Both the position numbers and the translations under genes were made by a program. From the NCBI GenBank assembly GCA_902618025.1, contig CACMYY010000015.1, forward strand, positions 1 to 33,645: 33,645 bases of DNA. The letters are read 5' to 3'. The notes under the pieces were generated by a model that had not been told where the DNA came from, made no database searches, and worked only from the letters and a program-made list of their open reading frames with translations. The stretch's first letter is position 1; every line of letters begins with the position of its first letter. Origin of the DNA: an uncultured SAR116 cluster alpha proteobacterium (GTDB taxonomy: Bacteria; Pseudomonadota; Alphaproteobacteria; Puniceispirillales; Marisalimonadaceae). Of this stretch, positions 1-33,645 are shown in pieces.

Positions 1-2
1 GT

Positions 3-35
3 TCCGAAGTTCAAAAAGCATATTTAGGAATGTGA
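3..35 (+). CDS. 3' end of branched-chain amino acid-type ABC transporter ATPase (LivF/LivG), partial
   Basis: Only the last ten codons and the TGA are inside the window; the frame reads SEVQKAYLGM. An ending of the form V-x-x-AYLG is typical of the LivF and LivG ATPases of the branched-chain amino acid (HAAT) transporter family. The stop overlaps the ribosome-binding region (GAGG at 34-37) of the LivH-like permease gene, so it belongs to the same operon. The fragment is too short to tell LivF from LivG. Confidence 0.7.
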   Translation, partial: SEVQKAYLGM

Positions 36-42
36 GGTAAAG

Positions 43-930
43 ATGGCTGAATTTCTAGATTCATTATTTAGTATATTTTTCATAGAAACACTTATGAATG
101 GGTTATTATTAGGTGGAATACTCGCATTATTGTCAGTTGGTTTGAATTTAATATTTGGCGTCATAGACGTTGTTTGGATTTGTTATGCAGAAATAATTAT
201 GGTTGGCATGTATCTAATATTTTATCTAAACAATGATCTGGGGGTACACATAATACCTTCAATGATAGCTGGGATTTTATTTTCTGGATTGGTAGGATGG
301 CTGACTCACAAAGTAGTAATAGCAAGATTAATAGATGCAGCTCCAATTAATCAGCTCATTGCCACCGGTGGTTTACTTTTCTTTTTTCAAGGTGCGGCAA
401 TGATCGTTTTTGGTATTGAATTTAGGAACATGGGAGTAAGCTTAGGAAGTTTAGCTGTAAGTGAAGATATTTATCTTTCATGGACTAGACTACTTTCATT
501 TGCAATTTCTGGTTTAATAGTTGTTGCTTTATATTTATTTCTATCAAGGAGTTATTTAGGAGCAGCTATTAGAGCAATAAGCCAAGATAAAGAAATAATG
601 AGCTTAATGGGTGTAGACACAAAAAAACTATATCTACTAACTTCAGCTATTGGTGGAGCCTTGGCAGGTCTTGGTGGTTGTTTATTAGTTCTACAATATG
701 ACGTACATCCTTTTATAGGACTAAGTTTTGGACCTATAACCTTTATTATTTGCGTTATGGGCGGTCTTGGAAATATGGTGGGAGGGTTTATAGCAGCATT
801 TATTTTTAGTGAATTAATAACTATAGGTGGCTATTTTGCCGAAATTGAATGGGGATATGTATTAGCATTTGTTTTTTTCATAATTATGATGTTTATAAGA
901 CCTGAGGGTCTGTTTGCGAGGAAGTCATGA
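43..930 (+). CDS. LivH-like ABC transporter permease
   Basis: An inner-membrane permease of the branched-chain amino acid (HAAT) ABC family, 295 residues, the usual LivH length, with about eight hydrophobic segments. The LivH-type motif VGLNLIFGVIDVV lies near residues 32-44. The cytoplasmic coupling loop (EIMSLMGVDTKKLY, about 184-197) is followed by GGALAGLGG and GGLGNMVGG (240-248), as in the family. The NFAHGE stretch after the first motif is replaced by VWICYAE, so the substrate may not be leucine-type. A GAGG ribosome-binding site precedes ATG at 43. The stop overlaps the next start (ATGA). Substrate unknown; the coupled aspartate dehydrogenase hints at an amino acid or an amino-acid-derived compound. 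Confidence 0.9.
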   Translation: MAEFLDSLFSIFFIETLMNGLLLGGILALLSVGLNLIFGVIDVVWICYAEIIMVGMYLIFYLNNDLGVHIIPSMIAGILFSGLVGWLTHKVVIARLIDAAPINQLIATGGLLFFFQGAAMIVFGIEFRNMGVSLGSLAVSEDIYLSWTRLLSFAISGLIVVALYLFLSRSYLGAAIRAISQDKEIMSLMGVDTKKLYLLTSAIGGALAGLGGCLLVLQYDVHPFIGLSFGPITFIICVMGGLGNMVGGFIAAFIFSELITIGGYFAEIEWGYVLAFVFFIIMMFIRPEGLFARKS

Positions 931-1958
931 ATAATAAATATTTTATTGGTTTTTTAGCTGTTCTTTTATGTCTTTTACCATTGATTGGGGTTGAGGGTTA
1001 TCCTTTACATATCGTGATTACTATATTGATATGGTCATTCGCATATACTGGGTGGTCTATCATGGGAAGGTTTGGACTTGTTTCATTAGGACATGGTGCC
1101 TTTATGGCAATGGGTGGTTATATAACTGCCTTATTGTGGAATTATTTAGGAATGTCACCTTGGTTAGGTATCCCAATTGCTTTGACTATTACAGGGATTT
1201 TGGCATTAATTGTAGCTTATCCATGTTTTAAATTTAGAATAGTAGGTCATTATTTTGCACTTGTAACATTAGCTCTTTCAGAAGTTGTAAGACAAGTTAT
1301 TATTGCAACTAGAGATTATACTGGGGGATCACTTGGATATACTCCTGAACCTCATGGTGAAGGATGGTCTATTTACGCAATTCAGTTTCCAGATGACAGA
1401 ATAGTTTTTTTGTACATAGCTGTATTTACATGGCTTGTAGGTATAATTATTTGGAAGATAATTGATGGGTCTATGTCTAGATATGCTTTAGAGGCAATCT
1501 CCGAGGATGAGGATGCTTCTTCTGCTATAGGTGTCAAAGTTACTAAAGAAAAACTTAAAATTACAATTTTAAGTGCTGTTATGACAGCATTTGCTGGCGC
1601 TCTCTACTGCCAATATCAAATGTTTATTTCACCAGATACTATTGGTGGCGTAGGTATTTCTCTCCAAATCGTTTTTGCAGTGGTTGTTGGAGGTATTTAT
1701 AGTGCTTTAGGTCCAACTGTAGGTGCGATTATTACTTTATTTCTTGCAGAGATACTAAGAATTTCTATAGGTACCGCAACAGTGAATTTAACTGAAAACC
1801 TTACGATTAATGCAGCAGGTTTCCCATTATTTATATATGGAATAATGTTAATAGGATTTATTATCTTTTTGCCTAGAGGAATTGTTGGTGGCTTATCCGA
1901 TTTTATAAGCAAAAAAGGAGAAACATCACTTAATGCCAAATCATCAAATGCAAAATGA
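927..1958 (+). CDS. LivM-like ABC transporter permease
   Basis: The second permease of the same HAAT-family importer, 343 residues with about nine to ten hydrophobic segments. The family motif SLGHGAFMAMGGY lies at about 53-65, and the coupling loop EDASSAIGVKVTKEKLKI is followed by AFAGALYCQYQMFISPD. The C-terminal tail is hydrophilic and lysine-rich. The ATG overlaps the livH stop by 4 bp (ATGA) and its own stop overlaps the next gene the same way, so the three are probably translationally coupled. No periplasmic binding protein is in the window; it should lie upstream with the ATPases. Confidence 0.9.
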   Translation: MNNKYFIGFLAVLLCLLPLIGVEGYPLHIVITILIWSFAYTGWSIMGRFGLVSLGHGAFMAMGGYITALLWNYLGMSPWLGIPIALTITGILALIVAYPCFKFRIVGHYFALVTLALSEVVRQVIIATRDYTGGSLGYTPEPHGEGWSIYAIQFPDDRIVFLYIAVFTWLVGIIIWKIIDGSMSRYALEAISEDEDASSAIGVKVTKEKLKITILSAVMTAFAGALYCQYQMFISPDTIGGVGISLQIVFAVVVGGIYSALGPTVGAIITLFLAEILRISIGTATVNLTENLTINAAGFPLFIYGIMLIGFIIFLPRGIVGGLSDFISKKGETSLNAKSSNAK

Positions 1959-2749
1959 ATATAGGCATTCTAGGATTTGGAGCAATAAATCAAAAGGTGT
2001 TTCAATACTTTTCACAGATAGGAACAAATATTAGATTTAGCAAAATTCTTGTTAGAAATGCCAAGAAATATGAAAATTTTAATAATGACCTAATTACGGA
2101 TGATCCAGATATTTTTTTTGAAGAACGCTTTGATTATGTCTTAGAAGGTGCTGGACATGAGGCTTTGTTTTCTTACGGACCAAGGGTTCTAAAAAATCAA
2201 TCAAACCTTTTGATTACATCAACTGGCGCACTTACAGATGATGTTTTTTTTGAAAAATTAATTTCTCTTAGCAAGAAGCATAATAGTAAAATTATGATTC
2301 CATCTGCAGGTATAGGTGCATTAGATATTTTAACTGCATCATCTTATGGGAAACTTGATGAAGTAAATATAACTGTTAGAAAAAATACGGCAGCATGGTT
2401 TGGGACAATTGCAGAACATAAGTTTGATTTAAAAACTTATAATGACAACCTAGTATTATTTTCAGGCAGTGTTAGAGAAGGAGCAAAGCTTTATCCTCAA
2501 AATGTCAATATTTCTGCTACGGTTGCTTTGTCAGGCTTAGGTTTAGATAAAACAAATTTAAAAATTATATCTGATTCCTCAATTGACACACACATTATAT
2601 CGGTAACTGCTAAAGGTGATTTTGGAGAATTTAATTTTGAAGAAAATGTAATCCCATATGAAGAAAATCAAAAAACTGGCAAGATAGTATCACTCGCAAT
2701 TATCAAGAGCATCCAAAATCTAAATGCGAATTTAGTTATAGGTACATAG
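1955..2749 (+). CDS. L-aspartate dehydrogenase family (NadX/AspDH-like)
   Basis: Predicted cytosolic NAD(P)-dependent dehydrogenase of the aspartate dehydrogenase family, which oxidatively deaminates aspartate to iminoaspartate/oxaloacetate and ammonia. The length of 264 residues is normal. The N-terminal dinucleotide fold has GILGFGAIN (4-12). Family signatures follow: PSAGIGALDIL at 116-126, VREGAKLYPQNVN at 173-185 and ATVALSGLG at 188-196, with His213 as the likely catalytic histidine. It is coupled to the livM-like gene by an ATGA overlap, which suggests it acts on, or takes nitrogen from, the imported compound. NAD biosynthesis is the alternative role, but no nadA or nadC lies nearby. 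The family call is firm; the physiological substrate is inferred. Confidence 0.85.
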   Translation: MNIGILGFGAINQKVFQYFSQIGTNIRFSKILVRNAKKYENFNNDLITDDPDIFFEERFDYVLEGAGHEALFSYGPRVLKNQSNLLITSTGALTDDVFFEKLISLSKKHNSKIMIPSAGIGALDILTASSYGKLDEVNITVRKNTAAWFGTIAEHKFDLKTYNDNLVLFSGSVREGAKLYPQNVNISATVALSGLGLDKTNLKIISDSSIDTHIISVTAKGDFGEFNFEENVIPYEENQKTGKIVSLAIIKSIQNLNANLVIGT

Positions 2750-2751
2750 AT

Positions 2752-3891
2752 TTATATATAACAAGGACCATCTATCAAAGGATATTTGTCTAAAAATTTT
2801 TCGTTTATACTAATACCAACACCAGGTAAATCTGATGGAATAACAGTTCCATCTTTATCTAATTTAAATGGAACTTGATCCATATCATCTCTAAATGGAT
2901 TAAAGACTGTTACATCACCTTCAAAAAAACCTGCATTATCTACTGAGGCTAAAATATGAATTGATGCAGCCATGTTTATTCCAGTTAATGATGTATGAGG
3001 ATTAATAGAGACGTTCCAACCAGACATAAGATTAGCAATCCTTATAACTTCAGTTATTCCTCCTGCTTTGGATACATCTGGCTGAGCATAATTAATTACA
3101 TTATCTTCCACTAATCTAGAAAACTCAAATCTAGTAAAATGATTTTCGCCCGCCGCTAATGATAAATTACCAAATGTTTTAGCTGTTCTATAATTATTAA
3201 ACTCCATAGCTGGAAAAGGTTCTTCAAGCCATGTAATTTGTTGGTCTTCGTAAAACGGTATGGCCTTTTGAGCATCGTTTATTGTATAATTAGTATTTGC
3301 ATCTACCAAAATTTCAACGTCATCTTGCAATACTTTTCTTACTTGTGTAACTCTGTCCATATCATTTTTAATTTTATCCCCAACTCTTAATTTAACAGCT
3401 TTGTATCCTTTGCTTACATGACTTAAAGCCTCCTCCCCAAGAGATATAGGATCTTGCCATCCTAAAGCAATACCCCCAGCATATGCTTTGATTTTATTCT
3501 TTCCTCCACCCAATAATCTATATATAGGAGTATTGAAAAATTTTCCTTTAATATCCCATAAAGCTATATCAATTCCGCTCAAAGCCATAGTTGATGCATA
3601 ACCCATACCATGGCTTGATAGTTGCATTTTGTAGATTTTTTCCCAAACACTTACGGTGTTTAGTGCATCCATACCTAACAACAACTCCTTAAACGTTGTA
3701 TCAATAAGTTTAGCAATTGCCCCAGGACACCTTCCATGATGTGCTTCGCCCCATCCAATTATACCTTCATCAGTAGTTACTTTGATTAACACTGCGTCTC
3801 TTTTGACTGCCAATCCAATTCCAAGTCTTACACCTGATCCCTGAGGAACTTTGAAAGAAATTGGAAATGCCTTAATGTCTGTAATTTTCAT
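2752..3891 (-). CDS. Mandelate racemase/muconate lactonizing enzyme family (enolase superfamily)
   Basis: An enolase-superfamily enzyme of 379 residues that abstracts a proton alpha to a carboxylate; outcomes in the family are dehydration of acid sugars, racemization or cycloisomerization. Visible catalytic elements are K167-L-R169 at the end of the second barrel strand, metal ligands D197 (VDAN), E223 or E224 (LEEP) and E249 (GEN), and the D272/H299 pair (QPDVSKAGG and NPHTS), which places it in the mandelate racemase subgroup. It is the last gene of a leftward operon after a DapA-family lyase and two SDRs, which fits an acid-sugar dehydratase feeding a 2-keto acid lyase. A racemase or epimerase of a betaine or amino acid derivative is the main alternative. 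It meets the aspartate dehydrogenase gene tail to tail, 2 bp apart. Confidence 0.85.
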   Translation of the reverse strand: MKITDIKAFPISFKVPQGSGVRLGIGLAVKRDAVLIKVTTDEGIIGWGEAHHGRCPGAIAKLIDTTFKELLLGMDALNTVSVWEKIYKMQLSSHGMGYASTMALSGIDIALWDIKGKFFNTPIYRLLGGGKNKIKAYAGGIALGWQDPISLGEEALSHVSKGYKAVKLRVGDKIKNDMDRVTQVRKVLQDDVEILVDANTNYTINDAQKAIPFYEDQQITWLEEPFPAMEFNNYRTAKTFGNLSLAAGENHFTRFEFSRLVEDNVINYAQPDVSKAGGITEVIRIANLMSGWNVSINPHTSLTGINMAASIHILASVDNAGFFEGDVTVFNPFRDDMDQVPFKLDKDGTVIPSDLPGVGISINEKFLDKYPLIDGPCYI

Positions 3892-3909
3892 TGTTTTAAT
3901 TACCCTTTT

Positions 3910-3929
3910 TTTATGGTTATAATCATAAA
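3910..3929. promoter_or_regulatory. 20-bp dyad, candidate operator
   Basis: TTTATGGTTATAATCATAAA is an inverted repeat of two 10-bp arms with one mismatched pair and no loop. It sits 18 bp upstream of the enolase-superfamily start codon and just downstream of the DapA-like stop. Lack of a loop and of GC content argues for a protein-binding dyad (GntR-like shape) rather than a terminator. Confidence 0.4.
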
Positions 3930-3948
3930 TTTATTATTAAAATAAAAG

Positions 3949-4878
3949 TTATTTTATCCAATCTGAGTACCATTTCTTGAATAAATAATATTGATCTTCC
4001 GCGTAAGCAATTTGACTTTTACTTAACTTGTCGGTCGGATTAAAATGCAAATCATAAGCTTTTTCACCATTTAAAACCATCAAGTATTTATAATAGAGTA
4101 CTAGATCTGGACCTTCATCAAATGAAGATAAAACTGCAAGAGCACCTTCAAGTTCTTTAGCTTTTTTTCTAGCTAAAGAGTCACCTTTTGCAGCTTTTTT
4201 ACATAGATCAATTAATTGTAAAACTTCTTTTGGAAAAGCATTTCCTACTCCAGTTATTGCTCCAACTGCACCACAGTTCACATAGCCGTGATAAACAGTT
4301 GTATCCACGCCAACCATCAAAGATATATTTTTATCTTTAGAAGTAATATGTTCTGCAGCATAACTGAGATCTTTAGCTCCCCCAAATTCTTTAAAACCTA
4401 CTAAATTTGGATATTGTTTTCTTAAATCAAAAAATAAATCTGCTCTTGTTGAAAATCCATAATAATGGCTATTGTAAATGACAGCAGGAAGTTTAGGAGC
4501 TCCATTCAAAATAGATGCAAAATGTTCTCTCTGAGCAGAAAGTGATGCCCCCCTAGATAAAACTCTTGGAATGACCATTAGACCCAAAGCACCCACTTCT
4601 TGTGCATGCACAGCGTGTAAAGTTGCTTTTTTGGAATTTATTGAACCAGTGCCTACAATTGTAGGAATACCAGCTTTAACTAAACTAGATACACCCTCTT
4701 GTCTTTCTTCATCAGTCAATAAAGGCCAATCTCCCATTGAACCACAATAAATTACAGCTGACATTCCATAATTCATCAGTTCATCAGCTTTTTTTACTAG
4801 CAAATCGAAATTTGGAGAAAAATCTTTGTTACATGGCGTCATAAGAGCTGGCATACAACCTCTAAAAATATTTTCCAT
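3949..4878 (-). CDS. Dihydrodipicolinate synthase/N-acetylneuraminate lyase family protein
   Basis: A class I (Schiff-base) lyase or aldolase of the DapA/NanA family, 309 residues, typical length, cytosolic. The Schiff-base lysine is K163 (VGFKEFGG) and the catalytic tyrosine is Y135 (PAVIYNS). The substrate-carboxylate loop, usually GTTGE, reads GSMGD at 47-51, so it is unlikely to be true DapA. Placed between an enolase-superfamily enzyme and sugar-acid-type SDRs, it probably cleaves or dehydrates a 2-keto acid. The start at 4878 has an AAGGA ribosome-binding site. Substrate unknown. Confidence 0.85.
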   Translation of the reverse strand: MENIFRGCMPALMTPCNKDFSPNFDLLVKKADELMNYGMSAVIYCGSMGDWPLLTDEERQEGVSSLVKAGIPTIVGTGSINSKKATLHAVHAQEVGALGLMVIPRVLSRGASLSAQREHFASILNGAPKLPAVIYNSHYYGFSTRADLFFDLRKQYPNLVGFKEFGGAKDLSYAAEHITSKDKNISLMVGVDTTVYHGYVNCGAVGAITGVGNAFPKEVLQLIDLCKKAAKGDSLARKKAKELEGALAVLSSFDEGPDLVLYYKYLMVLNGEKAYDLHFNPTDKLSKSQIAYAEDQYYLFKKWYSDWIK

Positions 4879-4895
4879 ATAAAATTCCTTTTAAT

Positions 4896-5660
4896 TTACC
4901 CGTTAATTGAATAACCCCCATCAACAGGAATCGCTGTACCTGTAACATAATTAGAAGCATCACTAGATAAAAACACAGCTATTCCTCCCAAATCATCGGG
5001 ATCTCCCCAACGTCCGGCTGGAGTTCTTTCTTCAACCCTTGACTGAAGTTCAGGGATATCAATCCTAGCCTGACGTGTTAAAGTCGTGTCAATATATCCA
5101 GGTAATACAGCATTCACTTGAATATTGTCTTTAGCCCAAGTGTTAGCAAGACTTTTTGTTAATTGAACTACCCCACCCTTACTTGCTGAATACGCACTTC
5201 CAAGAGGTGCACCAAAAAGTGAGTGCATTGATCCAATGTTAATTATTTTTCCACCATTTATATTTTTAAAATGTTTAAAAGCAGCCTTAGAGCAGGTAAA
5301 TGTACTAATTAAATTTGTATCTATTATTGACGTCCATTCGTCTAACTCATATTCTTCTGGTCTTTTTCTTATATTTGTTCCAGCATTGTTAATTAATATA
5401 TTTAACTTTCCAAATTCTTTAGCTACATCTTCAATAAGTTTGTTACATGAGTTTTCATTGACTACATCAACTATCAAAGATTTACATTTAATCTTTAAAG
5501 AATTTAACTCTTCAATTGATTTTTTATTTTTGGTTTCATTCCTTCCAGCGATCACAACAGTTGCACCAGCTTCACCAATAGCTTTAGCCATCGCAAAACC
5601 TATGCCTCCATTTCCACCCGTTATGATTGCCACCTTATCAGTCAAATTAAATAATTTCAT
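4896..5660 (-). CDS. Classical short-chain dehydrogenase (gluconate 5-dehydrogenase/KduD-like)
   Basis: A cytosolic NAD(P)-dependent oxidoreductase of 254 residues with the complete classical SDR set: TGGNGGIG (14-21), NNAG (91-94) and catalytic S144, Y157 and K161 (YSASK). It ends in the usual PVDGGYSING. The overall pattern resembles gluconate 5-dehydrogenase or 2-deoxy-gluconate 3-dehydrogenase enzymes. A strong AGGGGGTGA ribosome-binding site precedes the ATG. Being in one operon with a DapA-family lyase and an enolase-superfamily enzyme, it likely oxidizes a hydroxyl of the same hydroxy acid or sugar acid. Exact substrate not determinable. Confidence 0.88.
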   Translation of the reverse strand: MKLFNLTDKVAIITGGNGGIGFAMAKAIGEAGATVVIAGRNETKNKKSIEELNSLKIKCKSLIVDVVNENSCNKLIEDVAKEFGKLNILINNAGTNIRKRPEEYELDEWTSIIDTNLISTFTCSKAAFKHFKNINGGKIINIGSMHSLFGAPLGSAYSASKGGVVQLTKSLANTWAKDNIQVNAVLPGYIDTTLTRQARIDIPELQSRVEERTPAGRWGDPDDLGGIAVFLSSDASNYVTGTAIPVDGGYSING

Positions 5661-5678
5661 ATTTCACCCCCTTTACAT

Positions 5679-6398
5679 TTACCAATTTTCTTGAGAAGTT
5701 CTTAAGTCTAATTCAAATGTCCACGCATCTTTACTTTGATTATATAAAAACATATAAGCATCTGTAACATTATCTATGTTAATAAGTTTTCCATTCTTAA
5801 CTCTTTGATCAAAATCAGATATGCGTTGTTTTATTCTTTCTCCAGCTAAACCACCATCTACAATTACGTGACTTACATGAATTGAATGTTCAGCATATTC
5901 TTTAGCTAGAGCCTGGGCAAAATTACGTAATGCACCTTTAGCAGAATTAAATGCACCAAAATTTGACTTACCTCTTAAAGATGCACTAGCACCAGTAAAA
6001 ATTATAGTCCCAGCAGTTTTTTCACTTAAGAATGAATTAATAACTTCTTTGGCAAACAAAAAACCACCAAAACAACATGATTCCCAACTTTCTCGAAAAT
6101 AACTAGCATCCATTTCTATAATCTTACCTGGTCGACTGTTTCCTACATTATAAATAGCAAAATCCAAACCTGGGGTAACTTTTTTGATCATATTTTTAAT
6201 TTGGTTTTCGTCAGTTGCATCAACTACAAGAGGTATCGCTTTATTTCCATCTTGTATAATTGTATCAACCACAACATCTAAAGAGTGCTTAGTTCTTCCA
6301 GCAACAAACACTTCAAAATTATTTTGAGCAATTTTTCTACACAATTGTCCACCCAAACCATTCAATGGACCAACACCTATGACTAAAGCTTTTTTCAT
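5679..6398 (-). CDS. Atypical SDR lacking the catalytic tyrosine
   Basis: A 239-residue Rossmann-fold protein of the short-chain dehydrogenase superfamily. The cofactor loop reads GVGPLNGLGG (8-17) rather than TGxxxGIG, the NNAG motif is replaced by YNVGN (83-87), and the catalytic YxxxK is FNSAK, with phenylalanine at 150 and lysine at 154. S138 is present. A described SDR subgroup (CDD 'SDR_c10', from memory) shares an altered glycine motif and a missing active-site tyrosine. It is the first of four genes in the leftward operon. It may use an unusual mechanism or have a binding or structural role. Family sure, activity unknown. Confidence 0.82.
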   Translation of the reverse strand: MKKALVIGVGPLNGLGGQLCRKIAQNNFEVFVAGRTKHSLDVVVDTIIQDGNKAIPLVVDATDENQIKNMIKKVTPGLDFAIYNVGNSRPGKIIEMDASYFRESWESCCFGGFLFAKEVINSFLSEKTAGTIIFTGASASLRGKSNFGAFNSAKGALRNFAQALAKEYAEHSIHVSHVIVDGGLAGERIKQRISDFDQRVKNGKLINIDNVTDAYMFLYNQSKDAWTFELDLRTSQENW

Positions 6399-6412
6399 TT
6401 TTTACACTCTTT

Positions 6413-6691
6413 TTAATTTAAGTAAGCATCTACTCTTTGAAGTAAAGAATTAAGTCTAATTTTAAGATCTAATAATTGATTTTTTAAATTTTTATTTTCA
6501 CTTTTTAATTCTTTAATTTTTGCTTTTAATAAAGAATTGTTTAAATCTGAGCTAGGAGCTCTTTTTTTTAAATCAGCTTTGCAAGCGTTATAAATAGTAA
6601 CTTCTTTTGCAGAAGTTCCTTGCAAAATACATTCGTGCGCAGATATTTGGAATGAAATTAAAATAAAAAATGATATAAATATAATCTTCAT
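6413..6691 (-). CDS. Small exported coiled-coil protein, unknown function
   Basis: A 92-residue protein not recognised by family. It starts with a clear signal peptide (Lys, then a hydrophobic run to about residue 17, probable cleavage near FQISA-HEC). The mature part is short, with cysteines at about 21 and 37. The C-terminal half is lysine-rich, with heptad-like leucine spacing suggesting a coiled coil (about 50-90, KIKELKSENKNLKNQL). It lies 14 bp upstream of the atypical SDR gene on the same strand and diverges from the gene at 6763. Probably periplasmic; a link to the catabolic operon is not obvious. Confidence 0.65.
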   Translation of the reverse strand: MKIIFISFFILISFQISAHECILQGTSAKEVTIYNACKADLKKRAPSSDLNNSLLKAKIKELKSENKNLKNQLLDLKIRLNSLLQRVDAYLN

Positions 6692-6730
6692 GTTATTATG
6701 TTAAGCAATTTAATTATTTTAATACAATTA

Positions 6731-6743
6731 CATACTAAGTATG
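6731..6743. promoter_or_regulatory. 13-bp perfect inverted repeat, candidate operator
   Basis: CATACT-A-AGTATG, two perfect 6-bp arms around one base, in the 71-bp divergent region between the exported coiled-coil gene and the ABM-like/Hsp20 pair. It ends 19 bp before the ATG at 6763, whose ribosome-binding site is AAGAGG. Position and symmetry suggest repressor control of the Hsp20 unit. Confidence 0.4.
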
Positions 6744-6762
6744 CATTTAACAAGAGGTAAAA

Positions 6763-7047
6763 ATGTACACTAGAATAGCTGAATTTCAATCAACTTCCAA
6801 AGTCAATTGTGACATGATCATAGCTTTTTTTCAAAACGTCATGATACCAAGGAATATAAAAAATGGTCAATTAAGTTGTGAAGTTTTTAGAGTTTCTGAC
6901 ACTACTGGGTTTGTGATTTCATGCTTTAAAAACAAAAGTGATGCTACCAAAATAATGAAAATTATGGCAAGTGAGTTAAATGAAGTAAAAGGTAATACTA
7001 AAATAAAATTAATTGAGGGTGAAAGGGTTTTTAAAATAGAAAGATAA
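6763..7047 (+). CDS. Small protein, possibly ABM-like ferredoxin fold
   Basis: A 94-residue cytosolic protein with no signal peptide. The alternation of beta strands and helices (TRIAEFQ, a helix around 20-28, CEVFRV, GFVISCF, a helix about 60-73, a final strand) and its size are compatible with a dimeric alpha/beta-barrel like the antibiotic biosynthesis monooxygenase (ABM) fold. I do not recognise a specific family. A good AAGAGG ribosome-binding site precedes the ATG. The stop lies 1 bp before the Hsp20 start, so the two are almost certainly co-transcribed. Confidence 0.65.
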   Translation: MYTRIAEFQSTSKVNCDMIIAFFQNVMIPRNIKNGQLSCEVFRVSDTTGFVISCFKNKSDATKIMKIMASELNEVKGNTKIKLIEGERVFKIER

Positions 7048-7048
7048 T

Positions 7049-7465
7049 ATGACTTTTATACAAAATAAATTTTTAAAATATTATATTGGTTTTAATGATT
7101 TTTTTGAAGAAATTGAAAAAATATCTTCAATTAAAAACACATCAAACCTTGCATTTGATATTTTAAAATGTGATGAGAATAAATATGAAATTAACGTGGC
7201 TTTGGCAGGTATAGCCCCTGATCAAATAACAATTAACACTATCAATGATTTTTTAATATTGGATGTAAGACAAAAATCATTATCATCTAACCATGATATA
7301 ATTCACAAAGGTATTCAAGATAATTCTACTAAACAAGTATTTAGACTTGAACAGAACCTTCAGGTTGATGAGGCTGAATTGACAAACGGGATACTTAAAG
7401 TAAAATTGCATAAGAAAGTTGTACAAAAATCACTCAGAAGAATAATCGAAATAATAGAAGAATGA
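7049..7465 (+). CDS. Small heat shock protein, Hsp20/IbpA family
   Basis: An ATP-independent holdase chaperone of 138 residues. It has a short N-terminal arm with FNDFFEEIEK, as in IbpA-type proteins, then an alpha-crystallin domain: YEINVALAGI, FLILDV, HKGIQD and the signature F-R-L-x-x-x-L-Q-V-D-E-A-E-L-T-N-G-I-L-K-V near 112-132. An I-x-I-like tail motif is present (RIIEI). It follows the small gene at 6763 after 1 bp. The palindrome upstream of that gene is the likely control point; no sigma-32 promoter is evident. Family assignment is confident. Confidence 0.88.
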   Translation: MTFIQNKFLKYYIGFNDFFEEIEKISSIKNTSNLAFDILKCDENKYEINVALAGIAPDQITINTINDFLILDVRQKSLSSNHDIIHKGIQDNSTKQVFRLEQNLQVDEAELTNGILKVKLHKKVVQKSLRRIIEIIEE

Positions 7466-7502
7466 GTGAAATCCAATACGTTATTTAAATTAAGAGAAAA
7501 AT

Positions 7503-8270
7503 ATGAATCATATGATTGACAATCAAAAGTTAAAAAGTCAAATTTCTGAAAAAGAATGGCATTTGAGATTAGATCTTGCCGCTACTTATAGATTAATTGC
7601 AATGTATGGGTGGGATGACTTAATATACACCCATGTGTCTTTAAGAATACCTGGCCCTGAACATCATTTTCTAATAAATCCATACGGTTTAATGTTTGAT
7701 GAAATTACTGCCTCAAGCTTAGTAAAAATCGATCTAAATGGAGATGCAGTTATAGACACACCCTATGAGGTAAATCCTGCTGGTTTTACCATTCATAGTG
7801 CAATACATTCTGCAAGAGAAGATGCACAATGTGTTTTGCACCTTCATACTAATGATGGTGTTGCTGTTTCTATTCAAAAAGATGGTTTGTTACCAATTAG
7901 TCAGACATCAATGCTTATCCATCCACACATTTCTTATCATGATTATGAGGGTCTAGCATTAGATCATAGTGAAAGAGAGAGGTTAATTAATGATATAGGA
8001 GATAAAAATTTATTCATACTTCGTAATCACGGCACTTTGTCTGTAGGACAAACATGTGGAATAGCATTTATGGGCATATACTTTCTTGAAAGAGCTTGTT
8101 CTGCTCAAATTAGAGCGCAAGCTGCTGGCAAAATAAATTTACCGTCAAAGAAAGCTATTAAAACTACTCAAGAACAATCAATAGGTATGTTTGATTTAGG
8201 TAAAGACAGGCTAGCATGGCCAGCATTGCTCAGAAAACTTGAAAGGCATTCACCAGACTATAAAATTTAA
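7503..8270 (+). CDS. Class II aldolase/adducin family protein
   Basis: A zinc-dependent aldolase-fold enzyme of 255 residues. The metal ligands are H113 and H115 (HLHTNDG) and H176 (LRNHGTL). The stretch LIYTHVSLRIPG at about 41-52 is the usual substrate-loop region. Many relatives of this adducin-like subtype have undetermined substrates; fuculose- or ribulose-phosphate aldolases are more distant. Two in-frame ATGs lie 9 bp apart; the first follows AAGAGAAAA and is used here. It ends tail to tail, overlapping by 4 bp, with a phytanoyl-CoA dioxygenase-family gene. No pathway partner is clear. Confidence 0.85.
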   Translation: MNHMIDNQKLKSQISEKEWHLRLDLAATYRLIAMYGWDDLIYTHVSLRIPGPEHHFLINPYGLMFDEITASSLVKIDLNGDAVIDTPYEVNPAGFTIHSAIHSAREDAQCVLHLHTNDGVAVSIQKDGLLPISQTSMLIHPHISYHDYEGLALDHSERERLINDIGDKNLFILRNHGTLSVGQTCGIAFMGIYFLERACSAQIRAQAAGKINLPSKKAIKTTQEQSIGMFDLGKDRLAWPALLRKLERHSPDYKI

Positions 8271-9157
8271 AATGCTGATTTAGCACCGCCAGTTTTTTGA
8301 GAAGTGAATATGGACCCATAATCCGGTGCTGGAGGAAGAGGAATTGTAACTGGTACACTCTCCATTCTAGGTTGATAACTTACTTTTCCACACACCATTT
8401 GCTTTTCTAATTGATCGCACAATTGTACAGGATTTGTGCTTTTCATATATGCGCCGGCGCCAACCAGTGGCCATGCATCAGCTGAGTTGCATTCGTAAAA
8501 TAAAACTAATCTATCTCTGTCACTATTATTAGGTGAAGATCCATGAAGTGTTCTCGCATGATGAATAGTCATAGATCTTGCCTTTCCAGTTAATGTTACT
8601 GCTTTGCTCATATCAAAATCTGAATCATCTGGATCAATTGCACCACAAAAAACACCATTGTTAAAATGACTTAACACAGGTCCCTTGTGACTCTGAGGTA
8701 TTACCATTAATGGTCCATTATCTATATCAACATCATTTAACATCAAACCCAAAGCTAGAACATTATCATTTGTGTGAGGATAAAATGCCCAATCTTGGTG
8801 CCATTCCACAGCAGCCCCCCCACCAGGTGCTTTGGTGTTTAATTTGCTTGTTTTCAAAGATACATTATCACCAAGAAGATCTTTAAGAATTTCTTCAATT
8901 TTTGACTCTTTAATAATATCCCAAAAAAATTGAGAATGTTGGTGTGGCTGTTTAATTCTTTTAAGTCTGGGGTAATTAGATGAATGACCATCTTCAAGGT
9001 CGAAAATATTATCATTTTCTCTTATCATTTTTGATTTTTCAAAAAAACCATCTACTAAAGCCAACATTTCCTTGTGTTGATTTTCTGATATAACATCTTC
9101 AACAAGTAAATAACCTTGGTCATTGTAAAAATTTATTTCATCCTTAGTTAATGCCAT
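8267..9157 (-). CDS. Phytanoyl-CoA dioxygenase (PhyH) family oxygenase
   Basis: A predicted Fe(II)/2-oxoglutarate-dependent hydroxylase of 296 residues. The iron triad is H120-x-D122 (VEWHQDWAF) and H205 (TLHGSS), and R216 eleven residues later is the likely 2-oxoglutarate anchor. The TLHGSSPN and LPPAPDYG segments are typical of bacterial PhyH-family proteins. It has a strong ribosome-binding site (TAGGGGGTA before ATG). It is transcribed alone, divergently from the MFS carrier at 9247, which could import its substrate. Substrate unknown. Confidence 0.87.
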   Translation of the reverse strand: MALTKDEINFYNDQGYLLVEDVISENQHKEMLALVDGFFEKSKMIRENDNIFDLEDGHSSNYPRLKRIKQPHQHSQFFWDIIKESKIEEILKDLLGDNVSLKTSKLNTKAPGGGAAVEWHQDWAFYPHTNDNVLALGLMLNDVDIDNGPLMVIPQSHKGPVLSHFNNGVFCGAIDPDDSDFDMSKAVTLTGKARSMTIHHARTLHGSSPNNSDRDRLVLFYECNSADAWPLVGAGAYMKSTNPVQLCDQLEKQMVCGKVSYQPRMESVPVTIPLPPAPDYGSIFTSQKTGGAKSAF

Positions 9158-9246
9158 CTATACCCCCTAAAAAATAGAAAAGTAATAATAATTTTAGTCA
9201 TCTGTAAATTATATGTTAATTAAATAATTTTTAAGAGCAACAAGAT

Positions 9247-10473
9247 ATGAAGAATAATTTTATAGAGCTAGACAGTAAGCAAGCTTGGCTAAGATTAATA
9301 ATTATCTTTACAATGAGTGTTATTGGAACTGCAGGCATGTGGTCTGTTGTTATAATAATGCCAAATATTCAAAATGAGTTTGGACTAGATAGAGCAGCTT
9401 CTACCTATCCATATGTTGCAACAATGTTTGGTTACGGTATAGGCAATGTAATCATTGGTCGTATGTTAGATAAAATTGGGATTAGAAAACCAATAATTTT
9501 TGCTTTAATTTTATTAGTTTCTTCTTATTTGTTTTCAGTTTTAGCAACAAATGTTTTTTGGCTATCTATAATTCAGTTTTTTTTAGGTTTTTCTGCTGCC
9601 GCTTTTTTTGGTCCAATGATGGCAGATATATCTAAATTTTTTTATAAAAGAAAAGGTCTTGCTGTCTCTCTAGTTGCAAGTGGTCAACATTTATGCGGTG
9701 CAATATGGCCATTTTTAATCAAAGACTTTTTAATTGATGGCCAATGGAAGAGTGCACATTTATTTATCGCTGTAGTATGCAGCATTTGCATCCCAATATT
9801 ATTTTTTTTTCTAGGAGAAAAAAAAACAAAATCAAATGAAAACATACAAAATTTTGATGTAGAAAAAAATGTTAATTCAACTCTAAAATTATCAATAAGT
9901 AATAAAAAAATTCAAATTTTACTAATGTTTGCTGGAATTCTTTGTTGTGTTGCTATGTCTGTGCCACAAGTACACATCGTACCTTTATGCATTGATTATG
10001 GATATGGCTTAACGGTGGGTACTGAAATATTATCATTTATGTTATTTGCTGCTGTAACAAGCAGAATTTTGTTTGGCTTTTTATCAGATAAAATAGGTCC
10101 CATTCAAACACTTATTCTTGGTTCAAGTCTTCAAGCTATTTCTCTATCAATGTTTTTGCCTTTTAATAGTCAATTATCTTTGTACATTGTTGCAGTCTTT
10201 TTTGGATTATCCCAAGGAGGAATAGTACCTATCTATACTGTGATTATAAGTAAATTCTTACCTACTGATGAAGTCGCTGAAAGAGTTGGTTTACTCATAT
10301 TTGCAACTATAATTGGAATGTCATTAGGTGGTTGGTTGTCAGGGGAAATATTTGATTATACTAATTCATATAAATTGGCATTTTTAAATGGTATATTTTG
10401 GAATATTATAAATGTCTCGATAATGGTTTATCTGTATTTAGTTTATATAAATTCAAAAAGGATTAATGATTGA
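9247..10473 (+). CDS. MFS transporter, OxlT-like monocarboxylate carrier
   Basis: A major facilitator carrier of 408 residues with about twelve hydrophobic segments and a hydrophilic central loop (about 193-220). The loop-2 motif GRMLDKIGIRKP lies near 75-86, and the second-half repeat GFLSDKIGP near 277-285. The N-terminal RLIIIFTMSVIGTAGMWSVV and the overall pattern resemble the oxalate:formate antiporter/monocarboxylate group. It heads a + strand operon. Its TGA overlaps the next, very small ORF by one base (TGATG). A small organic acid is the likely cargo, an inference from family only. Confidence 0.85.
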   Translation: MKNNFIELDSKQAWLRLIIIFTMSVIGTAGMWSVVIIMPNIQNEFGLDRAASTYPYVATMFGYGIGNVIIGRMLDKIGIRKPIIFALILLVSSYLFSVLATNVFWLSIIQFFLGFSAAAFFGPMMADISKFFYKRKGLAVSLVASGQHLCGAIWPFLIKDFLIDGQWKSAHLFIAVVCSICIPILFFFLGEKKTKSNENIQNFDVEKNVNSTLKLSISNKKIQILLMFAGILCCVAMSVPQVHIVPLCIDYGYGLTVGTEILSFMLFAAVTSRILFGFLSDKIGPIQTLILGSSLQAISLSMFLPFNSQLSLYIVAVFFGLSQGGIVPIYTVIISKFLPTDEVAERVGLLIFATIIGMSLGGWLSGEIFDYTNSYKLAFLNGIFWNIINVSIMVYLYLVYINSKRIND

Positions 10474-10625
10474 TGGATTTAGAAAAATTAATGTCTGATT
10501 TATGGAAAAAATATCTTGAAACAAAAGATGTCAAGTATCTTGCTGAAGCATGTGAAAAAGCACCTTTTTTTGGGCAAAAACAAATGGGAAAAGAAATTAG
10601 CAAAATTTTAAAAAATTTGTCATGA
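10473..10625 (+). CDS. Small ORF of 50 residues, unknown
   Basis: A short reading frame starting MDLEKLMSDLWKKYLETKDV and ending KILKNLS, fitted exactly between two genes. Its ATG shares a base with the MFS stop (TGATG) and its TGA overlaps the DUF924 start (ATGA), so it fills the gap completely. It is predicted to be helical, lysine-rich and soluble, with no signal peptide or membrane segment. Coupled starts and stops on both sides are the main evidence for real translation. Function unknown. Confidence 0.6.
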   Translation: MDLEKLMSDLWKKYLETKDVKYLAEACEKAPFFGQKQMGKEISKILKNLS

Positions 10626-11164
10626 TTAATTCTATAATGATTTTAGATTTTTGGTTTAAAGAATGTACTCCAAAGATGTGGTTCAAAAAAGACAAAGAAT
10701 TTGACAACTTAATAAAGAACAGGTTTCAAAAATTATTTGAATTTTGTTTAGAAAATAAAATCAACAACTATCACTTTACTAAAGAAGATTATCTTTCGTG
10801 GATAATTGTATTAGATCAATTTAGTAGAAATATTTATAGAAACCAAATAAAATCATTCGCTGGAGACGAGAAAGCTCTAAAATTATCAAAAATAGCATTA
10901 AAGAAGAGTTTTCTTAAATCTAACGAAGATAACCATAATAGTTTTTTTTTGATGCCTTTTATGCATAGTGAAAAACTTTCAGATCATGAATTTAGTCTTC
11001 CCTTTTTTAAAAAATATACAAATAAAAAAACTTATGATTCAGCACAAAGACATAAAAAAGTTATAGAAACTTTTTCAAGATTTCCTCATAGAAATGAAAT
11101 TTTAGGTAGAAAATCAACTAAATCAGAATTAGAGTTTTTGAAATTACCTGGGAGTAAATTTTAA
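10622..11164 (+). CDS. DUF924 family protein
   Basis: A 180-residue protein with the hallmarks of DUF924, a helical TPR-like family of unknown function: ILDFWFKE near the start, LDQFSRNIYRN (about 55-65), MPFMHSEKLSDHE (about 112-124) and the conserved RFPHRNEILGRKSTKSE near 157-173. The length matches the family. It lies in the operon after a 50-codon ORF (ATGA overlap) and 5 bp before an alpha/beta hydrolase gene. Cytosolic. No function can be assigned. Confidence 0.85.
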   Translation: MINSIMILDFWFKECTPKMWFKKDKEFDNLIKNRFQKLFEFCLENKINNYHFTKEDYLSWIIVLDQFSRNIYRNQIKSFAGDEKALKLSKIALKKSFLKSNEDNHNSFFLMPFMHSEKLSDHEFSLPFFKKYTNKKTYDSAQRHKKVIETFSRFPHRNEILGRKSTKSELEFLKLPGSKF

Positions 11165-11169
11165 ATATC

Positions 11170-11967
11170 ATGGAAATTAATAATACAAAAGTTGGAAATA
11201 ATCCAAGTATTTCAATTGATTATGCAGGTCAAGGGGAAATGATTATCTTTTTGCATGGTATTGGTGGTAATAAAAAGAATTGGACAGAGAATCTTATTTT
11301 TTTCTCTAAAAAATTTCTTTCAGTTGCTTGGGATACTCGAGGATATGGAGAAAGTGATGATTATGAAGGAGATTTAAATTTTGAAGATGTTTTATATGAT
11401 CTAGTAAAAATATTCAAACATTTTAACAAAGATAAGGCTCACATTGTAGGACTGTCAATGGGTGGACAAATCGCGACTTTATTTTATGAAAAATATCCAA
11501 GTTATGTAAAATCTTTAATATTATGCGATACTCATTTTGGATTATCAAATCTAAGTCAGCAAGAGATTGAAAAATTTATAAACTTAAGAAAAGAACCTCT
11601 TATAAATGGCAAAGAACCAAGGGACATTGCTCCAATCGTAGCTTCAACACTTATTGGAGACGTTAATAATAAATCAGCCTATAATCAATTAGTTAACTCA
11701 ATGGAGCTATTACACAAAGAAAGCTATTTAAAAACCATTGAAACATCAATGAGAACTGAACATCGTCATATCTTTAAAACAATAAATGTTCCAACATTAA
11801 TTATGGTTGGTGAGTTAGATACCTTGACGCCTCCATCAATGTCTAATGAAATTATGAAAGAAATAAAAAATAGTAAATTAAGCGTTATTCCTAATGCTGG
11901 TCATCTATCAAATATTGAAAATCCAACAGTATTCAATCAAAAATTGTTAGAATTTCTAGATAGTTAA
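11170..11967 (+). CDS. Alpha/beta hydrolase
   Basis: A cytosolic alpha/beta-hydrolase of 265 residues with a full triad: nucleophile S96 in GLSMGG, acid D217 in GELDTLTPP, base H245 in NAGHLSN. HGIGGNKKNW (29-38) forms the oxyanion region and WDTRGYGESD (54-63) is the usual strand-4 motif. The pattern is near 3-oxoadipate enol-lactonase-like and general carboxylic ester hydrolases. The stop is immediately followed by the methyltransferase start. Substrate not determinable. Confidence 0.87.
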   Translation: MEINNTKVGNNPSISIDYAGQGEMIIFLHGIGGNKKNWTENLIFFSKKFLSVAWDTRGYGESDDYEGDLNFEDVLYDLVKIFKHFNKDKAHIVGLSMGGQIATLFYEKYPSYVKSLILCDTHFGLSNLSQQEIEKFINLRKEPLINGKEPRDIAPIVASTLIGDVNNKSAYNQLVNSMELLHKESYLKTIETSMRTEHRHIFKTINVPTLIMVGELDTLTPPSMSNEIMKEIKNSKLSVIPNAGHLSNIENPTVFNQKLLEFLDS

Positions 11968-12642
11968 ATGAAGTTAATTAAAATTAAACTATACATATAT
12001 CAATTAATCTATTCACAAATAAAGCATACAAAGCATATGACTCAAAATATGAGAAGTCCAGGAAATGGTTTTTTAGGAAATATTGCTAAAGAACTGATGA
12101 TCGTTTTTAACGAATTTGTTTATAATGACTCAATTAAAAAACTCAATGTTAAAAAAAATGATAATGTTATAGAAATTGGATCTGGTAATGGACAGGGAAT
12201 TAAAAAATTACTAAACCTCACTTCCAAAAATATTATTTCGATAGAAGTCAGCGATACATTTCGTAATAAATTAATTCAAAAATTTAAAAATCAAAATGTT
12301 ACAATCTTGTCTAATGATGCAAAAAATTTATCTGATATTGTAAAAGATAATTCTTTCGATAAATTACTTGCAGTTAATGTGGTTTATTTTTTACACCCTA
12401 TAATTGACTATGCTAGAGAATTCTTCAGAATATTAAAAATAAATGGATTAGGTATTTTAGTTTGCAAGTTTGAGGGTATTAAAAACTTTGATGATAAAGT
12501 TGCTCCAAATAAGAATTTGGAAGATATAGTTAATGCTTTTGAGAAAGCAGGGTTTGGAGTTAAAACAGAATTCATTAAATCCAATAATACACAAAAAGAA
12601 TATCATGCAATTTATTTAAGAAAGAGTAAGAATGAACCATAA
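11968..12642 (+). CDS. Class I SAM-dependent methyltransferase
   Basis: A 224-residue Rossmann-fold methyltransferase. Motif I is VIEIGSGNGQG (67-77), the acidic residue ending strand 2 is E93 (SIEVSD), and later come NVVYFLHPIIDYAREFFRILKINGLGIL and a Lys-rich C terminus. The N-terminal 25 residues are basic and unconserved-looking, and the ATG abuts the previous stop without a clear ribosome-binding site; an internal ATG around 12037 (MTQNMRS) is a possible start. It overlaps the next gene by 11 bp. Acceptor substrate unknown. Confidence 0.8.
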   Translation: MKLIKIKLYIYQLIYSQIKHTKHMTQNMRSPGNGFLGNIAKELMIVFNEFVYNDSIKKLNVKKNDNVIEIGSGNGQGIKKLLNLTSKNIISIEVSDTFRNKLIQKFKNQNVTILSNDAKNLSDIVKDNSFDKLLAVNVVYFLHPIIDYAREFFRILKINGLGILVCKFEGIKNFDDKVAPNKNLEDIVNAFEKAGFGVKTEFIKSNNTQKEYHAIYLRKSKNEP

Positions 12643-13492
12643 TTCAAATATACAACCAAGAAGGAGTTTTATATTTACTCCTGGTCTGAAGCCTGACATG
12701 TATCCAAAAGCTCTTAAATCCGGCACAGATATGGTATGTGTTGAACTAGAAGATGGTATTGCCCCACATGATAAAGAAACAGCAAGAAACTTAGCTCTAA
12801 AATTATTTCAAGAAAAGCAAGAAAATGATGGAGTTGAAAGAATTTTAAGAATTAATTGTTTAAGAGAAAAGTTTGGAATAGAGGATGTCCAGGCTATTTT
12901 GTCAACTAAAAATCCTCCACCAGCTCTAATGATCCCAAAAGTAAAAACATCTCAAGAAGTTAAACTTTTAGATGATTTACTCAGTGAAAAAGGACATAAC
13001 TGTAGACTTCATATTATAATTGAAACTAATGAAGGATTAGAAAATGCCTTTGACATCGCAAATTGTTCACAAAGAATAGATGCACTTTTTTTTGGAGGTG
13101 TAGATATGTCTGCAGAGTTAAGATGTGAAAATAAATGGGAACCCCTTTTATATGCAAGATCCAGAATAGTACATGCAGCAGCCTCCGCTGGTATTGATGC
13201 AATAGATGTTCCTTATCTTGATCTAGATAATCTAGATGGTATGAAAAAGGAAGCAATTAAAGCAAAAGAGCTTGGTTTTAGTGGGAAAGGATCAATACAT
13301 CCAAAACAAATTTCTGTATTAAATAATGTTTTCACTCCCTCTATTGAAGTTATAGAACGAGCAAAAAAAATCACATCAACATTTGAAGAAGCAAATACTG
13401 GGCTGGTTGTAATTGATGGCAAATTAATTGAAAAACCTGTGTTAAGAGAAATGTATAGAATTTTATCTATAGCGAACAAATTAAATAATTAA
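12632..13492 (+). CDS. HpcH/HpaI (CitE-like) CoA-ester lyase
   Basis: A TIM-barrel lyase of the citrate lyase beta/malyl-CoA lyase type, 286 residues. It has RRSFIFTPG (10-18), VCVELEDG (35-42), LRIN (72-75), metal ligands E131 (IIETNEG) and D158 (GGVDMSAEL), and the C-terminal GSIHPKQI (220-227). Such enzymes split or form beta-hydroxyacyl-CoA thioesters (malyl-, citramalyl- or beta-methylmalyl-CoA) using Mg2+. It is the last gene of the + strand operon from 9247, consistent with organic-acid use. Its stop overlaps a convergent permease gene by 12 bp. The exact CoA ester is unknown. Confidence 0.87.
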   Translation: MNHNSNIQPRRSFIFTPGLKPDMYPKALKSGTDMVCVELEDGIAPHDKETARNLALKLFQEKQENDGVERILRINCLREKFGIEDVQAILSTKNPPPALMIPKVKTSQEVKLLDDLLSEKGHNCRLHIIIETNEGLENAFDIANCSQRIDALFFGGVDMSAELRCENKWEPLLYARSRIVHAAASAGIDAIDVPYLDLDNLDGMKKEAIKAKELGFSGKGSIHPKQISVLNNVFTPSIEVIERAKKITSTFEEANTGLVVIDGKLIEKPVLREMYRILSIANKLNN

Positions 13493-14212
13493 TAACCTTA
13501 ATGCTAAAAATATTAAAATAATCTGAAATATATAAAAAAATAATTTATTGCTAATTTTATCTAGTAAATACTGCCCAATTCTGCTTCCCAAAAGTGTAGC
13601 AGGTATCATTAACAAAAAAGTATCTATATATTCTAAAAAAGAGAACCCAATCAAAGAGAACCCAATAATTTTTGTGAAGTTTCCGACTAACCCAAAATAA
13701 CCTAAGGTTCCAACTATTGATTTTTTTTCGTTAATACTTTGCTTAACAATTACAGCTAATAGAGGAGCAATAACACCTACAAGGATATTTAAAATACCTG
13801 TAAACAATCCTACGATATAATACCAATTCGATGATATAATAATGTTTTTTATAAATTTAATATTTTGCAATATGAGTGCAATTATTATGAATGAACCAAT
13901 TAGTTTTTTAATATCTTCTGCATTGATACTTTGAAAGATCTCAAGACCTATATAGACACCTAAAGGTATCATAAGAGAAAATCTTAATATTATGCTCCAT
14001 TTTACAAATTTTCTTAAAAGCCATGTCCTTGCAATGTTCGAAGTAAATTGAATTACACCATGAACTGGAATTGCTTCAGATGGATTCATGAATTGTAACA
14101 TTGCAGCTAGTAGCACTGTGCCACCACCTGCTCCAGCAATAGATGTCATCATTGCTGTGAAAAATGAAAGTAAGGTAAGAAGTAGATTGTCATAAATAGA
14201 TAATTCAAGCAT
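13481..14212 (-). CDS. TauE/SafE (TSUP) family permease
   Basis: An integral membrane protein of about 243 residues with seven to eight hydrophobic segments and the TSUP signature SIAGAGGGTVLLAAML near the N terminus, then NPSEAIPVHGVIQFTSN. The second half repeats it with GILNILVGVIAPLLAV. The family exports or imports small anions such as sulfite, sulfoacetate or carboxylates. I use ATG at 14212; a TTG codon at 14224 would add four residues. The gene converges on the CitE-like lyase with a 12-bp overlap. Substrate unknown. Confidence 0.82.
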   Translation of the reverse strand: MLELSIYDNLLLTLLSFFTAMMTSIAGAGGGTVLLAAMLQFMNPSEAIPVHGVIQFTSNIARTWLLRKFVKWSIILRFSLMIPLGVYIGLEIFQSINAEDIKKLIGSFIIIALILQNIKFIKNIIISSNWYYIVGLFTGILNILVGVIAPLLAVIVKQSINEKKSIVGTLGYFGLVGNFTKIIGFSLIGFSFLEYIDTFLLMIPATLLGSRIGQYLLDKISNKLFFYIFQIILIFLALRLLII

Positions 14213-14267
14213 TGTTAAATTCAAATGATTTTAAGATAATTTATTCTTATACTTTTTTGATATTTAA

Positions 14268-14531
14268 TTGAATAAATTTTGTTTGAAGGGTCATCTTATT
14301 TTGAAGAAAAATACCGTAATATTATCAGTTAATAATGATGAAGGACACTTATGCGTTGATATATTTATTAGAGAGAATAAAACTTTTGGTTTTGAAGAAT
14401 ATAGAAAAGATCCTGAAAATATTGATGGGTGGTACAAAGTTGGAAATTACAGTGATAAAATATATAAGAACCAAAAAGAAGCCTATAAAAATGCATGCAA
14501 AAATATTCTGTGGTTAAAATATAAGAAATGA
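14268..14531 (+). CDS. Small unknown protein with non-ATG start
   Basis: An 87-residue basic protein not assigned to a family. No in-frame ATG exists anywhere in the frame, so translation must begin at TTG (14268, 14283 or 14301; GAAGG at 14285-14289 could serve the last). The C-terminal half (GWYKVGNYSDKIYKNQKEAYKNACKN) looks like a compact aromatic, lysine-rich domain. Its stop overlaps the BtuF-like start (ATGA), which supports real translation and a linked role. Start uncertain. Confidence 0.55.
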   Translation: MNKFCLKGHLILKKNTVILSVNNDEGHLCVDIFIRENKTFGFEEYRKDPENIDGWYKVGNYSDKIYKNQKEAYKNACKNILWLKYKK

Positions 14532-15424
14532 AGATAGTAAGCCTTTTCCCTGCAGGATCAGAAATAATATGTAATTTAGAATTGTCAGACAACCTTGTCG
14601 CAGTAAGTCATGAATGTGATTTTCCTCCTTTGTTGAATAAAAAAATTAGAGTAACAAAAAGTATCATTACTAATAGTATGGATCAAAGAATGATTGATCA
14701 ATTAGTTAAAAATGCGATTGAAAATAATGTTTCAATTTATGAAGTTGATAACAAAAAACTCCTTGAAATAAATCCAGACATAATTATCACACAAGGATTA
14801 TGCGAAGTATGTTCAATCTCAGAAAATCAAGTTCAAGCTACTTTAAAAAATAATCTATGTACTTTAACAAGCAAAACTAAAATAATTTCGTTAAATGCTA
14901 CAACATTTGAAGAAATTTGTTCTGAAATTAAAATGATTGGTAGAGAAGTTAACAAAATTGAAATTGCTGAGAGACTAATTCAGGATGCTAATAATAAAAA
15001 AAATAATCTAATTAAAAAAAAATTTAATAAAAAACTTTTACTCCTAGAGTGGATTGATCCTTATTTTAGCCCTGGTCATTGGATACCAGAACAAATTGAG
15101 ATAGCTGGTTTTCAATCTGTTGTGGGAAACAAAGGTGAAAAGTCAGTAGAATTGTCTGCTGAAAAAATTAATGAACTTAATCCTGACTATATCGGTCTAA
15201 TCTGTTGTGGTTACAATCTTGAAGAAAATAAATTTTTTGCAAAAAAACTCTATCAAGATTCTAGAATGAATAATTTGGATGCTATTAAAAACGAACAAGT
15301 ATACGCTTTTGATTCTAATTTTTATTTTAGTAGACCATCTTTAAGAATTATGGATGGAGCTGAACAACTAAGAGAGGCAATATTTTTTAAGAATAAAAAT
15401 TATCATTGTAAAAGAACTTATTGA
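14528..15424 (+). CDS. BtuF-like cobalamin-binding protein without signal peptide
   Basis: A 298-residue protein of the periplasmic-binding-protein type II fold (COG0614, Fe3+/cobalamin group). It has KIVSLFPAGSEIICNL at the start, the HECDFPP motif (28-34), ITQGLCEVC (about 91-99), LLEWIDPYFSPGHWIPEQ (about 172-189) and SRPSLRIMDGAEQL near the end. The protein begins straight at the first strand with no signal peptide, so it is predicted cytosolic, unlike BtuF of a B12 importer. No btuC or btuD is nearby. A cytosolic corrinoid- or tetrapyrrole-binding role is plausible. It overlaps a convergent PhyH-family gene by 7 bp. Confidence 0.8.
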   Translation: MKIVSLFPAGSEIICNLELSDNLVAVSHECDFPPLLNKKIRVTKSIITNSMDQRMIDQLVKNAIENNVSIYEVDNKKLLEINPDIIITQGLCEVCSISENQVQATLKNNLCTLTSKTKIISLNATTFEEICSEIKMIGREVNKIEIAERLIQDANNKKNNLIKKKFNKKLLLLEWIDPYFSPGHWIPEQIEIAGFQSVVGNKGEKSVELSAEKINELNPDYIGLICCGYNLEENKFFAKKLYQDSRMNNLDAIKNEQVYAFDSNFYFSRPSLRIMDGAEQLREAIFFKNKNYHCKRTY

Positions 15425-16212
15425 TATATTATTGGAAACTCTTCACCAACAAGTTTGTCACCAGTTTTGAGCTTAATATTTTCAAAAGGCGGGGATCCCT
15501 TTCCTCCTCTATCTACAAAAAAAGCGTCATCCCCAACAATCCTAGCCGAAAAAATTCTTCTTCTGCTTAATTTATTAACATTTTCAGAAGCCCCATGAAG
15601 TGTTCTAAAATCAAACGCAATTGCATCACCAGCTTTTATCTCCCAGCTTAAAATCTTATAGTCAGTTCTGTTTGCGTTAATGTCAGGAACTTCAATTGAT
15701 TTATCATTTTCATATAAATCATTTCCGTTAAATCTTTTAGGTTTATGAAGAACATTAGACAAATGCGATCCTGCGATACATTCTAAACATCCTTCTTTTG
15801 AAATATCATCTAAAGCTATCCAAAAACTTACTGATTGTTCTCCATCGACACAATAATAAGGTTTATCTTGATGCCAGGGGGTTTTTATCGATGAACCAGG
15901 TTCTTTTACAAGTACATGATCATGGAAAAATCTTGAACTTTTAGAATGCATTAATAATGAAGCATAATAGCCTAACTTGGAGTTAAATATAAAGTCATTA
16001 AATTCAGGTATTCTGTTCCAATTTACTAAATCTTGAAAAAACGGCGCAGTTCCATCTTCTGGTATATATGATCTTTCCCTAATGCTTGGGTTTGCAATTA
16101 ATTTATCAACACCTATTCTTAATTTATCAACCCAATCAGAGAAAATTCCTTTACATAAAATTGCACCATCTCTACTGAAATTCTCAATATCATCATTATC
16201 TATAAATTCCAT
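15418..16212 (-). CDS. Phytanoyl-CoA dioxygenase (PhyH) family oxygenase
   Basis: A second Fe(II)/2-oxoglutarate dioxygenase, 264 residues, clearly different from the one at 8267. The iron ligands are H114-x-D116 (TPWHQDKPYY) and H206 (RTLHGASEN), with R217 at the expected 2-oxoglutarate position. The N terminus (FSRDGAILCKGIF) is typical of PhyH proteins. It overlaps the upstream flavin reductase gene by 17 bp, so the two are co-transcribed and may act on related substrates. A ribosome-binding site AAGGAATGGG sits inside the upstream gene. Substrate unknown. Confidence 0.87.
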   Translation of the reverse strand: MEFIDNDDIENFSRDGAILCKGIFSDWVDKLRIGVDKLIANPSIRERSYIPEDGTAPFFQDLVNWNRIPEFNDFIFNSKLGYYASLLMHSKSSRFFHDHVLVKEPGSSIKTPWHQDKPYYCVDGEQSVSFWIALDDISKEGCLECIAGSHLSNVLHKPKRFNGNDLYENDKSIEVPDINANRTDYKILSWEIKAGDAIAFDFRTLHGASENVNKLSRRRIFSARIVGDDAFFVDRGGKGSPPFENIKLKTGDKLVGEEFPIIYQ

Positions 16213-16858
16213 CCCATTCCTTTACTGCTTCTAATTTTCCATCTTTACCTAGTTTAGGTCTATTTTTTGTAAAAGTGTTTTCTAATCCAACAACTCCATA
16301 ATCCATATACCCTAATCTTACTAAAGGTCTAGCTGCGGAGGCATTAAACAGCCCGTCTTTAATAAACTTATCATTTATGTAAATACCAACAACTTGTCCA
16401 AAAATAACATAATTGCCTTTACCAGTTTCCCTATTAACATTAGGTAAATCTATTGTCTTCCAATGCTTACACTCAAGAGCAGCCGCCGCCTCAGACACAA
16501 ATGGTGCAGAAACAAATTTACCAATTTGTGGTTTAAGTCCAGCTAATTCAAATTCATCAATTTCTGATCCAGCAGGAACAGAACTACCATTCATATGATC
16601 AAATAAATCTTCTGTTGCTAATGAAACAGTAAAATCCCCAGTCTCTTCAATATTTTTGACTGAGTCTTTTATGTCAACTGAAGAAAACATAACAAAATGT
16701 GGTTTATCTGCTATTGCATTAAAATAACTGTATGGTGCTAAATTATAAATACCAGTTTTGGAACGACTTCCAATCCAACCAATAGGTCTTGGAGCTACTA
16801 TTGCTTTAAAGGGATCATGAGGAAGATTATGTTCATTTTTGATAGTATCGTAATGCAT
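16196..16858 (-). CDS. Flavin reductase-like, FMN-binding split-barrel protein
   Basis: A 220-residue protein of the flavin reductase family (split beta-barrel, FMN-binding). The N-terminal block PFKAIVAPRPIGWIGSRS and LAPYSYFNAIADKPHFVMFSS carry the FMN-phosphate and isoalloxazine contacts seen in this family; GNYVIFGQVVGIYIND and ARPLVRLGYMDYG follow. Members reduce flavin for partner oxygenases or act directly on substrates. It precedes, and overlaps by 17 bp, a PhyH-family dioxygenase gene. It diverges from the 3-hydroxyisobutyrate dehydrogenase-like gene across a 95-bp gap. Confidence 0.85.
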   Translation of the reverse strand: MHYDTIKNEHNLPHDPFKAIVAPRPIGWIGSRSKTGIYNLAPYSYFNAIADKPHFVMFSSVDIKDSVKNIEETGDFTVSLATEDLFDHMNGSSVPAGSEIDEFELAGLKPQIGKFVSAPFVSEAAAALECKHWKTIDLPNVNRETGKGNYVIFGQVVGIYINDKFIKDGLFNASAARPLVRLGYMDYGVVGLENTFTKNRPKLGKDGKLEAVKEWDGIYR

Positions 16859-16953
16859 TGGTATTTCTCGTAAAATTAAATGGTTACAAACAAAATAAAC
16901 AATATAGATTAAAAGTATAGAACAAATTTTTATAACAAAAGAAGTGTCAAATT

Positions 16954-17838
16954 ATGAATTTAGGTGAAATTAAGAATATTGGTTTTGTTGGTTTAGGAGT
17001 GATGGGAAGTCCCATGTGCAAAAATTTACTTAAGAACACACACTGGAATATTTTTGTAAAGGATCTGGATAAAATTAAAGAAAAAGATTTGGAGAATAAT
17101 GGGGCATTAATTGCTCAAAATGTAAATGAGTTGTATGAAATTGCAGACATGATCATAACTTGTTTACCAGGAGGAGATTTTGTTAAGGATATTTACTTTG
17201 GTGAACAACAAATTATTTCTAAATTAAAGCCAAACAAGTTAATCGTAGATATGTCTACATCTCAACCAGACTTAATGATTGAACTTAAAAATCAAATAAA
17301 AACAAAACAATCATTCTTTGCAGATGCTCCAATTGCTAGGACTAGACAAGCAGCTAAAGATGGTACACTTGCAATAATGGTAGGATCAGATAAAGACACA
17401 TATAAAAAGATACTTCCAGTTCTCGAATACATGGGAAGGGACATAATGTATTGTGGTGATGTAGGAACTGGTCAAATGACAAAAATTTTAAATAATATGA
17501 TTTTATTTGAAACGGTTGTCGCTCTATCAGAAGCTGCAAACATAGCAGAAAAATATGATATGAATGTAAAACATTTGTTTGAAAACATCTCAAAATGTTC
17601 TGGTGACAGCTTTGCACTAAGAAATCACGGACTTAAAAGTATCGCAGAAAATTATTTCCCTAATCCAGCTTTTTCCTCAGAATATGCTCTTAAAGATCTT
17701 TCTTACGCGATAGATTTAGGTAAGACACATAATATAAATCTACCAGGTGCTAATATAGTTAAAAAACTTCTTGAAAGGACTATTCAAAATGGAGACAAAG
17801 ATTCATATTTTCCAGTGTTAAAAAAACATTTTAGTTAA
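16954..17838 (+). CDS. 3-Hydroxyisobutyrate dehydrogenase family oxidoreductase
   Basis: A beta-hydroxyacid dehydrogenase of 294 residues. The cofactor motif GFVGLGVMGSPM spans 10-21, and the catalytic lysine is K177 in GTGQMTKILNN. The substrate-binding motif, usually DAPVSGG, reads DAPIART (124-130), so the polar loop that holds the substrate carboxylate differs. It is unlikely to be a standard 3-hydroxyisobutyrate or tartronate semialdehyde reductase and probably has another beta-hydroxy acid substrate. It converges with an SDR gene 1 bp away. Confidence 0.85.
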   Translation: MNLGEIKNIGFVGLGVMGSPMCKNLLKNTHWNIFVKDLDKIKEKDLENNGALIAQNVNELYEIADMIITCLPGGDFVKDIYFGEQQIISKLKPNKLIVDMSTSQPDLMIELKNQIKTKQSFFADAPIARTRQAAKDGTLAIMVGSDKDTYKKILPVLEYMGRDIMYCGDVGTGQMTKILNNMILFETVVALSEAANIAEKYDMNVKHLFENISKCSGDSFALRNHGLKSIAENYFPNPAFSSEYALKDLSYAIDLGKTHNINLPGANIVKKLLERTIQNGDKDSYFPVLKKHFS

Positions 17839-17839
17839 T

Positions 17840-18580
17840 TTATCCTCTTCCAACAAAAGGCATTTTATTTGCCATAACAGTCATGTTCAAAACGTTAACA
17901 TTAACAGGCAAATTTGCCATGTATAAAACTGCATTTGCAATATGAATTGAGTCAATAACGGGCTCAACTTCTGTTTTGCCTGTAGCTTGAGGTACACCTT
18001 CCTTCATTCTTTCGGTCATGGGTGTTTCTGCATTACCAATATCAATCTGACTACAAGCAATGTCATATTTTCTCCCATCTAAAGAAATAGTCTTGGTCAT
18101 CCCAGTTACTGCATGTTTTGTAGCTGTGTAAGGTAAAGATCCAGGTCGAGGTGTGACCGATGAAACACTTCCATTATTGATGATTCTTCCCCCTTGTGGA
18201 GTTTGTTTTCTCATTAAAGCAAATGCATATTTTGCACAGAGAAACATCCCATTCAAATTGATATCTACAACACTCTTCCAATTTTCAAATGGCATTTCAT
18301 CTATGGATTGTGCAGGCACACCAATACCAGCATTATTAAATAGAACATCTATTCTATTATGCTTTCCTTCTAAAATTTTAAATGCATTTTTAACAGCTAA
18401 TGGATCACTAACATCACATTGTAAAACTTCAGTTGGACCGGAGCACAATTTTTGAGTTTCTTTTAGCTTATCTTTTCTTCTTCCTATAAGATATACAATT
18501 ATACCATCTTTTGATAAAACCTCTGAAACTCTTCTACCTATACCAGTTCCAGCACCAGTAACCATCGCTATTTTTGACAT
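17840..18580 (-). CDS. Classical short-chain dehydrogenase
   Basis: A 246-residue SDR with the full motif set: TGAGTGIG (8-15), NNAG (82-85) and catalytic S138, Y151 and K155 (YTATK). A strong ribosome-binding site (AAGGGGAT) precedes ATG. It is transcribed alone, divergently from the AtuA-like gene across a 108-bp gap, so both may share regulation. In the Pseudomonas terpene cluster AtuB and AtuG are SDRs, which is suggestive only. Substrate unknown. Confidence 0.87.
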   Translation of the reverse strand: MSKIAMVTGAGTGIGRRVSEVLSKDGIIVYLIGRRKDKLKETQKLCSGPTEVLQCDVSDPLAVKNAFKILEGKHNRIDVLFNNAGIGVPAQSIDEMPFENWKSVVDINLNGMFLCAKYAFALMRKQTPQGGRIINNGSVSSVTPRPGSLPYTATKHAVTGMTKTISLDGRKYDIACSQIDIGNAETPMTERMKEGVPQATGKTEVEPVIDSIHIANAVLYMANLPVNVNVLNMTVMANKMPFVGRG

Positions 18581-18688
18581 TGTATCCCCTTAATTTTTTT
18601 GACTAAAAATTTAACTACATAAATTAATACTTATGTTATAGGATTAAATTAATAATTGATAGATTAACAAAAAAGTTAGAACATAACT

Positions 18689-20050
18689 ATGCAAAAAAAA
18701 GTATTTATAGGTTGTGGAGCAGGTTTTTCTGGTGACCGATTTGATGCTTCAATACCGATTGTAAAAGAATTAAAACATAAAAATGAACCAAAATATTTGA
18801 TGTTTGAAGTTCTGGCAGAAAGAACATTAGCTATTGCTCAACAATATAGAATTAAAAACCCAGAAGAGGGATACTCCCCTTTTTTAGATTCATATATAAC
18901 TCCTATAATTGACGATTGCCTGCAAAATAATATTAAAATAATCTCAAATATTGGTGCAGCTAATCCACTTGGGGCAGCAAAAAGAATACTTCAAATTTCA
19001 AAAGAACAAAAGACAAGGAAGCCTAAGATCGGAGTTGTAGTTGGTGATGACCTTTTACAATATATGTCGAATAAAGAAATTCTAGAAAGACCAACAATGG
19101 AAGGCTTGGATTTTTATAATAATAAAATTACAGCTGCAAATGTATATTTAGGTGCGAAGCCCATAGCTGAAGCTCTGTCTAAAGGAGCTGATATAGTCAT
19201 TGTTGGAAGGACTGTTGATAGTGCTTTGGCACTTGGCCCGCTTATTTATGAATATAACTGGCAAAATGAAGAATTAGACTTGTTAGGTTCTGGGACTATT
19301 TGTGGTCATCTTTTAGAATGTGGAGCTCAAGTAACAGGAGCTTACTTTGCAGATCCTGGTTTTAAAGACGTTCCAAATTTAGCTAAAGTAGGTTTTCCAA
19401 TTGCAGAGTTTTACCAAGATGGATCTTTTGTAATTACTAAACCAAAAGATACTGGAGGGTTAGTAAGTAAAGCAACAATAACAGAACAATTATTGTATGA
19501 AACACATGATCCATCAAATTATCTTGTCCCTGATGTGACTGCTGATATGTCAGGGCTTATACTAGAAGATGATGGTGAAAATAGAATTCTGGTGAAAGGT
19601 GGAAAAGGTAAAAAAGCACCACAAAAATTAAAAGCAACTATATGCTGTGATAATGGTTTTATGGGTGAAGCAGAAATTAGTTATGCAGGACCAAATGCAT
19701 TAGCAAGAGCAAAACTCGCTGGTGAAGTTATAAGTGAAAGAATTCAAATTCTTGGGCTTCAAGGTCAACTAAGAGTTGAAATTATTGGTGCTGGTTCAGT
19801 TCATTTTTCCATGGATGAATCATCGTCTTATGAATTACCGAATGATGGTGATTATAGAGTTAGAACATCAGCAATTTACCCAAAAAGATATCAAGCACAA
19901 CAAATGGTTGATGAAGTAATGTCTCTATACTGTTGTGGTCCAGCTGCTGGTGGAGGTGGTCGTGGATACGTAACACCTCAGTCATCAACAGCATCAATAC
20001 TGGTTAATAGAGAAATTGTTAGTCCTAATGTTCAAGTCAAAATTTTATGA
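18689..20050 (+). CDS. AtuA family protein, N-terminal (DUF1446) domain
   Basis: A 453-residue protein of the acyclic terpene utilization AtuA family (DUF1446): IGCGAGFSGDRFDASIPIV at the N terminus, ISNIGAANPLGAAKRIL, IVGRTVDSALALGPLIYEY (about 172-190) and CGPAAGGGGRGYVTPQ near the end. Pseudomonas AtuA-type proteins are usually longer and carry an extra C-terminal domain; here that part is a separate gene starting 19 bp downstream. AtuA is required for citronellol/geraniol use, but its reaction is not established. It starts a five-gene + strand set with the small AtuA domain and a ThDP enzyme. Confidence 0.88.
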   Translation: MQKKVFIGCGAGFSGDRFDASIPIVKELKHKNEPKYLMFEVLAERTLAIAQQYRIKNPEEGYSPFLDSYITPIIDDCLQNNIKIISNIGAANPLGAAKRILQISKEQKTRKPKIGVVVGDDLLQYMSNKEILERPTMEGLDFYNNKITAANVYLGAKPIAEALSKGADIVIVGRTVDSALALGPLIYEYNWQNEELDLLGSGTICGHLLECGAQVTGAYFADPGFKDVPNLAKVGFPIAEFYQDGSFVITKPKDTGGLVSKATITEQLLYETHDPSNYLVPDVTADMSGLILEDDGENRILVKGGKGKKAPQKLKATICCDNGFMGEAEISYAGPNALARAKLAGEVISERIQILGLQGQLRVEIIGAGSVHFSMDESSSYELPNDGDYRVRTSAIYPKRYQAQQMVDEVMSLYCCGPAAGGGGRGYVTPQSSTASILVNREIVSPNVQVKIL

Positions 20051-20069
20051 TAATTAAGCTGAAGTATTT

Positions 20070-20444
20070 ATGATCAAGTTAAATTTGCCAGTACATTCTA
20101 TTGCACATGCCAGAGCAGGAGATAAAGGAGATGTATCAAATATCTCTTTAATAGCCTATTTAAAGAGTGGCTGGCCAGTTATTGAAAAATTGGCCACTGA
20201 AGAAAAAGTTCTTAAAATTTTTAAACATATGGGTGCAACAAAAGTAGACAGATATGAACTACCAAATTTAAAAGCACTAAATTTCGTTATTCATAGCGCA
20301 CTTGGTGGAGGTGTTAATAGTTCATTAAGGCTTGATAGACACGGGAAAACCTTGTCTTCACACTTACTCCATGAGTTAATTATACCGGTGACAGAGGATT
20401 TATTACCATTAAAATCACCATATCTTAATAAATTTAAGGATTAA
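20070..20444 (+). CDS. AtuA C-terminal-like domain protein
   Basis: A 124-residue protein matching the small C-terminal domain found fused to DUF1446 in many AtuA proteins: VHSIAHARAGDKGDVSNISLIAY near the start and LNFVIHSALGGGVNSSLRLDRHGKTL in the second half. It lies 19 bp after the DUF1446 gene and 4 bp before a ThDP-enzyme gene. The two AtuA pieces presumably form one complex. Cytosolic; reaction unknown. Confidence 0.87.
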   Translation: MIKLNLPVHSIAHARAGDKGDVSNISLIAYLKSGWPVIEKLATEEKVLKIFKHMGATKVDRYELPNLKALNFVIHSALGGGVNSSLRLDRHGKTLSSHLLHELIIPVTEDLLPLKSPYLNKFKD

Positions 20445-20448
20445 AATC

Positions 20449-22113
20449 ATGAAAGAAGCTGGATCACTGCTAGTTGAAATACTTGAAAATCAAAAAGTTG
20501 ACAGAGTTTTTTGTGTCCCAGGAGAAAGTTATCTCTCAGTTATGAATGGCCTTCAAGAAACTTCAATAGAAACTGTGCTTTGCAAACATGAAGGTGCAGC
20601 CTCTATAATGGCTGAAGCAGATGGAAAATTGACTGGAAGACCTGGTATAGCCTTTGTTACAAGAGGACCTGGAGCCACAAATGCTGCTTCTGGAATACAT
20701 ATTGCTCAACAAGACAGTACACCAATGATACTTTTTGTTGGACAGATTGGTAAAGAAATGTATGGAAGAGACGCATTTCAGGAAGTTGATTATCAACAAT
20801 TTTTCGGTGGTATGGCAAAGCTAGTTATTGAAATACAACAAGCTGACAGATTACCAGAAATTATTTCACGAGCTTATCATACAGCGATGTCGGGAAGGCC
20901 TGGCCCAGTTATAATTGCATTACCAGAAAATATGCTAACAGAAAAAACTAAAAAAAAACCTATTGGTTACATTAATAATTTATCATCAGCTCCCTCTACA
21001 AGTGACTTGGCTCAATTTATTGAAGATATAAAATCTGCTGATAATCCAATTCTTATTTTAGGAGGATCTGTTTGGTCAAGTGAGGCTGGTAAAGATTTAG
21101 AATCTATATCTGAAATGCTAGGATTAACAATTTTAACTTCTCACAGAAGACAAAGTTTTTATAATAATCTTCATTTTAATTATGGAGGGGATCTAGGACT
21201 TGGCGTAAACCCAAAGCTAATTGAACGCTTAAACAAATCTGATTATTTAGTTTTATTAGGTGGTAGATTAAGTGAAAATCCATCTCAAGGTTTTTCACTT
21301 TTAGGAATACCTGAACACAACAAAAAATTAGTTCATATTCATCCAGGTCCTGAAGAAATAGGAAGAATTTATAAACCACATCTGGGTATTGCGTGTAGCC
21401 CAATATCTTTTGTGAACGCACTTAATAATGCATTGAATGGCTTAAATACAAAACCATCTTCTCAAAATCAAGTTTTAGCAAATCAAGCCCATGAGGAATA
21501 TTTAGAGTGGGGAAACATGCCACTTGAGGCACCAAATTCAGGGGTTGACCTTACTACCGCATTTAAGAATTTAAGAGAAAATTTTGATTCTAACACTATT
21601 ATTACCAATGGTGCTGGTAATTATGCTGTTTGGGGGCATAGATTATTTAGATTTACAAGTTTTGGAACCCAACTAGCACCAATTTCGGGCTCAATGGGAT
21701 ATGGTTTACCGGCTGCAATAGCAGCAAAATTAAGAAACCCTGAAAAAACTGTAATTGCACTTGCAGGTGATGGTTGCTTTCAAATGACAGAAAATGAATT
21801 TGCTACTGCAGTACAATACAACGCTGGAGTAATCGTATTTGTAGTAGATAATGAAATGTATGGAACTATTAGGATGCATCAACACAAAAATTATAAAGGA
21901 AAATATAAACATACTGGATTAATAAATCCTGACTTTAATAAACTAGCCGTTGCAATGGGAGGAAAAGGATATACTGTTGAAAAAACACAAGATTTTATGA
22001 GTATTTATGATGAAGCTAAAGAATGGACAAACATAAATAATTTACCTTCGTTATTGCATATCAAAACTGGCTCTGAAATGGTTCTACCTGGAAAAAGGTT
22101 TAGTTCATTATGA
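20449..22113 (+). CDS. ThDP-dependent enzyme, acetolactate synthase-like
   Basis: A 554-residue thiamin diphosphate enzyme with the three-domain layout of the acetolactate synthase/benzoylformate decarboxylase superfamily. The cofactor-activating glutamate E48 is present (CKHEGAA), which excludes glyoxylate carboligase. The ThDP/Mg motif starts G440-D-G (GDGCFQMTENE) with N468 (VVDNEMYGTIRMHQ). No regulatory subunit gene is adjacent, so it is probably a catabolic decarboxylase or lyase of a 2-keto acid rather than the branched-chain biosynthetic enzyme. An FMN 2-hydroxyacid oxidase gene converges on it, overlapping by 6 bp, and could make such a 2-keto acid. Confidence 0.85.
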   Translation: MKEAGSLLVEILENQKVDRVFCVPGESYLSVMNGLQETSIETVLCKHEGAASIMAEADGKLTGRPGIAFVTRGPGATNAASGIHIAQQDSTPMILFVGQIGKEMYGRDAFQEVDYQQFFGGMAKLVIEIQQADRLPEIISRAYHTAMSGRPGPVIIALPENMLTEKTKKKPIGYINNLSSAPSTSDLAQFIEDIKSADNPILILGGSVWSSEAGKDLESISEMLGLTILTSHRRQSFYNNLHFNYGGDLGLGVNPKLIERLNKSDYLVLLGGRLSENPSQGFSLLGIPEHNKKLVHIHPGPEEIGRIYKPHLGIACSPISFVNALNNALNGLNTKPSSQNQVLANQAHEEYLEWGNMPLEAPNSGVDLTTAFKNLRENFDSNTIITNGAGNYAVWGHRLFRFTSFGTQLAPISGSMGYGLPAAIAAKLRNPEKTVIALAGDGCFQMTENEFATAVQYNAGVIVFVVDNEMYGTIRMHQHKNYKGKYKHTGLINPDFNKLAVAMGGKGYTVEKTQDFMSIYDEAKEWTNINNLPSLLHIKTGSEMVLPGKRFSSL

Positions 22114-23310
22114 TGATAATTTAAAATTATTTAAGGTAAAATCATCTTCCAAAACTACATCTTCAGATTTTAATTCTTCAATATTTTTGGCACAAACTTG
22201 TTCCATGACATTTGCAAGTTCATCTTTTAAAATATCATGAACGTGATTTGCTCCTTTATCTCCCAAAGCAGCAAGTCCAATTATAAATGGTCTTCCTGTC
22301 ATTACAAAATCTGCTCCAAGAATTAACCCCTTACAAATATCTTGACCTGAGTAAAAACCTGAATCAATTATAATAGGAAATTTTGGTCCTAATTTTTTTC
22401 GAGTTTCCGGTAAAATTTGAAGAGGACTTGGGGCAATATCAATTTGACGACCACCATGATTAGATAAATAAATTGCATCTACAATCTTTGAAGCGTTAAT
22501 TGCATCGTCTACATGCATTAAGCCTTTTAAAATGATTGGACCATTCCAGATATCACGCACTTCTTTAAGATAATCCCAGTCTAAATATCGTTGCATTTGA
22601 CTGCCAGCAAAACCAGCTTTAGATTTAGCGTTACCATGCCAAGTGCCATCGCTATATTGATCCATTGTTCCAAATTTAGGTATTCCATTTATAAGTGTAT
22701 TTATGGACCATGAAGGACAAATTGCAGCTTGAAAAAATGTTCTTAGATTGGTTTTAGGAGGTACAGAAACACCTGCCATTCTAAGTCTTTCTCTTCTACT
22801 TGAAGCTGGAATATCTGCGGTAATAATTAGTGTATTAAATCCTGAATTTTTTGCTCTTTTTAGTAAATCGTTTCTAATAGCTTTGTCTGCTGGTGGATAT
22901 AATTGAAACCAGCCTGTACCTTTTAAATATTTTCCAACCTTTTCTACAGATGCACATGCAACAGTTGACAATGAAAAGGGAATATTATTTTTAACAGACA
23001 TTTTGGCTAGTGATACTTCTGCACCAGGCCACATGAGGCTTGTCATTCCAACTGGAGCCATACCAAAAGGCGCGTCATATTCATAATCAAATAATTTTGT
23101 TTTTAAATCTGGATCAACCGTGCCTTTTAAGTATTTAGGAACTAAAAAAATTTTATTTAATACTTTTCTATTATTCTCAAGAGCTTCATCATAACCTGTT
23201 CCTGCAAAAAGGTATTCGGAAGCAAAATGAGGAATTCTTCTTTTTGCTAAATTTACCATGTCAGATACTCTCGGGAATTTATCAACCAAACTAGACAAAA
23301 TGTACTCCAT
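22108..23310 (-). CDS. FMN-dependent 2-hydroxyacid oxidase/dehydrogenase (LldD/glycolate oxidase family)
   Basis: A 400-residue TIM-barrel flavoprotein that oxidizes L-2-hydroxy acids to 2-keto acids. Conserved residues seen: Y138 (WFQLYPP), the ITADIPASSRRER stretch (163-175), K262 (ILKG), catalytic H285 with R288 (SNHGGRQID), D316 (IIIDSGF) and R340 (MTGRPF). The arginine-rich loop differs from the usual TVDxPVxGxRERDxRNG, so the substrate may be larger or branched. No TM segment is seen. It diverges from the RraA-like gene over a 74-bp gap containing a palindrome. Confidence 0.87.
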   Translation of the reverse strand: MEYILSSLVDKFPRVSDMVNLAKRRIPHFASEYLFAGTGYDEALENNRKVLNKIFLVPKYLKGTVDPDLKTKLFDYEYDAPFGMAPVGMTSLMWPGAEVSLAKMSVKNNIPFSLSTVACASVEKVGKYLKGTGWFQLYPPADKAIRNDLLKRAKNSGFNTLIITADIPASSRRERLRMAGVSVPPKTNLRTFFQAAICPSWSINTLINGIPKFGTMDQYSDGTWHGNAKSKAGFAGSQMQRYLDWDYLKEVRDIWNGPIILKGLMHVDDAINASKIVDAIYLSNHGGRQIDIAPSPLQILPETRKKLGPKFPIIIDSGFYSGQDICKGLILGADFVMTGRPFIIGLAALGDKGANHVHDILKDELANVMEQVCAKNIEELKSEDVVLEDDFTLNNFKLSS

Positions 23311-23332
23311 AAAATTATTAGTATTTTCAATT

Positions 23333-23342
23333 TAACATGTTA
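23333..23342. promoter_or_regulatory. 10-bp palindrome, candidate operator
   Basis: TAACATGTTA is perfectly symmetric and lies in the 74-bp divergent promoter region between the FMN hydroxyacid oxidase and the RraA-like gene. A 10-bp palindrome can occur by chance in AT-rich DNA; position is the main argument. Confidence 0.25.
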
Positions 23343-23384
23343 TGAATGAATAATTAATTAAATAAATAGATTATTGAGAAAAAA

Positions 23385-24086
23385 ATGATAGAAAATCCAC
23401 CTCTAATACAAATAAAAAAATCATCTAGTAGAAATAGACCTTCAATCAAACAGCTTGAAAATTTTAAGAGTATACCAACAGGATTTATATGTGATGCTTT
23501 AAACGGTTATGCGGCTCTTGATACAAATATCAAACCTCTTCATATTCCAGGTAATGTTAAACATATTGTTGGACCTGCATTAACAGTTTTTTCTGGAGCA
23601 GCTGATGTGCTTGGGATGTCAATTGCATTAAGTGAAATACAACCGGGAGACATTGTTGTAAATGGTGTTAGTGGTTTTCAAGGCACCGCAGCAGTTGGTG
23701 ACAGGATTGCAGGTATGATTAAAAATAATGGAGGAATAGGTCTTGTAACCGATGGTCCAATGAGAGACTTAGAGGGTATTATAGAAACTGGACTTAGTTG
23801 CTTTTGTACAGGATTAAATCCAAATTCTCCATATAATAGTGGTCCAGCAAAAATTGGATATCCAACTGAAATAGGTGGCAAAACTATTAACTCAGGAGAT
23901 ATCATTGTGGCTGATGCTGATGGAGTGACTGTAGTTCCGTTTAACAAAATTGACGAAGTTATAGAAAAGTTAGATAGAATTATTGAATTAGAAAATGCCA
24001 TGGATGAAAAGGTAAAAAATGGGCTAAAAATTTCTCAAAAAGCTCTTAACTATATCAATAGTGATCAGGTTATATATGAGGATTAG
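23385..24086 (+). CDS. RraA/HMG aldolase-like family protein
   Basis: A 233-residue protein of the RraA-like fold, which includes the 4-hydroxy-4-methyl-2-oxoglutarate/4-carboxy-4-hydroxy-2-oxoadipate aldolases and the RNase E inhibitor RraA. It has GPALTVFSGAAD (63-74), GDIVVNGVSGFQGTAAVGD (88-106), the R127-D128 pair in VTDGPMRDLEGI and GDIIVADADGVTVVP. Arg and Asp of the last-but-one motif bind substrate and divalent metal in the aldolases, so a lyase activity is plausible. The metabolic neighbourhood argues against an RNase E regulator. It converges on the CoA-transferase B gene, 1 bp apart. Confidence 0.83.
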   Translation: MIENPPLIQIKKSSSRNRPSIKQLENFKSIPTGFICDALNGYAALDTNIKPLHIPGNVKHIVGPALTVFSGAADVLGMSIALSEIQPGDIVVNGVSGFQGTAAVGDRIAGMIKNNGGIGLVTDGPMRDLEGIIETGLSCFCTGLNPNSPYNSGPAKIGYPTEIGGKTINSGDIIVADADGVTVVPFNKIDEVIEKLDRIIELENAMDEKVKNGLKISQKALNYINSDQVIYED

Positions 24087-24087
24087 A

Positions 24088-24744
24088 TCACTGATATATA
24101 TTTCCGTCCGTAACACTTTGTAGATATTCAATTGTTATATCTTCATTTAACTGAATTACTTTAAAACCGTCATCTGTTATATCTAGTACTGCATAATCTG
24201 AATAAATTCTAGAGACAACTCCTGCTCCTGTAAGTGGTAACGTACACTTTTGAACCAGTTTAGGCTTTCCATCTTTAGTCAAATGCTGTGTCATTACAAA
24301 CACGTTTTTAGCTCCTGCAACTAAATCCATAGCACCGCCCACCGCTGGTATTCCTTTACCAGTTGACCAATTTGCAAGATCTCCTGTAACAGAAATTTCC
24401 ATTGCTCCAAGTACACAGTAATCAATATGCCCTCCTCTTATCATAGAAAAGCTGTCCGCATGATGACAAAAACTACCTCCTGGAAGAATAGTAACTGGTT
24501 TTTTACCCGCATTTATTAGGTCTAAATCAATTTCGTTCTCATTTGGTGATGGTCCCATTCCCAACAAACCATTTTCTGAATGATAAATTATTTCTCTATC
24601 TTCTTTAATGTATTGAGATACTAATTCTGGCATACCAATACCAAGATTTACATATGAGGAATGAGGCAAATCATTTGCTATTTTCGATGCTATAGTATTT
24701 CTATCCCATCCCTTAATTAAATCTTTTGTATTTATGTTTATCAT
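24088..24744 (-). CDS. 3-Oxoacid CoA-transferase, subunit B
   Basis: The 218-residue beta subunit of a class I CoA-transferase (SCOT/AtoA/PcaJ group). It carries the catalytic glutamate E57 in HSENGLLGMGP, plus VNLGIGMPELVS, GGSFCHHADSFSMIRGGHID and GGAMDLVAGAKNV. The enzyme moves CoA, usually from succinyl-CoA, to a free carboxylic acid or 3-keto acid. It overlaps subunit A by 4 bp (ATGA). Beside acyl-CoA dehydrogenases it may activate the pathway acid. Confidence 0.9.
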   Translation of the reverse strand: MININTKDLIKGWDRNTIASKIANDLPHSSYVNLGIGMPELVSQYIKEDREIIYHSENGLLGMGPSPNENEIDLDLINAGKKPVTILPGGSFCHHADSFSMIRGGHIDYCVLGAMEISVTGDLANWSTGKGIPAVGGAMDLVAGAKNVFVMTQHLTKDGKPKLVQKCTLPLTGAGVVSRIYSDYAVLDITDDGFKVIQLNEDITIEYLQSVTDGNIYQ

Positions 24745-25454
24745 GGATATGTCATCCCTTCTTCAATAGCATTGGTCTCAATAATTGGATTTTCTATATT
24801 AATAAGACTTTGAACAAAAATACCTGGTGTAATGACATGTTCAGGATTTATTTCATTTGGTTCTAAAATATTTTTTACTTGAACTAATGATTTATCTGCA
24901 GCCATACACATAATTGGGTTAAAGTTCCTAGCAGTTTTATTGTATGTGAGGTTGCCATATCTATCAGATGTTTCTGCTTTAACAAAAGCAAAATCTGCTT
25001 TTAAAGCTTCTTCAAGAATATATTTCTTTCCATTAAAAATTTTTTCTTCTTTACCTTCGGCTAGAGGAGTACCAACTCCAGTTGCAGTATAAAATCCAGG
25101 TATACCGGAACCAGCTGCCCTAATTCTTTCCGCCAATGTTCCTTGTGGAACAACTTCCAATTCGATTTCACATTTATTATACAATTCTTGGAAAGTAACT
25201 CCTTTGGCAGATCTTGCAAAAGAACAAATAACTTTTTTAACTTGTCTTTGACCAATTAACGCACCAAGACCCACTCTTCCATTTCCTGAGTTGTTAGCAA
25301 TAATTGTTAAATCCTTCGTACCTTTATCAATTAACCCGTGCAATAATTCAATTGGGCTTCCCGCTTCACCAAAACCGCCGACCATTATTGTTGCTCCATC
25401 AAATACATCTGATAAAATTTCGGTCATATCTTTCTTTATTTTGTTGATTTGCAT
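24741..25454 (-). CDS. 3-Oxoacid CoA-transferase, subunit A
   Basis: The 237-residue alpha subunit, with the family signature VGGFGEAGSPIELL (25-38) and IANNSGNGRVGLGALI. GAGSGIPGFYTATGVG-type glycine-rich motifs (VRAAGSGIPGFYT region, about 111-128) and KAETSDRYGNLTYNKTARNFNP follow, all as in SCOT/PcaI/AtoD. GAAAGG precedes the ATG. The gene diverges from an acyl-CoA dehydrogenase pair across 88 bp with a palindrome, suggesting joint regulation. Specificity (succinate, acetate or 3-oxoadipate type) cannot be read from sequence. Confidence 0.9.
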   Translation of the reverse strand: MQINKIKKDMTEILSDVFDGATIMVGGFGEAGSPIELLHGLIDKGTKDLTIIANNSGNGRVGLGALIGQRQVKKVICSFARSAKGVTFQELYNKCEIELEVVPQGTLAERIRAAGSGIPGFYTATGVGTPLAEGKEEKIFNGKKYILEEALKADFAFVKAETSDRYGNLTYNKTARNFNPIMCMAADKSLVQVKNILEPNEINPEHVITPGIFVQSLINIENPIIETNAIEEGMTYP

Positions 25455-25489
25455 TCTAACCTTTCATATTGTTGTATTTCTTTATTTAA

Positions 25490-25499
25490 TGTTATAACA
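25490..25499. promoter_or_regulatory. 10-bp palindrome, candidate operator
   Basis: TGTTATAACA is perfectly symmetric and lies in the 88-bp divergent region between the CoA-transferase and acyl-CoA dehydrogenase operons. It could serve both promoters. It resembles the centre of Fur-family boxes but is short. Confidence 0.3.
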
Positions 25500-25542
25500 A
25501 ATCTATACACTAAAATTGAATGAAACTGAATGGTAATTAAAA

Positions 25543-26739
25543 ATGAATTTTGAATATTCTGAAAAAGAAGAAAAATTTCGAATAGAAGTAAGAAATTGGC
25601 TTAAAGAGACGCTTCCAAAGTACTTGTCTGAAAAAGTAAGAAAATACCAGAGACTTACGAAAGAAGATTATGAATTATTTATGAATAATTTAAGTAAAAA
25701 GGGTTGGATTGCTTGGCATTGGCCTGAAGAATATGGTGGAACTGGGTGGAATGCAATTGAAAAGCACATATTTGAAGAAGAAATTGTAAAGGCATCAGCA
25801 CCAAGAATTGTCCCGTTTGGAGTAAATATGTTAGGTCCAGTCTTGATTGAGTTTGGATCAGAAGAACAAAAAAATTATTATCTTCCAAGAATTTTAAATA
25901 ATGAGGATTGGTGGGCTCAAGGATATTCTGAACCTGGAGCGGGCTCAGATCTTGCAAGTCTTAAAACAACAGCAGTAGATAAAGGTGACCATTATTTAGT
26001 TAATGGACAGAAAACTTGGACAACTTTAGGTCATCATGCTGATAAGATTTTTTGTCTTGTTAAAACTGATCTTAATGTTAAACCTCAATTAGGAATTTCT
26101 TTTCTACTTATAGATATGGACTCTCCAGGTGTTGAAGTAAAACCGATAATAACACTCGATGGTGAACATGAAGTTAATGAGGTTTGGTTCACTGATGTTA
26201 AAGTTCCTAAAAAAAATCTGGTTGGAAAAGAAAATGAAGGCTGGACATACGCAAAATATTTACTAACTTTTGAAAGAACCGGAATAGCTGGTGTTCCCAA
26301 TTCAAAATCGGCTTTAAATCACTTAAAAATGGTTTCAAAAAAATCAATGAAAAATGGAAAACCATTAATTGAAGATCCTATGTTTTCTTCAGAAGTTGCT
26401 GAATTAGAAATAGATCTATTAGCCATGGAAATTTTTAACCTTAGAACAGTCAGCGCAGCAGCTGAAGGTAAAGCCCCAGGAATGGAAAGTTCTTTACTTA
26501 AAATTAAAGGAACACTTGTAAGACAGAAAACAACTGAATTACTTAGAAAGGCTCTTGGACCGCAAGCTTTACCATATTTACCCGAACAATTTGATGAAGG
26601 ATGGAATGAAATGCCAATTGGACCAGAATATGCTGGCCCTATTGCAAAGCAGTATTTTAATATGCGAAAAATTTCTATTTATGGTGGATCTAATGAAATC
26701 CAAAAAAATATAGTCGCAAAAGCATCATTTGGTTTATAG
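25543..26739 (+). CDS. Acyl-CoA dehydrogenase, first of a pair
   Basis: A 398-residue FAD-dependent acyl-CoA dehydrogenase. The N-terminal helical domain is followed by WAQGYSEPGAGSDLASLKT (about 126-144), the flavin/substrate loop, and VNGQKTWTTLGHHAD, with a C-terminal YGGSNEIQKNIVA (380-392). The position just before GGSNE, where many family members carry the catalytic Glu, is Tyr, then Gly; the base must come from elsewhere or from a partner. The next ACAD gene starts 9 bp downstream, so the two may form a heteromer like the paired FadE enzymes of steroid side-chain degradation. Confidence 0.88.
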   Translation: MNFEYSEKEEKFRIEVRNWLKETLPKYLSEKVRKYQRLTKEDYELFMNNLSKKGWIAWHWPEEYGGTGWNAIEKHIFEEEIVKASAPRIVPFGVNMLGPVLIEFGSEEQKNYYLPRILNNEDWWAQGYSEPGAGSDLASLKTTAVDKGDHYLVNGQKTWTTLGHHADKIFCLVKTDLNVKPQLGISFLLIDMDSPGVEVKPIITLDGEHEVNEVWFTDVKVPKKNLVGKENEGWTYAKYLLTFERTGIAGVPNSKSALNHLKMVSKKSMKNGKPLIEDPMFSSEVAELEIDLLAMEIFNLRTVSAAAEGKAPGMESSLLKIKGTLVRQKTTELLRKALGPQALPYLPEQFDEGWNEMPIGPEYAGPIAKQYFNMRKISIYGGSNEIQKNIVAKASFGL

Positions 26740-26748
26740 GAAATAAGA

Positions 26749-27867
26749 ATGGATTTTTCATTATCTGAAGAAAGAAAAATGCTTCAGGAAACCATAGCTC
26801 GTTTTTTTGAAAATAGTTATAAAGATATTAAAAAAAGAAGTGAATACCTAGAAATGAATGATGGCTTTTCTAGAGAATTTTGGAAAGAAAGTTCAAATTT
26901 AGGTGTAATCAGTGGCTTGATTTCACCAAGCTTTGGAGGTCTAGGAGGTTCAGGTGAGGATATTAGTATAATATTTGAACTAATTGGCAAATCATTATGC
27001 ATTGAACCATTTTTATCTTCTGGCTTATTATCAAGTACAATTTTATCTTCTTTAAAAAATCCCAAAATTGAATTAATAAATCAAATCATTGAGGGAGAAT
27101 TATTAGTATCATTTGCACATATGGAAATGAATAATAGATATGAGGACCATTTTGTAGAGAGCAAAGCCTTTTTAGAAAATGAAAATTGGAAACTAAATGG
27201 AAGTAAATCTTTTATAATAAATGGAGATTCTGCAGATAAAGTTATAATTTCTGCTAGAATAGAAGGGGAAATTAACGACAAAAATGGTATTGGTTTATTT
27301 TTAGTTGATAATAATAAAATTAATAATAGATCCTATAATACAATAGACGGTTATAGAGCTGCTGAGTTAAACTTTGACAATATAAATGCTGAATTATTAT
27401 GTGAAGATGCTCTAGCTCTTGAGTGTATTATCAAAGCAAATTCTGCAGGTGCACTTGCACTTTCGGCAGAAGCTGTTGGTATAATGCAAGTATGCTTTGA
27501 TTTAACACTCGATTATTTGAAAACTAGAAAACAATTCGGAAAGTCTATTGGGTCTTTTCAAAGTATCCAACACAGAATGGTAGATATGATGCTGGAAATT
27601 GAACAAGTAAGGTCTGCAGTAATGTTAGCATCTTCTACATTTGAGACTAATTCATCAATACGAGATAAGAATATATCTGCTGCAAAAAACTTAGTAGGAA
27701 GAGTTGGTAAACTTGTAGCTGAGGAGGCAATACAACTACATGGTGGAATAGCAATGACTTGGGAGTATTCTGTTGCACATTATGCAAAGAGACTCATTAT
27801 GATTGATCATTTAATGGGCGATGCAGATTATCATAGAGACAGATTTAAGTTATTAAGTTTAAATTAG
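26749..27867 (+). CDS. Acyl-CoA dehydrogenase, second of a pair
   Basis: A 372-residue acyl-CoA dehydrogenase-fold protein, more divergent than its partner. FAHMEMNNRYEDH stands where the usual A-x-T-E-P flavin loop would be, so that motif is degenerate. TRKQFGKSIGSFQSIQHRMVDM (FAD-contact helix) and EEAIQLHGGIAMTWEY are well kept, but the chain stops after HYAKRLIMIDHLMGDADYHRDR, without the terminal GTSEI-type segment. Short C termini and degenerate loops are characteristic of one subunit in heterotetrameric ACADs. It ends overlapping by 4 bp with a convergent thioesterase-like gene. Confidence 0.87.
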   Translation: MDFSLSEERKMLQETIARFFENSYKDIKKRSEYLEMNDGFSREFWKESSNLGVISGLISPSFGGLGGSGEDISIIFELIGKSLCIEPFLSSGLLSSTILSSLKNPKIELINQIIEGELLVSFAHMEMNNRYEDHFVESKAFLENENWKLNGSKSFIINGDSADKVIISARIEGEINDKNGIGLFLVDNNKINNRSYNTIDGYRAAELNFDNINAELLCEDALALECIIKANSAGALALSAEAVGIMQVCFDLTLDYLKTRKQFGKSIGSFQSIQHRMVDMMLEIEQVRSAVMLASSTFETNSSIRDKNISAAKNLVGRVGKLVAEEAIQLHGGIAMTWEYSVAHYAKRLIMIDHLMGDADYHRDRFKLLSLN

Positions 27868-29120
27868 TTATCTATTAACAATTTAGAAGCTTTAACTCTA
27901 AAATATTCTGGGACAACAATTGATTTTCTTTTTTTTAAGTCAAATAAAACTGCAACAATCTCAATATCCATTATTACATCTCCTGTACTATCATCCACCA
28001 TATGGTGAATAAATTTTAATGACTTGTTTCCTATCTTTGTAAAGTTGGTATACATCGTAACTGCCATTCCAAGTGAAGCATCTTTAAAATATCTTGCAGA
28101 ATAATCTAATGCAGCAGATCCAATATCATATTCATTTCTCCAATTAAAGTCTGCTCCACAATATGTAAATAAGTGAGTGGCTGCATCAGAAATACAACCT
28201 ATTTTAAATTGACTTGATCCCATTGCCTCATGATCTAAATCCCAAGTGTTAACTGCACTTTTACAGCTAACAAATGCATTTCTGAAATAATTTTGAGGTG
28301 GTCTATTATCCGTTAGTGGCCTTAAATTGAAAAATTCTAGTTCATTTAAAAATGTATAACAAGTTGAAGAAAATAAATCTGAAATTATTTTTTTTATTTG
28401 TTTATTTACATCTAATGAAATAGACGTCTCAAAGTAAGCTGAAACATTTTCATGATCTAAGCTATAAACTTTGCTCAATAATAAAATTTTATTATCTTCA
28501 ATTGATTTAACTTTAAAAACTATCTCTAACACAGAATTTAAGTGAACTTCGCGACTAAAAATACATCTTTCATTTAAAATTTTGTATTTAATCTTTTCTA
28601 TAGAGTAGCTATTAATTTTATTAAAAAGGCATTTGATTGCTTCTGCATGTTTTCCAAAATAATATTGGACATTCATGTGAGACATTTGATCACAATCTTT
28701 AATTCTAACCAAATCCTTAAAAGCAGAGTAGATACCACTTTGACTTTTTATATCAATTTTTAATGGTTTATCTATATTTTTACAGATTAGAATTAAAGTT
28801 TGCGTTGATAAAATTTTATCATCTTTACTATGTGAAGGATTTAATAAAAATAATTTGTGAGTAACTTTTATTTTATCTTTTGCCTTTAAAGATAAATTTG
28901 TACTGACGTATACTGTCATATATTGAGACACTGATACAGGATAAACTTTAGTTTCACAATATTTTTCAGCATCAATTTTTAAATTACTTAAAACAACCTT
29001 AGTAAAATGAGTACTATCTTCAAAAATTTTGTTACAACAAGACTTTCTTAAAATTCTTAATTCATCTTTATCAGCAGGTCTTATAAGCCCCCTGTACGTT
29101 TCTAAATTTTGAAAATACAT
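27864..29120 (-). CDS. Thioesterase-like protein with probably three hot-dog domains
   Basis: A 418-residue protein. A hot-dog domain centred on 136-245 carries the 4HBT-like motif D144-Q-M-S-H148-M-N150-V-Q-Y-Y. Another, about 275-405, has NTWDLDHEAMGSSQ (291-304), DYSARYFKDASLGM and VDDSTGDVIMDIEIVAVLFDLKKRKS, a typical thioesterase ending. Residues 1-130 have a similar strand pattern (KVYPVSVSQYMTVYVSTNLS), suggesting a third, degenerate copy. D-x-M-x-H-M-N-V motifs also occur in the thioesterase domain fused to carnitine dehydrogenases. It probably hydrolyses an acyl-CoA made by the neighbouring ACADs. Confidence 0.72.
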   Translation of the reverse strand: MYFQNLETYRGLIRPADKDELRILRKSCCNKIFEDSTHFTKVVLSNLKIDAEKYCETKVYPVSVSQYMTVYVSTNLSLKAKDKIKVTHKLFLLNPSHSKDDKILSTQTLILICKNIDKPLKIDIKSQSGIYSAFKDLVRIKDCDQMSHMNVQYYFGKHAEAIKCLFNKINSYSIEKIKYKILNERCIFSREVHLNSVLEIVFKVKSIEDNKILLLSKVYSLDHENVSAYFETSISLDVNKQIKKIISDLFSSTCYTFLNELEFFNLRPLTDNRPPQNYFRNAFVSCKSAVNTWDLDHEAMGSSQFKIGCISDAATHLFTYCGADFNWRNEYDIGSAALDYSARYFKDASLGMAVTMYTNFTKIGNKSLKFIHHMVDDSTGDVIMDIEIVAVLFDLKKRKSIVVPEYFRVKASKLLIDN

Positions 29121-29146
29121 AATATTATTTTGAGTTAGGAAATTTC

Positions 29147-30349
29147 CTAATTTTTATCTCTCAACTCCAACTTTGCAACACTCATCCTATGTACTTCATC
29201 AGGCCCGTCTGCAAGTCTTAAGGTCCTTGCATGACCATACGCATATGATAATGGAAAATCTTGGGAAACCCCTCCTCCACCGTGAACTTGTATTGCTCTA
29301 TCAATAATTTTAGTTGCCATATTAGGGGCTACAACTTTAATCATTGATATTTCTTTTCTTGCAATTTTATTTCCAACTGTGTCCATCATATGAGCAGTTT
29401 TTAATACCAATAATCTAGCTTGTTCAATCTCAGCTCTACTTTCAGCAATATCATGCATTATAACACCCTGTTCTGAAACAGGTTTACCAAAAGCAACTCT
29501 TGATTTTGCTCTGTTTATCATTAGCTCTAAAGCTCTTTCCGCTTGACCAATTAAACGCATACAGTGATGAATTCTGCCTGGCCCCAATCTTCCTTGTGCA
29601 ATTTCAAATCCTCTACCTTCTCCTAAAAGAATGTTACTAGCAGGAACTTTTACATCTTTAAAATCAACTTCAGCATGACCATGAGGAGCATGATCATATC
29701 CAAAAACTGTTAAATGCCTTAAAACTTTAACTCCTGGTGTATCAATTGGAACTAAAATCATTGATTGCTGTTTATACTTTTCAGCCTTAGGTTCAGTTTT
29801 ACCCATAAAGATCATAATTTTGCATCTGGGATCCAACGCACCAGAAGTCCACCATTTTCTTGCATTAATTATGTATTCATTACCTTTTCTTTCAATACTA
29901 GCTTGAATATTAGATGCGTCTGATGACGCCACAGCAGGTTCAGTCATGGCAAATGCAGAGCGTATTTCACCATTTAGAAGTGGTTTTAACCATTTATCTT
30001 GCTGATCTTTTGTCCCATATCTCACTAATACTTCCATATTCCCAGTATCCGGAGCAGAACAGTTAAAAACTTCAGCACCAATTGGAGAACGGCCCATAAT
30101 TTCACATAAAGGGGCATATTCTACATTTGTTAATCCTGCTCCAAAATCACTTTCAGGAAGAAATAAATTCCATAATCCTTGTGCTTTGGCTTTTGACTTC
30201 AGATCCTCCATGATCTTAGGTACACACCATCTACCACCTTTTTCAACTTCTTCTTTATAAACAGTTTCATTTTTATAAACATGTTCGTTCATAAAATTTG
30301 TTAATTTTTCTTGTAGATCTTTTACTTTATTTGAATATTCAAAATTCAT
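29147..30349 (-). CDS. Acyl-CoA dehydrogenase, ACAD10/11-like
   Basis: A 400-residue ACAD starting at ATG 30349, with AGAGG five bases upstream; a GTG at 30355 is less likely. It shows [17 protein letters not shown] (flavin loop), [49 protein letters not shown] and, at the catalytic position, [17 protein letters not shown], with Asp where most ACADs have Glu-Gly. This ending matches the ACAD10/ACAD11 branch. It starts 8 bp after an APH-fold kinase gene, the same pairing that is fused in animal ACAD10/11 and adjacent in LvaA/LvaC. It likely acts on 4-phospho-oxy acyl-CoA. Confidence 0.88.
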
Positions 30350-30357
30350 TTTCACCT

Positions 30358-31419
30358 CTAATTTAAGTTAAAAACACCATTAGCTCTATTAATTAAAGCT
30401 TCAATTCTATGACCAAAATTTGCAAATCTTTTATCTTGAGTTTGACCTTTTAGAAATCTTACATAAATTTGTTGAATAATTACAGCTAATTTAAACGCTC
30501 CAAATGCATAATACCAGTCAATGTCTTTAGTACTAAAACCTGTCTTTAATGCATAATGATCAATGATTTCAATTTTTTTAGGATATAAAATGTTTTTAAT
30601 TGGCATTGAAGTAATTAGATTAGCTTCTGTGTCATCATCTTCGTCTATCCAATAATTTAAGAAATGACCTAGATCCATAAGAGGATCTCCCCTCGTACAC
30701 ATGTCCCAATCAAAAACTGCTGTAGGTAAGAGAGGATTATCATTGTCCCACATAATATTGTCCAATTTGAAATCATTATGTAAAATAGTTGCACCTTGTG
30801 GCTCAGGTATATTAGATCTTAAATATTTAAGTAGCTTATTAAATCTATTTTCTAATTTTTTTTTATCAGATGCTTTTTTCCATCTCTCTTCCCAACCATT
30901 GAGTTGCCTTAAAACAAAACCATCAGGTCTTCCAAAGTTATCTAAACCTACCTTTGATGGATCTAATGTATGTAATTGGGCTAACACATCGATCATTTTA
31001 AAACTTAATGATCTTATCTTTTCTCTAGATCCATCTAGTTCTGGTCGCATTTCTTTTCTAATTACAATGCCTTTTCTTCTTTCAATTAAATGAAATTTGC
31101 TTCCAATAATATTATCATCATTACATAAATGAAAACTTTTGGGTGCTAAAGGAAATAATTTATTCAAAGAATATTGAACCAAATGTTCTCTAGCCATGTC
31201 GTGAGAAGAAGGAGCAACAGGACCGAGTGGCGGTCTTCTTAGTACAAACTCTTGATCATCAAAACTAATCAAATATGTCAAGTTTGCATGACCACCGCTG
31301 AATTGAAGTATTTTTATTTCATCAATATTAATTTTCAATAACATAGTTAAATATTGTTTTAGCTTATCCAAATCAATTTTTTCATCTTGTCTAAGATCAA
31401 TTAATTCGTGGTCAACCAT
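30358..31419 (-). CDS. APH-fold phosphotransferase, putative hydroxyacyl-CoA kinase (LvaA/ACAD10-like)
   Basis: A 353-residue aminoglycoside phosphotransferase-fold protein. It has [11 protein letters not shown] (41-51) and [22 protein letters not shown] (ATP-binding lysine replaced by the family's RRPP block), the catalytic loop H214-N-D216-x-x-x-x-N221 and the metal-binding [19 protein letters not shown] starting at D237. This VLRRPP...SSHDM type is the ACAD10/11 and LvaA kind, which phosphorylates the 4-hydroxyl of hydroxyacyl-CoA. It is not an antibiotic resistance gene. It is followed after 8 bp by the ACAD11-like gene. Confidence 0.85.
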
Positions 31420-31544
31420 TTTTTCTATCCAAAGAACCCAATATTAGAAAATAATAATGATAAATATTTAAAATTTTAATATGTTTAATGATAATATAAT
31501 TAAAACATTTTAGTAATTAAAATTTCAAGCTTTTGAGGAAAATT

Positions 31545-32327
31545 ATGAATAATTTATTTGATATTAGTGGGAAAATTGCTCTTGTAACTGGTGGTTCAAG
31601 AGGAATTGGAGCGATGATTGCCGAGGGTTTTGTTAAGAATGGTGTCAAAACATATATTACATCTAGAAAATCAGAACAATGTAATCATAAAGCGAAGGAA
31701 CTCTCCAAGTTTGGAGAATGTATCTCTGTACCTACTGATTTAACTGATATGAAAGAGTTGGATGAATTAGTGAGGCATATTGAAGAAAATGAAAAAAAGC
31801 TTAATATTTTAATTAATAATGCAGGAGCTGCATGGGGAGCACCATTTGATACTTTTCCTGAAAATGGATGGGATAAAGTAATGGACACAAATGTAAAAGC
31901 TGTTTTTTTCTTAATTCAAAAATTAATAAAAATATTGGAAAGTTCTGGAGATAATTCTGATCCGTCTAGAATTATTAATATTGGGTCTATAGATGGAGTA
32001 GGCATACCTAGAGCTGAAACGTATTCGTATCCTGCATCAAAAGCAGCAATCCATCAATTAACTAGAGTTTTAGCAAATAGATTGGCTCATAGGAATATTA
32101 ATGTTAATGCTATTGCTCCAGGACCATTTCAAAGTAATATGATGGCTCATTCCCTAAAAGAATATGGAGAACAAATCAAAAAATCAGTTCCACGTGGAAG
32201 AATTGGCATTCCTGAAGACATGGCTGGGACGTCTATATTTTTATCTTCTAAAGCAAGTGCATATATAACTGGCTCGATAATACCGGTAGACGGAGGTTCT
32301 CTAATAGCTAGAAGACATATGGAATAA
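31545..32327 (+). CDS. RhlG-like short-chain dehydrogenase
   Basis: A classical SDR of 260 residues. ATG at 31545 is chosen because GAGG lies at 31535-31538; an upstream TTG at 31533 would overlap that site. Motifs: TGGSRGIG (15-22), NNAG (91-94), S148 and YPASK (Y162, K166), ending PVDGGSLIARR. FDTFPENGWDKVMDTNVKAVFFL resembles RhlG, a 3-oxoacyl-type reductase. It diverges from the kinase/ACAD11 pair over a 125-bp gap, and could play the role of the LvaD reductase that makes a 4-hydroxyacyl-CoA. The gap itself (31420-31544) is AT-rich and holds no other gene or clear hairpin. Confidence 0.85.
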   Translation: MNNLFDISGKIALVTGGSRGIGAMIAEGFVKNGVKTYITSRKSEQCNHKAKELSKFGECISVPTDLTDMKELDELVRHIEENEKKLNILINNAGAAWGAPFDTFPENGWDKVMDTNVKAVFFLIQKLIKILESSGDNSDPSRIINIGSIDGVGIPRAETYSYPASKAAIHQLTRVLANRLAHRNINVNAIAPGPFQSNMMAHSLKEYGEQIKKSVPRGRIGIPEDMAGTSIFLSSKASAYITGSIIPVDGGSLIARRHME

Positions 32328-32356
32328 ATGAAATAAGCATAAAACTATCGTGTCTT

Positions 32357-32479
32357 TTAAGCATTTATAATTAATTGTACTTCTATTGAAAAATACTTTC
32401 TATATGGATAACCATATATATACATACTTACTTCTGGCAATTGTGCAAAATTAGAAAGTAAACTTAACAACTCACTCAT
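32357..32479 (-). CDS. Small ORF of 40 residues, unknown
   Basis: A leftward frame beginning MSELLSLLSNFAQLPEVSMY and ending EVQLIINA, starting 1 bp after the DUF1826 stop (TAAAATG). It stays open for 40 codons in DNA where stops are frequent, and contains an unusual tyrosine-rich centre (YIYGYPYRKY). It has no signal peptide, and it may be a small protein of the operon or a remnant of a longer lost gene. Function unknown. Confidence 0.4.
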   Translation of the reverse strand: MSELLSLLSNFAQLPEVSMYIYGYPYRKYFSIEVQLIINA

Positions 32480-32480
32480 T

Positions 32481-33113
32481 TTAATGATACTTAAGAACAT
32501 TATCCCAGAATGAAGGATGGTCCAATCTTAAAAGAATTGAAGGACCATTTAATGCATCATCAGGAGTACGATGAAGTAAGCCTTTTTCACCACCTCGGAA
32601 AACTGCAACATCCCAGGGTTTCATAAATTGAAGTTTTTTAGGATCTTTAACAATCATTTCATTTGGTTCACCATTGGCAAATGCACGTCGATCAGCAACC
32701 ATATCAGGCAGCCATTCTGTACCCTTTCCAGCATAGGTTATAAGCATTCGAAGAGGAACATTATCTATGTGATATCGTCGACAACCTCGCTCTGAACTCA
32801 ACCAAAAACTCACAGAATCACTTTTTTGTATATCACAAAATAGCTCAACAGCATTTTCCATGTCTTCTATCCATTTTTCAAAAAAAGGTGTATTTTGGAG
32901 AGGCTCAGAAATTTCTTCTTCTAAAATTTCCTTAATATTTGAGTTCACATTTTCTTTTCTAACCTTGCTAGCAATTCCAAGTGGTCTCTGCATCAATTTT
33001 TGAAAAAATTCATCTATTCTTCGCGGAATTTTTCTCTCAACAATTCCTAGCTGATAATCACAAGTTGCAAAATCTTTTATATCTTCAAAGCTATTTGTCC
33101 GAAAAACACTCAT
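32481..33113 (-). CDS. DUF1826 family protein, possible Fe(II)/2OG-type cupin
   Basis: A 210-residue protein matching DUF1826. The C-terminal half contains SVSFWLSSERGCRRYHIDNV with H115-x-D117, later GLLHRTPD with H181 and LLRLDHP with R196. That H-x-D...H...R spacing resembles the metal and 2-oxoglutarate sites of double-stranded beta-helix oxygenases, an inference since the family has no established activity. As I recall, DUF1826 genes often neighbour zinc-responsive COG0523 GTPases. It is the second gene of a leftward operon behind a DsrE-family gene and a Zur-like site. Confidence 0.8.
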   Translation of the reverse strand: MSVFRTNSFEDIKDFATCDYQLGIVERKIPRRIDEFFQKLMQRPLGIASKVRKENVNSNIKEILEEEISEPLQNTPFFEKWIEDMENAVELFCDIQKSDSVSFWLSSERGCRRYHIDNVPLRMLITYAGKGTEWLPDMVADRRAFANGEPNEMIVKDPKKLQFMKPWDVAVFRGGEKGLLHRTPDDALNGPSILLRLDHPSFWDNVLKYH

Positions 33114-33150
33114 TTAATTATTCGTTTAAAATATTTTTGATCTTTGGAGT

Positions 33151-33528
33151 TCAAAGAGTTATAACATGGTCTGGAGGATTTGATCCTAATGCTTGATATA
33201 GCTGTGGAAAACAACCTACCTGAACACCATCAACCATACCTTTAGGTTTTACGTCTCCACTACCACATTGTTCAAATGTACCTTCTGCAAAGCCTCTTCT
33301 GACCGCACATTGGTCACAAGCCATTAACAACATATTTTTTTCTTTAGCTATTTTTGCTAAGCGCTCACCAAATGCATTTCCTTTTTGAAGACATAAAATA
33401 TTATCATCGAAGAAGAACATCCCTATTACATCAACCATGTGGTTGCCTTGCTCTAATTGAGGTAAGATCATTGAATTTAACTGAAAGGTACTTGACTGAT
33501 CAGTTTTAAATACATAAGCAATTTTCAT
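33151..33528 (-). CDS. DsrE/TusD-like sulfur-relay family protein
   Basis: A 125-residue protein starting at ATG 33528, preceded by GGAG six bases upstream; a TTG at 33540 would swallow that site. It has the DsrE/DsrF-type alpha/beta fold: KIAYVFKTDQSS, VDVIGMFFFDDNILCL, ERLAKIAKEKNMLLMACDQCA. Cysteines C71 and C74 (CDQC), C88 and C106 (GVQVGCF) are candidates for persulfide carriage or metal binding. Such proteins move sulfur in relay systems or are cytosolic unknowns. It leads the operon with DUF1826, under a probable repressor-controlled promoter. Confidence 0.83.
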   Translation of the reverse strand: MKIAYVFKTDQSSTFQLNSMILPQLEQGNHMVDVIGMFFFDDNILCLQKGNAFGERLAKIAKEKNMLLMACDQCAVRRGFAEGTFEQCGSGDVKPKGMVDGVQVGCFPQLYQALGSNPPDHVITL

Positions 33529-33540
33529 AAAATTCTCCAA

Positions 33541-33645
33541 AATAAAATAATGAAAAAATGTAACGTTACAACATTACAAATGTCAATTTATTTTAATCAT
33601 ATTTTTAAGCGGCAATCCAAAATTAAAATTAGATTATAGAGTACT
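33541..33645 (-). promoter_or_regulatory. Upstream region of the DsrE/DUF1826 operon
   Basis: These 105 bp at the window's right edge hold no ORF of note. They carry the - strand promoter (TTGACA at 33586-33581, TACATT at about 33562-33557) and the Zur-like dyad, plus a second -10-like TATAAT at about 33638-33633 reading left. The gene to the right is outside the window. Confidence 0.45.
33558..33574. promoter_or_regulatory. Zur-like operator inside a promoter
   Basis: ATGTAACGTTACAACAT matches the core of the enterobacterial Zur box (ATGTTATANTATAACAT) at 13 of 17 positions counting N, and both outer ATGT/ACAT arms are exact. It contains the 12-bp perfect palindrome TGTAACGTTACA (33559-33570). 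On the - strand a consensus -35 TTGACA (33586-33581) is followed 18 bp later by TACATT as a -10, so the dyad sits in the spacer and over the -10, a standard repressor position. Confidence 0.5.

Follow-up and report, generated by a model that had tools for sequence, protein, structure and literature searches.

A kinase gene and an acyl-CoA dehydrogenase (ACAD) gene lie side by side in the window (the whole stretch of 33,645 nucleotides analyzed here, from an uncultured SAR116 cluster alphaproteobacterium) and probably encode a split bacterial counterpart of ACAD10/11, by which 4-hydroxyacyl-CoA would be phosphorylated and then converted to 2-enoyl-CoA by phosphate elimination. We infer this reaction from three observations, namely, the homology of both proteins, their active-site residues, and the strict pairing of the two genes in the family. 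In animals, ACAD11 carries the kinase and the ACAD in one fused protein and feeds 4-hydroxy fatty acids into beta-oxidation. The genes of the locus and the key residues are listed in Table 1.

Table 1. Genes and residues of the kinase-ACAD locus (window coordinates)
Feature	Position	Strand	Evidence
3-Oxoacid CoA-transferase subunit B	24088..24744	-	TIGR02428, 290 bits, above cut-off 243.55; 36/36 family loci
3-Oxoacid CoA-transferase subunit A	24741..25454	-	TIGR02429, 329 bits, above cut-off 128.5; 37/37 family loci
PimC-like (large subunit) acyl-CoA dehydrogenase	25543..26739	+	TIGR03204, 454 bits, below cut-off 624; 38/38 family loci
PimD-like (small subunit) acyl-CoA dehydrogenase	26749..27867	+	TIGR03203, 277 bits, below cut-off 653; 38/38 family loci
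418-aa protein with three hot-dog domains predicted in tandem; follows the ACAD as third gene of the run	27864..29120	-	4HBT_2; AF2 model
ACAD11/LvaC-type acyl-CoA dehydrogenase, 400 aa from ATG	29147..30349	-	ACAD Pfam domains above cut-off; ACAD11 match
ACAD Asp381	29207-29209	-	matches ACAD11 D753
ACAD Arg254, His262, Arg265	29555-29590	-	match ACAD11 R626, H634, R637
APH-fold kinase, 353 aa	30358..31419	-	PF01636, 143 bits; HNDFKLDN; PDB matches; tree; AF2 model
Kinase catalytic Asn221	30757-30759	-	residue alignment
Kinase catalytic Asp216	30772-30774	-	residue alignment
Kinase Arg171	30907-30909	-	position equivalent to ACAD11 R176
Divergent SDR, 260 aa, RhlG-like	31545..32327	+	PF13561, 172 bits; RhlG 2b4q, 237 bits, closest solved structure

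The ACAD and its active site

By score gap, active-site residues, and tree position, the ACAD clearly classifies as an ACAD10/11-LvaC-type enzyme. Against solved chains, it scored 469 bits with ACAD11 (8v3u; E = 9e-140) and 450 bits with 4hr3, compared to 152 bits for the best other ACAD type, and it is 56% identical to ACAD11 over 393 positions. A stretch of 13 residues at the phosphate site is identical in both proteins. The C-terminal ADGPDEVH aligned with YEGTSDVQ of 4u83, confirming the sequence-only reading that Asp stands where an ordinary ACAD has its catalytic Glu, and this Asp also corresponds to ACAD11 D753. According to PMC12440821, changes at R626, H634, R637, or D753 ablated or impaired the ACAD activity of ACAD11 (the 8v3u chain letters lag the residue numbers of that paper by one). 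Among the 12 ACAD hits in the genome, the window ACAD is the only one with the R/H/R/D-type motif.

In a tree of 86 rows, in which the outgroup branches are long, the window ACAD fell into an ACAD11-type clade (support, 100/99). The R..H.MR motif was found in 83/83 rows of this clade versus 0/3 other ACADs, and all 83 rows carry Asp in the DGxxxxH ending. This tree sampled 5 of 40 family orthologues and 15 of the 37 ACAD11-type loci near related kinases, and it was restricted to hits of at least 350 bits and pieces of at least 340 aa. An alternative start (GTG 30355) would give a protein of 402 aa; the ATG at 30349 is supported by the finding that all 40 script-delimited family orthologues are 400 aa long.

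The kinase and its relatives

The APH fold and HND loop read earlier from the sequence were borne out. The best match among solved PDB chains was 9o56 (264 bits; E = 2e-77), followed by ACAD11 (128 bits; 30% identity to its kinase domain), 3dxp (124 bits), and 9fsg (40 bits). Residue comparison showed that the Arg of RQ..GW and the catalytic Asp and Asn are conserved; for ACAD11 R86 (paper numbering), the chain numbering gave no match, and Arg77 of the window kinase precedes the alphaC Glu. The AF2 model (pLDDT, 90.6) was closest in fold to 3dxp (Z, 31.2; rmsd, 2.9 over 319), with the 25-hydroxysteroid kinase 9ft5/9fsg in second place (Z, 25.8). ACAD11 (8v3u/8v3v) and 9o56 were absent among the best 50 fold matches, which is no argument against kinship since the kinase sequence matches both.

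Phylogenetically, the window kinase belongs to a clade (B; 17 rows; support, 100/98) neighboring, and not including, the clade (C; 36 rows; 100/100) that holds the ACAD11 kinase domain together with the 3dxp kinase; two rows (L050 and L165) fell outside both. Clades B and C and these two rows split with full support (100/100) from the kinases linked to DUF6285. The tree sampled 5 of the 41 family orthologues outside the window and stretches of at least 250 aa. To our knowledge, no member of clade B has been assayed. A search of viral contigs with six peptide patterns of the kinase found no relative.

The proposed ACAD10/11-like pair holds unevenly: it is well supported for the ACAD, which sits inside the ACAD11-type clade, and a kinase role in such a pair is reasonably supported by homology, catalytic residues, and strict pairing, while grouping of the kinase with the ACAD11 kinase domain in a tree did not come out, the kinase clade lying beside that of ACAD11.

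Pairing and conserved neighborhood in the family

The ACAD (E ≤ 1e-100) was detected in 41 of the 58 genomes of the same GTDB family, including that of the window, always just downstream of a kinase orthologue. With the ATG start, the ACAD begins 8 nt after the kinase, as noted before, and the distance ranges from -4 to 24 nt across 40 relatives, leaving no room for a gene of the size of LvaB, the 12-kDa partner that the sequence-only reading had also failed to see. The pair is not a chance association, given the E values with ACAD11 (9e-140) and 9o56 (2e-77) and its retention in 40/40 testable loci of same-family relatives.

Natural kinase-ACAD fusions were suspected from open frames of 761 to 785 aa of kinases in three genomes (G009, G031, and G044) and rejected: in the translation from G044 (L019), a stop separates the two genes, which share one frame, and in all three cases (L104, L100, and L076) 18 nt lie between the end of the kinase and the start of the ACAD. 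Promoter and terminator scans gave no excess over shuffles (26 versus 26.7 and 1 versus 1.9, respectively).

Conservation extends to the divergent SDR (39/39 testable loci) and the hot-dog gene (40/40) and stops beyond the SDR, where the next genes were kept in 0/37 and 0/36 loci. The hot-dog gene, the CoA-transferase, and the PimC/D-like ACADs had gone unmentioned in the sequence-only reading. In several family genomes there is an additional, divergent kinase-SDR-ACAD set whose active-site residues are unchanged, and substrates may therefore differ.

The hot-dog protein is probably thioesterase-like, judging from its model, which resembles acyl-ACP thioesterase and ACOT7 folds. The best AF2 model reached a pLDDT of 83.8 (the other four, 58 to 69), and the three repeats were read by eye from its secondary structure; a 4HBT_2 domain was present in 22/22 members. 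Outside the family, a small profile of our own found a hot-dog gene in 4/53 loci of one survey and in 1/80 loci around related kinases, and because of this rarity the hot-dog link is the family's own.

The label "RhlG-like" given earlier to the SDR is right, since RhlG is its closest solved structure. It is a plausible candidate for a 4-oxoacyl-CoA reductase equivalent to LvaD. An SDR was present in 75 of the 80 loci around related kinases (a raw count), and neither of the two nearest plasmid homologues adjoins a kinase of this kind. Near ACAD11-type genes, an SDR occurred in only 18/30 genera with the kinase versus 6/21 without it (P = 0.045), which we count against the split ACAD10/11 reading.

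Occurrence beyond the family

From 84 matching genomes besides that of the window, 51 genera were drawn, with one locus each (L209 and L210 were read but not counted). A kinase was found within 6 kb of the ACAD11-type gene in 30 of these genera and was absent within that distance in 21. Kinase, ACAD11-type ACAD (>350 bits), and SDR occur together in Marinobacter and Acinetobacter and also in Deinococcus actinosclerus, Cytobacillus spongiae, Ideonella dechloratans, and Bosea sp. NBC_00550; the Deinococcus, Cytobacillus, and Bosea clusters include a PaaI or thioesterase gene. In Cupriavidus oxalaticus and Haloferax, the ACAD next to the kinase is a more remote one (264 and 328 bits, respectively). 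A histidine-phosphatase gene accompanied 53/80 related-kinase loci versus 0/40 family loci, and none lies in the window.

DUF6285 gave 37 matches in 35 of the 142 genomes of the class and none in the 58 family genomes. In 29 of the 30 loci examined, a kinase adjoins the DUF6285 gene; all 29 of these kinases cluster in a single clade, to which the window kinase does not belong. DUF6285 was considered as a conjectural candidate for LvaB; neither name nor sequence linked the two, and the term was not found in the literature searched. Between 2 and 20 sequences went into each of our own profiles (for DUF6285, those of 20 of the 30 loci), and absences based on them are therefore soft.

Comparison with known systems and alternative readings

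Like ACAD11 and ACAD10 of animals, the locus combines a kinase having the same catalytic residues with a phosphate-eliminating-type ACAD having the R/H/R/D cluster; unlike them, it encodes the two enzymes separately, and its kinase belongs to the neighboring clade. In the split ACAD10/11 reading, the kinase would transfer the ATP phosphate onto the hydroxyl of 4-hydroxyacyl-CoA, and the ACAD, its Arg/His/Arg cluster holding the phosphate, would eliminate it, with Asp as the base and FAD as a transient electron carrier. The resulting 2-enoyl-CoA would enter beta-oxidation. More weakly, the SDR may supply the substrate from 4-oxoacyl-CoA, the CoA-transferase may substitute for LvaE in loading CoA, and the hot-dog protein may act as a thioesterase. 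Counted against this reading were the position of the kinase outside the ACAD11 clade, the 21/51 genera without a kinase, and the action of a kinase of similar fold on a free steroid.

It is a distinct possibility that the same chemistry serves another hydroxyacyl-CoA, such as a branched, cyclic, or dicarboxylic compound produced by the PimC/D-like ACADs, rather than straight 4-hydroxy fatty acids. The separate kinase clade, the presence of PimC/PimD-like ACADs and a CoA-transferase in the block, and the second divergent sets in several family genomes are in agreement with this, whereas the identity of the ACAD phosphate site to that of ACAD11 speaks against it. A true levulinate pathway, with the SDR as LvaD, the kinase as LvaA, the ACAD as LvaC, a CoA-transferase for LvaE, and levulinate as a growth substrate, is unlikely. 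The gene types do match the Pseudomonas lva operon, as PMC6692424 and PMC12440821 describe it, in that a kinase, an ACAD with Asp, and an SDR are present, and in Pseudomonas citronellolis, whose kinase is 59% like LvaA, the region analyzed also lacks lvaB. However, by the same description, the kinase and ACAD genes of the lva operon flank a small LvaB gene, and the operon also has an acyl-CoA synthetase (LvaE), whereas the conserved block has no such intervening gene and a CoA-transferase instead of a synthetase. No LvaB-, LvaE-, LvaF/G-, or LvaR-like gene was seen among the eight genes scanned (25543-33540), and both subunits of the CoA-transferase fall into 3-oxoacid CoA-transferase families. 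The lva reading of the locus is thus only partly supported. No lva cluster was identifiable in 20 Pseudomonas and Stutzerimonas genomes, in 12 stretches, or among the kinase matches listed for 249 genomes of a Pseudomonas genus and the second ACAD11-type genes in 56 of these.

The 25-hydroxysteroid kinase (9fsg and 9ft5), by its entry titles an APH-like kinase phosphorylating a lipid hydroxyl, raises the question of whether the substrate of the window kinase is a free hydroxy compound, its link to the ACAD being merely operonic. We consider this improbable: the steroid kinase, whose substrate is a free steroid, ranks second by fold (Z, 25.8, versus 31.2 for 3dxp) and matches at only 40 bits, versus 124 to 264 bits for 3dxp, ACAD11, and 9o56, and the kinase is within 6 kb of an ACAD11-type gene in 30/51 genera. 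The generic annotation names of the homologues would suit an ordinary acyl-CoA dehydrogenase next to an unrelated antibiotic-type phosphotransferase, yet such chance neighbors are contradicted by the ACAD11 score gap, the active-site residues, and the strict pairing, and we give this explanation almost no credence.

More tentatively, and with considerable doubt, we suggest a distinct 4-oxo/4-hydroxy acid route, free of LvaB and synthetase, in a small-genome proteobacterial family, made of a 3-oxoacid CoA-transferase, the SDR, a clade B kinase, and an ACAD11-type ACAD, with the three-domain hot-dog enzyme contributing a further step. On this view, dehydroxylation of several kinds of acyl-CoA would be the work of a wider superfamily of phosphate-eliminating ACADs, whose members retain the R/H/R/D cluster at identities as low as about 33%.

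Since the related kinases form three clades, one of them tied to the small DUF6285 partner, the need for an LvaB-like partner is testable. A split ACAD10/11 counterpart would extend chemistry that papers from 2024 and 2025 established in animals to a conserved bacterial catabolic block and would offer a stand-alone kinase and ACAD that can be studied alongside the animal fusion. Should the second, divergent kinase-ACAD sets share this chemistry, bacteria would have a general strategy of removing hydroxyls via phosphate.

The window pair and its neighboring genes

The window holds a real, well-conserved, split ACAD11-like kinase-ACAD (acyl-CoA dehydrogenase) pair. The literature on bacterial kinase-ACAD pairs yielded PMC11342911, PMC12440821, and PMC6692424, and none of the titles and abstracts listed describes the block. 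The assembly to which the window belongs, as contig 15, is 1.55 Mb long and 75% complete. With its ATG start, the ACAD begins 8 nt downstream of the kinase, and 125 nt separate the kinase from the SDR. The ATG is favored over the GTG because the orthologs were 400 aa long in 40/40 family members delimited by script (family, the GTDB family Marisalimonadaceae). The pair with an 8-bp gap proposed in the sequence-only reading is thus borne out, with the ATG at 30349 as the ACAD start.

Features of the window and their domain or family matches
Feature	Position	Strand	Match
Kinase, 353 aa	30358-31419	-	Pfam APH, 143 bits
ACAD	29147-30349 (ATG start); 30355 (GTG start)	-	Pfam ACAD N, M, and C domains
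SDR, divergent	31545-32327	+	Pfam adh_short_C2, 172 bits
Hot-dog protein, 418 aa, gene after ACAD	27864-29120		Pfam 4HBT_2 at C-terminal end
CitE/RipC-like lyase	12632-13492		Under RipC cutoff (259 versus 375 bits)
DUF1826 protein and DsrE-family protein	32481-33540		DsrE-family protein above NCBIfam 'ELSE' cutoff (199 versus 152 bits)

NCBIfam gave no family for the kinase at 1e-5, none at its cutoff among the 19 matches listed for the ACAD, and none at its cutoff among the best 25 of 226 matches for the SDR. The CoA-transferase subunits A and B exceeded the 3-oxoacid CoA-transferase cutoffs, and two further ACADs of the block resembled PimC and PimD at scores below the cutoffs. We read three hot-dog repeats in the best AF2 model of the hot-dog protein (pLDDT, 83.8; remaining four models, 58 to 69). 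In fold, it best matched acyl-ACP thioesterases and ACOT7, proteins with two hot-dog domains each.

The ACAD is of the ACAD11 type

Among solved structures, the window ACAD best matched ACAD11 chains (8v3u, 469 bits; 8v3v, 467; 2wbi, 461) and the bacterial "putative acyl-CoA dehydrogenase" 4hr3 (450 bits); ordinary ACADs came next, from 152 bits down. Over 393 positions, it shares 56% identity with ACAD11, and the alignment shows one stretch of 13 residues that is the same in both, as well as ADGPDEVH close to the C-terminal end. The active-site passages of PMC12440821 have R626, H634, and R637 of ACAD11 binding the 4-phosphate and D753 acting as the base; these correspond to Arg254, His262, Arg265, and Asp381 of the window ACAD. 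Only 1 of the 12 ACAD hits in the genome, the window ACAD itself (914 bits; runner-up, 131), carries the ACAD11 active-site motif. In a tree of 86 rows, it fell within 83 ACAD11-type rows (support, 100/99), with poor resolution inside this clade and long outgroup branches. The R..H.MR motif was present in 83/83 of these rows versus 0/3 other ACADs; all 83 also had the DGxxxxH ending, which in 64 rows took the stricter form DGP-D/E-E/D-V/T-H. The bit-score gap, the matching residues, and the clade uphold the earlier assignment as an ACAD10/11-type ACAD with ADGPDEVH and an Asp at the usual catalytic Glu position.

The kinase lies outside the ACAD11 kinase clade

Solved matches of the kinase were 9o56 (264 bits; titled only "aminoglycoside phosphotransferase"), ACAD11 (128), and 3dxp (124). 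The protein keeps the catalytic Asp216 and Asn221, plus Arg171, the equivalent of ACAD11 R176. Its AF2 model (pLDDT, 90.6) was nearest in fold to 3dxp (Z, 31.2; 2.9 Å over 319 residues), followed by 25-hydroxysteroid kinase (Z, 25.8).

A kinase tree of 84 rows gave three clades, with two loci (L050 and L165) outside them. Clade A consists of 29 kinases adjoining DUF6285. Clade B holds the window kinase and its orthologs, 9o56, kinases of Deinococcus, Cytobacillus, C. oxalaticus, and Ideonella, that of L126, and five from proteobacterial ACAD11 loci. Clade C contains the ACAD11 kinase, 3dxp, 26 of the 32 kinases that lie at ACAD11 loci, six family paralogs, and two Bosea kinases. Since the window kinase falls in clade B and the ACAD11 kinase (30% identical) in clade C, the tree makes the former a relative of the latter and not a member of its clade. 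Of the ACAD10/11-like pair proposed in the sequence-only reading, the ACAD groups with ACAD11, and the kinase sits in a clade neighboring that of the ACAD11 kinase.

At 29 of 30 loci (L128 to L157), an APH-type kinase adjoined DUF6285, and those kinases form one clade; the two genes make up a constant two-gene unit.

Conservation in the family

A kinase match (E ≤ 1e-3) was found in 53 of the 58 family genomes, that of the window included, and a kinase ortholog (at least 59% identity; other kinase hits, 28 to 39%) in 42. The ACAD (E ≤ 1e-100) was present in 41/58, each time directly downstream of the kinase ortholog; in the 42nd genome, G017, the contig runs out within the ACAD. Many family genomes are incomplete, and five of the six of at least 90% completeness have the ACAD.

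We counted synteny in the relatives only, looking for each gene where the gene order of the window would place it and excluding loci that were too short. The SDR (39/39), ACAD and hot-dog gene (40/40 each), PimD-like and PimC-like genes (38/38 each), and CoA-transferase A (37/37) and B (36/36) were all in place. Beyond the SDR, neither DUF1826 (0/37) nor DsrE (0/36) kept its position, one relative locus having a DsrE gene farther away; the SDR is therefore the edge of the block on that side. On the other side, the block extends, where the stretches reach, to a lactate dehydrogenase-like gene in many loci. Because related genomes share ancestry, joint function cannot be concluded from synteny by itself; the sharp edge at the SDR helps to support it.

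According to the passages of PMC6692424 on the lva operon, P. putida on levulinate requires lvaA, lvaB, and lvaC; LvaA has the 12-kDa LvaB as its partner; and lvaB was not found in the P. citronellolis region. Unlike the P. putida operon, the window has no space for LvaB between kinase and ACAD, where the 8-nt gap agrees with the earlier remark that an LvaB-like gene is missing.

Related loci in other genomes

An ACAD11-type gene was present in 85 of 299 genomes sampled from the phylum. One of them, G203, which shares the phylum but not the class of the window, carries this gene on the same contig and bases as a Pseudomonas genome (L267, G502); the window is therefore probably from Pseudomonadota outside the class of Pseudomonas, presumably from Alphaproteobacteria. 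With one ACAD11-type locus taken from each of 51 genera, a kinase lay within 6 kb in 30 (same strand in 26), and an SDR within 6 kb at 18/30 loci with a kinase versus 6/21 without (p = 0.045). Hot-dog and histidine phosphatase genes occurred at 4 and 9 of 53 ACAD11-type loci, respectively.

In named genomes, we took the best 80 of 585 clade B-type kinase loci, retrieved by means of an alignment that was headed by the L198 kinase rather than the window kinase; they span Pseudomonas, Marinobacter, Acinetobacter, Psychrobacter, Rhodococcus, Nocardia, and others. Among these 80, an ACAD11-type gene was present at 37, DUF6285 at none, a hot-dog gene at 1, and an SDR at 75, the last being a raw count for a gene type that is common in general. 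Two of the closest plasmid homologs of the window SDR (53 to 56%) had no such kinase adjoining. A histidine phosphatase-family gene accompanied the kinase at 53 of the 80 (L211 to L290), and the relevant part of PMC6692424 places one beside the P. citronellolis LvaA homolog; this phosphatase might hydrolyze misplaced phosphate.

Family genomes also carry a second set, unlinked to the window-type locus, of clade C kinase, divergent SDR, and divergent ACAD (L121 to L125). In the four ACADs read (L121, L122, L123, and L125), identity to the window ACAD is 33 to 34%, and RLGLARLTHCMR and VDGASEVH are kept; judged by sequence, this set is likely a second phosphate-eliminating ACAD system. L124 has the kinase and SDR only, and L127 the kinase only. 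A third type, L126 in G017, has an adjacent kinase and ACAD (39% and 44% like those of the window) with an SDR. Five Pseudomonas loci (L328 to L332) combine a kinase, SDRs, and an ACAD 35 to 36% identical to that of the window, carrying RLGGGRxHHAMR and ADGPTEVH.

Proposed reaction

As set out in the mechanistic passages of PMC11342911 and PMC12440821, the 4-hydroxyl is phosphorylated with ATP, and FAD-assisted elimination then gives the 2-enoyl-CoA with no net oxidation. The window proteins probably carry out these same steps: the kinase would phosphorylate the 4-hydroxyl at the expense of ATP, and the ACAD would eliminate the phosphate with the help of FAD, yielding 2-enoyl-CoA without net oxidation. 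As a guess from gene order, the SDR would supply the 4-hydroxyacyl-CoA, the CoA-transferase may serve as CoA loader, and the hot-dog protein may be a thioesterase.
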